NCBI GenBank assembly: GCA_004010935.1
Contig: CP026511.1
Location: 1 to 64,000 of the forward strand
Length of the DNA stretch: 64,000 bases
Origin: Pseudomonadaceae bacterium SI-3
GTDB lineage: Bacteria; Pseudomonadota; Gammaproteobacteria; Pseudomonadales; Pseudomonadaceae
Reading direction: 5' to 3'
Below the pieces are notes generated by a model, which saw only the letters and a program-made list of their open reading frames with translations, made no database searches and was not told the origin of the DNA. The position numbers and the translations under genes are program-made. Position 1 is the first letter of the stretch; the number at the start of each line of letters is the position of its first letter. Shown one piece after another: positions 1 to 64,000 of the stretch.

Positions 1-29
1 CGCTTTGCCTATAGAAACAGCCTTCTTAC

Positions 30-38
30 TGTGGATAA
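30..38. promoter_or_regulatory. DnaA box upstream of dnaA
   Basis: TGTGGATAA is the exact reverse complement of the consensus DnaA box TTATCCACA. It lies 62 bases before the dnaA start, where pseudomonads carry part of oriC or the dnaA autoregulatory region. Only one perfect box is visible, so the main origin cluster is probably left of the window. Confidence 0.6.
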
Positions 39-99
39 CTGACACGTCTCAAGGCTACAATGAGCCCCGTTTTAAGCTCGACAGCTTCTAGGAGACCTT

Positions 100-1560
100 G
101 TGTCGGTGGAACTTTGGCAGCAGTGCGTTGACCTCTTGAGAGATGAGCTGCCGGCCCAGCAATTCAACACCTGGATTCGTCCGCTTCAGGTCGAATCAGA
201 TGGAGATGAATTGCGGATCTATGCACCGAATCGCTTCGTTCTCGACTGGGTTAACGAGAAGTATCTTTCGCGCCTGCTGGAGCTATTGTCAGAACGCGCA
301 TCAGGGCCGGCACCCTCTTTGTCATTGTTGATAGGCAGCAGGCGAGTCGCTTCTACGCGGCCGGCTGGCGGTTCCTCACCTCGTTCTCAGTCGCAAGTTG
401 GCGCTCCTGCGGCCGCTGCTCCGCCTCCCGCTTCGTTCACCGAACCAGCAACCGCGGCTTCCGCTGCGCCTGTCGCAGCGCCTAGCTCGCCTTCGCGTCC
501 AGCCGAACGTAACGTACAGGTTGAGGGTGGGCTCAAGCACACCAGCTATCTCAATCGGACCTTTACCTTCGAGAATTTTGTCGAAGGCAAATCCAACCAA
601 CTGGCGCGAGCTGCTGCCTGGCAAGTTGCAGACAATCCCAAGCATGGCTACAACCCGTTGTTCCTCTACGGAGGTGTAGGGCTTGGCAAGACTCACCTGA
701 TGCATGCGGTCGGCAATCATTTGCTGAAGAAGAACCCTAACGCCAAGGTGGTCTATCTTCATTCTGAGCGGTTCGTCGCGGACATGGTCAAGGCGTTGCA
801 GCTCAACGCGATCAACGAGTTCAAGCGCTTTTATCGATCGGTGGATGCTTTGCTGATCGACGACATCCAGTTCTTCGCAAAAAAGGAACGGTCTCAGGAA
901 GAGTTCTTTCACACGTTCAACGCGTTGCTAGAAGGTGGGCAGCAGGTGATTCTCACCAGTGACCGCTACCCCAAGGAAATTGACGGGCTTGAAGAGCGGT
1001 TGAAGTCTCGCTTTGGGTGGGGGCTGACAGTTGCGGTCGAACCGCCAGAACTCGAGACGCGTGTGGCGATCTTGATGAAAAAGGCTGACCAGGCCAACGT
1101 CGAGCTTCCCCATGATGCTGCGTTCTTCATTGCGCAGCGCATCCGATCGAATGTTCGCGAGTTGGAAGGTGCGCTGAAACGCGTAATCGCCCACGCCCAT
1201 TTCATGGGGCGGGACATTACTATCGAGCTGATTCGTGAGTCGCTGAAGGACCTGCTCGCACTGCAAGACAAGTTGGTGAGTGTTGATAACATTCAACGCA
1301 CCGTCGCGGAATACTACAAAATCAAAATATCCGACCTTCTGTCAAAACGACGCTCGCGTTCGGTCGCAAGACCCCGTCAGGTCGCGATGGCTTTGTCCAA
1401 AGAACTTACCAATCATAGCTTGCCGGAAATTGGCGACGCCTTTGGTGGGCGCGATCACACGACCGTGCTGCACGCCTGTCGTAAGATTGCCGAACTTCGC
1501 GAATTGGATGCTGATATTCGCGAGGATTACAAAAATTTGCTGCGTACTTTGACAACCTGA
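100..1560 (+). CDS. dnaA: Chromosomal replication initiator DnaA
   Basis: DnaA binds DnaA boxes at oriC and, as an ATP-bound filament, opens the origin and loads DnaB. The 486-residue protein has the N-terminal oligomerisation domain (starting [13 protein letters not shown]), an Ala/Pro/Ser-rich linker (about 85-140), an AAA+ core with Walker [10 protein letters not shown] (about 190) and Walker B LLIDDIQF (about 250), and the C-terminal DNA-binding domain with the signature [15 protein letters not shown]. The start is GTG at 100, preceded by TAGGAG; it gives the family-typical N-terminus. dnaN follows 37 bases later, the usual dnaA-dnaN operon. Confidence 0.99.
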
Positions 1561-1597
1561 ACAGACTGCGGCCATTTAATAGGCAAGGGACCAGACC

Positions 1598-2701
1598 ATG
1601 CATTTCACTATTCAGCGCGAAGCCTTGTTGAAACCTCTGCAGCTGGTGGCCGGCGTCGTCGAGCGTCGCCAGACCTTACCGGTATTGTCGAACGTATTGC
1701 TGGTGGTTCAAGACCATCAGCTGTCGCTGACAGGCACTGATCTAGAGGTAGAGTTGGTTGGCCGTGTCGCCTTGGAGGATGCATCCGAACCCGGCGAAAT
1801 CACGGTGCCGGCGCGCAAATTGATGGATATCTGCAAAAGCCTTCAGCCTGACGCGCTCATCGATATCCGGCTGGATGATCAGAAGATCGTAATCAAGTCC
1901 GGGCGCAGCCGCTTTTCTCTTTCGACCTTGCCAGCCAATGACTTTCCCACCGTTGAGGAAGGTCCTGGCTCGCTGAATTTCAGCGTTAACCAGGGCAAGA
2001 TGCGTCGTCTCATTGAGCGCAGCAGCTTCGCCATGGCCCAGCAGGATGTGCGTTACTATCTGAACGGTATGCTGATTGAGGTTTCTAGCGGGATGTTGCG
2101 TGCAGTCGCGACGGACGGGCATCGTTTGGCGATGTGTTCCATGCAAGCCGGTATCGAACAGCCCGACCGACATCAGGTTATCGTCCCCCGCAAGGGCATC
2201 CTTGAGTTGGCAAGGCTACTGACGGATCAGGATGGCGAAGTCAGCATCGTCCTTGGCCAACACCACATTCGAGCCACTACAGGGGAATTCACCTTTACCT
2301 CTAAACTCGTTGACGGAAAATTTCCTGACTACGAGCGCGTTCTGCCCCGTGGCGGCGACAAGCTGGTGGTTGGTGAACGTCAGACACTGCGCGAGGCGTT
2401 CAGCCGTACGGCCATTCTTTCCAATGAAAAATATCGCGGCATTCGGCTGCAACTGGAAACTGGCCTGTTGAAAATCCAGGCGAATAATCCTGAGCAGGAA
2501 GAAGCGGAAGAAGAAGTCGCGGTGGACTATACCGGTGGGCCTTTGGAGATCGGTTTTAACGTCAGCTATTTGCTTGATGTGCTGAGCGTCATGACCACTG
2601 ATCAGGTCCGGCTAATTCTGTCCGATGCGAATAGCAGTGCTTTGGTTCAGGAATACGATAACGACGACTCGGCTTACGTCGTTATGCCGATGCGCTTGTA
2701 A
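1598..2701 (+). CDS. dnaN: DNA polymerase III beta subunit (sliding clamp)
   Basis: The beta clamp encircles DNA and tethers Pol III and other replication and repair partners. The 367-residue length and the N-terminus MHFTIQREALLKPLQLV match the proteobacterial clamp, as does the C-terminus ending in VVMPMRL. Three clamp folds are expected across the chain. The gene sits between dnaA and recF with short gaps (37 and 10 bases), consistent with one transcription unit. Confidence 0.99.
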   Translation: MHFTIQREALLKPLQLVAGVVERRQTLPVLSNVLLVVQDHQLSLTGTDLEVELVGRVALEDASEPGEITVPARKLMDICKSLQPDALIDIRLDDQKIVIKSGRSRFSLSTLPANDFPTVEEGPGSLNFSVNQGKMRRLIERSSFAMAQQDVRYYLNGMLIEVSSGMLRAVATDGHRLAMCSMQAGIEQPDRHQVIVPRKGILELARLLTDQDGEVSIVLGQHHIRATTGEFTFTSKLVDGKFPDYERVLPRGGDKLVVGERQTLREAFSRTAILSNEKYRGIRLQLETGLLKIQANNPEQEEAEEEVAVDYTGGPLEIGFNVSYLLDVLSVMTTDQVRLILSDANSSALVQEYDNDDSAYVVMPMRL

Positions 2702-2711
2702 TCCACATTGA

Positions 2712-6235
<3,524 letters not shown>

Positions 6236-6303
6236 AATCCTGTCGACGGGCAGATAAATTGTCATGTTTGTGCAAGTTATTGTCATGACTATTTCTGTCA
6301 CTA

Positions 6304-6329
6304 CCCCGGCCTAGCGCCGGGGTTTTTCT
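6304..6329 (+). terminator. Intrinsic terminator after gyrB
   Basis: The arms CCCCGGC (6304-6310) and GCCGGGG (6316-6322) flank a 5-base loop and are followed by TTTTTCTTT. It lies 69 bases past the gyrB stop and should end the dnaA-gyrB transcript. Confidence 0.9.
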
Positions 6330-6612
6330 TTATAGATCAGTTTATTAGGCATAGCCACACAGCACCGCATAGATGTGCTGTGTAGTGAAGCTACAAGGAA
6401 GGGGCGGAAAAACTCGTTTTGGCGTGGACGAAATTCTGGGAGATTCGGCGGGACGGCTGGGGCGCTGCAATTTATGCCAATCAAAAGGGCATCGCCCATC
6501 AGCAGTGATTACTGATGGGTAATGCGATGCGACACGCTTGCGGCTTCTTTAAAACGAACCGTATGCTGATGTGCCTGCCACCCTGCCTGTAGGCAGGCAA
6601 AGTTATTTGCAT

Positions 6613-6646
6613 TTCGGCCAAAGTTAAACGGTTCGGCCGGAGTTAA
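6613..6646 (+). repeat. Tandem 15-base direct repeat, possible element end
   Basis: TTCGGCCAAAGTTAA (6613-6627) and TTCGGCCGGAGTTAA (6632-6646) agree at 13 of 15 positions with a 19-base period. A third, weaker AGTTA unit lies at 6601. Evenly spaced short repeats near the edge of an island resemble transposase-binding arrays, but no matching array was found at the right edge, so the assignment is open. Confidence 0.45.
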
Positions 6647-6670
6647 GGGTCACCTAGGATAAAAACAAAG

Positions 6671-6702
6671 CCCCCGGCAGATGCGGATCTGTTGGGGGTT
6701 TT
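6671..6702. terminator. Bidirectional-looking intrinsic terminator
   Basis: CCCCCGGCAGAT (6671-6682) pairs with ATCTGTTGGGGG (6687-6698), including two G-T pairs. It is followed by TTTT and preceded by an A-rich run. No gene on either strand obviously ends here. Confidence 0.7.
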
Positions 6703-6824
6703 GCGTATTGAACTATGGCATTTGGTGCGACAGCTAGCGGTGTGGCAGCACATTGCGGTGTCGCTACCTTGTTACAATCGGCGCATCACACTCCCCCTCA
6801 AAGAGCGCGAGCAATTTTATGAAT

Positions 6825-6842
6825 CGCAGGTAATCACCTGCG
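6825..6842. promoter_or_regulatory. Palindrome just before hsdM, candidate operator
   Basis: CGCAGGT-AATC-ACCTGCG is a perfect 7+7 inverted repeat, extended outwards by GAAT and ATTC with one extra base. It lies 9 bases before ATG 6851 and 42 before ATG 6884, a fitting place for a controller binding site or a translation-blocking hairpin. Function is inferred. Confidence 0.4.
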
Positions 6843-6883
6843 CATTCATCATGGCAATTTCGAAACAAGGCACGTCGTTGACT

Positions 6884-9147
6884 ATGGATTATCAGGAACT
6901 CAAGCAGCTCGAATCCGACCTCTGGGAGGCTGCTGATCAGCTACGGGCAAACTCCAAACTCACCGCCAGCGAATACTCGATGCCTGTGTTGGGGCTGATT
7001 TTTCTAAGGCACGCCACGACTCGTTTTTATGCATTGCTCGAAGAAGTAGAAAACAGTATTCCTACTCGGGCTACTGGTCAGCTGCGTGAAGACCGCATCA
7101 AATTGGGGTTTCAGGGTAAAGCGGCAATCTACCTGCCGGAAATCGCCCGCTACGAATACCTCGCTAGTTTGCCTGCCAGCGAAAACATCGCAGCAGCAAT
7201 CCATGACGCTATGCAGGCGATTGAAGACAGTGTCACCGACCAGGACGGCAATAAGCTGCTGGCCGGTGCCCTGCCCAAAAATTATCACGGGCTAGAGCGC
7301 GACCTACTACCTGACCTGATCAAGATTTTTAACCGCCCCGCTCTGCAAAATGCCAGCGGCGATGTGTTCGGCGGATCTATGAATACTTCCTTAATCAGTT
7401 TGCCCAGAGCGGTGCTCAGGAAGGCGGTGAGTTCTTCACGCCACCAAGCTTGGTGCGGATGATCGTCAACGTGATCGAGCCTGACCACGGAACCGTGCTT
7501 GATCCAGCATGTGGTTCGGCGGGCATGTTCGTACAGACTGGCCACTTCATGGAGGACGTGCGGCACAAGCTTACCCATGATGCGGACATCACTTTCTACG
7601 GTCAGGAGAAAGCCGAGGTCAACAGCAAGCTGGCGCGTTTGAACCTCGCGGTACATGGTCTAGAAGGCAAAATCCTGCTGGGCAACACCTTCTATGAAGA
7701 CCAGCATCAGCTGGTTGGGCAGTGTGACTTCGTCATGGCTAACCCGCCGTTTAACGTTGATGGTGTGCAGGTTACGAAGATCAAAAGTCAGGTTGGAACT
7801 CTCGAAGACAAGCCACCCAAGCGTCTGCCTTTTGGTTTGCCTGGCACCGCTGGCAAGAGCCGAGCCAAAGACTCCACCGAGACCATTTCGAATGGCAACA
7901 GCCTGTGGATTCAGTATTTTTACAGTTACCTAAATGCCACTGGCAGGGCCGGATTCGTCATGGCGGCCAGTGCCTCGGATGCTGGCAATAAAGACAGAGA
8001 CATTCGCCAGCAACTGGTGGAGACCGGCCATGTGGACGTGATGATGTCCATCGGGCCAAAGTTTTTCTATACCCGCAGTCTCCCCTGCACTTTGTGGTTT
8101 TACGACAAGAGTAAGCCGAAGGAGCGCTTGGACGGCGTGCTGATGATTGATGCACGAAATGTCTACACGGTGGTCTCGGCACGTTCACATGTATTCACTG
8201 AAGAACAGCTAAGCAACCTGTCGGCAATTACGTGGCTGTATCGTGGTCAGACTGAGCGTTTTGTTGAGTTACTAGGTCACTACCAGCAGCAACTGACTGA
8301 GCATCTGCAACAGTTGCCCGAACGGATTGGCGCTGACAATGAGCAGATCAGCTTGCTAGATAAGGCCCTAAGCGAACTTGCCGCCGCTACCTTACAAGCG
8401 ACCCCTGTTGCCATTGTCCGTACCAAATTGGGTGAAGACCATGGTTTGATGGATGAGCTGTTGGCCAGCTTTCGTGATGAGTTGAAGCAGGTACAAACGG
8501 AAAGCCATGCATGGCAACAGCTCATAGATAAGGCGCTGGAAGAGGCTCAGTCGTTGTTGGGTGAGTTGTCTGCACCAGCCAACTTAGCTGCTCGAAAAAC
8601 AGCGCAGGGTAAGGCAGAAGCGGGCAACGCCGTCTTCAAGGCGGGCCTTGCCGCGCTTGAGGCCCGTCACAAGGCCTGGCTTAAGCTACTGGATATGGCA
8701 GACAAGCAACTACGCAGCCGTCAATGGGCCTCTGCTGGCTATACCTTTGCTTACGAAGATTGCCGTGAGGTGAAAAAAGCCCTACTCCACCGCGATTTGA
8801 AGAAACGAGAGCAACCCACGGTGCGTGACTTGGCCGTTGAGGCTTTCAAGCGTGCTGGTTACTTCATCGCTCAGGGACACTGGCTGCTGAGCCGTTTCCC
8901 CGATGGCGTTTATGCCGATGTGCCGGGTTTGTGCGCCGTGGTCAGCCGCGGGACTATCGCAGCCAACGATTATTCGCTGACACCGGGGCGCTACGTAGGA
9001 GTGGCGCTTGGCGTTGAAGACGACGACGAAGGTCAGGCTTTCCGCGAAAGGATGAAGGAAATCCACAGCGAGCTGGCGGAGTTGAATGACAAAGCTGTCG
9101 GGTTGGCTGATCGTATTCAGCTGGCTTTTTCAGAGTTTGCAGAATGA
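6884..9147 (+). pseudogene. hsdM: Type I restriction-modification DNA methyltransferase HsdM, frameshifted
   Basis: HsdM methylates adenine in the type I recognition site using AdoMet, in a complex with HsdS. The reading frame is broken by an apparent one-base loss at about 7371-7373. The first frame carries the HsdM N-terminal helical domain (LEADLW-like LESDLWEAADQLRA, then EYSMPVLGLIFLRHA), then drifts out of frame and stops at 7462. The second frame continues directly with RIYEYFLNQFAQ, AdoMet motif DPACGSAGMF and catalytic NPPF. Joined, it would be about 754 residues, longer than classic HsdM because of a C-terminal extension. ATG 6884 fits the family start; ATG 6851 is an alternative. 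hsdS overlaps by ATGA. No homopolymer lies at the break, so a real mutation or a read error are both possible. Confidence 0.85.
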
Positions 9148-10301
9148 GTTGGTCGGAGCTTCAGCTTGGTAAGGCAATACATGTGAAGCATGGTTTTGCC
9201 TTTAAAGGGGAGTTTTTTGCGCCAGTAGGCAATCTCATGGTGGTAACACCTGGAAATTTTCTGGAGCCAGGCGGGTTTCGTGTTCGTGCGGGGAAGGAGC
9301 GTTTTTATACAAGCGATTTCCCGGAAAGCTACTTGCTGGCCAAAGATGACCTTATCGTCGCCATGACTGAACAAGGAGAGGGGTTGCTTGGCAGCGCTGC
9401 CCGAATACCTGAAGGTGATAAGTATTTACACAACCAACGCATCGGACTGGTGGCTGTAACTGATGCAGCTCGATTGGATAAAGGGTTTCTGTACTGGTTG
9501 CTGAACTCAAAACCTGTTCGAACTCAAATTCGAGGCTCGTCGACAGGGACAAAGGTTAGGCACACAGCTCCAGAGCGTATCTATAAAGTCAGGGTAACTA
9601 TTCCAGATGATGTCTGCGAGCAGGCAAAAATTGCAGAGACGCTGGATAGATACAATGAGCTAATTGAGACAAACCACCGTCGCCTCGAATTTCTGGAGGA
9701 ATCAGCCCGCCTGCTGTATCGGGAGTGGTTCGTTAATCTACGTTTCCCTGGGTTCGAGCAAGTTAAACGGTTTGAAGGTATGCCTGAAGGCTGGAGTCGC
9801 GAGCGACTCGACTCGGCATTGCTGTTACAGCGTGGGTTCGATTTGCCTAATGCTGTAAGAACGCCAGGTAGCATTCCTATCTACGCATCGGCTGGGATCA
9901 ACGGCTATCACTGCGAGGCAAAGGTTAAGGGGCCCGGTGTTGTGACGGGGCGAAGCGGAACTCTGGGATTAGTTCACTACGTAGCCGAGGACTTTTGGCC
10001 TCTAAATACTGCCTTGTGGGTCAAGGAATTTCGCCGTGTAACCCCCCTCTTTGCCTACTTCATGTTGTCGGAGATGAACTTGGCACAGTACAACTCTGGT
10101 GCATCGGTGCCCTCGTTAGACAGGAAGGTTGTACATCCCGTTGAGATACTAATTCCGCCGGGAAAAGTCATTGATCAGTTTGACGAGTATGTTGGGCCGC
10201 TATTTCAACAGATAGAGTATTTGCGCGAGGCCAATCTGCGAGCGGTAGAGGCTCGCGATGCGTTGTTACCTCAGTTAATGTCAGGAGCAATCCAGGTCTA
10301 A
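9144..10301 (+). CDS. hsdS: Type I restriction system specificity subunit HsdS
   Basis: HsdS chooses the bipartite DNA target for methylation and cleavage. The 385 residues show the two-repeat plan: a first target-recognition domain (about 1-140), a central conserved helix (DRYNELIETNHRRLEFLEES, about 170-190), a second domain starting at MPEGW, and a C-terminal helix (DQFDEYVGPLFQQIEYL) ending in LLPQLMSG. The start overlaps the hsdM stop by 4 bases; hsdR follows after 25 bases. The specificity domains are too variable to predict the site. Confidence 0.95.
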   Translation: MSWSELQLGKAIHVKHGFAFKGEFFAPVGNLMVVTPGNFLEPGGFRVRAGKERFYTSDFPESYLLAKDDLIVAMTEQGEGLLGSAARIPEGDKYLHNQRIGLVAVTDAARLDKGFLYWLLNSKPVRTQIRGSSTGTKVRHTAPERIYKVRVTIPDDVCEQAKIAETLDRYNELIETNHRRLEFLEESARLLYREWFVNLRFPGFEQVKRFEGMPEGWSRERLDSALLLQRGFDLPNAVRTPGSIPIYASAGINGYHCEAKVKGPGVVTGRSGTLGLVHYVAEDFWPLNTALWVKEFRRVTPLFAYFMLSEMNLAQYNSGASVPSLDRKVVHPVEILIPPGKVIDQFDEYVGPLFQQIEYLREANLRAVEARDALLPQLMSGAIQV

Positions 10302-10326
10302 GCCACCTGAGCAGGGAGAATGCAGT

Positions 10327-13300
10327 ATGGGCAAGGCCAGTTATTCGGAAGACAAAAATATCCAGGAGCCCGCCGCCAAACTGCTGGCTGATGAATTAGG
10401 CTGGCGTTCGGTTTATGCCATGGACGAAGTCCATGGTTTGCCATCTGATCCGGACTCCACGCTGGGGCGTAAGGATCGCAGCGAGGTGGTGCTGGTTCGC
10501 GAGCTGGATAAGGCCTTGGCCCGCCTCAACCCCAAGGTGTCGCCGATCAAACTGGCACAGGCGCGTGAACTGCTGCTGGATGCCGACCCAACCAAGACCC
10601 TGCTGCAACACAACGAAGAAAAGTGGCGGATGCTGCGTGACGGTATCAGCCTGAAAGCACCCAGTGGTCGCCCCGAAGAGGACGTTCACGTCAAAGTCGT
10701 CGAGTTCGCTGAAGGTAAACAGGATGACAATGACTTTTTGGTGGTGCGTGAGCTTTGGGTCAAGATCGGCCCCTATACCAAGCGCTGCGATTTGGTCGGT
10801 TTCGTCAACGGCTTGCCTCTGGTGTTTATCGAGCTGAAGCGCCACGACAAAGGGTTAAAAGCTGCGTTCGACGAGAACTATATCGACTATCGAGGTCGTC
10901 CTGACGATAGTCACCCGGGCACCATTTCCCAGCTATTTCACTACAACGCACTGGTGATTGTTTCTAACGGTTTGGATGCGCGCTATGGCGGGATTACCAG
11001 CAGCTGGGATCACTTTTACCGCTGGAAGCGTTTGGCTGAGGAGGATGCAGACCCTGCCCCGAAACCGGACACTGCACCGCTCAAGCCTATTTTGCCGATC
11101 CTGCTGCGCGGCATGTGCAGCAAAAACCGTCTGTTGGATATCGTCGAGAACTACACGCTCTTCGACCACAGCGAAGAACATACCGCCAAGGTAATTGCTC
11201 GCAACCACCAATATCTTGGTGTTAATCGCGCTATCGATAATCTGCGCGAAGGTGGCCCTAATGTTCTGGCCGGTAAGCTTGGGGTGTTCTGGCATACCCA
11301 AGGTAGCGGCAAGAGTTATTCGATGGTGTTCTTCTGCCAGAAGATTCACCGAAAGATTTCCGCCCGCTACACCTTCGTGCTGCTCACTGACCGTAAGGAG
11401 TTGGACAATCAAATCTTCAGCACCTTTGTCGGCTGTGGAATTTCTACTAACAGCCGTGACAAGGCGGCTGGGGCTGAAGGCCTGGAACGTCTGCTGAAAG
11501 ACGAAAATCGCCGTTATGTGTTCAGCCTGATTCACAAATTTCGCAAGCGCGTAACTGAGCCGTGGTCTGAACGCGATGACATCATCGTGGTCTCCGATGA
11601 GGTCCATCGTACCCAGTACGGGCGACTGGCAACGCAAATGCGAATGGCGTTGTCGCGGGCTAAGTTCATTGGTTTCACCGGTACACCGCTGATCGATGGG
11701 CTTGAGAAAAGTGAAACCGAACGGGTCTTTGGCAGCTATGTCTCTGTCTACGATTTCCAGCGTGCCGTGGCAGATGGTGCCACCCTTCCCCTCTATTATG
11801 AGAGTCGGGGCGAAAAGCTGCACATTGTCGATGAGGCGCTGAACAGGCGTATCGAAGATCGTATAGACCAGGCTCGCGCTGATGGTGACCTAACGGAAGA
11901 GCAGGAAGAAAAGCTCTACCGCGAGCTGGCCCGTGATTATCCGGTGTTCACCTCGGATACCCATCTGAATGACGTCGCTACGGATTTCGTCGAGCACTTC
12001 CATCAGCGCTGGCGGCTTATGGAGGCACCGCCAAGAGCTGGCCAACCGATCAATTATGGCGGCAATGCCAAGGCGCTATTTGTCTGCATCGACAAGGTCA
12101 CCTGCGTGAAGATGGCCATCCGAATCAAGAGCAAGTGGGCCGAGAAGATCCAAGCGCTGGAGATCAAGTTGCTGGACGATCAGGCGCCGTTCATAACCAA
12201 GGGCAAGCCGTTCTCCGAGGGATTACGTCGCGATGCTGCGCTGATCGAGTGGATGAAGACGACCCAAATTCATCCAATATTCAGTTCAGATCAGAATGAG
12301 ATCCAGGATTTCAGCCAGGAAGGCATCGACGTCAAACCCTATCGTGAAGTTATCAGTAAGGGCATCGATAGCCGCGATATTGAGGAGTGCTTCAAGGATG
12401 GTAAGCATCCGTTTCGCGTCGCTATCGTCTGTGCGATGTGGTTGACCGGCTTTGATGTGAAGTCGCTGGCAACCCTGTATCTCGATAAACCTATGAAGGG
12501 CCATACCCTGATGCAGGCCATCGCTCGGGTGAATCGTGTAGCAGCGCACAAGAAAAACGGCCTAATCATTGATTACAACGGCATGCTCAAAAGCTTGCGT
12601 AAGGCGCTATCCGTTTACGGGCAAGGTGAGCAGGGTAATTCCCAAGACGACGGCACTGATCCCTTGCTCGATGAGGAGCAAGCTCTTGTGGAGTACGCCG
12701 CCGCGATCTTTAAAGTACAGGCCCACCTGACCAGCATAGGTTTTGAGTTAGACGATTTGGCTAAGGCCACAAACGGCGAAGAGCGCTGGCAGGCACTGCT
12801 GGATGCGCAGAATGCTATTTCTGTTTCGGCTGAGGCCAAGAAGACCTTCCAGGTGCTTGCCGAGGATGTGGCTGACCGTTATCGCGGGCTATTTCCACGT
12901 GATGAGCTGCATCATTACGAGCCCCAAGAAAGTGCTATCGCAGCCATCTACAACATGCTGCAAAAGCCTAAAGGCAAAGTTGATGTCAGCTCAATCATGC
13001 AGGAGCTGCGCGGGCTGGTGGATAACGCCCTTGAGGTTGTACCGCTCGATACGCTCAACGAAAAGCCGACTCAGCCATACAACCTGTCTGGTATTGATTT
13101 TGAGCGACTACGTGCGGAGTTCGCCAAGTCGAGTCAGCAACAGGCGGTAACTCTGAGCTTGCAGGAGCGGATCCAGGCGCGTATCGAGGCGATGCTGATG
13201 GCTAACCCTACACGCGTTGATTTGTATAAGCGCTATGAGGAGATCATCGAGGAGTACAACCGCGACAAGGACAAAGTCGAGATTCAGAAGGTCTTTGATC

Positions 13301-13665
13301 AATTGCTTCAGGTGCATGATTCGCTGGATCAGGAAGAGCAGCGCTTTATCCGTGAAGGCTTTTCGACGGAGAAAGAACTCGCCGTCTATGACCTGCTCGG
13401 CAAGGACAAATCAGCGCTGAGTAAAGGCGACATTGGCAAGTTGAAGAAGGTTGCCATGGATCTTCTATCTGTCGTTGGAGCTCGCCGAGCTGAAATGGGC
13501 AATCTGCGTGACAAGGCATCCACACAGGCACAGCTCAAAACCGTGATCATCGACCACATGCTGGTTGGCATGCCTGATGAGTTTTCAAATGAAGACATCG
13601 AGGCACGAGCTGAAGTTGTTTTCCGTTTTTTACAGCAGGGATCAGCGGGACAGGTTCTTCACTGA
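10327..13665 (+). CDS. hsdR: Type I restriction endonuclease HsdR
   Basis: HsdR is the ATP-dependent translocase and nuclease of the type I complex. The 1112-residue protein starts MGKASYSEDKNIQ and contains a PD-(D/E)xK nuclease core (CDLVGF near residue 153, then FIELKR near 168), Walker A HTQGSGKS (about 321), the DEAD-like box SDEVHRTQYG (about 423), motif III GFTGTPL, and a second helicase lobe with RVNRV. It is full length and intact. If hsdM is truly broken while hsdR is intact, the cell would be protected only if HsdR cannot assemble without HsdM, which is the case for known type I enzymes. Confidence 0.96.
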   Translation: MGKASYSEDKNIQEPAAKLLADELGWRSVYAMDEVHGLPSDPDSTLGRKDRSEVVLVRELDKALARLNPKVSPIKLAQARELLLDADPTKTLLQHNEEKWRMLRDGISLKAPSGRPEEDVHVKVVEFAEGKQDDNDFLVVRELWVKIGPYTKRCDLVGFVNGLPLVFIELKRHDKGLKAAFDENYIDYRGRPDDSHPGTISQLFHYNALVIVSNGLDARYGGITSSWDHFYRWKRLAEEDADPAPKPDTAPLKPILPILLRGMCSKNRLLDIVENYTLFDHSEEHTAKVIARNHQYLGVNRAIDNLREGGPNVLAGKLGVFWHTQGSGKSYSMVFFCQKIHRKISARYTFVLLTDRKELDNQIFSTFVGCGISTNSRDKAAGAEGLERLLKDENRRYVFSLIHKFRKRVTEPWSERDDIIVVSDEVHRTQYGRLATQMRMALSRAKFIGFTGTPLIDGLEKSETERVFGSYVSVYDFQRAVADGATLPLYYESRGEKLHIVDEALNRRIEDRIDQARADGDLTEEQEEKLYRELARDYPVFTSDTHLNDVATDFVEHFHQRWRLMEAPPRAGQPINYGGNAKALFVCIDKVTCVKMAIRIKSKWAEKIQALEIKLLDDQAPFITKGKPFSEGLRRDAALIEWMKTTQIHPIFSSDQNEIQDFSQEGIDVKPYREVISKGIDSRDIEECFKDGKHPFRVAIVCAMWLTGFDVKSLATLYLDKPMKGHTLMQAIARVNRVAAHKKNGLIIDYNGMLKSLRKALSVYGQGEQGNSQDDGTDPLLDEEQALVEYAAAIFKVQAHLTSIGFELDDLAKATNGEERWQALLDAQNAISVSAEAKKTFQVLAEDVADRYRGLFPRDELHHYEPQESAIAAIYNMLQKPKGKVDVSSIMQELRGLVDNALEVVPLDTLNEKPTQPYNLSGIDFERLRAEFAKSSQQQAVTLSLQERIQARIEAMLMANPTRVDLYKRYEEIIEEYNRDKDKVEIQKVFDQLLQVHDSLDQEEQRFIREGFSTEKELAVYDLLGKDKSALSKGDIGKLKKVAMDLLSVVGARRAEMGNLRDKASTQAQLKTVIIDHMLVGMPDEFSNEDIEARAEVVFRFLQQGSAGQVLH

Positions 13666-13900
13666 GGCCAATATGAAGGCTTTGGGGTTCCTTCTCAGCT
13701 GTAGGTATCCGCGCTTGGAGTTCCTCGCGACGCAACCACACCACGGCTCTGCGTGGAGGCGATATGCTACCCCCCGCCTATTCTGTATTCCGGGTTAATG
13801 GTTCTGGGCCTGCCTTAGGCCTGAAAGGAGCCTTGACGTTGAACGTTTGTGAAGGGAGACAGTGCTTTTGATCGGACGGGATTACACGTTTTGTGGAACA

Positions 13901-13922
13901 GTGACACTACCGGTGGTGTCAC
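13901..13922. promoter_or_regulatory. Palindrome abutting hicA, candidate HicB operator
   Basis: Positions 13901-13922 form a 22-base inverted repeat, GTGACAC...GTGTCAC, with one mismatched pair. It ends at the base before the hicA ATG. HicB antitoxins with ribbon-helix-helix domains repress their own operon by binding palindromes, so this is the likely operator. Its position suggests a leaderless or very short-leader transcript. Confidence 0.55.
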
Positions 13923-14210
13923 ATGCATGCTAGGCTTGGCGAAACGATAGCCCAGCTCCAGGCTGCAAAATCCTCCATCCGTTGCGAGGAACTTGCGGCC
14001 TCTTTGCGCGACTTGGGCTTCGTTGTGCGTGCTGGCGAGGCAGGCCACAAGGTCGTGACGCATCCCGGTCTAAAGGGATTTTACTCGGCGGCCTATAACT
14101 GTGGTCATGGAAAGAACCCCGAGATAAAGCCAGCTTATATCGGGAAAATACTCCGCATTTTGCGGCAGTATGAGTCAGAACTCGACGAGTTCCTGAAGGA
14201 GCAAAAATGA
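13923..14210 (+). CDS. hicA: HicA-family mRNA interferase toxin
   Basis: HicA toxins are small double-stranded-RNA-binding-fold nucleases that cleave mRNA and halt growth. The 95-residue protein has the HicA core LRDLGFVVRAGEAGHKVVTH, with the conserved histidine after the Gly-rich turn, and the later NCGHGKNPEIKPAYI segment typical of this longer branch. It overlaps the next gene by 4 bases (ATGA), giving toxin-first order, as in classic hicAB. No clear ribosome site precedes it. Confidence 0.8.
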   Translation: MHARLGETIAQLQAAKSSIRCEELAASLRDLGFVVRAGEAGHKVVTHPGLKGFYSAAYNCGHGKNPEIKPAYIGKILRILRQYESELDEFLKEQK

Positions 14211-14698
14211 TCGATCCTCATGCTTATAGCATTGAAATTAGACGCGGAACCTATGAGGGTGAAGTCTGCTTTCAAGCGCGCGTGCTGGAGTTGCCGGATC
14301 TTTATGAATATGCCGACAGCTACGATGAAGCCTATGGCCTGGTCATCGAATCGATTGCAATGACAGCCGAGGCTCTCGCGGAGCAGGGCAAGCAGATTCC
14401 TGCGCCGTTCGAGCACGTCGAAGAGTTCAGTGGGCGAGTAACACTGCGCCTACCCAGGTCGTTGCATGCGTCGCTGGCGCGCCGTGCGGACTGCGAAGAT
14501 GTAAGCCTGAATGCGCTGATGGTTTCGATTTTGTCTGCCTATCGCGGTTTCGATCTGGGCATGCAGAACTCGCACGATGAATGGGAACGGCTGGTGCAAC
14601 CAATGCCATCTCCGATTCAGGTGGATGGTGTTTCCATGGCTCGGCGAGAACTGCCGAAACTGAGTGTTGTTGGCTGGAACGTTGCGGACGCAGCATGA
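14207..14698 (+). CDS. hicB: HicB-family antitoxin with C-terminal extension
   Basis: HicB neutralises HicA and represses the operon. Of 163 residues, about 1-70 form the partial RNase H-like HicB fold (EVCFQARVLELPDLYEYADS, EAYGLVIESI). About 81-120 form a ribbon-helix-helix DNA-binding domain (GRVTLRLPRSLHASLARRA, SLNALMVSIL). The remaining ~45 residues (from FDLGMQNSHDEW, rich in hydrophobics, ending KLSVVGWNVADAA) have no place in a minimal HicB. In operons with a SecB-like partner such tails can be the chaperone-addiction region. It overlaps the secB-like gene by ATGA. Confidence 0.85.
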   Translation: MIDPHAYSIEIRRGTYEGEVCFQARVLELPDLYEYADSYDEAYGLVIESIAMTAEALAEQGKQIPAPFEHVEEFSGRVTLRLPRSLHASLARRADCEDVSLNALMVSILSAYRGFDLGMQNSHDEWERLVQPMPSPIQVDGVSMARRELPKLSVVGWNVADAA

Positions 14699-15213
14699 AC
14701 CTTGAAGCACTCCAGCGGGCCAAAGATGGCCTGCAAATCCAAGATGTGTTCATGAAGGCCTCTAGCTCAAAGCTGGCCGAAGGTTTCGACCCTAAATTCG
14801 ATCCACGCCTAGAGAGCTTGCAGCTAGAGCTTCGTAATAACCCTAAGCGCTCCTACCTCATTGAAGGTGTCCACCAGGGCGAAAATATTGCGATCTTCCG
14901 AGTGGAGATGGAGCTGGGTGCCAGGCAGGTATGCCCCTTTGAGGGTGAGGAAGGCGAAGAAGCTCAGCCGGATGTAGTGGTGCAGATCGACGCTACTTTT
15001 ATGGCGGACTATGTCATCGCCAATCCTGAGCTGAAAGCGGATCGCGAAGCGTTGGATGCTTTTGCCGTCGCTAATGCGGGGTATCACGTCTGGCCGTATT
15101 GGCGTGAATATTTCTCCAGCCAAGTGTCGCGCATGAATTTGCCCAAAGTCATGCTTCCGATGATGCAGTTCACCAAAGCAAGCTCGGCCAACACTGCGAA
15201 AAAACCGGAGTAG
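14695..15213 (+). CDS. SecB-like chaperone of a toxin-antitoxin-chaperone operon
   Basis: SecB-like proteins in TAC operons bind a tail of the antitoxin, protecting it so that it can fold and block the toxin. The 172-residue product is acidic, and its C-terminal half matches the SecB core: the segment around YHVWPYWREYFSSQVSRM and PKVMLPMMQF aligns with SecB's PYARE...VSRG.FPQL.LAPVNF. It differs enough from SecB (longer N-terminus, Lys-rich C-tail, no export-SecB neighbours) to be a dedicated chaperone. ATG 14695 overlaps the hicB stop. Role is inferred from family and context. Confidence 0.8.
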   Translation: MNLEALQRAKDGLQIQDVFMKASSSKLAEGFDPKFDPRLESLQLELRNNPKRSYLIEGVHQGENIAIFRVEMELGARQVCPFEGEEGEEAQPDVVVQIDATFMADYVIANPELKADREALDAFAVANAGYHVWPYWREYFSSQVSRMNLPKVMLPMMQFTKASSANTAKKPE

Positions 15214-15729
15214 TGCTGGATTCGCTGATGTTGGCTTATGTGGTTTCAAGCTGAAACGGTGGGCTGATCAAAGCTCTACTGTCAGAGCCTTGATCTCCAG
15301 TCCTTCACAAAATCGCCCCACCGCTGTCAGTGAGCGCCAGAGTCTTACCGGCTCCCGCCGCCGCGAGCGCACCGGCAGCCATTTCACCCCGAGACGCAGT
15401 TGCCGGCGCCAGGCTTCCCCTTCGCGCAGCAAGCGAAACTTCCGCGCGGCGCCGGCCTCAACCAGTCCCTGCAAGGTGTCTTGTTCGGTGCCTTTTCATC
15501 GCCCTGCTCTCCATTAGCCAGTCACCGGGGGTCTGGTATAGCGCAGGGCAGGTGGTCGGTTTCCGCAGCAGGCCGAGCGATCACCGATCCTGGTGCAGGT
15601 GAGGGGACGGATTGAACCATAACGTCCTATTAAGCGCAGGGGGCAGGCAATCTGCATTACGACAGAATCGCGGTCGTCAAATGAGCCGAATCCCACTGTC
15701 TGAGGTGCCCTGGGCCCAGATTTACGATC
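15214..15729. other. Non-coding or degraded stretch
   Basis: No firm gene lies here. On the minus strand a frame from a TTG at 15474 to 15268 reads 68 residues (RLLREGEAWRRQLRLG, WLPVRSRR, WRSLTAV, ending IKALTVEL). This looks protein-like but lacks a good start, and an in-frame stop sits 24 bases upstream. It could be the remnant of a small accessory gene. The rest is GC-rich sequence without other signals. Confidence 0.4.
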
Positions 15730-15975
15730 TCAAATGACCGACTTTTTATAAACAGCAATACGCCCGGCCACGCCCGCAAATACCAATCCGTAGTGCTCAA
15801 GGTTGGCTCGCACGTGTTTACCGAAGCGGTGGCGTGTTGTCCGTTGCAGCGGCGCCCAGGTCACTTCCCCAATGATGTCGCGAATCTTGCTCGCTTGGCC
15901 GAGTGGCATTGCAGAAATATTTTTTTTCAGTGTGTCCGAAGCCTTGTCCCAATCCGACGTCTGCATATTGTCCAT
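15730..15975 (-). CDS. Small hypothetical protein (weakly DUF1413-like)
   Basis: An 81-residue protein. The open frame extends to 16041, but ATG 15975 is preceded by AAGGAGC at ideal spacing, so that start is chosen. The C-terminal half (WAPLQRTTRHRFGKHVRANL, then GLVFAGVAGRIAVYKK) has the short basic-plus-glycine pattern seen in DUF1413-type proteins. No catalytic motif is visible. It lies downstream of an XRE-type regulator on the same strand with a 58-base gap, so the two may form a two-gene regulatory or TA-like unit. Function unknown. Confidence 0.65.
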   Translation of the reverse strand: MDNMQTSDWDKASDTLKKNISAMPLGQASKIRDIIGEVTWAPLQRTTRHRFGKHVRANLEHYGLVFAGVAGRIAVYKKSVI

Positions 15976-16033
15976 TCTAAGCTCCTTAAAAGTTATAACC
16001 TTATCGGTTTGAGTGATGATGGATTGGTATGAA

Positions 16034-16420
16034 CTAGCCACGAATGGTGATTTCGATACGGTCGATGTCTACACCGAAAGTAATCGCCAGACCGGCTTTT
16101 GCCTCCGCTAAGGTCAACGCCTTGATAACTCCTGAAACCGTTGATGGTGTATCCGTGTTGGTTGAGTTCGTAGGCTCTTCCTGTTCCAGCGCTGCCTGAA
16201 TTTCATCTGGAACGTCATACCCAAGCGCCTTATTCAGGGCAATCCAGGTGCTGTCAGCGCGAGGCCTCGCGAAATCCCTGCAACCGGGCTCTTCGTAGCG
16301 TCGGGGCATTACCCCATGAATATTGGCTGCCCGCGCCAAGGCGGAACGGCTCAGGCCGAGGAACTCCCGACGGGCTTTCAGGGCCGCTGGGAATTCAGGG
16401 GATGCTGGGTAAGGAAGCAT
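16034..16420 (-). CDS. XRE-type helix-turn-helix regulator
   Basis: A 128-residue protein with an N-terminal HTH: ALKARREFLGLSRSALARAANIHG (about 13-36) has the xre/lambda repressor layout, although here the second helix is followed by MPRRYEEPGC. The C-terminus contains LTLAEAKAGLAITFGV and ends in IEITIRG, a conserved tail in pseudomonad HTH proteins of this type. ATG 16420 has AGGAG 5 bases upstream. An inverted repeat in the upstream region (16465-16493) may be its own operator. Confidence 0.75.
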   Translation of the reverse strand: MLPYPASPEFPAALKARREFLGLSRSALARAANIHGVMPRRYEEPGCRDFARPRADSTWIALNKALGYDVPDEIQAALEQEEPTNSTNTDTPSTVSGVIKALTLAEAKAGLAITFGVDIDRIEITIRG

Positions 16421-16464
16421 GGTGACTCCTGGGCTGGTGGCGGTAGCGGCAGGATAACGTTTAG

Positions 16465-16493
16465 GTTGTTACTTATCCAGAAAAAGTAGCAAC
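16465..16493. promoter_or_regulatory. Inverted repeat upstream of the XRE gene
   Basis: GTTGTTAC (16465-16472) and GTAGCAAC (16486-16493) are complementary at 7 of 8 positions and lie 45-73 bases upstream of the XRE start in AT-rich sequence. This suits an autoregulatory operator. Confidence 0.4.
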
Positions 16494-16645
16494 TTTATTG
16501 GTTAAGGTTAGGTGCCAGTTCCGATTGGAGTCTCTTTGCACGGATGCTTGGCCGTGAACCACCGCGCCGATCCGCGAGCCTTTGGCGAGACCGGGGGCTG
16601 GTGCATCGCCAGGCAGACGGGAATCCCCTACTCGCAGGCCTGGCA

Positions 16646-17938
16646 TTAGTGGACGCTCATGCGCGCTTCTAGGAAGCGCCCATGCTCAGGGAACCGCTCT
16701 TCTAAGTTTCCTCGAATCATCTTCAGCTCTTGGGCGGTGGCCACCGCTTTGTCCCAGGCCGGTAGAAAGCTGAAACCCATAACCAAGGCGCGATGCTTCA
16801 AGCGCTTGTAGAGCGGCAAATCTCCCTGATAGGCCGCAAGCAGTAAGGCTTCCCTGAGGATGGTTTTTTGTGTTTCGCCAGAGCGGTAAAGTGCCAGGTC
16901 AGCAGCCTGCTCATAATGGCCTAGCGCCGTCTCTAGCTGGCCCGCAAGCACATGCCAGCGACCCTCCAGAAATTCGAGAAAGTAAGTGCTGACCGATTCT
17001 GGCTCGTGGATTGATATCTGGTGGCGGAATTGATCCAGGGCGAAGCGCGTTCGAGCCTGTTGGCCGACGGATTTATCGGTGGTGCGCTTTAACTGATCGT
17101 CAAGCACTAGCCCGTGGCAGACCATGTCACGCTTATGTGCCGATGCTTGAACGTTCAGTGCTGCCAGCTTTGCCCCGATATCGTCGGGCTGCACATCGCT
17201 GAGTACTTCACGCAGGATGCAGTCGCGCAGTTTCAGGTGTGCGGCAGCGGCCTCGTCGAAGACCGCTAGGGCTCGCGCAATGATGAGCCATTCCGTGAAT
17301 GCGGTGATGAGGCGCTCTCGGACGGTGAACGCACCCAACAGTGTTTTCTGTAGCAGGCTGATGCGTTGCAGCGTGGGCAGCTGTTTCCCCTGACGCCAAC
17401 GCTGCATCAGTTCTCGCCCGTTCTTGTTCTCACCATTGGCGTCTGGATACAGCTGATGACCTAATCGATGGGGTTCAATTCCGAGCTCATGCTCCAACCA
17501 TGAAAAGATGACCGCCACTGGATGTTGCTGGTCGTTGAGCAGCATGGCGATAGGGGGACTCGCTACGGCCCTTTGCATTTGCAGCAAGAAGGATGCAGCA
17601 AAAGGGGCAAACAAATGGGTAATGAGGGCGGGTAGGCTTTCCTGGCGGGTAAGGGCATCCAGCTGAACGGTTTTGATCAGCTTTATATAGCCTTGGTGAA
17701 AGCTCTTCTCCGCGCTCATTACGAAAGCAGTGAAGTCAGGATTGCTCCTGGCCAGCAGGGGCGCTTCGATCAGTTCTTGGCGCAATTGCGTAATCAACTG
17801 CCAGTCAAAATCACCTTGCCTGGCCAACTGATCGACATGGCGGTTACTGGCTTTGGTATCGAGTGCCTTGGCGAGTAGGCGGTAGCATTCACCTAGGCGA
17901 GGGTATGGTGGCAGTGGGGTGTTTTCTGCTTTCGGCAT
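16646..17938 (-). CDS. Hypothetical protein, helical, 430 residues
   Basis: I do not recognise this family. The protein is rich in Leu, Ala and Gln and predicted largely helical. The C-terminal third (GRWHVLAGQLETALGHYEQAADLALYR) resembles tetratricopeptide helices. No nuclease, kinase or membrane motif is evident. It starts MPKAENTPLPPYPRLGECYRLL. A 61-residue gene ends 63 bases upstream on the same strand. Its place beside tns genes marks it as accessory cargo. Confidence 0.75.
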   Translation of the reverse strand: MPKAENTPLPPYPRLGECYRLLAKALDTKASNRHVDQLARQGDFDWQLITQLRQELIEAPLLARSNPDFTAFVMSAEKSFHQGYIKLIKTVQLDALTRQESLPALITHLFAPFAASFLLQMQRAVASPPIAMLLNDQQHPVAVIFSWLEHELGIEPHRLGHQLYPDANGENKNGRELMQRWRQGKQLPTLQRISLLQKTLLGAFTVRERLITAFTEWLIIARALAVFDEAAAAHLKLRDCILREVLSDVQPDDIGAKLAALNVQASAHKRDMVCHGLVLDDQLKRTTDKSVGQQARTRFALDQFRHQISIHEPESVSTYFLEFLEGRWHVLAGQLETALGHYEQAADLALYRSGETQKTILREALLLAAYQGDLPLYKRLKHRALVMGFSFLPAWDKAVATAQELKMIRGNLEERFPEHGRFLEARMSVH

Positions 17939-18001
17939 TGCAGATGTCTCTCTTCATCCGTGTTAGCTGCCCGCTGCTAGCAACGGGCAGTACTCTGGCG
18001 A

Positions 18002-18187
18002 TCAGGCTTTTGGCCCCTGCCCACGGTTCCCACCGGATTTGTGGCCGTGTATTTTGCTGGGCAAGTTTCCGCCGGGAAACGGATTGTTGGTCGCTGGTCG
18101 GGAATTACCTTTCCCTGCTGTGTCAGAGGATTTTCCGCTACTGCGCTTGGCCATTTGCGCGGTTGTTTTGAGCGTGTGACGAATCAT
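18002..18187 (-). CDS. Small Gly/Lys-rich protein with KSGG-RG motif
   Basis: A 61-residue basic, low-complexity protein with no membrane segment. Its end, NLPSKIHGHKSGGNRGQG, closely matches NLPSTTGNKSGGGRGN in a 45-residue protein at 30621. AGGAGATGCAGC precedes ATG 18187, a good ribosome site. Two copies of such an unusual motif within one island support a real gene family. Function unknown. Confidence 0.6.
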   Translation of the reverse strand: MIRHTLKTTAQMAKRSSGKSSDTAGKGNSRPATNNPFPGGNLPSKIHGHKSGGNRGQGPKA

Positions 18188-18632
18188 GCTGCATCTCCTG
18201 TGTGAGTAGCGGATCGCTACATGGCCTAAGGTACGGAGACGCTTGGCAGAAGGCCCGCGCGCAACTGGTCAACTTTTTCTGTGGGGTGAAGGCTGTTGGA
18301 CAATTTTCAGCCATCACTCAGCTAAACCCCTTCCCAAGCGCTGCCATCCTCTCCCTGGAGACCTTTTCGAGGACGCGCCGCCGATTCCGACAGGAGATTA
18401 ATGCAAGTGAATCCTCACTAGGCGTTGCCAGATGCAGCCAGCTTTCGAACGCACCGGTCTACTCTGCACGCGTGACCAACTCTTGGGCCAGGGTTGAGTC
18501 AGAAGGTAGTAGTAGCAATGCGCTGGAATAGCGTTTCACCGACATGGCTAGCGTGAGCAGCTCTTCGGCTCCGGGCCCTCTTTCAAGGAAGTTTCGCCCA
18601 GGCGCGGAAATTACACGCAGTGCTGTGGGCAT
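18188..18632. other. Intergenic region, no supported gene
   Basis: The stretch lies between the minus-strand small gene and the HTH gene. A + strand frame (18202-18531) has no ribosome site and an atypical composition, so it was not called. No strong repeat or terminator is evident. Confidence 0.5.
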
Positions 18633-19682
18633 TCAGATGCCGAGGCCGTCTTGTATCTTTAAACGCTTAATAAAATTCGTCTCCTCAGTCGCGGTGGTTC
18701 TAAGGTATTCCTCATAACTGCGTGTGAATCTGGCTTGGGGGAGCTCAGGGGTATAACCAAGGCCCAAGACCCGCAGATCATCTGGACGCTCGGGGGCCGC
18801 CCCAGTCCACGTCAATTGATGCGCTGCAAAACGCCCGTGCCCTGATTCGACCTCCGCTAGCAATTTCGCGCTATCGTTTTCGAAGAACACCGAAAGTGTC
18901 AGCCGCTCATGAAAGTCTCGAAAATACGCGAGGCGCAACCAGCCGGTGTCTTCATGCAAGGGGCTTCCGCCAAGCCAAAGCGACAGCTCGGCTAGATGCA
19001 GCAACACCTCACTGCGCTCCGGAAACACCATCCACACCTTACGCGCCATGTGGCGGCGCGCGAGAGCCAGTTCATAGAGATCCATCGCCACCCCGCTGGC
19101 TTGCCGCGAGTCCCCTCCGACTTTGCAGAACAGCACGGCTTGAGGATCGCCTTGGCTGTCCAGCACCGCAGCGGTGGGCGCTTGAAACACATTGGCGCTG
19201 GCGGATTTCAGCACCGCTCCGTCAGGTGCTTCGAAAAACTCCAAGGGTGTTGCGGCTAGGTAGCTAAACAGATCCCTAACCAACCCCTTTGCGGTACGCC
19301 GTTTTTCAGCGCGGGCATTGATGGCGTGTGCCAGCATGGGGCTCTGACTGCGTAACTCTGCGAGTCGCTCTGACAGCGCTGAAATACTGATCTGGTTTAC
19401 TAGGGCTCCAGACAGAAGCTCCTCTGCCAGCAGCGGCGCAATACGTGAAATCTTGTCGAGCAGCTCCATGTGCACGTAACTGCATCGAACCTGCAACTGA
19501 TCAGCTTCGGGTAGGCAGCGCTCTAGGTAGCGCCCGGCAGAAACCATACGGCTGAGCGTTTTCTGATTCATCCCCAGAGCTTGGGCGACGCTGGCCATTG
19601 TGGCGTCTTGCCCTTGCTGCTCGAAGGCCCGCTTAGCGTTGAGATAGGTATCAAACCAGCGGCTATCGACTGTCCGAGCCAT
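18633..19682 (-). CDS. HTH-containing protein divergent from tnsA
   Basis: A 349-residue protein whose N-terminus looks DNA-binding: ATMASVAQALGMNQKTLSRMVSAGRYLE (about 28-55) fits a helix-turn-helix with a recognition helix. The remaining ~290 residues match no domain I know; a middle segment (VLFCKVGGDSRQASGVAMDLYELALARRHMA) has a mixed alpha/beta pattern. It is transcribed away from tnsA across 123 bases that contain a good promoter and an inverted repeat, so it may regulate transposition. Its start has AAGGAGAGCC upstream. Confidence 0.75.
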   Translation of the reverse strand: MARTVDSRWFDTYLNAKRAFEQQGQDATMASVAQALGMNQKTLSRMVSAGRYLERCLPEADQLQVRCSYVHMELLDKISRIAPLLAEELLSGALVNQISISALSERLAELRSQSPMLAHAINARAEKRRTAKGLVRDLFSYLAATPLEFFEAPDGAVLKSASANVFQAPTAAVLDSQGDPQAVLFCKVGGDSRQASGVAMDLYELALARRHMARKVWMVFPERSEVLLHLAELSLWLGGSPLHEDTGWLRLAYFRDFHERLTLSVFFENDSAKLLAEVESGHGRFAAHQLTWTGAAPERPDDLRVLGLGYTPELPQARFTRSYEEYLRTTATEETNFIKRLKIQDGLGI

Positions 19683-19718
19683 GGCTCTCCTTGTAAGGCT
19701 TAGCGATTCAATTCGTAG

Positions 19719-19764
19719 CCTATTACAGAAATAGGTTGACGGGCAATGAATCCGCAGCTACTAA
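19719..19764 (+). promoter_or_regulatory. Promoter of the tns operon with overlapping inverted repeat
   Basis: TTGACG (19736-19741), a 17-base spacer and TACTAA (19759-19764) form a near-consensus sigma-70 promoter reading towards tnsA. An inverted repeat CCTATT-ACAGA-AATAGG (19719-19735) abuts the -35 box, a fitting site for a repressor or TnsB. Confidence 0.6.
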
Positions 19765-19805
19765 TTCTTTCCATAACGTAGCTGGTTAACGAAATTGGAG
19801 AAGAA

Positions 19806-20522
19806 ATGCATCGCGGTCTTGAGGCTGTACCTGTAGCGCGCAACGTGTCGAAACGCACACGCCGGGGGCGGCCGTGCCATGTGTTTATGTCCGCCAAGGC
19901 AGGCGGGCTCATCTCGATGGAGAGTTATGAGGAGTACAAGCGCGCTGTGCTGCTAGAGCTTGATCCACGAGTGGTGTGTTTTAGCGAGCAGCCTTGGACG
20001 ATGGAAGTGAATAGCGGGGAAATTCGTCCGACACGGGATGCATTCAAGCCGGTCACCGCTGATATGCGCTTCTACACGCCTGATTTCACCGTGCGCCTAG
20101 CTGGTGGGCGCATTCTGATTGTCGAAGTGAAGAAGGCCCTCCCCTCCGCTGAGCGCTCCGAGAAGTACAACTTAGTTAAGTGCCGCTGCCAGGAAAACGG
20201 GTTTGAGTTCCTGATGCTTGAAGGAGCTCATCTCACCGCGGCGCTCCTGCGCAACTGCGAATACTTGGTTAGAACCTCGGCTGAATACCTGAAGAAAACG
20301 CTGCCGGAGATGCTTGAACAGTTGTTGGAACTGTCTCAGCAGCGCCCCCGTTGGACTTACACAGATCTCGCCCAATTAGCGCCACACGGCGGTTTTGGCG
20401 TTTTTATCGGAATTGCATACGGAATTTTTCAAGCGGATTTACAACGCGATCTGTTGTCTGGCCAGGGAGTGATTACACCCGCCTTGGGAGAATTGACTCA
20501 CCTAGAGCTCGGTTTTGTATGA
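19806..20522 (+). CDS. tnsA: TnsA-type transposon endonuclease
   Basis: TnsA cuts the 5' ends of Tn7-like elements, turning TnsB-only replicative insertion into cut-and-paste. The 238 residues show the restriction-enzyme-like core: E in SMESYEEYKRA (about 40), D in FYTPDFTV (about 94) and the VEVKKA motif (about 108-113). The C-terminal half holds the small domain that contacts TnsC. GGAGAAG lies before ATG 19806. It overlaps tnsB by 4 bases and leads a four-gene operon. Confidence 0.9.
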   Translation: MHRGLEAVPVARNVSKRTRRGRPCHVFMSAKAGGLISMESYEEYKRAVLLELDPRVVCFSEQPWTMEVNSGEIRPTRDAFKPVTADMRFYTPDFTVRLAGGRILIVEVKKALPSAERSEKYNLVKCRCQENGFEFLMLEGAHLTAALLRNCEYLVRTSAEYLKKTLPEMLEQLLELSQQRPRWTYTDLAQLAPHGGFGVFIGIAYGIFQADLQRDLLSGQGVITPALGELTHLELGFV

Positions 20523-22429
20523 ACAATAGGCTGCTCAAACTCGGCGATCTGGTTAACGACAACAGCCAGTTATGCAACGTGCATGACATTCGCTTGCAGA
20601 CTGATCAGATCGTGCTGGAAGGTGCCGCAGGCAATCTCGTTTTCTATGGTGTCAGCGAGTTCAACAACCGCGTTGCCCAAGGCCTTACCAAACCGGTGTT
20701 CTCACAGCGCTCGACCATTGAAGAGGGGCCATCCAGACAGCTCTCTTTGACCGAAAAAGATGCGCTTAAAGCACGGTTGGACGTGCTCGCGAAAGTGAAG
20801 CCACTTCGCGAGTTAGGAGTGCCGTGGCAAGAAATTGCACCCATGTTAGGCGTGAACGCATCCAGGATGCGCACAATTCAGCGCTGGTACTCAAAGTACA
20901 CCAGTGTTGTTAATAAGCAGTTGGTCGCACCGCTCTACTCGGCTCGCGGTAATCGAGGGTCGAAGCTTTCCGAAGTAACCGAGCAAGCACTGCAAGAGAC
21001 CCTCCTTGAGTTCTTCAAGGAGTCTGATCGCTTCTGCGTTACCGCGATTACCGAGCTGGTGAACACCCGGGCTAGAGATATCTGCGCGGAGTTGAGGTTG
21101 CCATTTACAGGGGTGTCGAGGCGCTCAGTCTCACGCGCCATTCGTAGGATTGGCAACTTTGAATCAGTAAAGGGCCGATTGGATTCACGCACAGCCCGGC
21201 AGATTCTGCATGCCGCACTGGAGTTGTTGTGTATCGAGGCGCCATTCGAACGGGTCGAATATGACTCGACGGTGCTAAACGTACACATCGTCAATGAGCA
21301 CGGCGTTGTGATCGGCAAACCCACGCTTTACCTGCTGATCGATTGTGCTACCGGCGCCATCATCGCTTTCTACCTGACGATTCAAGCTGAATCTGAAGAG
21401 ACCTTTCTCAGGCTGCTTGAGATGGCGTTCATGCCCCGGGATGAGCTCTTCTTGCAGCGTTATGGCGTCAAGCAAGCACTCACTCCACCTGCGCTGTGGC
21501 ACAAGATGTGCGGCGACAACAGTGCGGCGCATCATGGCCAAGGGATGTATCACGCGCTCTGGTACTTAGGAGTGGCAAATGAGTTTTCGCAAGCTGGAAA
21601 ACCTCAGTCGCACCCGTATGTGGAGCGCACGCATGGATCGACGAAAACCGGCCTGATCAAAAAGCTCTGCGGTGCCAACTTGTCGGAAGAAATTCTGGAG
21701 AAAAATCCGGAAGGGCGAGCGGTGCACGAAGCCGGATTGACCTTGCCTCAGCTGGAAAATCTGGTGGCGAGGTGGATCTGCGATGTTTACATGAATAAAC
21801 CACTGGAGCGCCTGACCTATCGCTTTGGATACCGCTGCTCGCCGCGTCAGGCGATGAATGAGCTGACGAAAATCTTTCCACTGGTGCCACCGCCGACCCC
21901 CGAAGAGTTTCGAGAGGCCTGCTTGCAATATCGCAGCAAGAAAGTTGTGCTGACCAGCCAAGGAGTTGTGTTCGAGACGTTCCGGTACAACAGCCAAGAG
22001 CTTTATGAGCTGTATCTGGCGGCACCGCGAAAATCCAAAGTGGAAATTCGCTGGCACCCGCTGGATGTCAGTTCAATCTCAGTCGTTTCGCCACTCGATC
22101 AGAAAGCCATGATTACGGTGCCGAACAAGCAGCGCAACCTGCCACCGATGAGTTTCGGTGAAGCGAAACAGATTCGCCGCCAACTATACAAGTCGGATGC
22201 CGAGCTAACCGAGGAGGCGTATCACCAGGCTGCTGTTGAGCTCTATCGAGACATTCACGCGCTGAACAAAGCGGCCAAGGTCGCCAATCGCAAGCGGGGT
22301 GCTAGGTCGGCGGACAAGCAGCAGCAAACGAAAGCACTTCAGGCGAACAAAGCCACCAGAGCACCAGACACGGTTGCTTCTTCAATTCTTGACTTGCAGG
22401 CGCTGACACCTGCGCCGACGCGCAGCTGA
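20519..22429 (+). CDS. tnsB: TnsB-type DDE transposase
   Basis: TnsB binds element ends and catalyses 3'-end cutting and strand transfer. The 636-residue product has N-terminal HTH-like DNA-binding regions (VPWQEIAPMLGVNASRMRTIQRW near residue 105). Its RNase H-type catalytic core has D in VEYDSTVLNVH (about 248), D in CGDNSAAHHG (about 331) and E in HPYVERTHGS (about 368). A Mu-transposase-like barrel and a basic C-tail follow. ATG 20519 overlaps tnsA; the frame is open further upstream, but that part is a shadow of tnsA. All three catalytic residues are present. Confidence 0.93.
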   Translation: MNNRLLKLGDLVNDNSQLCNVHDIRLQTDQIVLEGAAGNLVFYGVSEFNNRVAQGLTKPVFSQRSTIEEGPSRQLSLTEKDALKARLDVLAKVKPLRELGVPWQEIAPMLGVNASRMRTIQRWYSKYTSVVNKQLVAPLYSARGNRGSKLSEVTEQALQETLLEFFKESDRFCVTAITELVNTRARDICAELRLPFTGVSRRSVSRAIRRIGNFESVKGRLDSRTARQILHAALELLCIEAPFERVEYDSTVLNVHIVNEHGVVIGKPTLYLLIDCATGAIIAFYLTIQAESEETFLRLLEMAFMPRDELFLQRYGVKQALTPPALWHKMCGDNSAAHHGQGMYHALWYLGVANEFSQAGKPQSHPYVERTHGSTKTGLIKKLCGANLSEEILEKNPEGRAVHEAGLTLPQLENLVARWICDVYMNKPLERLTYRFGYRCSPRQAMNELTKIFPLVPPPTPEEFREACLQYRSKKVVLTSQGVVFETFRYNSQELYELYLAAPRKSKVEIRWHPLDVSSISVVSPLDQKAMITVPNKQRNLPPMSFGEAKQIRRQLYKSDAELTEEAYHQAAVELYRDIHALNKAAKVANRKRGARSADKQQQTKALQANKATRAPDTVASSILDLQALTPAPTRS

Positions 22430-22439
22430 GGTATTCCAG

Positions 22440-23432
22440 GTGTTCCAGCCACTATCGACACAGCGAGTCATGCACCGGGAGTTCCAGAAGGCCTATGACT
22501 TTGCACGAGGTATCGTCGAGCGGTCTGTAGAGGGGGAGCGGCTGATCGCCATGCTCCTGGGCGTGCCTCGGCAAGGGAAATCGCTGATCAGCGAGCTGCT
22601 GCTGGCGGACTTTCCTTCCTGCTCGGTTCAGGGTCTGCAAGTGATCCCAATCGTTCGCGTCGTAACGCCAACAAGGCCGACGAAGAAGGCTATGGCAGAA
22701 GCAATCATTGACGCACTAGATAAGCGTCGCTACGGGCGCTATACCGCCGAGCAGGCAACGGCGCGAGCCAGCTTCCTGCTGAAGTCAGCCAAGGTGCGAG
22801 TCCTTCTCTTCGATGAGATTCAGCATGTGGTGGAGCTCAACACCGCTAGGAGCTGGTATGAAGTCGCCGACTGGCTCAAGACCTTGTCTGACGGGCTTAA
22901 CCTGTCGCTGCTGTTGGTCGGTTTGCCGGCGGCGCGAGAGATCCTGTCAGTCAACCACCAGCTGCGAGACCGCGCTACCTCTCCCCACATCATCTACCCA
23001 TACAACTGGAATCACCCAGCGGATATCAAGGAGTTCTGTCGCTGCTTGCTGTCTGTTTCGGAGGTACTGGCCCAGCAGGGCTACACACTGCCATCTATGA
23101 CGGATCTTGACCTGGTCTGGCGTTGTTATGCCGCCACCCATGGGCGTTACGGAATGGTAGTCAAGCTGTTTGAAGAGGCGAGGCACCAAGCACAGAAAGC
23201 CAAGGTCAAGACCATCACGATGCAGGCACTCGCCGATGCTTTCCAGGTGAGCGTAGGCGATGAAGGGGAAGTGGGAAATCCGTTCGAATCTGATGCTGAG
23301 CTTAGCGATAGCGTTTTGGTGCAGCGCTATGTCGCTTTGCTGAATGAATCCGGGTTGAAGGCACCCCGGCAGAAAAGAGTTCAGAAAAGCACATCCGGCG
23401 ATGCCTGCGTTGATGGGGGCGGCCAGCGATGA
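22440..23432 (+). CDS. tnsC: TnsC-type AAA+ transposition regulator
   Basis: TnsC is the ATP-dependent matchmaker between target-bound TniQ/TnsD and the transposase. The 330 residues contain Walker A GVPRQGKS (about 41-48) and Walker B VLLFDEIQH (about 121-129), followed by AAA+ sensor segments. It is much shorter than Tn7 TnsC and nearer TniB-sized. GTG 22440 gives the longest form; ATG 22470 is an alternative. Its end overlaps tniQ by 4 bases. Confidence 0.88.
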   Translation: MFQPLSTQRVMHREFQKAYDFARGIVERSVEGERLIAMLLGVPRQGKSLISELLLADFPSCSVQGLQVIPIVRVVTPTRPTKKAMAEAIIDALDKRRYGRYTAEQATARASFLLKSAKVRVLLFDEIQHVVELNTARSWYEVADWLKTLSDGLNLSLLLVGLPAAREILSVNHQLRDRATSPHIIYPYNWNHPADIKEFCRCLLSVSEVLAQQGYTLPSMTDLDLVWRCYAATHGRYGMVVKLFEEARHQAQKAKVKTITMQALADAFQVSVGDEGEVGNPFESDAELSDSVLVQRYVALLNESGLKAPRQKRVQKSTSGDACVDGGGQR

Positions 23433-25309
23433 TGCAGATTCACCTAGAACCATTCACTGATGAGGCACTACACAGTTACCTGCTGCGGTTGGCTCAAGGT
23501 TATGGCCTTGAGAGCAGTAAGCAGTTGCTGAGAGCGGTAAATCTAAAGCCTCGTCTTTGTTATGACCAAGAGCAGCTTAGGGCGTTGGGGGAAGAGTTTG
23601 GTCTGAGCCTCGACGTGCTAACGGCGATGAGCCCAAGCCATGCTGCCAAGGCGCCGATCTCTGACATGAAGTATCAGCGATCAGTATGCAGCCCTATTTG
23701 CCCCTGCTGCATCCGCGAAGCTCCCTATGTTAAAGCCATGTGGGATCACGAGCTGATCACGGCATGTCCGAAGCATGGTGTGCTTCTGATGGGTGCCTGC
23801 CCCGGGTGTAGTGAGCCGATTACGCGTGACCGGAAGTCGATCCTTCACTGCCAGCATTGCAATTTTCCTTTCGCTGATACCAAGACGAGTTCCGCAGAGG
23901 ACTTCGACCTGGCCATTTCTGCGTTGATTGCTGGAGCAGACTGTGGGGCCAGAGGCCGACTCCCAGGTGCTCTCCAGTGTGGCAGCCCACCGCTAGATAT
24001 CGCAGCATTCCTGACCTACCTGGCGAGTCATATACAGCCCAGTGCACTACCTGTTCGGACAGGAAGGGAGCCGCGTCCCAAAACGCTCCAGGAGTCGCGC
24101 GCTGTGCTGATGCGCATCTGGTCTGTGCTCGGGCAGTGGCCAATGGCGATTGAGGCCTTTATTGAGGCACGGATTGGCGAGGGTGAGGGTCGCTCTGTTC
24201 ATCAGCGTGTAGGACGGTGGTTGGCTGTCTTTTATAAGCAGTTTGATCACGAAGTCTACGGCTTCTTTGCAGAGGTGACTGGACGTGTTTTGGCATCCCA
24301 TTTTGATGGCTGTTTAAGGCCCAGCATCCGAGCAAGGATGCTCGGCGCTGATGGCGTCGATGCTCTGCAATGGTTCTCAGCTGCGGAAGCCGCTCGGCTA
24401 CTAGGAGTGGCGCCAGACATTCTTACGAACCTGGTCATCACGCAGCAGGTTCAGGGAAGAATTCACCAAGAGGGCACAAATCGGATCATTGCCATACGAC
24501 GTGCGACTCTCGATCAAATTGCTGCGCAGCGAGCGTCTTATCTCTCGGCAACGGAAGCACGCCAGCGTCTGAACGTTTCGAAAAATTTCTTTGAGCGGTT
24601 TATCCAGGCCGGTGGCTTGCGTCGCTACAAGCGCAACGAGCGTGCGGTATTGGTAGCCGGCGAGTTCCGAGTTGAAGACGTCGATCAAGTGATCCAGCAG
24701 CTGGCGGGGGGTGCCCGGCAAAAGTCCAAGGCATCCGTATTGATCGGCCTACAAGACATTTCAGCTAAGCATGGCATCTCCAACAGCAAGATCGTCGGTG
24801 TATTGCAGGACATCCTCCATGGAACCATTCGCCCCGTGGCGCATGTCAGCTCACTGCCTGGACTCGCCGGTTTGCAATTCGACAAAGCCGAGATCGAGCA
24901 GCGGGTGCGGGACAATGACCCTGACGTCGCACTGAGCGTTGACGACCTGGCCCAGGTGTCCGGCTGGAAAGCCGGCGTAATCAAAAAGTGGATACAAGGT
25001 GGGTATCTGAAGGCGGTTGAAGAGCGACACGGAAAAGCCAAGCGCGATGTTATCCCGGTCTCTGCGCTAATCCAGTTTCTGCTGACTTACAGCCCGACTG
25101 CTGAGCTCTCGAAGCAGCTGAACACTAAAACTCAGTACATGATGCAGTCGTGGCGCCCGGCGCGTATCGAGACGGTTGTGCCGCCGCAGGATATGGGCGG
25201 CGGGCAGCGCGGATTGCTGGTACGAACTGCTGATCTCGCACGTGCAGCGCAGTTACGACAACCCACCATCGCTGAGCTGGCGGAGCAGTTGGAGGCTTCC
25301 TCATGCTGA
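23429..25309 (+). CDS. tniQ: TniQ/TnsD-family target-selection protein
   Basis: TniQ/TnsD proteins recognise the insertion site and recruit TnsC. The N-terminal ~150 residues form the TniQ domain: LEPFTDEALHSYLLRLA start and a zinc-ribbon series CPCC, CPKH, CPGC, CQHC. The C-terminal ~330 residues contain at least three helix-turn-helix-like units (FSAAEAARLLGVAPDILTNL; LSATEARQRLNVSKNFFERF; LSVDDLAQVSGWKAGVIKKW). These could read a specific attachment site. At 626 residues it is larger than the short TniQ used with CRISPR guides, in line with sequence-specific targeting. Confidence 0.88.
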   Translation: MMQIHLEPFTDEALHSYLLRLAQGYGLESSKQLLRAVNLKPRLCYDQEQLRALGEEFGLSLDVLTAMSPSHAAKAPISDMKYQRSVCSPICPCCIREAPYVKAMWDHELITACPKHGVLLMGACPGCSEPITRDRKSILHCQHCNFPFADTKTSSAEDFDLAISALIAGADCGARGRLPGALQCGSPPLDIAAFLTYLASHIQPSALPVRTGREPRPKTLQESRAVLMRIWSVLGQWPMAIEAFIEARIGEGEGRSVHQRVGRWLAVFYKQFDHEVYGFFAEVTGRVLASHFDGCLRPSIRARMLGADGVDALQWFSAAEAARLLGVAPDILTNLVITQQVQGRIHQEGTNRIIAIRRATLDQIAAQRASYLSATEARQRLNVSKNFFERFIQAGGLRRYKRNERAVLVAGEFRVEDVDQVIQQLAGGARQKSKASVLIGLQDISAKHGISNSKIVGVLQDILHGTIRPVAHVSSLPGLAGLQFDKAEIEQRVRDNDPDVALSVDDLAQVSGWKAGVIKKWIQGGYLKAVEERHGKAKRDVIPVSALIQFLLTYSPTAELSKQLNTKTQYMMQSWRPARIETVVPPQDMGGGQRGLLVRTADLARAAQLRQPTIAELAEQLEASSC

Positions 25310-25638
25310 CGCGCCATCAAAAGATACGGCTCCTCGACGCGCTACTGGAACGCTATCCCGACGAAATAATCACCGGATACGTGATGAATGCTCGCATCGT
25401 CTCCGCCTGCCTTGTTGGCGCCGTCTACCAAACATGGGGCTACGCCCAGGGCGAGCGGCTCATTTCCGGTGCCGTCACACAGATCATTCAGTACGAGCGG
25501 CGCTGGCTGATCAAAACAGTCGACGGTGATTGCCTCTCCATAGTGAGCTTTGTCCCCGGTGGGCGACGGTCGCTGCTGCACCTGACCGCCCTTTTTGAAA
25601 CAGCGGCGCTGGCGCATTCGCGCTGGTGCGTCCACTGA
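25303..25638 (+). CDS. Hypothetical protein, paralogue of the 26925 gene
   Basis: A 111-residue protein of unknown function that overlaps the tniQ end by 7 bases and is probably co-transcribed. A middle stretch (YVMNARIVSACLVGAVYQ) followed by WLIKTVDGDCLSIVSFVPGGRRSL aligns with the gene at 26925 (YLTEVVVVACCGFGVMYR ... FYVVASFHPHGGRQSL), so the two are duplicates. No signal peptide or catalytic motif is seen. Confidence 0.7.
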   Translation: MLTRHQKIRLLDALLERYPDEIITGYVMNARIVSACLVGAVYQTWGYAQGERLISGAVTQIIQYERRWLIKTVDGDCLSIVSFVPGGRRSLLHLTALFETAALAHSRWCVH

Positions 25639-25652
25639 GTCGGGGGCAGCCT

Positions 25653-26066
25653 ATGAGCCCGCAAACTGCTCGACTCGCCCTGTTGCAAGCGCCCGGCACG
25701 GCCATGATCGGCCATCAGTTGACGAACGCTTATGCCATTGAGCTTATCGCCGAAGGCTTTCCGGGCCGCCATTTTTGCCTCGTACGCGATTGGATCTGGG
25801 TTGATCTCGATCTTCCAGAAGCTGTCCGCGAAGAACTCAACCGCATACCGCTTCTGCCGGTCATGTTGTACGCAAACTGTGTAGTCACAGACAGCCTGGG
25901 TCGTTTCGGGAAAGGCGACTGGGTGCGCAGCACACCGCTGGTTTCTTTTACGCACGGCTGTTTTTTCGAAACACACGACACGGTGTACGCGCTGCTTGGG
26001 CATGGCGTGCGCAAGCGCGCAGAGCTGAGTGCGATGGTGAAAATCTTCCGAGTGGAAAAGGAATGA
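25653..26066 (+). CDS. DUF6957-like hypothetical protein, copy 1
   Basis: A 137-residue protein starting MSPQTARLALLQAPGTAM. Signature segments are FCLVRDWIWVDLDL, LPVMLYANCVVTDS, GDWVRSTPLVSF and TVYALLGHGVRKRA. These recur in the next gene, so the pair arose by tandem duplication. The family resembles pseudomonad DUF6957 proteins of unknown role; that name is from memory and moderate in certainty. ATG 25653 is chosen; the frame opens slightly earlier. It overlaps the next gene by 4 bases. Confidence 0.75.
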   Translation: MSPQTARLALLQAPGTAMIGHQLTNAYAIELIAEGFPGRHFCLVRDWIWVDLDLPEAVREELNRIPLLPVMLYANCVVTDSLGRFGKGDWVRSTPLVSFTHGCFFETHDTVYALLGHGVRKRAELSAMVKIFRVEKE

Positions 26067-26464
26067 CGATGAAAGACCTCAATGCAGTCACAGAAATGCT
26101 CTATGGCGACGGTGAACCGATGTCGGGGTCGGCCATGACTGACGAGCAAGCGTTGGCGCATATGCAGAGCCGACGATTGGGGGCCTTCTGTCTGGTTCGG
26201 GATTGGATGTGGCTCGATCTCGATGTCACTGACGAGCAGCGCGCGGTACTGGAAAAGATCGGACGCCAGCCGGTGATGATCTATGCCCACACCGTTGTTT
26301 ATGACTCCGCCCGACGTTGGGATGCCGGTGATTTTGTCCGCACCTCACCGCTACACCGCTTTGATGAAGGCTTCCTCTTCAAGACCTCCAACACGACTTA
26401 TGTGCTGCTGGGCGATGGCGTGCGCAAACGCGCCGCCTTGGAAACCATCGGACGAATTTTCTGA
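26063..26464 (+). CDS. DUF6957-like hypothetical protein, copy 2
   Basis: A 133-residue tandem paralogue of the preceding gene: FCLVRDWMWLDLDV, QPVMIYAHTVVYDS, GDFVRTSPLHRF and TTYVLLGDGVRKRA align segment by segment. It overlaps the first copy by ATGA, so both should be made together. Function unknown. Confidence 0.78.
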   Translation: MTMKDLNAVTEMLYGDGEPMSGSAMTDEQALAHMQSRRLGAFCLVRDWMWLDLDVTDEQRAVLEKIGRQPVMIYAHTVVYDSARRWDAGDFVRTSPLHRFDEGFLFKTSNTTYVLLGDGVRKRAALETIGRIF

Positions 26465-26567
26465 TGGCGTGGTCAGCGGTTTGGGATTCGAACCGGGCTG
26501 CGCATAACACCGTTTCGGTTAGATCGCGGGACGACACCACCCGCCGCAGACACCAGGAGTGATCGTG

Positions 26568-26858
26568 ATGGATAAGCCGAGTCAGATCGATGCCGATATT
26601 CACTGCGCAGTGTGCAGCACTGACACGCGTGTACCTGGCTACGGCCAGCAATTTGGCATCTTGCAGGCTCTTTGGGGGTACGGCTCGAAGCATGACGGTG
26701 AGCGTTACCGCGTGCATCTGTGTGAACCCTGTTTCTTCCAAACGCTGGCATATCTGCGTCAGGAGCGACGCATCCACACCTTGTTTGATGACGAGCAGCC
26801 AACAGATGACCAAGTGTTTGGTCGAGTTGTTCGCGATGATTTCTTTGGCGACGTGTAA
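26568..26858 (+). CDS. Small protein with paired CxxC motifs
   Basis: A 96-residue protein with CAVC (near residue 12) and CEPC (near 50), spaced like a zinc-binding treble clef or ribbon. ATG 26568 has AGGAG 8 bases upstream; GTG 26559 is less likely because it overlaps that site. Acidic C-terminus. No function can be assigned; it lies in the cargo run after tniQ. Confidence 0.65.
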   Translation: MDKPSQIDADIHCAVCSTDTRVPGYGQQFGILQALWGYGSKHDGERYRVHLCEPCFFQTLAYLRQERRIHTLFDDEQPTDDQVFGRVVRDDFFGDV

Positions 26859-26924
26859 CTCACTTTCACCGGCAATGGACATGACAATTCGTATCCACTT
26901 GCTGCCCATATCGGGACAAGTCAT

Positions 26925-27275
26925 ATGAGTATCTCGCACGCAGCGCGGCGCTTGGCCAAGGCATTTAACTACCCCTTCGGTGAACCGGTGACTGCATATC
27001 TAACCGAGGTGGTGGTGGTCGCCTGTTGTGGTTTTGGTGTGATGTACCGGCATAGCAAAGCGGATCCGTTTGGCCGTTTTCAAGACGGCCATCGACTGAG
27101 AACGTCTGACATCCTTCGGGCTGAAAAGCACGGGCCTTTCTGGGTGCTGCGCACACGTAGCGGTAGCTTTTACGTTGTTGCCAGCTTCCATCCGCATGGC
27201 GGTCGGCAGTCACTTCAGGCGTTTCTCAAGCTTCGAGAAAAAGGCATTCACCCGACGGCTCGGCATATTCAGTAG
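26925..27275 (+). CDS. Hypothetical protein, paralogue of the 25303 gene
   Basis: A 116-residue protein. It shares the hydrophobic VVVVACCGFGVMYR core and the FYVVASFHPHGGRQSLQAFL end with the 25303 product. The cargo therefore repeats the pattern paralogue A, DUF6957-like pair, CxxC protein, paralogue A'. No recognised domain. Confidence 0.7.
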   Translation: MSISHAARRLAKAFNYPFGEPVTAYLTEVVVVACCGFGVMYRHSKADPFGRFQDGHRLRTSDILRAEKHGPFWVLRTRSGSFYVVASFHPHGGRQSLQAFLKLREKGIHPTARHIQ

Positions 27276-27313
27276 CTCGGTCTTTTTGAGCAAATCTAAA
27301 TGCAGGTGCATTT

Positions 27314-27970
27314 ATGCTTCATCGCCCCATTTACGACGAAGTCATGAGCCGAGCTGCACGCTGGGCAAATGGCTGCCATCCCTCAGTAGCAGAGCGCTAT
27401 GCCAATGAGCTGGCACGATACGCACGACTAACGTCCGCGTGCGACGCGCTGGAGTGCTTCATGGGGTGTCGTCCACTTGCGGATGAGGATGTCTTCAGCA
27501 CACTCGCGCAACGTCGCAGCCAGATCGCTGATCTACTCGCACAGGCTAATCTCGAAGCTTTCGAGCAGGAGGCAGAGTCAGGGATCTATCTGACTATTCC
27601 TTACTTCTTGCGATGCTCTGACAAACAGCCTGTATGGCTATTGAATCGTACTGCACAGCGAGTTACGTACATCCGGCGATCTTTGTACGCTTATGCGAGC
27701 ACAGATGACGGTGTCGACGAATACCAGGACTCTGGCAGTGCATTCGCCGATGGCATCGCTGCGGGCGCAGTGATCGAGCCCGGTGAAAAGCTTCAGATTG
27801 ACACCTACTCGATGAGTTGGGACGGCGACTTTGTCAGCAATCGACGGGTTGTGCTGCTAGTTGATGACGAGCGCGGAGAATGGTTCGCAAGCATCTCTAA
27901 GCTCGCTGGATTTCTTTGGGATGAGAACCTGCATGGGCTACATCTGTTGAAGAAGGTAAAAAGGCTTTAA
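27314..27970 (+). CDS. Hypothetical protein, 218 residues
   Basis: Unrecognised. The N-terminal ~90 residues are helical (MLHRPIYDEVMSRAARWANG). The C-terminal half is beta-rich (LTIPYFLRCSDKQPVWLLN, RRVVLLVDDERGEWF) and could form a small sandwich. No signal peptide or transmembrane stretch. It starts 38 bases after the preceding gene and may end that transcription unit, as 120 bases follow before the next gene. Confidence 0.65.
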   Translation: MLHRPIYDEVMSRAARWANGCHPSVAERYANELARYARLTSACDALECFMGCRPLADEDVFSTLAQRRSQIADLLAQANLEAFEQEAESGIYLTIPYFLRCSDKQPVWLLNRTAQRVTYIRRSLYAYASTDDGVDEYQDSGSAFADGIAAGAVIEPGEKLQIDTYSMSWDGDFVSNRRVVLLVDDERGEWFASISKLAGFLWDENLHGLHLLKKVKRL

Positions 27971-28090
27971 GCCTGTGTGGTGTGGGCATCAAGGCCACGG
28001 TTCAGTCGAAGCAATGGCCTTTATCGAGAACCAGCATGATAGGCTCCGGCGTACCACCGACTAATACAACAAGGATGTAAAGGGAGTCTC

Positions 28091-28624
28091 ATGCAGTCCC
28101 CTGATCTCTCGCTGGCCGGGAAGCTTGATAACCTTCTAACTAAAGGCCTCTGTTCACTGCTTGGCGGATTAGCCAACACATTTATTTGGCTCTTAGGCTT
28201 GCTGGTGCTGGTAGGCCAACCCATACAGATCTTTGAGTATGGTGAAGGCCTGTCTGATGTCTCGTGGGCAGAATGGGGCTTTATGCTCCTGTTCGTGTTG
28301 CTGCTTCGGCGACACATCCGCTATTGCCGTCACTTCTCCATTGGGTTTTGGACAGGGTTAAGCCGATTAGTGGTTTTCCAAGGCCGGTTTGCGTGCATAG
28401 GCCTCAGTATTTTGGGGTTTTTGGTGGGCCTTGAATCCCTGCTCGGCACATCGGCGGATCTTCCAAGCACCGTAGACCCGGCCATGGATGTGACGGGATT
28501 AGGCCTTGTGCTGCTGATGCTTTACCTGGCGGCACCCACCTCCTCCACTACAAACATGCGATCCAATGTGTCTGCCCCCGTCGAGCCCAAGCTCGTTCCT
28601 GCTGAAAAGGAAGTCGCTGTATGA
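28091..28624 (+). CDS. Hypothetical inner-membrane protein
   Basis: A 177-residue protein with about four hydrophobic segments: FIWLLGLLVLVGQ, FMLLFVLLL, CIGLSILGFLVGLESLL and GLGLVLLMLYLAAP. A polar tail of about 30 residues follows. It overlaps the next gene by ATGA and heads a three-gene unit with a secreted and a cytoplasmic protein. Function unknown. Confidence 0.65.
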   Translation: MQSPDLSLAGKLDNLLTKGLCSLLGGLANTFIWLLGLLVLVGQPIQIFEYGEGLSDVSWAEWGFMLLFVLLLRRHIRYCRHFSIGFWTGLSRLVVFQGRFACIGLSILGFLVGLESLLGTSADLPSTVDPAMDVTGLGLVLLMLYLAAPTSSTTNMRSNVSAPVEPKLVPAEKEVAV

Positions 28625-28965
28625 AGGCCCTCAACTTTGTGATTTTCCTGGTGCTGGGCAGTAGCAATATCGCCTATGCCTTGCCTGACAGTGACTCGAA
28701 GCATCTGGTGACTAGCTGCCAGGCGCTGGTGGAAATCTATGCAAAACGCGATCAGCAGCATCTCCTGGCAGGGCTGACAACCTCCACCTCAGCGGCATTG
28801 CGTGCGGGGTATTGTCGTGGCGTTCTAGACGAGTTTCGGCGGCGCACTGATTTCTGCTACCAGGGCGACTGGTATGTGCAGGCCTCTCGTATTGCTGACT
28901 ACCCTGAGTATGCAGAGCAGCTACCAGCGATAGATGAATTGTTGAAGCAGTCCTGTGCGATCTAA
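28621..28965 (+). CDS. Secreted cysteine protein, Rap1a/Tai-like
   Basis: A 114-residue protein with a signal peptide (MKALNFVIFLVLGSSNIAYA, cleavage after AYA). The mature part has four cysteines in the order SCQAL, GYCRGV, DFCYQG, QSCAI, with a GYC-G-V pattern like the Rap1a/Tai immunity family. Those proteins protect against periplasmic type VI effectors. Here no effector is next to it, so the comparison is only structural. Confidence 0.6.
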   Translation: MKALNFVIFLVLGSSNIAYALPDSDSKHLVTSCQALVEIYAKRDQQHLLAGLTTSTSAALRAGYCRGVLDEFRRRTDFCYQGDWYVQASRIADYPEYAEQLPAIDELLKQSCAI

Positions 28966-29716
28966 TTCAGACCATGGGATCGAACACACGCAGATGCTGG
29001 AGCGTCTGCTGTGCCCGCCGCTTTCGCCACCTTTATCTCAGAAGCAATACGGGACACTCCGAGTTGCGCTCAACACGCTGATTGAGGCCTTAGCTCCACC
29101 CAAAGTGAAAAAGGAGCAAGACGGGCTCAACCCCAAACCGCCGCCCTTGATCAGGATGGATCGTAGACGTGCTGATGGGCCGGGCGCCGGAGATGGCCGT
29201 GAGCGCTGGTACATACACCCTGATGACGAGGTGTTGGTGTGGAATGCCATCGTCTTACAGGGGTTGTTTGGGGCTCCGAAAATCGCGGGCATGCTCATCC
29301 GTGATCATTCAGAGCGGCAGGCTTATGTGGATTGGGCCAAGCAGCTCTTCCTAGAACGCCCCTCGGTGGCTGGCCTGGGGCTATATCGGCATGAGTTGAG
29401 TTTGCTGCTCAGTAGCTTGGTCGATAGTGACCTGACCCAGATAAAACTCCCCAATCCATTCGTGGATGCCTGGCCACAAATGGGGCTTGGCCCCCATCAA
29501 GGCAGTCTGCTGAAGACTTTGGCGGCACAAACAGCCGTTCTGTCAGTAGGGGACAGCATGATGACGCATTACCTCAATGGCGAATTGGAGCGCGCCTATC
29601 TCGCGGCCAATAAGGTTGTGACAGACAGTCCGCTGCTGTTGAAGTATCGCGATCTGATCATCAGCGAATACCAGGACGCGAAGGAGTTTGATGATTTGCT
29701 GGATTTTCTTCGCTGA
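28955..29716 (+). CDS. Hypothetical protein, 253 residues
   Basis: Unrecognised soluble protein. A GTG at 28955 overlaps the previous stop and gives the longest form; ATG 28994 is an alternative. A proline-rich stretch (LLCPPLSPPLSQKQYG, then LNPKPPPLIR) precedes a helical C-terminal two thirds with a WAKQLFLERP segment. It ends the membrane/secreted/cytoplasmic trio. Confidence 0.6.
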   Translation: MRSNSDHGIEHTQMLERLLCPPLSPPLSQKQYGTLRVALNTLIEALAPPKVKKEQDGLNPKPPPLIRMDRRRADGPGAGDGRERWYIHPDDEVLVWNAIVLQGLFGAPKIAGMLIRDHSERQAYVDWAKQLFLERPSVAGLGLYRHELSLLLSSLVDSDLTQIKLPNPFVDAWPQMGLGPHQGSLLKTLAAQTAVLSVGDSMMTHYLNGELERAYLAANKVVTDSPLLLKYRDLIISEYQDAKEFDDLLDFLR

Positions 29717-29725
29717 GCGCTTGGT

Positions 29726-29770
29726 TGTGGAATCCACACACTGAGACTGGCTCCGTCATCACACACGGAG
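29726..29770. promoter_or_regulatory. Two inverted repeats before the 29777 gene
   Basis: TGTGG-AAT-CCACA (29726-29738) is a perfect palindrome. CTCCGT (29751-29756) pairs with ACGGAG (29765-29770), whose GGAG is the ribosome site. The first could be an operator; the second would mask the ribosome site of the small gene. Confidence 0.4.
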
Positions 29771-29776
29771 CTAATC

Positions 29777-30088
29777 ATGCACACCATTCAAGCCATTCTC
29801 TCCAGTTGTCCGCATCAGGTCAGTGCTTGTCATAAGGCGAAAGCACTCGATATCGATCAAGCCCTGCATGCCGGTGTTCCCTTCACTGCTTTGGGCGGCA
29901 AGCGCGTGCGCTGTCGTGAGGGATTGCTCCGCTTCAAGCTCGGCAGTGACTGGCGCCTGCTTTATCAAGTGGTTGCTAACGGTTACGTGCCCTGTGCGCT
30001 GGTCAGCCGCCAGTGTTTTGAACGTGAGCTGAAGCGAAGGCGGGTCATCAAGGCCTGCAACCTTCAATCACAGGAGAAACAAGCATGA
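29777..30088 (+). CDS. Small basic protein, weakly RelE/ParE-like
   Basis: A 103-residue protein. The C-terminal half (LRFKLGSDWRLLYQVV, ALVSRQCFERELKRR) follows the strand-plus-basic pattern of RelE/ParE toxins, where an arginine-rich RLLY segment precedes the last strand. No canonical antitoxin is adjacent; the following gene, joined by ATGA, is a GRDP-like protein. Function uncertain. Confidence 0.55.
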   Translation: MHTIQAILSSCPHQVSACHKAKALDIDQALHAGVPFTALGGKRVRCREGLLRFKLGSDWRLLYQVVANGYVPCALVSRQCFERELKRRRVIKACNLQSQEKQA

Positions 30089-30606
30089 ATGCCATCGCAT
30101 TGCTGAATCAGCCTTTGCTTACGGCTAATGGCCTAGACGTGAACGTTAGCCGTCTGGATTTCAAGCGCCTGAAGCATAAGTACACCGAGTCTTCGGAAGC
30201 GGAAATGTCGGCGGCGGAGTGGGACTTTGCTGAGCAGGAGTACCGCCGCTTTCTGACCCTGAAGTGCTTCTACCCCTCGGTAGCCTTGGTGCCTAGCAAG
30301 ATGGTGGATGCCATTTGGCATGCCCACATCCTGGATACCCGCGCCTATCGTGAGGACTGCCAGCAGGTCTTCGGTCGCTTCATTGATCACTACCCCTACT
30401 TTGGCATCTACGGCGAGGATGACTACCAGGAGTTAACCAACGCCTTTGCCCAAACCGTGGCGCTGTATGAGAAGCACTTTGGTGCGTATCCAGGCGGTGG
30501 CAGTGAGTCTCAAGCCATGCGCTGCAAGGATCACGCGTGCCACGTGAAATCAGAGTGTGCATGCCGTGTTTCGGGTGCATGCAAAGACGATGTAGTGGCC
30601 TATTAA
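30085..30606 (+). CDS. GRDP-like protein with Cys-rich tail
   Basis: A 173-residue protein. The core (RRFLTLKCFYPSVALVPS, then VDAIWHAHILDTRAYRED and YPYFGIYG) matches the glycine-rich-domain-protein-like family (PF07173): the VD..WH.HIL.T..Y..DC signature is complete. The last ~30 residues add five cysteines and several histidines (MRCKDHACHVKSECACR, SGACK), an appended metal-binding or redox tail. Its biochemical role is unknown. It follows the RelE-like gene with ATGA overlap and precedes a small KSGG-RG protein by 14 bases. Confidence 0.72.
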   Translation: MNAIALLNQPLLTANGLDVNVSRLDFKRLKHKYTESSEAEMSAAEWDFAEQEYRRFLTLKCFYPSVALVPSKMVDAIWHAHILDTRAYREDCQQVFGRFIDHYPYFGIYGEDDYQELTNAFAQTVALYEKHFGAYPGGGSESQAMRCKDHACHVKSECACRVSGACKDDVVAY

Positions 30607-30620
30607 TTCTGGAGGTGGAT

Positions 30621-30758
30621 ATGAGTAAGCAGCCGAAAAGCCCTACCAGTCAGCCATCCAAACCAGCCCCTCGCCCGGTCGTCCCCAATTTGCCCAGTAC
30701 CACGGGTAACAAATCGGGAGGTGGTCGCGGTAACTACCCACCAGCCAAGTCGAAGTAA
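30621..30758 (+). CDS. Small Pro/Gly-rich protein with KSGG-RG motif
   Basis: A 45-residue basic protein, rich in Pro, Ser and Lys, with GGAGGT 6 bases before ATG 30621. NLPSTTGNKSGGGRGN matches the end of the 61-residue product at 18002. The clear ribosome site argues for translation. Unstructured; function unknown. Confidence 0.6.
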   Translation: MSKQPKSPTSQPSKPAPRPVVPNLPSTTGNKSGGGRGNYPPAKSK

Positions 30759-31017
30759 CTGAATAGGGCTAACAGGCTCATCAATGGGCCTGTTAGCCCC
30801 TGCACGGGATGCACTCCTTCCGGGGTCTGGCTGGCCCGATTTCCATCTGGATCTGGATCGACAACCCTCAGGATTTATTTATCAAAACTGTTAATAAAAT
30901 CTGGGCTTGATGCGTCACTGGCTCACCGCTAGAAATTGGCATGCGCGTCACTTTCTCTGGGCTCTTAGAGCGACCTGAAGCCTGTCTTCGTATCCAAGTA
31001 CACAGGAGATGGCACAG

Positions 31018-31431
31018 ATGACACGCATTCAATGGCCTGAGATCAATGATGTGGAGCCCCACATCAATCTTATGGTTGCTTTTGATTCAGGGCAGGGCAT
31101 GCAGGCTTGGGGGGCATGTATATCTCTGGGGACTGCCAAAGCACTGTATTCAGGGCTTGGGGCAGATGCATTGAAAGACCGTGCTTCTGCCGAAGCGGTG
31201 CAGTGGCTCTCGACGCAGTTGGGTATGCCGCTGAGCAGGCTAGAGCTGCCCGTCGCCGGCTTCCTCACTACGCTCCATGGCTTTTTCCTTGGTGGGTGTG
31301 CAAGCGATTTGTCCGCATACAGCCGCCATGGTCGCTTTTGCGAGACGGCATTTGGTGATTTGCATCGAGTATCTTTGGAATGGCTTGAGGCCGGTACGGG
31401 CGAGCCCTTTAGTTTGATTTTCTGCTGGTAA
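31018..31431 (+). CDS. Hypothetical protein upstream of the Nmad genes
   Basis: A 137-residue protein. AGGAG is 9 bases before ATG 31018; ATG 31009 abuts that site and is less likely. It contains AFDSGQGMQAWGACISLGTAK and FLTTLHGFFLGGCASDLSAYS. No family is recognised. The gap to the Nmad2 gene is only 13 bases, so the three genes may form an operon. Confidence 0.65.
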   Translation: MTRIQWPEINDVEPHINLMVAFDSGQGMQAWGACISLGTAKALYSGLGADALKDRASAEAVQWLSTQLGMPLSRLELPVAGFLTTLHGFFLGGCASDLSAYSRHGRFCETAFGDLHRVSLEWLEAGTGEPFSLIFCW

Positions 31432-31444
31432 AAGGAAGCTACCA

Positions 31445-32110
31445 ATGCGGCTGTTCAGCTACAAAATGACCCACGACACTGGATTTGCTCCAAATCCGTT
31501 TGGCCACACACTGACGCTAGCTACCTGCAAGCCGCAGATTCGCCGCTCAAAGAAACAGGGTGATTGGATCGCTGGATTCACATCCAAGGCGCTGACGGGA
31601 GATCGGGTTGGTGAAGAACGCCTGATCTATCTGATGCAAGTGGGGAAAAAACTGCATCTACGCGACTACTTCAGCGATCCCTTGTTCCAGGATAAAACAC
31701 CTAACCTCGGCAAGTCCGGCCCTGTCCCCAAGGCGGGGGATAACATCTACCGGCCCCTTGTGCCAGGTGCCTGTGAGCCGGGACATTTTGAGCAAGTGCG
31801 TAATCCCAATCACTGGGATACGGGGGCTGATGCTCCCAGTGGTGATGATCTACGTCGAGATGTATCTGGACAGTACGCCCTGATTGCCGACGAGTTCTAT
31901 TACTTTGGAGCTCAAGCTATAGCGCTCCCTGAAGCAGTTCGACCTGCCCTGCCCGGTGGGCAGTCGGCACATGGCATACAGTCCTCCGAAGCGTTAGCCG
32001 AGCGTTTTATCTCTTTTATACGGTCGCGATACCAACCGGGTAGGCATGGCAATCCGACGCAGTGGCCAGAAGATGAGCTCACCAGTACGTCTAAATGTGG
32101 AGGCCGCTGA
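31445..32110 (+). CDS. Nmad2 (nucleotide-modification-associated domain 2) protein
   Basis: A 221-residue protein. The start MRLFSYKMTHDTGFAPNPF and the segments LTLATCKPQIRR and GDWIAGFTS are the hallmark of Nmad2. This family was defined by comparative genomics around DNA base modification systems; its biochemical activity has not, to my knowledge, been shown. AGGAAG precedes ATG 31445. It shares one base with the next gene, which is Nmad3-like. Confidence 0.8.
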   Translation: MRLFSYKMTHDTGFAPNPFGHTLTLATCKPQIRRSKKQGDWIAGFTSKALTGDRVGEERLIYLMQVGKKLHLRDYFSDPLFQDKTPNLGKSGPVPKAGDNIYRPLVPGACEPGHFEQVRNPNHWDTGADAPSGDDLRRDVSGQYALIADEFYYFGAQAIALPEAVRPALPGGQSAHGIQSSEALAERFISFIRSRYQPGRHGNPTQWPEDELTSTSKCGGR

Positions 32111-32973
32111 TGCGCATCATCCTGAGCCGCAAAGGGTTTGATTCCACGGCAGGGGGGTGTCCAAGCCCGATTTTTCCGGACGGGCGCATGCTTTCATTGC
32201 CTATTCCGGATAAAGGCTCCCCCATTGCTTATCAAGACCTGTCGTTTGGGGATATGAACGTTGGTGATCTGGTTGTAGAGCTCACAGGCGATGCTAAGCG
32301 GAGTCGACATTTTGCCCACTTAGATCCTGACCTGCGCGCTGATTCTTTACCGCGATTGCCTGGTTGGAAACCTTTATTGGGGCAGACCGGTAGTGCCCAG
32401 GGGCACCTGCGTAAGCAGGGCGTTCAGGCTGGTGATGTGTTCTTGTTTTTTGGATCTTTCAGGCCTGTTGAGCAGACAGCAGATGGCTGGCGTTTCAAAA
32501 GAACGGAACGGGCGCGGCATATCATCTGGGGTTGGATGCAGATTGGGCGGTTCCACAAGGTCGATGAACTACCTGGCGATGAAATGCGTTGGGCCCGCTA
32601 TCACCCACATTTCGCCTACTCACGTGATGCATCCAATACCTTGTACGAGTCGGCAGATCGGCTAGTCATTGGCGGCGCTCACACCCATGCTCAAGGAGCA
32701 GGTGTATTCACGCATTTTGATCAGAGGTTGGTGCTGACAGCCCCCGAGAGTACTGCCCAGGCTAGCTGGAGGCTTCCAAGCTTTTTGGCTCCAGTAGATG
32801 GACGCTCACAGCTGAGTTATCACGGTGATGAACGTCGATGGCGCGTAGTTGGTGATGAGTGTTTGCTCAACAGTGTGGCCAGAGGGCAAGAGTTCGTTTT
32901 TGACACGCAGGGGCAGGATGCTCCTGTCCAGTGGATTCTTTCCCTGGTGGAAGCCAGCTCCTCCAGCAAGTGA
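32110..32973 (+). CDS. Nmad3 (nucleotide-modification-associated domain 3) protein
   Basis: A 287-residue protein starting MRIILSRKGFDSTAGGCPSP, followed by IFPDGRMLSLPIPDK, the typical Nmad3 entry. Later segments (LLGQTGSAQGHLRKQGVQAGD, FLFFGSF, HIIWGWMQIGR) are conserved in the family. The start used is the ATG overlapping the Nmad2 stop (TGATG); an upstream in-frame ATG gives 5 more residues. Pairing with Nmad2 suggests joint action on nucleotides or modified bases; substrate unknown. Confidence 0.8.
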   Translation: MRIILSRKGFDSTAGGCPSPIFPDGRMLSLPIPDKGSPIAYQDLSFGDMNVGDLVVELTGDAKRSRHFAHLDPDLRADSLPRLPGWKPLLGQTGSAQGHLRKQGVQAGDVFLFFGSFRPVEQTADGWRFKRTERARHIIWGWMQIGRFHKVDELPGDEMRWARYHPHFAYSRDASNTLYESADRLVIGGAHTHAQGAGVFTHFDQRLVLTAPESTAQASWRLPSFLAPVDGRSQLSYHGDERRWRVVGDECLLNSVARGQEFVFDTQGQDAPVQWILSLVEASSSSK

Positions 32974-33192
32974 AATGGCGTCTAGCGAGTCAGCTGCCGC
33001 AGCGCTCGACTTTGCGACAGATTGCTAGCTAGAATCTGCCGCAGGCGCCCGCCCAACTTGCACACGAGTTAAAAAAGGCTTCGCATTTCTTCGATTCATA
33101 TCTCTCTAGCTGAGAAACCCTTCCAAGCCTGGATGTCCGGGGCTTAAACGTGTGCCGTTCGCTCCGTACGTCAGGCGATGAGGATTGGTTTC

Positions 33193-34374
33193 ATGGCTAT
33201 CAAAGAACTCGTTTACGCCGCCAAGCAGCAGCTTGAGTCTGCTACCCAGCAGTCATTTCGGCACTCGCATATCTATGAGCTATTTGCAGCGAGCTTCGGG
33301 TTCAGTACCCGTGCCTCGTTGGATGCGGCCCACGTCATGGCCGTAATGGAACGTGCGCCAGTGCCAGTGGCCTCTTCACTGGCAACGCTTCATCGTCGTT
33401 TAGCCGAGTTGGGTTATGAGTCGGTTGCTGACTCGGCTGGTGCGGCCTTGTTAAGCATGATTGCAGATCAGTGTGTTGGGGTTACCTCCGTTGAGTTGGT
33501 TATAGATACCCTTCAACAAGGCTATTGGGCATACCCCGAGGACTGGTATGACATTGATGAGGAGGTCGAGGATGAAGCCTCTGACTCTGAGTCAGCAGGC
33601 AACCAGCCTCCATCTCTCGACCTTGCAAAAATCGCGTTGTTGATTGACGGCCTAAACGGTTTGGCTTCGAGGGGCAGCGCGGCAGCTCACTATGCTTTGG
33701 CACTTATATATAGAGGCGATGACCTCAGTGAAGAGGAGGGCTCCGCTTATTGGTATTCACTGATGGAGCAGGGCCGTGATCTTGATGGGGTGCAGCTCGA
33801 ATGGGCGACGGCCTATAAGACTCAGCTGCTCAATGCCGAGCGGGAGGCACTTCATTTGAATGAGGCTGCGCGCCTGGGATGGGCAGATGCCAGGTTGGAT
33901 ATTGCTCTTGATAAGGCGCAGCGTGCTGAGCATCGAGGCGACCATGGGCAAGCTGAGCATTGGTACAAGGAGGCCGCAGGCTTAGGTCATGTGGAGGCGA
34001 TGCGCTCATTAGCCTGGTTGGCTCAGGGCGCCGGTGATGAGGACACTGCAAGGCAATGGAATCATCAGGCCGCTCTGCACGGTGACGTCGATGCAATGCG
34101 CGATCTGATCGATGAAGATGACCGGGGCAATCTATTCCAGACCTGGGTCTGGGTTTACCTTGCCGAGCAGCTGGGAAGCGACCTGCGCAAGAGTACGCTG
34201 CGGGCATACCACGATGGCGGTCTGTATGCAGGCCAGGAGTACGACGATGACCAAGGTGGGCCTCTATACGTCGCTGGGGACGAGGGTGTTCAGCTTGAAT
34301 CGCTGAGCGCTTTAGATGATTCGAGAGCCAGGGATACAGCTCAGGAGCTTTTTAGCCGTATCAGCCACCCATAG
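33193..34374 (+). CDS. TPR/Sel1-like repeat protein
   Basis: A 393-residue acidic protein. GAGG 9 bases upstream supports ATG 33193 over ATG 33178. The C-terminal half has repeated helical units of Sel1 type: GSAAAHYALALIYRGDDLSE, GWADARLDIALDKAQRAE, GHVEAMRSLAWLAQGAGD, GDVDAMRDLI. Such repeats bind proteins. The N-terminal ~110 residues (KQQLESATQQSFRHSHIYEL) are unfamiliar. Last gene of the island cargo. Confidence 0.75.
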   Translation: MAIKELVYAAKQQLESATQQSFRHSHIYELFAASFGFSTRASLDAAHVMAVMERAPVPVASSLATLHRRLAELGYESVADSAGAALLSMIADQCVGVTSVELVIDTLQQGYWAYPEDWYDIDEEVEDEASDSESAGNQPPSLDLAKIALLIDGLNGLASRGSAAAHYALALIYRGDDLSEEEGSAYWYSLMEQGRDLDGVQLEWATAYKTQLLNAEREALHLNEAARLGWADARLDIALDKAQRAEHRGDHGQAEHWYKEAAGLGHVEAMRSLAWLAQGAGDEDTARQWNHQAALHGDVDAMRDLIDEDDRGNLFQTWVWVYLAEQLGSDLRKSTLRAYHDGGLYAGQEYDDDQGGPLYVAGDEGVQLESLSALDDSRARDTAQELFSRISHP

Positions 34375-34766
34375 TAAGCAGCCTGGGCATGCTTCAAGCT
34401 TTCGCAGCGTGTGGCTGCCCCAGCTTTGGGGTGTAGGTTCAAGGGAGGGATAGCCCTGAAACCCGCGACGGACGGGGCTTCCATCAATTTGCCGTCCTCT
34501 CTAAGCTGAGCTTCATTGACAAGGTGTCAATCCAGACCGCCCCGCCCCAGGTGGCGGTTACCTTGGTTTGTAGTGCCCTCCTACGGAGGGGCTACGGAAA
34601 ATGCCATTTATTGCGGTCATCTCGACGGAAAATGCCAATTTATGTGGCACGATTATGCCAATAATCGCGCCCAATGATTTTCATAAGTCGCTGATTTTAT
34701 TGATATTCTAATTTGATTCGAATGCCAGGTTTGTCGCCCATCGACAAATCCGATTCGTGGTTATCA
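34375..34766. other. Non-coding right edge of the island
   Basis: No gene is supported. The stretch holds an imperfect hairpin (GCCCTCC...GGAGGGG, about 34574-34592), two copies of an 18-19-base repeat (34594-34643) and a GATTA...TAATC inverted pair (34651-34666). AT content rises to the right of 34590. The junction with core sequence is probably between here and the terminator at 34767. Confidence 0.5.
34594..34643 (+). repeat. 18-19-base direct repeat, possible element end
   Basis: ACGGAAAATGCCATTTAT (34594-34611) and ACGGAAAATGCCAATTTAT (34625-34643) differ by one inserted A and have a 31-base period. They could be transposase sites of the island or a leftover of an insertion-sequence end; the left-edge repeats do not match. 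Confidence 0.45.
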
Positions 34767-34790
34767 AACCCGGCGCAAGCCGGGTTTTTT
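34767..34790 (+). terminator. Intrinsic terminator beside parS
   Basis: AACCCGGC (34767-34774) pairs with GCCGGGTT (34779-34786) and leads into TTTTTT. No gene ends just before it. It may have served core sequence that lay downstream of gyrB before the island entered. Confidence 0.8.
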
Positions 34791-34805
34791 GTTCCACGTG
34801 AAACA
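34790..34805. promoter_or_regulatory. parS site (ParB/Spo0J binding) next to ahpF
   Basis: TGTTCCACGTGAAACA matches the parS consensus TGTTnCACGTGAAACA at every defined position. It shares its first T with the terminator and lies 31 kb from the recF pair, the distance being almost all island. Confidence 0.92.
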
Positions 34806-34944
34806 TTGCTCCTTGATAGCTTGGCTACATGGCAGTGCAATGTTTATTCAATTTTCACAATCCCCCTCCTCCCCGTAAGCTCAACACCATAAAGAGTTCA
34901 GCTTCCCGTCCCTATGCAGGGACCAGATTATTACGGGGTCTCTA

Positions 34945-36507
34945 ATGCTCGACAGCAATTTGAAAGCGCAACTGAAAACCTATCTGGAAAAGGTCACCCA
35001 GCCGTTCGAGATCGTTGCATCCCTCGATGACGGCGCCAAATCCCAGGAAATGCTCGCCATGCTGGAAGACATTACCAGCCTGAGTGACAAGATCACCCTA
35101 CGCACCGACGGCAACGACGTGCGCAAACCTTCGTTCGCCCTCAACCGTATCGGTGGCAACATCAGTCTGCGTTTCGCCGGCATTCCGATGGGCCACGAGT
35201 TCACCTCGCTGGTGCTGGCCCTGCTGCAGGTCGGTGGTCATCCGTCCAAGACCGCACCTGAAGTCATCGAGCAGATCAAGAATCTCGACGGCGAATACAA
35301 TTTCGAAACCTATTTCTCGTTGTCCTGCCAGAACTGCCCGGACGTGGTCCAGGCGCTGAACCTGATGGCCGTGCTCAATCCGAACATCCGCCACGTCGCC
35401 ATCGACGGTGCCCTGTTTCAGGAAGAAGTCACCATTCGCCAGGTCATGTCCGTGCCGAGCATCTACCTCAACGGCGAGCTGTTCGGTCAGGGCCGCATGG
35501 GTGAAGAGGAGATTCTGGCCAAGCTCGACACCGGCGCGTCAGCGCGCGATGCCGAGAAGCTCAGCGCCAGGGATGCTTACGACGTGCTCGTTGTCGGTGG
35601 TGGTCCAGCCGGCGCTGCTGCGGCCATCTATGCGGCGCGCAAGGGCATCCGTACCGGTGTCGCAGCCGAGCGTTTCGGTGGTCAGGTGCTCGACACCATG
35701 GCCATCGAGAACTTCATTTCGGTCACCGAGACCGAAGGCCCGAAGCTGGCGCGAGCACTGGAAAACCACGTGCGCGAATACGACGTCGATATCATGAACC
35801 TGCAGCGCGCCGCCCAGCTCATCCCTGGCTCCGAGGGCGGCCTGCACGAGATCAAGCTGGAGAATGGTGGCTCGTTGAAGGCCAAGACGCTGATCCTGGC
35901 GACCGGTGCGCGCTGGCGCGAAATGAACGTGCCGGGCGAGCAGGAATACCGTGGCCGTGGCGTCGCCTACTGCCCGCACTGTGATGGCCCGTTGTTCAAG
36001 GGCAAACGCGTGGCGGTCATCGGTGGTGGCAACTCCGGCGTGGAAGCGGCCATCGACCTGGCCGGCATCGTCGCCCAGGTCACGCTGATAGAATTCGACA
36101 GCCAGCTACGCGCCGATGCCGTGCTGCAGAAGAAGCTGCACAGCCTGCCCAACGTCACCGTAATCACCAGTGCACTGACCAGCGAAGTCACCGGCGATGG
36201 CAAGAAGGTCACCGGGCTGATCTACAAGGACCGCAACTCCAGCGAATTCCATGAGCTGGAGCTGGAAGGCATCTTCGTACAGATCGGTCTGCTGCCGAAC
36301 TCCGACTGGCTGAAGGGTACGGTAGAGCTGACGTCGCGCGGCGAGATCATCGTCGATGCGCGTGGCGAGACATCGCTGCCGGGTATCTTCGCCGCTGGTG
36401 ACGTTACAACCGTGCCGTACAAGCAGATCGTCATCGCTGTTGGTGAGGGCGCCAAGGCGTCGCTAAGTGCCTTCGATCACCTGATCCGCAGCTCTGTCGA
36501 AGACTGA
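34945..36507 (+). CDS. ahpF: Alkyl hydroperoxide reductase subunit F
   Basis: AhpF is the FAD- and NADH-dependent reductase that recycles the peroxiredoxin AhpC. The 520-residue length is standard. The N-terminal double-thioredoxin domain carries CQNC (about 129), then FAD-binding [17 protein letters not shown] (about 217), the redox pair CPHC (about 343) and NAD-binding [10 protein letters not shown] (about 358). ahpC is not next to it; usually the two are adjacent. An intrinsic terminator follows. Confidence 0.97.
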
Positions 36508-36526
36508 GCGTCGAAGTAAAAAGAAA

Positions 36527-36557
36527 GGGGAGCAGACCAAGGTCTGCTCCCCTTTTT
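36527..36557. terminator. Bidirectional terminator between ahpF and plsC
   Basis: GGGGAGCAGACC (36527-36538) pairs perfectly with GGTCTGCTCCCC (36541-36552), flanked by A-rich and TTTTT sequence. It serves the two convergent genes. Confidence 0.93.
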
Positions 36558-36574
36558 ATTTGCACGTGTGTGAA

Positions 36575-37312
36575 TCAGACGTTGCGCTCGAGGTCTGCCA
36601 CGGTCGCATTGATCCAGTCTTCGGCGCGCTGATTGAGCTCAGCTGCTGCACGAGGACCTTCGCTCTCAGCGTGCATGGCTGGGCCGATGACAACCTGGAT
36701 GGTCCCTGGCCGTTTACCCCACCCCGACTTCGGCCAGAACGTACCGGCATTGTGCGCTACCGGCAAGATTGGGAGTTTGGCGTTGACTGCCAAGGCAGCA
36801 CCGCTGCGCGAGAACTTGCCAACCTGCCCGACAGGAACGCGCGTCCCCTCTGGAAAAATTAGCACCCAGGCGCCTTGCTCTAGCCGCTCCAGTCCCTGTT
36901 TAGCAACTTGGCGTAATGCCTCTTTGGGGTTTTCACGGTCAATCGCTATCGGCTTGAGCAGCCGAATCGCCCATCCAAAAAACGGGACGTTGAGCAATTC
37001 ACGTTTGAGCACCTGGCTCAACGGCTCGAAGTAGGCCGAAAGAAAAAACGTTTCCCAGGTGCTCTGGTGTTTGGAAAGAATCACGCAGGGCTTTTCCGGA
37101 ATATTCTCCGCACCCCTCACCTCATAGCGCAACCCGATGATGGTTTGGGCTAACCATACGGCGCTGCGACACCAAGTCTGGACCACGAACCGGTAGCGCG
37201 TGCGGAACGACATGAAGGGTGCAAAAACCAGACTGACCAAACACCAGGCGAAGGCCGTGAACGACAGCAGCAAGTAGAACACCAGGATGCGTATCGGCAG
37301 CAAGACGTTCAT
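36575..37312 (-). CDS. plsC: 1-acyl-sn-glycerol-3-phosphate acyltransferase (PlsC-type)
   Basis: The enzyme transfers an acyl chain to lysophosphatidic acid, giving phosphatidic acid at the inner membrane. The 245 residues have an N-terminal membrane segment (ILVFYLLLSFTAFAWCLVSLVF), the acyltransferase box KHQSTWE (an H-x4-E variant of H-x4-D, about 80), and FPEGTR (about 150). It corresponds to P. aeruginosa PA0005 (lptA) by position. It overlaps gmhB by ATGA. Confidence 0.93.
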   Translation of the reverse strand: MNVLLPIRILVFYLLLSFTAFAWCLVSLVFAPFMSFRTRYRFVVQTWCRSAVWLAQTIIGLRYEVRGAENIPEKPCVILSKHQSTWETFFLSAYFEPLSQVLKRELLNVPFFGWAIRLLKPIAIDRENPKEALRQVAKQGLERLEQGAWVLIFPEGTRVPVGQVGKFSRSGAALAVNAKLPILPVAHNAGTFWPKSGWGKRPGTIQVVIGPAMHAESEGPRAAAELNQRAEDWINATVADLERNV

Positions 37313-37887
37313 CGTTTGGCTCCCAACAGATGATCGACCACAGCTGACAAATCATCGAACACCTGAGTGCCGGTTGGTAGCGGACCTTTTGCAGTCTTCG
37401 AGCCCTTTCCGGTGCGAACTAGGTAAGGAATGCCGCCGAGGCGCATCCCTGCATGCAGATCGCGTTGGCTGTCGCCCACCACAGGGACACCTGTGAGGCT
37501 TTCAAGATGAAAGTGCTCGGCGATCTGCTCGAACAGCCCGGGCAGCGGCTTGCGGCAATCACAGCCATCGTCGGGGCCATGCGGGCAATGCACGATCAGA
37601 TCGACGCGACCGCCCTCTTCCATCACCAGCTGCTGCATTTTGAAATGCATGTCGCCGAGTGTGGTGGCGTCGAACAGGCCGCGGGCAAGGCCGGACTGGT
37701 TGGTGGCAACTGCCACCGTCCAGCCAGCCTTACATAGCCGTGCGATCGCCTTGATCGAGCCGGGGATCGGAATCCATTCTTCCAGGCTCTTCACATAGGC
37801 GTCGGAGTCCTCGTTGATCACGCCGTCGCGATCCAGCACGATCAGCTTCACCGGCTTAGCCAAGTGCGGAAATATCGGCAACGCCAA
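37309..37887 (-). CDS. gmhB: D-glycero-beta-D-manno-heptose 1,7-bisphosphate 7-phosphatase
   Basis: A HAD phosphatase acting in ADP-heptose synthesis for LPS core. The 192 residues include [11 protein letters not shown] (nucleophile DxD motif), VATNQSG (motif II) and zinc ligands [11 protein letters not shown]. The start used is TTG 37887, which has AGAGGA upstream; GTG 37851 would give 180 residues without overlapping glyS. It lies in a glyQ-glyS-gmhB-plsC run. Confidence 0.92.
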
Positions 37888-39910
37888 GGAACAATCCTCT
37901 CAACCGGGCAAGCAAGGCATAGCGGTTGGCGCGAACCGAAGCGTCTTCGGCGTTGACCAATACCGCCTCGAAAAAGGCATCCACCGGACCGCGCAGGTGC
38001 GCCAGACGCTCGAGCGCCTCGCGATACTGACGATCCGCAGCCAGGGGCTGCACGGCTTGTTCGGCCTGCTGCAGCGCAGAATACAAAGAGAACTCGGTGG
38101 CATTGTCGAAGTAACGGGGCTCGACGGTTTCCGGTAGCTTTGCTTCGAACTTGCTCAGCAGATTCGAGACGCGCTTGTTCGCAGCCGCCAAGGCTTCGGC
38201 TTCCGGCAGATTGCGGAACGCCTGTACGGCTTGCACGCGCTGATCGAAGTCCAACGCTGAACCCGGCTGTACGGCACGAACCGATAGATAGGACGCCACC
38301 TCGACGCCCTCGTCTTCGTACCGCGCACGCAGGCGATCAAAAATGAAATCGAGGATCTGATCAGCCAAGCCTTCAGTCTTGACCTGACCTCCGAACTGGT
38401 TAATGGAGAAGCGCACGGCAGCAACCAGATCTAGATCCAGACGCTTTTCGATCAGGATGCGCAGAATGCCCAAGGCCGCGCGGCGAAGCGCGTAAGGGTC
38501 CTTGCTGCCGGTGGGAAGCATGCCAATGCCGAAGATGCCCACCAGAGTATCCAGCTTGTCCGCCACCGCCAGGATGGCACCTGTGTGGGTCACCGGCAGC
38601 TCTGCACCCGCACCGCGGGGCATGTACTGCTCATTCAATGCCAGGGCGACGTCGGTGGGTTCACCGTCGTTGACGGCGTAGTAATAACCCGCAATTCCCT
38701 GCATTTCCGGGAATTCGCCGACCATCTCGGTGGCCAGGTCGCATTTGCTCAGCAGGCCCGCGCGCGCCGCCCACTGGGCATTGCCTTCGGTGCGTTCGGC
38801 AATGAATGCGGCCAGCCTGGAGACTCGCACCGCCTTGTCGTACACAGTCCCAAGCTGAGCCTGGAAGACCACGTTCTTCAAGCGCTCATTGAAGCTGTCG
38901 AGCTTCTGTTTCTTGTCCTGCTTGAAGAAAAACTCGGCGTCGGTGAGGCGCGGACGCACCACTTTCTCGTTACCCGCAACGATCTGAGCCGGATCCTTGG
39001 ATTCAATGTTGGCAACTGTGATGAAGCGCGGAAGCAGCTTGCCGTTGGCGTCCAGCAGGCAGAAGTACTTCTGGTTGTCCTGCATGGTGGTGATCAACGC
39101 TTCCTGTGGTACTTCAAGGAAGCGTTCTTCGAACGAACACACCAGCGGTACAGGCCATTCGACTAGCGCGGTCACTTCGTCCAACAGCGCTGGCGGCACG
39201 ATAGCACTGCCGTTCTGCTCGCTGGCCAGCTGCTCGACACGCTTGGCGATCAGCTCGCGGCGTTCGGCAAAATCGGCAATGACATGAGCGCCGCGCAGGT
39301 CTTCCAGATAGCTTGTCGGCTTGGAAATGCGAACTGGGCTCGGGCTATGGAACCGGTGGCCACGCGATTCGCGACCGGCGCGTTGAGTCAGGATGGTGCA
39401 GTCAACGACCTGATCACCGAATAGCATGACCAGCCACTGGGTTGGCCGGACGAATTCTTCCTTGCGAGCGGCCCAGCGCATGCGCTTCGGAATTGGCAGC
39501 TCGTTAAGCGATGTCTCGACGATAGCGGGCAGCAGCTCAGCAGTCGCCTGGCCAGGTATCGAGCGGCTGTACCGGAGTTTGGGGCCGCTGCGGTCGACTT
39601 CGGCAAGGTCCACGCCGCACTTGCGCGCAAAGCCCAGGGCGGCCTGGGTCGGTTCGCCCTCGGCGTCGAACGCCGCCTGCAGCGGCGGCCCGTCGAGGTT
39701 GATGCTGCGATCAGGCTGCTCGGTGTCGAGCTGCTCGATCAGCACTGCGAGACGTCGGGGTGCGGCAAACGCCTGTACCCGGCCATGCTTGAGACCAGCG
39801 TCCTTCAAGCCTTTCTCGATGCCCGTGCGAAACGCGTCGGACAACTTGCCCAAGGCCTTGGGCGGCAGCTCTTCTGTGCCGAGCTCGACCAGGAAATCCA
39901 GTGCACTCAT
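37856..39910 (-). CDS. glyS: Glycine-tRNA ligase beta subunit
   Basis: GlyS is the large, tRNA-binding subunit of the alpha2beta2 bacterial glycyl-tRNA synthetase. The 684 residues are family length and start [20 protein letters not shown], the signature N-terminus. Middle segments ([25 protein letters not shown]) and the C-terminal anticodon-binding region are all present. It overlaps glyQ by 4 bases. Confidence 0.98.
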
Positions 39911-40854
39911 TCTGCAGCCTCCAGCTTGGCCAGTACTTCGTCACGCAGGTCCGGGGTGGCCATGGGGAAGCCGAGTTTGGCGCGTGCCTGCAAATAGCTC
40001 TGCGCCACCGAGCGAGCCAGTGCCCGCACGCGCAGGATGTACTGCTGCCGCGCAGTCACCGAGATGGCCCGGCGAGCATCCAGCAGGTTGAAGGTATGCG
40101 AGGCCTTCAGCACCATTTCATAGGTGGGCAACGGCAGCTCCAGTTCGATCAACCGGTTGGCTTCCGATTCATAGAAGTCGAACAGTTCGAACAGCTTGTC
40201 GACGTTGGCGTGTTCGAAGTTATAGGTGGACTGTTCCACCTCGTTCTGATGGAACACATCGCCATAGGTGACGGTGCCGAACGGGCCGTCCGTCCAGATC
40301 AGGTCGTAGACCGAGTCGACGCCCTGCAGATACATCGCGAGTCGCTCGAGACCGTAGGTGATTTCACCGGTAACGGGATAGCACTCGATGCCGCCGACCT
40401 GCTGGAAGTAGGTGAACTGGGTGACTTCCATACCGTTGAGCCAGACCTCCCAGCCGAGCCCCCAGGCGCCCAGCGTCGGCGATTCCCAGTTGTCTTCGAC
40501 GAAGCGCACATCGTGTACCGAGGTGTCGACGCCAATGCGGCGCAGCGACTCCAGATACAGGTCCTGGATGTTGTCCGGGTTTGGCTTGAGCACGACCTGA
40601 AACTGGTAGTAGTGCTGCAGACGGTTAGGGTTCTCGCCATAACGACCATCGGCAGGGCGACGCGAAGGCTGAACATAGGCTGCGTTCCAGGTTTCAGGAC
40701 CGACAGCGCGCAAGAATGTGGCGGTGTGGAAGGTGCCGGCACCCATTTCCATATCGTAGGGTTGCAGAACAACGCAACCCTGCTCTGCCCAATAGCTTTG
40801 CAGGGCGAGGATCAGGTCTTGGAAGGTGCGCACGGCAGGCGTAGGCTGGGTCAA
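39907..40854 (-). CDS. glyQ: Glycine-tRNA ligase alpha subunit
   Basis: GlyQ binds glycine and ATP and forms glycyl-adenylate. The usable start is probably TTG 40854, giving 315 residues beginning with the conserved [20 protein letters not shown]; the frame is open to 40926, but that extra part has no family match. Motifs include [18 protein letters not shown]. It heads the glyQ-glyS unit. Confidence 0.95.
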
Positions 40855-40993
40855 AATTTCACCTGTGCTGGCTTCGACAGAAAGCCTCGGAGTATACCCG
40901 ATAACGGCTCGAACCCGTGGAGACACGTGCTCTACGGCGTAGCGCCGGTCGCACTTCCGATCTGCTTTTCGCCGCGTTCAAGGATCTGAAAAC

Positions 40994-41560
40994 ATGCCGC
41001 GTTGCGCCTGGTGCAGTGACGACCCGTTATACATCGACTACCACGACAGCGAGTGGGGTGTTCCCACCCGTGATCCTCAGGTCCTCTTCGAATTTCTCAT
41101 TCTTGAAGGCGCACAGGCGGGACTGTCTTGGATCACGGTATTGCGCAAGCGAGAGCGTTATCGCCAGGTGTTGTTCGGCCTCGATCCGAAGCGTCTGGCA
41201 CAGATGACCGATGCGGAGATCGACGAACGCATGCTCGACGCCGGCATCATCCGCAACCGTCGAAAACTCGAAGCCGCACGGCGCAATGCCCAGCTCTGGC
41301 TCGAGTTGGAAGACCCGGCGGGTTGGTTGTGGTCCTTCGTTGGGGGCGAGCCGAAGATCAACCATTTCGAGTCGATCAACCAGGTGCCTGCGGTGACCGC
41401 TGAAGCTGAGGCCATGAGCCGTGCGTTGAAGAAGGCCGGGTTCGGCTTTGTCGGCCCGACCATCTGTTACGCCTATATGCAGGCGTGCGGCATGGTCATG
41501 GACCACACCACTGACTGCGATCGTTACCCCGCTCTGGCGCGTGTACCGGCCAGCGCCTAA
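40994..41560 (+). CDS. tag: DNA-3-methyladenine glycosylase I
   Basis: Tag removes 3-methyladenine from alkylated DNA. The 188 residues show zinc ligands CAWC near the N-terminus and the HxxC-type pair in the C-terminal segment (DHTTDC), plus the core YHDSEWGVP and LEGAQAGLSWITVL. It is divergent from glyQ, as in P. aeruginosa. Confidence 0.96.
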   Translation: MPRCAWCSDDPLYIDYHDSEWGVPTRDPQVLFEFLILEGAQAGLSWITVLRKRERYRQVLFGLDPKRLAQMTDAEIDERMLDAGIIRNRRKLEAARRNAQLWLELEDPAGWLWSFVGGEPKINHFESINQVPAVTAEAEAMSRALKKAGFGFVGPTICYAYMQACGMVMDHTTDCDRYPALARVPASA

Positions 41561-41636
41561 ACGGCTGTGACGCCTTAGGGGTAGCCAATCGCGCTAAGCA
41601 GTTACACTAGCGTCTTTGATTTTTCGGGAGAGATCC

Positions 41637-42524
41637 TTGGACAAGCTCAAAGGTGCGCTGGTGGTTGGCTTTCTGCGCCTGTTCGCCCTACTCCCCTGGC
41701 GCGCAGTTCAGGGATCGGGTCGCTTCATTGGCTGGCTGATGTGGAAGCTGCCCAATCGGTCTCGCGAAGTCGCCCGGATCAATCTTTCCAAATGTTTTCC
41801 AGAACTCGATGCTGCCGAACGCGAGCGCTTGCTCGAACAGAGCCTGCAGCAGATCGGCATGGCGTTTACTGAGAGTGCCTGCGCCTGGATCTGGCCAGCA
41901 GAGAAGACGCTGCGGCTGGTCAAGGAAGTCGAGGGGTTGGAAGTGCTGGAGCAAGCGTTGGCTTCAGGCAAGGGAGTCGTAGGTATCACCAGCCACCTGG
42001 GCAACTGGGAAGTCCTCAATCACTTTTATTGCGCACAATGCAAACCGATCATTTTCTATCGCCCGCCGAAGCTCAAGGCGGTCGATGATCTCCTGCAACG
42101 CCAGCGTGTCCAACTGGGCAACAAGGTCGCGCCCTCGACCCGAGAGGGCATCATCAGCGTGATCAAGGAAGTCCGAAAGGGCGGCGCCGTGGGCATACCC
42201 GCGGATCCGGAACCCAGCGAGGGCGCGGGCGTTTTCGTGCCGTTCCTTGGCACACAAGCACTGACGAGCAAGTTCGTGCCTGGCATGCTGACGGGCGGCA
42301 AAGCGGTAGGGGTGTTCCTTCACGCGTTGCGCTTGGATGATGGTTCGGGCTACAAGGTCATTCTCGAGGCAGCACCTCCAGCCATGTACGACGAGGACGT
42401 CGAGGTCGCGGTGGCAGCCATGAGCGGCGTCATCGAGCGATACGTGCGGACTTGGCCGAGCCAGTACATGTGGACGATGAAACGCTTCAAAAAGCGGCCA
42501 GCCGGCGAAAAACGCTGGTACTAA
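41637..42524 (+). CDS. Lipid A biosynthesis acyltransferase (LpxL/HtrB family)
   Basis: These inner-membrane enzymes add secondary laurate or myristate to lipid A. TTG 41637 follows GGGAGA at good spacing and gives 295 residues starting DKLKGALVVGFLRLFALLPWRAV. The catalytic SHLGNWE (H-x4-E, about 123) and later GGAVGIPADPEPSEGAGVFVPF are typical. It matches PA0011 by position. The exact acyl chain is not predictable. Confidence 0.93.
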   Translation: MDKLKGALVVGFLRLFALLPWRAVQGSGRFIGWLMWKLPNRSREVARINLSKCFPELDAAERERLLEQSLQQIGMAFTESACAWIWPAEKTLRLVKEVEGLEVLEQALASGKGVVGITSHLGNWEVLNHFYCAQCKPIIFYRPPKLKAVDDLLQRQRVQLGNKVAPSTREGIISVIKEVRKGGAVGIPADPEPSEGAGVFVPFLGTQALTSKFVPGMLTGGKAVGVFLHALRLDDGSGYKVILEAAPPAMYDEDVEVAVAAMSGVIERYVRTWPSQYMWTMKRFKKRPAGEKRWY

Positions 42525-42552
42525 CGACAGCTCACCCAGCAAAGGGACTTCC

Positions 42553-42825
42553 ATGGGAAACTCGAATCAGCGGCAGCATCCACGCGCACCCATGAAGTGC
42601 CGTATCCGCATTACCCACGAGTCATTTGGCGAGGTGTTCGCGCACACCCGCGATCTCTCAGATGGCGGCGTCTACGTCAAACATCCGCAGCTGATCGAGT
42701 TGCAGCCGGGCATGACGGTCAGTGGGCAGGTGCAGGATCTCCCCATTCCCGCACCAGTGCTGCAGATGGAAGTGATGCGTGTCGATGCTGAGGGTGTTGG
42801 CTTGCGCTTCGTCCAGCCCGATTAA
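42553..42825 (+). CDS. PilZ-domain c-di-GMP-binding protein
   Basis: A single-domain 90-residue PilZ protein. The c-di-GMP motifs RQHPR (RxxxR, about residue 7) and DLSDGG (DxSxxG, about 35) are intact, so ligand binding is expected. It follows the acyltransferase by 28 bases and may be co-transcribed. Its target is unknown. Confidence 0.93.
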   Translation: MGNSNQRQHPRAPMKCRIRITHESFGEVFAHTRDLSDGGVYVKHPQLIELQPGMTVSGQVQDLPIPAPVLQMEVMRVDAEGVGLRFVQPD

Positions 42826-42858
42826 TAGAGGCCCGGCAGAGCGTGCGATCGGCTGGTA

Positions 42859-43176
42859 CTAGCTGCCGGCCTGTTTGTTCAGCTTGCGTAGAAACACATC
42901 CATTTCCTTCTCGGCCTGCTTGTCACCGTGTGCTTGCGCCGCGAGCAGGCCTTGTTCCCAGGCGCGCCTCGCGCCGTCGAGATCCCCACAAGCCTTTAAT
43001 GCCTTGCCGAGCAGCTTCCAAGCGGCAGAGTATTTCGGATCCTGTTCGACGCAGCGTTGCAAATGAACCGCCGCTTCAGCTGCGTCCCCAAGATCCAGGT
43101 AGCCCTTGCCAAGCCCAAAGCGCAGCATCGGATTGTCCATGCCCTTGGCAAGCATCTTTTGCAGCGATTCGATCAT
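42859..43176 (-). CDS. Small TPR-repeat protein
   Basis: A 105-residue protein with about two tetratricopeptide units: PMLRFGLGKGYLDLGDAAEA and AAWKLLGKALKACGDLDGA. It is convergent with the PilZ gene and matches PA0015 by position. Likely a protein-interaction module; partner unknown. Confidence 0.88.
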   Translation of the reverse strand: MIESLQKMLAKGMDNPMLRFGLGKGYLDLGDAAEAAVHLQRCVEQDPKYSAAWKLLGKALKACGDLDGARRAWEQGLLAAQAHGDKQAEKEMDVFLRKLNKQAGS

Positions 43177-43241
43177 TGCGTTCCCCTGGGAAATCTTTCC
43201 TAAAACAGCCGGTGAAGCAGTGACGTACTCTGACCACTAGC

Positions 43242-44075
43242 TTAGCTCGCCTGGGTTACCGCACTGAGAAACTCCTGAGTGCGGGTCTCCTGAGGGTTGC
43301 CGAACAGCTCGTCCGGCGTGCCCTGTTCGTGGATCCTGCCTTCATTGAAAAAGCATACCCGGTCAGCGAATTCCCGAGCGAAGCCCATCTGATGGGTCAC
43401 CATCAGCATGGTCAGACTGTGCGCATCGCCCAGTCTGCGGATGACATTGAGCACTTCGCCGCAGAGCTCCGGATCCAGCGCAGAGGTCACCTCGTCGAAC
43501 AGCATCACCTTGGGCCGCATCGCCAACGCTCGGGCAATGGCTACCCGCTGTTGCTGACCACCTGACAGTTGCGAGGGATAGTGCTCAAGTTTGTCTTCCA
43601 GCCCCACCATCGCCAGCAATTCCTCGGCACGCTCGCGAGCTTCCTTCTTCGACAGACCGAGCACCTGGACCGGTGCTTCCATCACGTTCTGCCGGGTACT
43701 CATGTGCGGAAACAGGTTGAAGCTCTGGAATACCATGCCCACCTTGCCGCGGACCCGACGCAAATGCCGCGCGTTGGCGCGGACCAGATTGCCACTGGCA
43801 TTCGGCATGTGAGTCAACGGTTCGTCATCGACCATGATTACGCCTTCGTCGATGTCCTCCAGGGTCATCAATGCACGTAGCAGCGTTGATTTCCCGGAGC
43901 CGCTGGGGCCGATGATGGCGACCTTCTCACCCGTTCGGACATCCAGATCAAGATGGTTGAGCACCGTCAGGTCGCCGAAGTGTTTGCTCACATCCCGAAA
44001 CTGCACCATCAGTTCCGGCTCGTTGGCAGGGCTGGTTGAGTTCTGGGTTTCGCCGGCAGGCGTCGATGCGTTCAT
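43242..44075 (-). CDS. ehuA: Ectoine/amino-acid-type ABC transporter ATPase (EhuA-like)
   Basis: The 277-residue protein energises a polar-amino-acid-type importer. It has Walker A GPSGSGKS (about 57), signature LSGGQQQRVAIARAL, Walker B VMLFDEVTSALD and the H-loop MVTHQM. The frame is open to 44774, but that part is a shadow of ehuD; ATG 44075 overlaps the ehuD stop by 4 bases. It is last in an ehuBCDA-ordered operon. Confidence 0.85.
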   Translation of the reverse strand: MNASTPAGETQNSTSPANEPELMVQFRDVSKHFGDLTVLNHLDLDVRTGEKVAIIGPSGSGKSTLLRALMTLEDIDEGVIMVDDEPLTHMPNASGNLVRANARHLRRVRGKVGMVFQSFNLFPHMSTRQNVMEAPVQVLGLSKKEARERAEELLAMVGLEDKLEHYPSQLSGGQQQRVAIARALAMRPKVMLFDEVTSALDPELCGEVLNVIRRLGDAHSLTMLMVTHQMGFAREFADRVCFFNEGRIHEQGTPDELFGNPQETRTQEFLSAVTQAS

Positions 44076-44731
44076 CGGGCTAGCTCCATACGGTTTTCCA
44101 GTCGGCGTACGAACCAGGCGAGGCCGAGGCTGAGAATGAGAAAGAACAGGCCGACCATGGTGATCGGTTCCAGATAACGAAAGTGCTCCGAGCCGATGTT
44201 CTTGGCCCGCTGCATGATTTCCACCACGGTGATAGCCGAGAGCACGGGTGTGTCCTTGAGCATCGAGATCATGTAATTGCCCAGTGCTGGCAGGATCGGT
44301 CGCAGCGCCTGTGGCAGGATCACCTTGCGGTAGGCGTTGAGCGGCTTCATGTTCAGCGCCGTCACCGCCTCCCATTGCGCGCGGGGTACGGCATCGAGCC
44401 CGGCGCGATAGACCTCCGCTGTGTAACAGGCGTAATGCAGCGCGATGCCGATGATGCCGGCCTGCAAAGCGGTTAGATTGAAACCATAATTCGGCAGGAC
44501 GAAAAACAGGAAGTACACCTGAATCAACAGCGGTGTGCTGCGGATGAACTCGATCAAACCAGTCATCGGCCAGGACAGCCAGCGATGCCGGCTGCGGCGT
44601 CCCACTGCGAGGAACAGGCCCAGCACGATGGCGATGGAAAACCCGGCGATGGTGATGCCGATGGTTTTCAGTGATGCGTCGAGCAATCTGGGCAGGATTT
44701 CCCAGGCGAACTCCCAATCGAAGAAATTCAT
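44072..44731 (-). CDS. ehuD: ABC transporter permease (EhuD-like)
   Basis: A 219-residue inner-membrane permease of the His/Glu/Gln type. It has about five hydrophobic segments (IGITIAGFSIAIVLGLFLAV; VYFLFFVLP) and the EAA loop (RAQWEAVTALNMKPLNAYRKVILPQ when read across its two halves) contacting the ATPase. It overlaps both neighbours by ATGA, indicating one operon. Confidence 0.85.
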   Translation of the reverse strand: MNFFDWEFAWEILPRLLDASLKTIGITIAGFSIAIVLGLFLAVGRRSRHRWLSWPMTGLIEFIRSTPLLIQVYFLFFVLPNYGFNLTALQAGIIGIALHYACYTAEVYRAGLDAVPRAQWEAVTALNMKPLNAYRKVILPQALRPILPALGNYMISMLKDTPVLSAITVVEIMQRAKNIGSEHFRYLEPITMVGLFFLILSLGLAWFVRRLENRMELAR

Positions 44732-45387
44732 GACATGCCTCCCCGCATCCGGCCGCGCGCCAGGCGCCGCTCAAGGGTGCGCATGGAGAAATTGATGATT
44801 TGGGCGAGAACGAAGTACATCACCAGCGCCAGGCCGAAAATTTCAAGGGTCATCAAGGTTGCCTGGTCCAGCTGGCGTGCACGGAACGCCAGATCGGACA
44901 GCGTAATCAGCGACACCAGCGAGGTATTTTTCAGCAACTCGATCAGCAGGTTGGTGCCTGGCGGGATCGCCGCCAACAGCGCTTGCGGCAGGATGACCCG
45001 GCGCAGACGCTGCCCAGCGGTCATGTTCAGTGCCTGGCAGGCCTCGTACTGTCCTTCGTGCACCGACCTTATGGCACCGCGCAGCACCTCCGCGCCGTAG
45101 GCGCCGATGTTCAGGCCCAGGCCGATGACCGCGACATTGAAAGCGCTCATGGAAACGTTAAAAGGTGGCATCGGCAGGACGAAGTAGAGCCAGAACAGCT
45201 GCACCAGCAGGGAACTGCCACGGAACACTTCTATGTAGACGATTGCCAGCCAGCGCAACGGCTTGATCGGCGACAGTCGGCCCAGGGCGCCGATCAGCGC
45301 GGCGACTATGGCCAGCAGGGAGCCAAAAAAGGTGATTTGCACGGTCACCCAGGCTCCTTCCAGCATGAGGGGGAGTAGTTCGTTCAT
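44728..45387 (-). CDS. ehuC: ABC transporter permease (EhuC-like)
   Basis: A 219-residue permease paired with EhuD: membrane segments ITFFGSLLAIVAALIGALG and SSLLVQLFWLYFVLP, and an EAA loop (EGQYEACQALNMTAGQRLRR). It overlaps ehuD by 4 bases. A 244-base gap without a gene separates it from ehuB upstream. Confidence 0.85.
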   Translation of the reverse strand: MNELLPLMLEGAWVTVQITFFGSLLAIVAALIGALGRLSPIKPLRWLAIVYIEVFRGSSLLVQLFWLYFVLPMPPFNVSMSAFNVAVIGLGLNIGAYGAEVLRGAIRSVHEGQYEACQALNMTAGQRLRRVILPQALLAAIPPGTNLLIELLKNTSLVSLITLSDLAFRARQLDQATLMTLEIFGLALVMYFVLAQIINFSMRTLERRLARGRMRGGMS

Positions 45388-45631
45388 CGTGGATATCCGG
45401 TTAGCGGCGCGGCGATAGGAACACGTCGCCCGTCAGGCTTGGCTGCGTGGGAGGACCAATCGTGGCGCCGGGTAGCGTTACGCGACGGGCAACAGGCCAG
45501 TCGAAAGCGGTCGCATCGCAGTGCTGCGACGGAGCCGGAGAGAAGGGGTAGAGCTATCTGAAGGCTATTCACGTAAGAGCCCGGCAGGGGCTCAAAAGCC
45601 CGCGCCGGTTCCTTGTTCATGCGCCATTGGA

Positions 45632-46486
45632 TCAGGCGCTGCAGAGTTCCTCAGCGGTCTTGTCGGTGATGTTCGAGCGGTCGAAGCCAAAGGGTTCGAC
45701 GGTTTTCAGATGATCATCGCTGCCAAGCCATTTCTTCAGCTCCACGTTGACGGCGTCACGCAGCGCCTTGTCTTCTGGACGGAACGCCAGCGCGCCGTAA
45801 CCGGTGTTGGCCGGATCGTCCTTGAAGTCATCCGTGGCCTCGACCTGATCCCCGGCTTTCTCGGCCAGGCCTCTCATGGTCAGCTGCGTGCCCACTGCCG
45901 CGTCGGCGCGACCAGTGCGCACAGCCTGCAGTTGCGAGGTGGTGTCTGGGACCTGAACGATCTGCGAATCCTTGATACCGGCCTTGCGCGCGTAGTTGAG
46001 GTTGACCGTGCCGGACATGATTGCCAGCTTGATCGACTCATCCTTGGCGATATCTTCGTAGCTCTGCAGTTGCTTTGGGTTGCCGGCCTTGACCAGCAGG
46101 GTGTCCTGCAGCTGATAGTGCGGATCGGTAAACAGCACCTGCTTGCAGCGCTCTGGGGTGATGTACATGCCAGCGGCGATCAGGTCGAACCGGCTGGCAC
46201 GAAGACCCGGGATCAGCGAGCCCCATTCGGTCAGCACAGGTTTGATGGTTTCGATACCCATCTTCTGAAAAATCTTCTCGACGATTTCCGGGGATTCGCC
46301 GGTCACGCTGCCATCAGTGGCGGTGTAGGCGAACGGTGTTTCGTTGGCATAACCGATCCGGACGCTGCTCTTTGCCTTGATGTCGTCGAGGGTATCGGCC
46401 TGGGCCAGGCCGCCGAGGGAAAAGCCGGTCAGTACGGCTGAGGCCAGCAAAAGCTTGCCGAAATGGAAAGGACGTGCGCGATTCAT
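45632..46486 (-). CDS. ehuB: Ectoine/hydroxyectoine-type substrate-binding protein (EhuB-like)
   Basis: A 284-residue periplasmic binding protein. It has a signal peptide (about 1-30, ending LGGLAQA) and the amino-acid-binding fold: RIGYANETPFAYTA, MGIETIKPVLTEWGSLIPGL, FDLIAAGMYITPERC. The WGSLIPGL and AGMYITPERC segments are characteristic of EhuB. Ligand preference (ectoine/hydroxyectoine) is inferred; no ectoine-degradation genes (eut) lie nearby. Confidence 0.85.
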   Translation of the reverse strand: MNRARPFHFGKLLLASAVLTGFSLGGLAQADTLDDIKAKSSVRIGYANETPFAYTATDGSVTGESPEIVEKIFQKMGIETIKPVLTEWGSLIPGLRASRFDLIAAGMYITPERCKQVLFTDPHYQLQDTLLVKAGNPKQLQSYEDIAKDESIKLAIMSGTVNLNYARKAGIKDSQIVQVPDTTSQLQAVRTGRADAAVGTQLTMRGLAEKAGDQVEATDDFKDDPANTGYGALAFRPEDKALRDAVNVELKKWLGSDDHLKTVEPFGFDRSNITDKTAEELCSA

Positions 46487-46664
46487 CGTGAATTCTCCTG
46501 TGCTTTTTATCGTTCGCCGGCAACAGAACCAGCAGTTTGGAGGGCAGCTTCAAGAGCATCAGGACAGGGCATTCCCTGCCTCGACGCGACGTTGGACTTC
46601 TTTTCTATATGAGGTGCGCCGCGTTTCGCTGTCCGAGCATAGCAAAAGCGGTTTTCCCCAAAGG

Positions 46665-46684
46665 ATTGCACTAGGACAATTGCA
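46665..46684. promoter_or_regulatory. Direct repeat ATTGCA upstream of the MocR gene
   Basis: ATTGCA occurs at 46665-46670 and 46679-46684, a 14-base period, between ehuB and the divergent MocR gene. MocR-family regulators bind direct repeats in such divergent regions, so this is a candidate operator. Confidence 0.4.
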
Positions 46685-46733
46685 TGACATTGCGCTTCAG
46701 CTGATCCTGTCGCCTCGACAGAGGTGGAACGTC

Positions 46734-48143
46734 ATGCACAACTGGAAACAGGCCTTGCTGGCTGCCCATGGCGGCGGATCAAAATACAAGCTGCTGGTCA
46801 CGGCTATCGCAACCGACATTGAACAGGGCGAGCTTATCGACGGTCAGCGGCTGCCAACCCAACGCTTGCTGGCCGAGCAGCTGGACATCAGCGTGCAAAC
46901 GGTGACTAACGCCTACAAGGAACTGGAGCGCCAGGGCTGGGTGCGCTGCGAGGTCGGACGCGGCAGCTTCGTTAGCCGGCGCATCAGCGAGCGGGTCGCC
47001 ACATCCATGCTCGATCGCGGCGAACAATCGCTGCTCGACTTTTCCACGGCCCGCATCGTTCGCAGCGAACGCCATGACCGCTACTGGCGGCAGACCTGCG
47101 CAGAACTGGCTGCCGAGCACGAGCAGCCGTGGATCCACGCCTGCCGACCAATCGCCGGATTCGAACATCACCGCGAGGCCGGCGTGCAGTGGCTTGCCGG
47201 GTTGGGGTTGGGAGTTGAGCCGCAGGACCTGCTTCTGACCAATGGCGCTTCTCAGGCAATCTTCCTCGCCCTTGCCTCGCTGGCGGGACCTGACGATCTG
47301 GTGCTCTGTGAAAGCTGTACGGATCACGGTGTGATTGGTACCGCTCAGGTGCTCGGCTTCAAACTCCAGGGTGTCGAGGCGGATTGCGACGGTCTCGATC
47401 CGGAGCATTTCGAGGATATCTGCGCCAACGAGCGGGTCACCGCGCTGGTCTGCACGCCGAACCTGAATAACCCCACCAGCAGTTTGATGCCCGACTCACG
47501 TCGTCGCGAGATTGCCGACATCGCGCGCCGTTATGGTGTTTACGTGATTGAGGACGACGTATACGGCCCTTTGCTCGGCGATGACCGAGCGGCCCCACCG
47601 CTCAGTCACTACCTGCCGGAGTTGTCGTTTTATTGCACCAGCCTGACCAAGTCGGTGCTGACCGGCTTGCGCCTCGGCTACCTGGCGATGCCTCGGCGGT
47701 TGGCGTTGCGTACCGAGAGCATCTTCAGGGTCAACAGCTGGATGGCAGCCCCGTTGCTGGGTGAGATCGCGACGCGCTGGATCGAGCGCGGTCGTGCCAG
47801 GGAGCTGGTGAGCCTGCAGCGCGAGCTGATCGCTGCCCGACAGGCTGCGGTGACCGCCGAGCTGGGTGATTATCTGCGCGGCAGCCATCCTGCCTCGCTC
47901 AGTGCCTGGCTAGATGTGCCCGAACACTGGGATCTCGACGCCCTGCAGCATGAGTTGCGAGCGCGTGGGATCGCGCTGACGCTGCCTGATCCCTTTCTTC
48001 CCCCTGGCAGCCCGAGGCCCAGGGCAATGCGCTTGTGTATCGGCGCTGAATGCAGCGACCAGCGCTTGCGCACGGGGCTGGCAAGCATACGAGACGTGTT
48101 TGAGCAGTACCCGGAAATCCACGAGTTTCGCGGTGCTCGCTAG
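46734..48143 (+). CDS. MocR/GntR-type PLP-dependent transcriptional regulator (EnuR-like)
   Basis: The 469 residues combine an N-terminal winged HTH (GQRLPTQRLLAEQLDISVQTV, about 35-55) with an aminotransferase-like domain. This domain holds a candidate PLP lysine in SLTKSVLTGLRLGY and the motif VIEDDVYGPLL. ATG 46734 gives the family N-terminus; the frame extends upstream only as a shadow of ehuB. It is divergent from ehuB. EnuR, the regulator of ectoine use, is of this class, so an EnuR-like role is plausible; other ligands are possible. Confidence 0.85.
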   Translation: MHNWKQALLAAHGGGSKYKLLVTAIATDIEQGELIDGQRLPTQRLLAEQLDISVQTVTNAYKELERQGWVRCEVGRGSFVSRRISERVATSMLDRGEQSLLDFSTARIVRSERHDRYWRQTCAELAAEHEQPWIHACRPIAGFEHHREAGVQWLAGLGLGVEPQDLLLTNGASQAIFLALASLAGPDDLVLCESCTDHGVIGTAQVLGFKLQGVEADCDGLDPEHFEDICANERVTALVCTPNLNNPTSSLMPDSRRREIADIARRYGVYVIEDDVYGPLLGDDRAAPPLSHYLPELSFYCTSLTKSVLTGLRLGYLAMPRRLALRTESIFRVNSWMAAPLLGEIATRWIERGRARELVSLQRELIAARQAAVTAELGDYLRGSHPASLSAWLDVPEHWDLDALQHELRARGIALTLPDPFLPPGSPRPRAMRLCIGAECSDQRLRTGLASIRDVFEQYPEIHEFRGAR

Positions 48144-48300
48144 CCTGTCGGGTTAGATCGCAGTGAATTGAAAAGCACCGGATTCTTCGGCTACACGGGT
48201 TCCCATGTGATGCAACGCGTCCGGCGTTCCGACCGGCGCGCTACCCTCCAGCCTGAAATGACACTAGAATGCGCGCCGCTCGGGCCATGTCGGCCCGGCA

Positions 48301-48335
48301 ATGGGTTCCCTAACCCCATCACTTCAAAAAGGAAA
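48301..48335 (+). promoter_or_regulatory. PreQ1-I-type riboswitch before yhhQ
   Basis: ATGGG (48301-48305) pairs with CCCAT (48315-48319) to form P1. The loop TTCCCTAAC contains UUCC, which can pair with GGAA (48331-48334) in the A-rich tail TTCAAAAAGGAA, making the H-type pseudoknot and hiding the ribosome site. This matches the compact preQ1-I layout (GGGU...AACCCC...A-rich tail). The downstream gene is a queuosine-precursor transporter family member, a known riboswitch partner. Confidence 0.75.
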
Positions 48336-48339
48336 TGCC

Positions 48340-48993
48340 ATGTTGCAGCTCCCTCCATCGGTCCGCCGAGCCACTTTGGCCGGTCTGATCGCGTTCCACA
48401 TCGTCATCATCATCGCCAGCAACTATCTGGTGCAGCTGCCGATCACCCTGTTCGGCTGGCACACCACCTGGGGCGCGTTCAGTTTCCCCTTCATCTTTCT
48501 CGCCACTGACCTGACCGTGCGTCTACTCGGCAAAGGCCCGGCGCGCCGGGTCATCGCCCAGGTGATGATTCCAGCGCTGGTCGCCTCCTACGTGGTCTCG
48601 GTGTTGTTTCACCAGGGTGCGTTCGCTGGGTTCTCGGCCCTGGGCGAGTTCAATCTGTTCGTGTTCCGCATTGCGGTTGCTAGCTTTCTCGCCTATGCGT
48701 TCGGCCAGATCCTCGACATCCAGGTATTCGACCGGCTGCGGCGCTTGCGCCAGTGGTGGATCGCGCCGAGCGCTTCGACCATCTTCGGCAACCTGCTGGA
48801 CACCTTTCTGTTCTTCTCCATTGCCTTCTGGCACAGCGACGACCCGTTCATGGCGGCGAACTGGGTGGAGATTGCCAGCGTCGATTACGTCATCAAGCTG
48901 ATCATCAGCCTGGCGTTGTTCGTTCCGCTCTACGGCATGCTGCTGAACGCGATCGTGCGTCTGCTGCCCGGTCAGCGGACTGTGACGGCATAA
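48340..48993 (+). CDS. yhhQ: Queuosine precursor transporter (YhhQ family)
   Basis: YhhQ (COG1738/DUF165) imports 7-deazaguanine precursors such as preQ0/preQ1 for queuosine in tRNA. The 217 residues have about six membrane segments (TLAGLIAFHIVIIIASNYLV; AFSFPFIFLATDLTVRLLG; IVALVASYVVSVLF-like). ATG 48340 is preceded by AAAGGAA within a riboswitch. The longer frame from 48301 is unlikely because it would start inside that structure. It is convergent with trkA. Confidence 0.93.
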   Translation: MLQLPPSVRRATLAGLIAFHIVIIIASNYLVQLPITLFGWHTTWGAFSFPFIFLATDLTVRLLGKGPARRVIAQVMIPALVASYVVSVLFHQGAFAGFSALGEFNLFVFRIAVASFLAYAFGQILDIQVFDRLRRLRQWWIAPSASTIFGNLLDTFLFFSIAFWHSDDPFMAANWVEIASVDYVIKLIISLALFVPLYGMLLNAIVRLLPGQRTVTA

Positions 48994-49007
48994 GGGTGAC
49001 CTGCCAC

Positions 49008-49035
49008 CGCTCGGCCTGTGAGCACAGGCCGAGCG
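49008..49035. terminator. Long hairpin between convergent yhhQ and trkA
   Basis: CGCTCGGCCTGTG (49008-49020) pairs perfectly with CACAGGCCGAGCG (49023-49035) across a 2-base gap. There is no T-run, but the stem sits exactly between two convergent genes and likely limits readthrough. Confidence 0.65.
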
Positions 49036-49058
49036 AGCCGCTCATCAGAAACGGGTCG

Positions 49059-50432
49059 TCAGAAGAAGGTAAGCCCCGCCTGGAACAGCCGCTCCACGTC
49101 GCGGATATGCTTCTTGTCGACGAGAAACAGGATCACGTGATCGCCTGATTCGATGACCGTATTGTCATGGGCAATCAGCACCTCTTCGTCACGGATCACG
49201 GCGCCGATGGTGGTGCCGGGCGGCAATGCGATCTTGCCGATAGCCCGGCCAACCACCTTGCTGGAGCGTGAGTCACCGTGGGCGATCACCTCGATTGCCT
49301 CGGCGGCACCGCGGCGCAAGGAGTGGGCGCTGACGATATCGCCGCGGCGCACGTGGGTCAGCAAGGTGCCAATGGTGGCCAGCTGCGGGCTGATGGCGAT
49401 ATCGATCTCACCGCCCTGGACCAGATCGACATAGGCCGGGTTGTTGATGATGCACATGACCTTACGCGCGCCGAGACGCTTGGCCAGCAGCGACGACATG
49501 ATGTTCGCTTCGTCGTCGTTGGTCAGGGCTAGGAAGACGTCGGCATCGTTGATGTTCTCCTCCACCAGCAGGTCGCGATCGGAAGCGCTGCCCTGCAGGA
49601 TGATGGTGCTGTCCAGCGTGTCGGAGAGGTAGCGGCAGCGCGCCGGGTTCATTTCGATGATCTTGACCTGATAGCGGCTTTCGATGGCTTCGGCGAGGCG
49701 CTCCCCAATGTGGCCGCCGCCAGCAATGACGATGCGTTTGTAGTTGTCGTCCAGCCGGCGCATCTCACTCATCACCGCGCGGATGTGGCCGCGCGCCGCG
49801 ATGAAGAACACCTCGTCATCAGCTTCGATGACCGTATCGCCTTGCGGCAGGATCGCCTGGTTGCGTCGGAATATCGCGGCCACACGCGTGTCGACGTTGG
49901 GCATGTGTTTGCGGATCTGGCGCAGCTCCTGCCCCACCAGCGGCCCACCGTAGTAGGCCCGCACGGCGACCAGCTGTGCCTTGCCACCCGCGAAGTCGAT
50001 CACCTGCAGCGAGCCAGGGTGCTCGATCAGACGCTTGATGTAGTTGGTCACTACCTGTTCGGGGCTGATCAGCACGTCGACCGGAATCGCCTCGTTACTG
50101 AACAGGCCGGAGCGGGTGAGATACACCGACTCACGGACTCGGGCAATCTTGGTCGGTGTGTGGAACAGGGTGTAGGCAACCTGACAGGCAACCATGTTGG
50201 TTTCGTCGCTGTTGGTTACGGCGACCAGCATGTCGGCGTCATCCGCACCCGCCTGGCGCAGTACCGTCGGGAATGAACCGCGGCCTACCACGGTGCGGAT
50301 GTCCAGCCGATCGCCGAGATCACGCAGGCGATCAGCGTCGGTGTCGACCACGGTGATGTCGTTGGCTTCGCTGGCGAGATTTTCGGCAAGCGTACCGCCC
50401 ACCTGCCCTGCGCCGAGAATAATGATCTTCAC
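49059..50432 (-). CDS. trkA: Trk potassium uptake regulatory protein TrkA
   Basis: TrkA is the cytoplasmic NAD(H)-binding gating subunit of the Trk K+ channel. The 457 residues form two Rossmann (RCK-N) halves, each with a Gly-rich loop: [18 protein letters not shown] and [18 protein letters not shown], plus two RCK-C domains. The length is standard. It is downstream of rsmB on the same strand, as in P. aeruginosa. Confidence 0.97.
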
Positions 50433-50504
50433 GCGATCGCTCCTGAAAGGCGGCTTGTAACCGCCACAGCATGGGGTGGCCGAGACATTGGCGTCTGGCC
50501 CACC

Positions 50505-51833
50505 TTAGGATTGTCGGCCATTGGGTTGGGCCGCGACTTTTATCAATTTGGCGTAGTAGAAGCCGTCGTGGCCATTGTCCTGAGGCAACAGCTGACGTCC
50601 ATGCGTCTGTTCGACGCCGAAACCCTTGGGCAGGTCCAATTCTCGGGCGCCGGTCGTGCGCGCCAGGAAGGCTTCGATCACCTCGCGGTTTTCGGTCGGC
50701 AGCACCGAACAGGTGGCGTACAGCAGCACCCCGCCCACTGCCAGGGTTGGCCACAGCGCATCGAGCATCTCGCCCTGCAGCGTGGCCAGCGGCGCGATGT
50801 CATCGGCCTGGCGCGCCAGCTTGATGTCCGGATGGCGACGGATCACGCCGGTGGCCGAACACGGTGCGTCGAGCAAGATCCGCTGGAACAGTTGGCCGTC
50901 CCACCAGACCTCGGTGGCGCGGGCATCGGCAGCCACCAGTTTGGCGTCGAGCTGCAAGCGGTTGAGGTTTTCCTGCACACGCTGCAATCGTTTCGGCTCA
51001 AGGTCCAGCGCGATGACTTCAGCCAAGGCAGGCTCGCGTTCGAGAATGTGGCAGGTCTTGCCGCCCGGGGCGCAGCAGGCGTCCAGCACGCGTTGACCGG
51101 GGGCCAGATCGAGCAGACCGGCGGCCAGCTGCGCCGCCTCGTCCTGCACACTGATGCGGCCCTCGGCAAAGCCAGGCAGCTGAGTGACGTCGCAGGCCGC
51201 GGCGAGTCGGATGCCATCTTTGCTGTGGCTGCAGCGGAAGGCCTCGATGCCAGCTTTCTGCAGTTCCGCGAGATAGGTGTCGCGCTCGACCTGGCGGTGG
51301 TTGACTCGCAGCATCATCGGAGGATGCAGGTTGTTCGCCGTGCAGATTGCTTCCCAGTGCTCCGGCCAATGCGCCTTGAGCGATTTCTGCAGCCAGCGCG
51401 GGTGGGCGAAGCGAATCACCGGATCGCGTTCGAGCTCGGCGAACAGCGCTTCGCCGTCACGCTGGGCGTTGCGCAGCACCGCGTTGAGCAAGCCTTTCGC
51501 CCAGGGCTTCTTCAGCTTCTCGGCGCAGCCAACGGTTTCGCCAATGGCGGCATGCGGCGGAATGCGGGTGTAGAACAGCTGGTACAGGCCGACTAGCAGT
51601 AAGGCTTCGACATCACGGTCCGCTGCCTTGAACGGCTTCTGCAACAAGCGCTCGGCGAGGCCTGACAGACGTGGCTGCCAGCGGGCAGTGCCAAATGCCA
51701 GTTCCTGAGTCAGGCCGCGGTCACGGGCGTCGACCTTACCCAATACATCCGGAAGGCTGCTGTTCAGCGAGGCCTTGCCGGACAGCACCACAGCTAGCGC
51801 GCGTGCTGCGGCGAGACGCGGATTTATCAACAT
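50505..51833 (-). CDS. rsmB: 16S rRNA m5C967 methyltransferase RsmB
   Basis: RsmB methylates C967 of 16S rRNA. The 442 residues have an N-terminal NusB-like RNA-binding region and a methyltransferase domain with [14 protein letters not shown] (AdoMet loop), [17 protein letters not shown] (first catalytic Cys) and [14 protein letters not shown] (second catalytic Cys). It shares one base with the fmt stop (TAATG). Confidence 0.97.
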
Positions 51834-52762
51834 TATTCGAACGCCTTGCCGACGGCAAACTGTTCGCGGCGGCTATTGAACAGGTCGCTGACGGCCAGTG
51901 CCTTGCCGCCAGGGAGTTGCAGACGGGTGAGCGTCAGCGAACCCTCGCCACAGGCAACCTCCAGGCCGTCCTTGCTTGCTTCGATGATCTGGCCCGGCGC
52001 GCCCTGACCTGTGGATAGTTGCGCGGCGTGAACTTTCACCGGCGCGCCGTCGAGGCTGCTGTGGCAAATCGGCCAGGGATTGAACGCCCGCACCAGGCGT
52101 TCAAGCTCAACTGCGGGGCGCTGCCAGTCGAGGCGAGCTTCGTCCTTGTTGAGCTTGTGCGCATAGGTAGCCAGGCTGTCGTCCTGGACTTCGCCTTTCA
52201 GTGTGCCGGCTTCCAGCGCCGCTGCCGCCTCGATCACGGCGCGCGAGCCGAGTTCGGCGAGGCGATCATGCAGGGTGCCGCCCGTATCCTCACGGGTAAT
52301 CGGCGTGCTGACCTTGAGCAGCATCGGCCCGGTATCCAGCCCTGCTTCCATTTGCATGACGGTGACACCTGATTCGGTATCGCCTGCTTCAATGGCCCGC
52401 TGAATCGGCGCTGCGCCACGCCAACGTGGCAACAACGAGGCATGGCTGTTGATACAGCCCAGGCGCGGCATGTCCAGCACGGCCTGCGGCAGAATCAAGC
52501 CATAGGCGACCACGACCATCAGGTCCGCCTCCAAACCGGCCAGCTCTGCCTGGGCAGCCGGGTCGCGCAGGGTCTGGGGTTGATACACAGGTATGGCGTG
52601 CTGCAGCGCCAACTGCTTGACCGGGCTGGGCATCAGTTTCTGGCCACGACCTGCCGGGCGATCCGGCTGCGTATACACCGCCACGACCTGACGCTTGGCG
52701 TCGAGCAGGGCTTGTAGATGCTGAGCGGCGAATTCCGGCGTGCCGGCGAAAACGATGCGCAT
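51833..52762 (-). CDS. fmt: Methionyl-tRNA formyltransferase
   Basis: Fmt formylates Met-tRNAi. ATG 52762 gives 309 residues starting [19 protein letters not shown]; the frame extends upstream only into non-coding sequence. Signature segments are [16 protein letters not shown] and [11 protein letters not shown]. It is paired with def (deformylase) upstream, with a terminator-like hairpin between them. Confidence 0.98.
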
Positions 52763-52775
52763 AGAAGACTCATCA

Positions 52776-52804
52776 ATAAAAAAGGCTTGCTGCTGCAAGC
52801 CTTT
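52776..52804 (-). terminator. Intrinsic terminator between def and fmt
   Basis: On the minus strand AGGCTTGC pairs with GCAAGCCT (52783-52790 with 52795-52802) and leads into TTTTTTATT. It would end or attenuate the def transcript before fmt. Confidence 0.85.
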
Positions 52805-52815
52805 GGAGTGGGAGA

Positions 52816-53322
52816 TCAAGCCTGCTGACGGTGAAGCTTTTCCAGCTTCTTCTTGATCCGGTCGCGCTTGAGGTTGGAAAGATAATCGACGAACAGCTTG
52901 CCGTTGAGGTGATCGCATTCGTGCTGGATGCAGACCGCGAGCAGACCTTCGGCAATCAGCTCATAGGGCTGACCGTCGCGGTCCAGCGCCTTGATCTTCA
53001 CCTTTTGTGGACGATCTACGTTTTCGTAGAAGCCGGGGACCGACAGGCATCCTTCCTGGTACTGCTCCATCTCGTCGGTGAGGAACTCAAACTCGGGATT
53101 GATGAAGACCCGTGGCTCGGTCTTGTCTTCGGACAGGTCCATCACCACGATCCGCTTGTGCACGTTGACCTGCGTGGCGGCCAGGCCGATGCCCGGTGCG
53201 TCGTACATGGTCTCGAACATGTCGTCGATAAGCTGACGAATGCCGTCGTCGACCACGTCCACCGGCTTGGCGATGGTGCGCAGGCGTGGATCGGGAAATT
53301 CTAGGATGTTCAGGATTGCCAT
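52816..53322 (-). CDS. def: Peptide deformylase
   Basis: Def removes the formyl group from nascent proteins. The 168 residues contain all three metal-site motifs: [15 protein letters not shown] (Cys ligand) and QHECDHLNG (two His ligands and catalytic Glu). Length and N-terminus ([18 protein letters not shown]) are standard. Divergent from the LysM gene. Confidence 0.98.
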
Positions 53323-53470
53323 ATGCGTTTGTGATGCACTTATGGAATAAAGTCAAAAGCCGCTGCTAAGATGCCGAGCAGCTTGTAAACGGCTTAACGC
53401 CGCTTTCCACAAGGGTTTCTGCGGCGCTAGGGCGCTTTACGTGAAGGCACATCATAAAGGGATTCACCAC

Positions 53471-54496
53471 ATGAGGAAATCACTACTCGCCCTGCTGTTG
53501 GTGGCGGTTGGCGGCATGGCGCAGGCCGCTGTGGAGCTGAAGGATGGCCATCCTGAGCAATACACCGTAGTGAAAGGCGACACACTCTGGGACATTTCCG
53601 GCCGCTTTCTCAGCGAGCCCTGGAAATGGCCGGAACTCTGGCATGCGAACCCGCAGGTGGAAAACCCGCATCTGATCTATCCGGGCGACAGCCTCAGCCT
53701 GGTCTACGTCGACGGCCAACCGCGCATCATGCTCAACCGTGGCGCGTCGCGCGGGACCATCAAGCTCTCGCCAACCGTTCGCACGACACCCATGGCCGAG
53801 GCCATCAGCACCATTCCGCTGGAAGCCATCAATAGCTTTCTGCTGAGTAACCGCATTGTCGACAGCGCAGCAGAGTTCGAGGCCGCTCCTTACATCGTGG
53901 CAGGCAACGCCGAGCGCGTGATCAGTGGCTCTGGCGATCGCGTCTACGGCCGCGGCGAGTTCCAGGATGACATCGGTATCTACGGCATCTTCCGTCAGGG
54001 CAAGACTTACGTGGACCCGGAGACCGGGGAATTCCTAGGTATTAACGCCGACGATGTTGGCACCGCCGAGCTTCTCGACATGGAAGGTGACATTGCCACC
54101 ATGATGCTCACGCGGGTCACTCAGGAAGCGCGCATCGGCGACCGCCTGTTCCCCAGTGAAGAGCGCGCAGTGAATTCGACCTTCATGCCGAGCGAGCCGA
54201 AAGAAGAGATCAACGGTGTGATTCTGGATGTGCCGCGCGGCGTGACGCAGATCGGTCAGTTCGATGTGGTTACCCTGAACCGGGGTGCGCGTGACGGGCT
54301 GAATGTTGGCAACGTGCTTGCCGTGTACAAGACCGGCGAAACCGTCCGCGACCGGGTCACCGGTGAAAACGTGAAGATTCCGGACGAGCGTTCGGGCTTG
54401 CTGATGGTGTTCCGCACCTACGACAAGCTCAGCTATGGCCTGGTCCTGCAGGCAACTCGCTCACTGTCGGTGATGGATAAGGTGCGCAACCCCTGA
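53471..54496 (+). CDS. LysM-domain peptidoglycan-binding protein
   Basis: A 341-residue secreted protein. ATG 53471 gives a clean signal peptide (MRKSLLALLLVAVGGMAQAA). A LysM domain (YTVVKGDTLWDISGRFL, about 35-75) follows; the remainder is the conserved region found in PA0020-type proteins. It lies between def and dprA as in other pseudomonads. It likely acts at the cell wall. Confidence 0.93.
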   Translation: MRKSLLALLLVAVGGMAQAAVELKDGHPEQYTVVKGDTLWDISGRFLSEPWKWPELWHANPQVENPHLIYPGDSLSLVYVDGQPRIMLNRGASRGTIKLSPTVRTTPMAEAISTIPLEAINSFLLSNRIVDSAAEFEAAPYIVAGNAERVISGSGDRVYGRGEFQDDIGIYGIFRQGKTYVDPETGEFLGINADDVGTAELLDMEGDIATMMLTRVTQEARIGDRLFPSEERAVNSTFMPSEPKEEINGVILDVPRGVTQIGQFDVVTLNRGARDGLNVGNVLAVYKTGETVRDRVTGENVKIPDERSGLLMVFRTYDKLSYGLVLQATRSLSVMDKVRNP

Positions 54497-54504
54497 TACC
54501 CCCC

Positions 54505-54530
54505 AAGCCCCGCATCGCGGGGCTTGTCAT
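54505..54530 (+). terminator. Hairpin after the LysM gene
   Basis: AAGCCCCGC (54505-54513) pairs with GCGGGGCTT (54517-54525) around a 3-base loop, followed by a modest T-containing tail. Confidence 0.75.
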
Positions 54531-54580
54531 TTCTGAACAGCACTGCATGGATGCGGTGCCAAGAGACAAGGACTGTTCTC

Positions 54581-55672
54581 ATGCCTTCGATTTCCCCTGC
54601 CGAACTGGAAGCACGCCTGCGCCTGCATTTGTTGCCGGAGCTGGGCCCGCGTCGCCTGCATAAATTGCTCAGTGCCTTTCCCGATGCGTCCTCAGCGCTC
54701 AGCGCGCCAGCCTCCGCGTGGCGCTCGTTGGGCTTGCCGGTCAGTTGTGCCGACGCCAGGCGCAGCCCGGCGATCCGCGAGCGAGCCGCGGCCAGCCTGG
54801 TCTGGTTGGAGGCACCGGGGCACCATCTGCTGATGTGGGATGACCCGGCGTATCCCGGGTTGCTAGAGGAGCTGCCGGACGCCCCACTCCTGTTGTTCAT
54901 CGAGGGTGATCCAGGCCTGCTTGAGCGACCGCAGCTGGCCATGGTCGGCAGCCGTCGCGCCTCTCGACCAGGGCTGGATAACGCCACTGCCTTTGCGCGC
55001 AGCCTGGCTCGCGGCGGTTTCGTGATTACCAGCGGGCTGGCCCTGGGTATCGACGGCGCAGCACACCAGGGTGCGCTGGATGTGGGTGGCAAGACGATCG
55101 CCGTACTGGGTACGGGGCTGCAGTGCCTTTATCCGCGTCGCCATCTGGGGCTGGCTGCGCGCATTGTTGAGGGTGGTGGTGCGGTGGTCTCAGAACTGCC
55201 GCTCGACTGTCCGCCGCAGGCCGCCAACTTTCCTCGTCGTAATCGAATCATCAGCGGCTTGTCATTGGGTGTGCTGGTGGTCGAGGCAAGTCCTTCGAGC
55301 GGCTCGCTGATCACCGCCCGCCTGGCTGCCGAACAGGGCCGTGAGGTCTATGCGATCCCCGGCTCGATCCACCATCCCGGCGCCCGAGGCTGTCACCAGC
55401 TGATTCGCCAGGGCGCTGCACTGGTGGAAAGTGTCGACGACGTACTGCAGGCCTTGCGCGGCTGGCAGCAAGCCCCGGCCACGCCCGAAGCGCAACGATC
55501 CGAGCCGATGCACCCGTTGCTCGCCCAGCTGCATGCCGCTCCCATGAGCAGCGAGGTGCTGGCAGATGCCGTGAACCAGCCCTTGTCAGAAATCCTCGCA
55601 GCGCTCACCGAGCTGGAAATCGAGGGACTCGTCGCTTGCGAGAACGGTCGCTGGGTCGCTTGCGCGGGTTGA
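54581..55672 (+). CDS. dprA: DNA processing protein DprA (Smf)
   Basis: DprA protects incoming single-stranded DNA and loads RecA in natural transformation. ATG 54581 gives 363 residues starting MPSISPAELEARLRLHLLPELG. The Rossmann-like core holds GSRRASRPG, ITSGLALGIDGAAHQGAL and PRRNRIISGLS; a C-terminal winged-helix (DJR) region ends it. The complete gene fits the natural competence known in P. stutzeri. Confidence 0.96.
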   Translation: MPSISPAELEARLRLHLLPELGPRRLHKLLSAFPDASSALSAPASAWRSLGLPVSCADARRSPAIRERAAASLVWLEAPGHHLLMWDDPAYPGLLEELPDAPLLLFIEGDPGLLERPQLAMVGSRRASRPGLDNATAFARSLARGGFVITSGLALGIDGAAHQGALDVGGKTIAVLGTGLQCLYPRRHLGLAARIVEGGGAVVSELPLDCPPQAANFPRRNRIISGLSLGVLVVEASPSSGSLITARLAAEQGREVYAIPGSIHHPGARGCHQLIRQGAALVESVDDVLQALRGWQQAPATPEAQRSEPMHPLLAQLHAAPMSSEVLADAVNQPLSEILAALTELEIEGLVACENGRWVACAG

Positions 55673-55735
55673 GGCCTGCTGTACTGCCGACAGCGCTTGG
55701 GTACACTTCGCCGATCAGTCTCAGGGGAGGTGGCA

Positions 55736-56293
55736 ATGGTCGGCAATTGGCGTGTGCAGCAGGCGGCGCGGGTCGTCAGGCGTGGCGGGGTGATCGCCTA
55801 TCCGACCGAGGCGGTCTGGGGCTTGGGCTGCGATCCTTGGGATAGCGACGCGGTACATCGGTTGCTGGCTCTGAAGGAGCGGCCGGTGGAGAAAGGACTG
55901 ATTCTGGTCGCCGACTGCGTCGAGCAATTCGATTTTCTGCTGGAAGACCTTCCTGAGCGTTGGCTGGACCGTTTGGTTGGCAGCTGGCCGGGGCCGAATA
56001 CCTGGCTGGTCCCGCACCGTGATCGCTTGCCAGACTGGATCACCGGCCAACACGACAGTGTTGCACTGCGTGTGACCGATCACCCGCTGGTGGCGAGGCT
56101 TTGCGCCTTAACCGGCCCATTGGTGTCCACCTCGGCCAACCCGGCCGGCCGACCTTCGGCGCGCTCACGTCTGCGCGTCGAGCAGTACTTCCCAGGGGAT
56201 CTGGACGGCGTGCTTGGCGGCAGCCTGGGCGGCCGTAAAAACCCCTCCACCATTCGCGATATACGAAACGGCGAGGTCATCCGCGCTTCCTGA
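55736..56293 (+). CDS. tsaC: Threonylcarbamoyl-AMP synthase TsaC (YrdC family)
   Basis: TsaC makes threonylcarbamoyl-AMP for the t6A37 tRNA modification. ATG 55736, after GGGGAGGTGGC, gives 185 residues. Typical segments are [20 protein letters not shown] (start), [14 protein letters not shown] and [14 protein letters not shown]. It follows dprA closely. Confidence 0.96.
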
Positions 56294-56321
56294 CGCCAGG
56301 GCGCGCTGGTTCCCAGCCAGT

Positions 56322-57299
56322 TCAGGGCAGGAGGATGGTCGAGCCGGTCGTCTTGCCTGCGGCGAGCTGGCGCTGCGCCTCGGCAGCGTCGGCGAGCGGG
56401 TAACGCTGGCCGATCTCCACCTTGATCTGGCCGCTGGCGATCATCTCGAACAGCTCGGTCGCCATGCCTCGCAGGCGTTCGGCTGAGGTGGCGTAACCGG
56501 CCAGAGTTGGCCGGGTGACATACAGCGAGCCCTTCTGAGCCAGTACGCCAAGATTGACCCCGGTAACCGCGCCGGATGCATTGCCGAAGCTGACCAGCAG
56601 GCCACGCGGGGCGACACAATCGAGCGAGACGTCCCAGCTGCTCTTGCCCACCGAGTCGTAGACAACCGGACATTTCTGACCGTCAGTCAGCTCCAACACG
56701 CGCTGGACGATGTCTTCCTGAGTGCGATCGATAGTCTCCCAGGCGCCCAGTGATTTGGCGCGCACGGCCTTTTCTGCCGAGCCAACCACGCCGATCAGCC
56801 GCGCACCGATGGCCTTGGCCCACTGACAGGCGATCGAGCCGACACCACCGGCCGCCGCGTGGAAAAGGATGGTCTCTCCTGCTTTCAGCTCATAGGTCTG
56901 GCGCAGCAGATATTGAGTCGTCAGGCCCTTGAGCATCACCGAGGCGGCTTGTTCGAAGCTCACGCTTTCGGGCAGCTTGACCAGATGCCGCGCTGGAAGG
57001 GTGTGGTGTTCACCGTAAGCACCCAGCGGCCCGGTCGCGTAAGCGACACGATCACCTACCGCGAAATCATCGACGCCCTCACCCAGCGCTTCGACGACAC
57101 CGGCACCTTCGGTGCCCAGGCCCGACGGAAGGCTCGGCGGCGCGTAGAGCCCGCTGCGGAAGTAAGTGTCGATGAAGTTCAGACCGATCGCATGGTTACG
57201 CACGCGGACCTCACCAGCGCCTGGTTCCGCGACCGGGACGTCGACCTGTTCGAGGACTTCAGGACCACCGTGCTGACTGAACTGGATGCGCTGCGACAT
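56322..57299 (-). CDS. qor: NADPH:quinone oxidoreductase
   Basis: A zinc-free medium-chain dehydrogenase/reductase. ATG 57299 follows AGGAGTCGAT and gives 325 residues (MSQRIQFSQHGGPEVLEQVD). The NADPH-binding loop AAAGGVGSIACQWAKAIGA is intact. It reduces quinones in the cytoplasm; natural substrate uncertain. It matches PA0023 by position. Confidence 0.94.
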   Translation of the reverse strand: MSQRIQFSQHGGPEVLEQVDVPVAEPGAGEVRVRNHAIGLNFIDTYFRSGLYAPPSLPSGLGTEGAGVVEALGEGVDDFAVGDRVAYATGPLGAYGEHHTLPARHLVKLPESVSFEQAASVMLKGLTTQYLLRQTYELKAGETILFHAAAGGVGSIACQWAKAIGARLIGVVGSAEKAVRAKSLGAWETIDRTQEDIVQRVLELTDGQKCPVVYDSVGKSSWDVSLDCVAPRGLLVSFGNASGAVTGVNLGVLAQKGSLYVTRPTLAGYATSAERLRGMATELFEMIASGQIKVEIGQRYPLADAAEAQRQLAAGKTTGSTILLP

Positions 57300-57321
57300 A
57301 TCGACTCCTGACAAATACTAA

Positions 57322-58371
<1,050 letters not shown>

Positions 58372-58416
58372 ATAGCCCCCACCACCTCTGAATCGCTACT
58401 GCTTTTAGGAGCATCA

Positions 58417-59235
58417 ATGGACCGTTACGGCGTCTTCGGCAACCCCATCGGCCACAGCAAATCGCCTCAGATCCACCGTCTGTTTGCCGAGCAGACCGGG
58501 CAGACGCTCAGCTACGAGCCTTTGCTGGCGCCGCTCGATGACTTTCCCGGCTATGCCCGCGCATTCTTCGAACAGGGGTTGGGCGCCAATGTCACCGTGC
58601 CCTTCAAGGAACAGGCGTTTCGCCTTGCCGACCAGCTGAGCGAGCGCGCCCAACGTGCCGGGGCGGTGAACACCCTGAAGAAGCTGGAAGATGGTCGCCT
58701 GCTGGGCGATAACACCGACGGCATTGGCCTGGTCCGCGACTTGCTGGACAACGCTGGCGTCACGCTGCAAGGCAAGCGAATTCTGTTGCTGGGCGCTGGT
58801 GGTGCGGTGCGTGGGGTGCTCGAGCCCCTGCTGGCGCAGCGCCCGGTAGCATTGGTCATATCCAACCGCACCCTGGCCAAGGCCGAACAGCTGGCCGGCG
58901 AGTTCGCCGAGCTGGGGCCGGTCAGTGCAAGCGCCTTCGAGCAGCTGCGAGGCCCGTTCGATGTGATCATCAATGGCACCTCGGCGAGCCTCGGCGGCGA
59001 GCTGCCACCGTTGGGCGATGACCTGATCGACCCTGGCGTTACCCTCTGCTACGACATGATGTACGGCGCGAAGCCGACGCCCTTCTGCCTGTGGGCGGCC
59101 GAACGTGACGCAGCGACCCGCGATGGGCTCGGCATGTTGGTCGAACAGGCGGCGGCGGCCTTCGAGTTGTGGCGCGGGGTTCGGCCGGATTCGGGCCCGG
59201 TTCTGGCGCAGCTGCGCAGCCAGCTCGACGCTTGA
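58417..59235 (+). CDS. aroE: Shikimate dehydrogenase (NADP+)
   Basis: AroE reduces 3-dehydroshikimate in aromatic amino acid synthesis. The 272 residues start [20 protein letters not shown], with the substrate site NVTVPFKE (catalytic Lys), GDNTDGIG and the NADP loop [30 protein letters not shown] precedes the ATG. It follows hemF by 45 bases. Confidence 0.98.
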
Positions 59236-59242
59236 GGGTCGC

Positions 59243-59851
59243 TCAAATACGGAAGTGAATCTGCTCGTGCAGGTGCTGCGGTGTCTCCAGCTCGTCGACG
59301 ATTCCCGCAGCGATACGCCGTAGCTGCACACGTCGATCACTGGGGTCGAGATCGTCAATCACGCTGAAATCCTCGATCGACAGGTCGTCGCCATCAGCGT
59401 TGGCATCCACCAGCGTCCACTTCAACGGATGCGCAGCAATGCGTTGCAGCGCGGCGGTGACGGTCGGATCGTCGCCCTTCGCGGACAGATCGGCGACCAG
59501 TACCAGCCGTGCGACACCGACCTTTGGCAACCCGGACAGCAAGGCATCGACCGCCTGATACAGGTCATGCGGCTGATTGGCTGCTGCGCCGGAGGCTGTG
59601 GCCAATGACGGGCTGTCGTACAGACAGATCACCGCATCCATCCCGGCCACGCTCTGCGAGACACTGACGGCGTCGAACAGATCACCGGCCTTTGCGCGCA
59701 GTCCTGGGCGGACGGTCATCGAATTGAGATCGTCGACCAGGGCCACGGCTTCGTGTTGCCGCGTCAGCAGCTCGCAGAGCAGCGCGTTACCGAGGCTCGA
59801 ATGCGCGCCATACAGAGCGAATTTGAGCCGCGGCGTTTCAGCGTTGAGCAT
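59243..59851 (-). CDS. NAD(P)-binding Rossmann-fold protein
   Basis: A 202-residue protein. The N-terminal strand-loop-helix (FALYGAHSSLGNALLCELL) is a variant dinucleotide-binding loop (GxxxxLG), followed by AGMDAVICLYD and RLVLVADLSA, as in atypical short-chain/NAD-dependent epimerase-like proteins. Substrate unknown. Convergent with aroE; the next gene upstream on the same strand lies 15 bases away. Confidence 0.8.
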   Translation of the reverse strand: MLNAETPRLKFALYGAHSSLGNALLCELLTRQHEAVALVDDLNSMTVRPGLRAKAGDLFDAVSVSQSVAGMDAVICLYDSPSLATASGAAANQPHDLYQAVDALLSGLPKVGVARLVLVADLSAKGDDPTVTAALQRIAAHPLKWTLVDANADGDDLSIEDFSVIDDLDPSDRRVQLRRIAAGIVDELETPQHLHEQIHFRI

Positions 59852-59866
59852 GACGGCTCGGCCGGA

Positions 59867-60178
59867 TCAGCGACGCGTGGCGAGATAGCCAATCAGCGCA
59901 ACTGCGCCAGCGGCCAGAGCGACCGTGCTCAGCGGATGCTCGCGAGCGCAATCCTTGGCCATGCGCCCGGCATCGCGGCCCCGGGGGGACAGGTCGTGGC
60001 AGTGCTCGTCCCACTTGTTGTCGTTCCACAGCGTCTCGGCGCGCGAGCGCAGCGCATTGAAGCGATGACGCGATTCGCGCGAGGCATCGTCCTTGAGGTC
60101 GTCAAGCGCGGTCATCAAATTCTGGATTTCGCGCTCGATTTCGTCGCGGGTGGTAGGTGTGCGGCTGAAGCGGGACAT
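59867..60178 (-). CDS. DUF883/ElaB-type membrane-anchored protein
   Basis: A 103-residue protein. ATG 60178 is chosen (MSRFSRTPTTRDEIEREI); the longer frame to 60382 has no support. A charged helical region (LMTALDDLKDDASRESRHRF) leads to one C-terminal membrane segment (STVALAAGAVALIGYLATRR), the layout of ElaB/YqjD proteins linked to ribosomes at the inner membrane in stationary phase. Confidence 0.85.
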   Translation of the reverse strand: MSRFSRTPTTRDEIEREIQNLMTALDDLKDDASRESRHRFNALRSRAETLWNDNKWDEHCHDLSPRGRDAGRMAKDCAREHPLSTVALAAGAVALIGYLATRR

Positions 60179-60528
60179 AGCGTTTTCCCCTTTGAATGTA
60201 GGGTTTGGACTCTGCGAAGCAGTGAAGGTGCCTTCGGTCGTGGTCAACCAAAAAAACCGGACTGCTAGAAGCGGACCTATCAATAGTAACTGGGTTCCGC
60301 CGGTCGGCTCGGTTGTGGCGAAAAGTCGCGCTGCCGACAACCTTATGAGCCGCGAGCCGGCAAACCCAGCAGCGCGACGCATGTTGTTCTACGCTTTGGA
60401 TTGTGGCCGTTGCGCTGAACGATCCGTGAGGCGAAACAAGCGAAACGGCCAGAGCCTTGCGCCCGGTCGATACGCTGCAAGCGCCGAAATATAAGGGCTG
60501 GCGGCCATGTTTATGCTCGCCTTTTCCG

Positions 60529-60570
60529 TATAATGCGCGCCGCGTCCGTCTGCTTCGGCGCGCCTTTTTT
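60529..60570 (+). promoter_or_regulatory. -10 box and terminator-like hairpin before pbpG
   Basis: TATAAT (60529-60534) is a perfect -10 box; no convincing -35 lies 17 bases upstream. Directly after it GCGCGCCG (60535-60542) pairs with CGGCGCGC (60556-60563), then TTTTTT. Because the hairpin's first arm starts at the expected transcription start, it may act on DNA or upstream transcripts more than on this RNA. The rest of 60179-60586 shows no gene. Confidence 0.5.
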
Positions 60571-60586
60571 CACTGCCAATTCATCG

Positions 60587-61537
60587 GTGTCCATCTTGAA
60601 GCTTCGTCATTCCATTCTCGGCTTGCTGCTCGCCTGCAGCAGCGTCATGTTGACCCCCGTTTCCACCGCTGCTGCGAAGGCCCCTGCGCAACAGGAGCTC
60701 GCCTCCGGGAGCGCGCTGGTGATCGATCTGAAAACCAATGAAGTGCTCTATTCCAGCAATCCAGACGTGGTGGTGCCGATCGCATCGGTGACCAAGCTGA
60801 TGACCGCGATGGTGGCGCTCGACGCAAAGCTGCCGCTCGATCAGCGCCTGTCCGTCACCATCCGTGACGCGCGCGAAATGCAGGGTGTGTACTCGCGTGT
60901 ACGCATCGGCAGCGAGATCAGCCGTCGCGAAATGCTGCTGTTGACCCTGATGTCGTCCGAGAACCGCGCCGCCGCGAGCCTGGCACACCACTATCCGGGC
61001 GGTTACAGCGCCTTCATCCAGGCGATGAACGCCAAAGCCAAGGCGCTGGGAATGACCCGTACGCACTATGTCGAGCCCACCGGCCTGTCCGAGCGGAACG
61101 TCTCCAGCGCCAATGACCTAGTCAAACTGCTCAAGGCCAGCCAGGCCTATCCATTGATCGAGCAGTTCAGCACCACCAGCGAAAAGACCGTGGCCTTCCA
61201 CAAGCCCAACTACACCCTGGGTTTCCGCAATACCAATGCCCTGGTGCGCAAGCCGGACTGGAGCATCCAGCTGACCAAGACCGGCTTTACCAATGCGGCC
61301 GGCCATTGCCTGGTGATGCGCACCGTGATGAACAAGCGCCCCGTAGCCTTCGTGGTGCTTGATGCCTTTGGCAAGTACACCCACATGGCCGATGCCAACC
61401 GCCTGAAGAAGTGGATGGAAACCGGCAAGGTGACGCCGGTCGCGCCGGCTGCTCTGGCCTATAAGCAGCAGAAGATGGCCCAACGTCAGCTTGCGGGCCA
61501 ACCGGGCGATGCGGCGACGGTGATTGGCACGCGCTGA
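60587..61537 (+). CDS. pbpG: D-alanyl-D-alanine endopeptidase (PBP7, PbpG)
   Basis: A periplasmic penicillin-binding protein that cuts peptidoglycan cross-links. The active-site triad is present: SVTK in [14 protein letters not shown] in MSSENRAAA and KTG in QLTKTGFT. A signal peptide ([20 protein letters not shown]) precedes it. No ATG fits; GTG 60587 or TTG 60596 are the plausible starts, giving 316 or 313 residues. The frame upstream overlaps the promoter-like hairpin. Confidence 0.9.
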
Positions 61538-61599
61538 CCGTTCGCCACCACCGCCACGTCTCGTCGCGTGGTGGTTGAGCCAGGCGAAGGGCGACCGAT

Positions 61600-61887
61600 C
61601 TAGCCGCCACGATTGCCGTAGGCTGCTTCATTGCCGTCCTGTTCGGCGGCACTCGCGAGTTCGCGGGTCAGATGGGCTTTCAGGCGGGGCAAGGTCTCGT
61701 CATTCCAATCGTTGGGCGCAGTCACCAACCGCCAGGCATCGACATAATCGGCAGGCGCATACACATGCCCATGGCCCGGTGGTGTCGGGGTGGTGACTGC
61801 CATGTCGACCGCCAACCCCACAGCTTCGACGATGATTGAATCCACGGCGGCTGCCGCTCGGTCTTTTCGAGGCGTCTGGGTCGTCAC
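61600..61887 (-). CDS. Small hypothetical protein
   Basis: A 95-residue protein. It has HGHVYAPADYVDAWRLV and WNDETLPRLKAHLTRELAS, which look like a real, soluble, helical protein, but I recognise no family. The start is uncertain. It is convergent with pbpG and sits beside a REP doublet. Confidence 0.45.
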   Translation of the reverse strand: MTTQTPRKDRAAAAVDSIIVEAVGLAVDMAVTTPTPPGHGHVYAPADYVDAWRLVTAPNDWNDETLPRLKAHLTRELASAAEQDGNEAAYGNRGG

Positions 61888-61964
61888 GGTTCCCTGCTCG
61901 GTCTACTCGCCGCGTCGTGAATGGCCGACGATATCTATCAGCCGGTATCGGCACAGCGTCGTCT

Positions 61965-62034
61965 GTAGGAGCCAGCTTGCTGGCGATGTTTTCGGCACCG
62001 CGGAGGTCCGGATCGCCAGCAAGCTGGCTCCTAC
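61965..62034. repeat. REP doublet (REPIN) in inverted orientation
   Basis: GTAGGAGCCAGCTTGCTGGC (from 61965) and its inverted copy GCCAGCAAGCTGGCTCCTAC (ending 62034) flank a 24-base spacer. The GTAGGAGC...GCTGGCG form is the common pseudomonad REP sequence, moved by REP-associated tyrosine transposases in trans. Confidence 0.9.
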
Positions 62035-62184
62035 GAAGAAGCGTGGTGGCGCGGCTTGAGGTTGAGCTGGGTAGAAAGGCTGCTTTGCTGAAGTGGTGAT
62101 CCATGGAATCCAATGCAACGATGCTGGCCCGCCCTACTCAAACGACTACATTCGCCCTCAGCGCAACGGGAACCGAAGGTCGTT

Positions 62185-64000
62185 ATGAGCACGCCAGACA
62201 ATACCTACATCGAGTGGCTGGAAAGCCAGTCCATGCTAAAAGCTGCCCGTGATCGGGCCCGACTCTATGCCGGCCAGGCGCGGCTCTGGCAGCGCCCTTA
62301 CGCCCAGGCGCGACCGCGTGATGCCAGTGCGATTTCCTCGGTGTGGTTCACCGCCTACCCAGCGGCGATCATCACGCCCGAAGGCGGCTCGGTGTTGCAG
62401 GCGCTGGGGGACGATCGCCTCTGGAGCGCACTATCGGAACTTGGCGTGCAGGGCATCCATAACGGGCCGATGAAACGCTCCGGTGGCCTGCGTGGGCGTG
62501 AGTACACCCCCACCATTGATGGCAACTTCGACCGCATCAGCTTCGATATCGACCCCAACCTCGGCACTGAGGCGGAGATGCAGCAGCTCAGCCGTATGGC
62601 GGCCGCGCACAACGCCATCGTCATCGATGACGTCGTCCCGGCGCACACCGGCAAGGGCGCGGATTTCCGTCTTGCCGAGATGGCTTACGGTGATTACCCC
62701 GGTCTCTATCACATGGTCGAGATCAATGAAGAAGACTGGCCCCTGCTGCCGGACGTGCCCAAGGGCCGAGATGCGATCAACCTGTCGCCCCCGGTGGTCG
62801 ACCAGTTGAAGGAAAAGCACTACATCGTCGGCCAGCTGCAACGGGTGATCTTCTTCGAGCCGGGCATCAAGGACACCGACTGGAGCGTGACCGGCATCGT
62901 GACCGGCGTCGATGGCAAGCGTCGGCGCTGGGTGTACCTGCACTACTTCAAGGAAGGCCAGCCGTCGCTGAACTGGCTTGACCCCACCTTCGCCGCCCAG
63001 CAACTGATCATTGGCGATGCGCTGCATGCCATCGACGTCTCGGGCGCGCGGGTCTTGCGCCTGGATGCCAACGGCTTCCTGGGTGTCGAGCGTCGCGCTG
63101 AAGGCACCGCCTGGTCCGAAGGCCATCCGCTGTCAGTGACCGGCAACCAGCTGATTGCTGGCGCAATCCGCAAAGCCGGTGGTTTCAGCTTCCAGGAACT
63201 GAACCTGACCATCGACGACATCGCCTCGATGTCCCACGGCGGCGCCGACCTCTCCTACGACTTCATCACTCGTCCCGCTTATCACCATGCCCTCGTGACT
63301 GGGGATACCGAATTCCTGCGGTTGATGCTGCGTGAAGTCCACGCGTTCGGCATCGATCCGGCTTCGCTGATCCACGCGATGCAGAACCACGACGAGCTGA
63401 CCCTGGAACTGGTGCATTTCTGGACACTGCACGCCTACGACCATTACCACTACCACGGGCAGACGCTGCCCGGCGGCGTCCTGCGCGAGCACATCCGTGA
63501 GGAAATGTACGAACGCCTGACCGGCGAGCATGCGCCCTACAACCTCAAGTTCGTCACCAACGGCGTGTCCTGCACCACCGTCAGCGTCATCACGGCGGCG
63601 CTGGGCATCCGTGACCTCAACACCATCAGCGCGGCCGATATCGAACAGATCCAACGCCTGCATATCCTGCTGGTGATGTTCAATGCCATGCAGCCTGGCG
63701 TGTTCGCCCTTTCCGGCTGGGATCTGGTCGGCGCGTTGCCGCTGGAAGCCGAGCAGGTGGAACACCTGATGACCGAAGGCGACACCCGCTGGCTGCATCG
63801 CGGCGGTTATGACCTGGCCGATATCGCACCCGAGGTGGACACCTCCAGCGAGGGCTTGCCCAAGGCGCGTTCGCTCTACGGCAGCCTGGTCGAGCAGCTG
63901 AAGAACACCGGCTCCTTCGCCTGCCAGCTCAAGCGCATCCTCAGCGTACGCCGCGCCTACGACATCGCCGCCAGCAAGCAGATCCTGATTCCAGACGTGC
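62185..64000 (+). CDS. treS: Trehalose synthase / maltose glucosyltransferase (GH13), partial at window end
   Basis: The first 605 residues are present and still open at the edge. It is a large GH13-type enzyme: start [24 protein letters not shown], catalytic-region segments [28 protein letters not shown] (nucleophile-like Asp), FQELNLT (acid/base region) and [15 protein letters not shown]. It resembles the trehalose synthase described from P. stutzeri, which isomerises maltose and trehalose. Gene name is by resemblance; other GH13 glucosyltransferases are possible. Confidence 0.75.

Follow-up and report, generated by a model that had tools for sequence, protein, structure and literature searches.

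The hicA–hicB–SecB-like operon at 13901–15213 of the window (the entire 64 000 nucleotide stretch of DNA analysed here) is very probably a HicAB-type toxin–antitoxin–chaperone (TAC) module. The gene order, the folds, the co-occurrence of a long HicB tail with the chaperone gene and the conserved site at the hicA start were computed in this work; HicA activity, HicB binding, dependence on the chaperone, release of the toxin by titration and phage defence would be expected of the module by analogy with tested relatives. The initial annotation described the HicAB version of such systems as little studied, which has to be qualified: HicAB-type TACs are a kind already known, and the operon thus belongs to a known kind, whose representative Mmet-TAC of Methylomonas was tested in Escherichia coli in 2016 (PMC5105189).

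Organization of the operon and identity of its products

The genes lie on the + strand in the order hicA, hicB, SecB-like gene and are joined by two ATGA overlaps, at 14207–14210 and 14695–14698 (Table 1). The ORF coordinates place genes and overlaps where the initial annotation had put them, and its identification of the products as HicA, HicB and a SecB-like chaperone agrees with the domain, sequence and structure searches. The Shine–Dalgarno matches of hicA and the SecB-like gene reach only 4/6, compared with 5/6 for hicB.

Table 1. Features of the operon, in coordinates of the window.
Feature	Positions	Strand	Description
Palindromic operator candidate	13901..13922		GTGACACTACC/GGTGGTGTCAC; core TGACAC-N8-GTGTCA at 13902-13921; hicA start codon directly after
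hicA	13923..14210	+	Toxin, 95 aa; HicA-type, conserved Gly-His (G41 H42), further conserved C-x-H-G-x-N-P block
Shine-Dalgarno-like AGGAGC	14197..14202	+	5/6 match, 4 nt before hicB ATG
hicB	14207..14698	+	Antitoxin, 163 aa; partial RNase-H-like domain ~1-60, ribbon-helix-helix type DNA-binding domain ~73-118, disordered C-terminal tail
HicB C-terminal tail	14561..14695	+	Residues 119-163; putative chaperone-addiction (ChAD) region; ends RRELPKLSVVGWNVADAA
SecB-like chaperone gene	14695..15213	+	172 aa; SecB fold, best match Rv1957 of M. tuberculosis TAC

The toxin scores 16.6 bits (E 0.0085) against PF07927, below the cut-off of 27, and 15 of the 18 aligned HicA members match this family at E 0.01 or better (best 9.3e-9). 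PDB entry 1whz matches HicA over the same stretch (E 5.4e-4). The G41-H42 pair is invariant in all 18 aligned members; the conserved His of HicA proteins is catalytic. The antitoxin matches PF05534 above the cut-off (E 1.4e-7), and the first rows of a Foldseek search with the predicted HicB structure are HicB structures (E 2.3e-3). A sequence search against PDB gave no match for this protein.

Structure prediction for the third protein had been named beforehand as the analysis that could refute its assignment. It gave a SecB fold (pLDDT 89), and the best match among solved structures was Rv1957, which is also matched by sequence (E 0.0017). Of the chaperone residues that were mapped, L108, D147, P156 and L157 are replaced by M103, S142, K151 and V152, respectively. 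The protein does not score as an export SecB (preprotein translocase subunit), reaching 14.8 bits (E 0.027) against a cut-off of 26 for Pfam SecB (PF02556) and 13.8 against 180 for the NCBIfam equivalog; another, strong SecB is encoded elsewhere in the host genome. Pfam SecB at E 0.01 likewise detects only 2 of 51 relatives. The protein also matches the PADLOC model PD-T4-9_C (E 1.2e-4).

A long HicB tail accompanies the chaperone

HicB ORFs were drawn from the loci of the SecB-like scan and from HicB searches of 369 genomes of the class and 398 genomes of the phylum, those with identical last 60 residues being counted once. The 39 rows of HicBs unlinked to a SecB-like gene were reduced to 32 by omitting one cut ORF, one weak match and five ORFs followed by less than 600 bases, whose C-termini were short as well. 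We found a long tail in 22/22 HicBs encoded upstream of a SecB-like gene and in 0/32 of the others, with 54–67 residues past the SLN (or SMN/RLN) motif in all 22 linked proteins and 10–36 in all 32 unlinked ones, which are mostly distant (profile scores below 90 bits, vs 186–252 bits). Clustering at 60% identity left 11 linked and 14 unlinked groups. The sole near unlinked HicB (L095, 199 bits) was rejected as a natural chaperone-free control because its locus is decayed: hicA is reduced to a remnant, and both the tail and SecB are gone.

The tails were also inspected for a C-terminal Ala or Gly, which ends 15/22 linked HicBs, 32/47 linked MqsAs and 150/783 other ORFs. In these related sequences the contrast between linked and unlinked proteins was 15/22 vs 10/32 for HicB (p 0.012) and 32/47 vs 6/12 for MqsA (p 0.32), and we retained this feature as a hint only and not as a degron signature.

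A tail motif common to part of the HicB and MqsA antitoxins

Part of the linked HicB tails bear a block such as KPQLRVVSSSDL. A matrix made from ten HicB blocks chosen by eye was scored on the last 60 residues of MqsA proteins, including 47 linked ORFs (46 loci; four of the ORFs are fragments). Eleven of these 47 exceeded the 99% level of shuffled tails (0.47 expected), and therefore most linked MqsA tails are without the motif at this threshold. When sequences were grouped at 60% identity, 5/24 linked MqsAs were above it. The controls gave 0/12 unlinked MqsA, 0/32 unlinked HicB and 5/1194 other ORFs. A reciprocal matrix from nine MqsA blocks, scored on the 22 HicB tails, reached p <0.01 for five of them (L010, L012, L013, L049 and L052); this test is not independent, because its MqsA blocks had been found with the HicB matrix. 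On the MqsA-derived motif the HicB tail of the window (ELPKLSVVGWNVA) scored no better than shuffles (p ~0.49) and that of its relative P0024 (ELPALRVVSWPTR) gave p ~0.01. On the basis of these scores, some HicB and some MqsA antitoxins from SecB-linked systems appear to have a PxLRVVxSS-like tail motif in common, of which the tail encoded in the window may be at most a diverged version.

A conserved palindromic site at the hicA start

The palindrome does end exactly at the hicA start codon, as the initial annotation held: its arms, 13901–13911 and 13912–13922, pair at 10 of 11 positions without a spacer, and the resulting 22 bp end at 13922, directly before the ATG at 13923. Palindromes of equal quality are not uncommon, with 7 in the 64-kb window; TGACAC-N8-GTGTCA occurs there once even at one mismatch (the mean for shuffles is 0.13), and the 4.84-Mb host genome holds a single perfect copy. 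With at most one mismatch and a spacing of exactly eight bases, the site was present near hicA in 22/22 HicAB–SecB operons, as against 0/32 unlinked hicB loci and 0/47 SecB-linked mqsA ORFs, of which those of L030 and L057 lie at a contig end with no upstream sequence and one of L034 has 400 bases. Fifteen of the 20 site columns are identical in at least 20 of the 22 rows. The start codon follows 1–2 bases past the site in 20/22 operons; it is 13 bases away in L020, and in L027 the intact site lies further upstream and a degenerate copy adjoins the start. In L039 the hicA start was placed by similarity because the hicA frame is broken. This conservation of a putative operator in every linked operon lends comparative support to the autoregulation that the initial annotation read from the palindrome.

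The same annotation also proposed a near-leaderless message, for which the relatives speak more clearly than the window. The site centre is exactly TATATATG in 10/22 operons and contains TATA in 13/22, and a TTGACA stands 17 bp upstream in four operons, L011 and the closely related trio L017, L021 and L039; this TATA within the operator together with the upstream TTGACA predicts, for these four, a transcript start a few bases from the ATG. In the window the centre is TACCGGTG, without TATA, and no sigma-70-like promoter was found at the operator. A GGAAC two bases before the TGACAC site was seen in 8/22 HicAB–SecB operons, including the window (13895–13899); read as an ECF-type −35 element it would place the transcript start inside hicA, and this reading was rejected. 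In other systems HicB binds to palindromes that overlap the −10 box (PMC11594946), and E. coli hicAB has a second, HicB-repressed promoter whose transcript gives antitoxin only (PMC10865869, PMC11594946). By analogy, a transcript start at the hicA ATG combined with the good Shine–Dalgarno sequence of hicB would fit this antitoxin-only logic.

Relatives and an implied change of partner

A collection of species genomes was scanned with the SecB-like alignment, and the best 80 of 102 confirmed stretches were taken. Among these 80, the upstream partners were hicA and hicB in 20, MqsRA-type genes in 40, and neither (or a cut sequence) in 20. With the window (counted twice), seven loci from plasmids and phages and two further loci added, the numbers become 22, 47 and 22. 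Six of the last group were inspected: L060 has a LysR regulator upstream of the SecB-like gene, L076 an Mrr-like gene, and L068, L070, L071 and L077 encode a 119–140 aa protein followed by an HTH antitoxin-like gene and the SecB-like gene. These four loci (~3150–4000) form a further TAC-like arrangement, with an antitoxin-like gene of the HTH_26/HTH_3 type and a toxin-position protein without a convincing Pfam match.

None of the 36 congeneric genomes searched (0/36) has the chaperone, which is present in 12/369 genomes of the class sample, its own genome included. Eleven plasmid and two phage records contain related chaperones, and all five plasmid loci and both phage loci inspected carry MqsRA-type modules; a nucleotide search of 13600–15300 in plasmids gave no match. 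The modules of the two phages, Klebsiella phage 2b LV-2017 (L007) and Escherichia phage PhiR70_1 (L008), are complete MqsRA–SecB sets located near repressor genes, and the three genes of the former are unannotated in the phage record.

In a tree of 91 chaperones (IQ-TREE; the bootstrap is not quite settled and the deep branches are weak), the chaperone of the window groups with L009 (100/100), and L052, a HicAB-linked chaperone from Methylococcales, clusters with four MqsRA-linked ones (99/95), of which three come from methanotroph genera. The HicAB label undergoes at least two changes on this tree, which implies that partners were exchanged at least once, in one direction or the other. Such a change fits the cross-rescue between the Mmet and Vcho chaperones described earlier (PMC5105189). 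In the literature surveyed we found no description of this operator, of a tail motif common to HicB and MqsA, or of a HicAB chaperone grouping with MqsRA chaperones.

Genomic neighbourhood

The operon lies beside genes for type I restriction and a group of Tn7-like transposition genes. The hsdM gene (6692–9147) is split over two overlapping frames, with HsdM_N in 6692–7462 and N6_Mtase in 7450–9147, and so may be frameshifted; the hsdS and hsdR genes that follow are open frames, and the hsdR genes of congeners are only distantly similar (best 46%), for which reason hsdR was rejected as a marker for locating an empty insertion site. The Tn7-like set (19806–25309) comprises TnsA-like (weak), Mu-transposase-like, TniB and TniQ genes. 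It is adjoined by two ORFs of 430 and 349 aa at 16646–19682 on the − strand, which had no Pfam match at 0.001.

Proposed mechanism and alternative readings

As a TAC module, the operon would work as follows. HicA would be a ribonuclease toxin that cleaves RNA once free; the N-terminal domain of HicB would block it, and the DNA-binding domain, seated on the palindrome next to the hicA ATG, would repress the operon. Its long disordered tail would render HicB prone to aggregation and degradation unless the dedicated SecB-like chaperone binds this tail. Loss of the chaperone, or its titration by phage proteins or misfolded clients, would then lead to degradation of HicB, release of HicA and derepression of the operon. 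Points that weigh against this reading are the Pfam scores of HicA and the SecB-like protein below the cut-offs, the detection of just 2 of 51 relatives by Pfam SecB, the mostly distant relationship of the unlinked HicBs, the shuffle-level motif score of the HicB tail, the four replaced chaperone residues and the negative search for a sigma-70-like promoter.

The strongest competing view contests the proposed role and not this mechanism: the module may mainly stabilize an accessory region (addiction) or serve a general stress response, with the chaperone as a folding aid only. We regard this as a real possibility, somewhat short of an even one, given that the operon lies beside a restriction locus and Tn7-like genes, was found in none of the 36 congeneric genomes searched, and has chaperone relatives on 11 plasmid and 2 phage records; what counts against it is that the chaperone-dependent CmdTAC and MqsRAC defend E. 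coli against phages (PMC11618068, PMC9519451). Decay of the whole module into a functionless relic is most improbable. Related loci have eroded (little of hicA and neither tail nor SecB are left in L095, and only a 54-residue hicA fragment was detected in L039) and the adjoining hsdM is split over two frames, yet the three frames of the operon are open, it has kept the Gly-His of HicA, the palindromic site and the conserved residues of SecB, and near-identical proteins (94–95%) exist in other database entries.

Chaperone-free HicAB pairs are common and function without a chaperone, so the SecB-like gene might be a mere passenger of an ordinary, chaperone-independent pair. This is very unlikely in view of the co-occurrence of tail and SecB (22/22 vs 0/32), the overlap of the genes and the identity of the best structural match as a TAC chaperone; moreover, the related Mmet-TAC needs its chaperone (PMC5105189). 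It is also unlikely that the palindrome acts not as a DNA operator but as an RNA hairpin that, within a longer transcript, masks the region around the hicA start. A 61-nt stretch of the window does fold, as RNA, into a hairpin with 9 or more pairs immediately ahead of the AUG, but the site is conserved as sequence (15/20 columns identical in at least 20/22 rows) and not as pairing, the folding energies of four loci are ordinary (z −0.29, −0.79, −1.87 and 0.23), and in other systems the palindromes to which HicB binds overlap the −10 box (PMC11594946). The two roles of the palindrome may coexist.

Returning to the TAC module, we tentatively propose, as something possible rather than probable, that chaperone and recognition tail form a cassette that moved between the unrelated HicB and MqsA families in Proteobacteria and left PxLRVVxSS behind, and that in the HicAB branch operator, −10 box and toxin start codon became fused in one conserved element, through which a chaperone-dependent HicB would gate a leaderless toxin message. 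Bordes et al. described addiction tails as highly variable and demonstrated in grafting experiments that addiction is transferable. The present comparison suggests that nature itself may have transferred addiction between antitoxins, because a motif recurs in some HicB and some MqsA tails and the chaperone of one HicAB operon clusters with those of MqsRA systems. TAC modules make a toxin depend on whether a chaperone is available, and two TACs act against phages. The shared tail motif offers concrete residues for mutation, and the start-codon site, present in 22/22 HicAB–SecB operons examined, is a target for studying how such operons keep from producing too much toxin.

Comparison with known systems

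We found no phage test of a HicAB-type TAC in the literature surveyed. Mmet-TAC of Methylomonas methanica MC09 (HicAB–SecB, Metme_2813/2812) has the same gene families as the window (PMC5105189), and its chaperone is required in E. coli (PMC5105189); chaperone need is described for both the Mycobacterium tuberculosis and the Mmet systems (PMC5105189, PMC6377645). By our reading, the translated Mmet-TAC primers (PMC5105189) imply that HicA begins with MSAKLRI... and HicB finishes with ...ALEKQYA, in both respects resembling L052. The 22-nt forward primer had no match in 151 genomes of the family of L052 (0/151), so that only the primer translations link L052 to Mmet-TAC. The latter probably represents another subfamily, as the chaperone of L052 groups with MqsRA-linked chaperones and not with that of the window.

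The M. tuberculosis TAC (Rv1955–1957, HigB1–HigA1–SecB-TA) resembles the operon in the chaperone fold, in the toxin–antitoxin–chaperone order and in part of the ChAD groove and contact residues, but has a HigBA toxin and antitoxin and a chaperone of only ~20% identity. The chaperones of MqsRA–SecB (MqsRAC) modules, for example on the Vibrio and Shewanella plasmids NZ_CP117056, NZ_AP025478 and NZ_CP050314, belong to the same family as that of the window (38–43% identity); their antitoxins are long, and part of them have the PxLRVVxSS-like tail motif found in some HicBs too, whereas toxin and antitoxin are unrelated to those of the window and the TGACAC-N8-GTGTCA site was not found (0/47 ORFs). 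MqsRAC defends E. coli against T2 and not T4, and extra chaperone inhibits this defence (PMC9519451). CmdTAC (PD-T4-9) of E. coli likewise has a SecB-like third component, but its toxin is an mRNA ADP-ribosyltransferase and its antitoxin is unrelated (PMC11618068); it defends E. coli against T-even phages, and for this system release by a phage capsid protein and degradation by ClpP have been shown (PMC11618068). Finally, the chaperone-free hicAB pairs of E. coli K-12, Burkholderia and Yersinia share with the window HicA, a partial RNase-H-like HicB and a palindromic operator in the promoter region (PMC10865869, PMC11594946); they differ in having no SecB gene, and the sampled HicBs without SecB have short C-termini.
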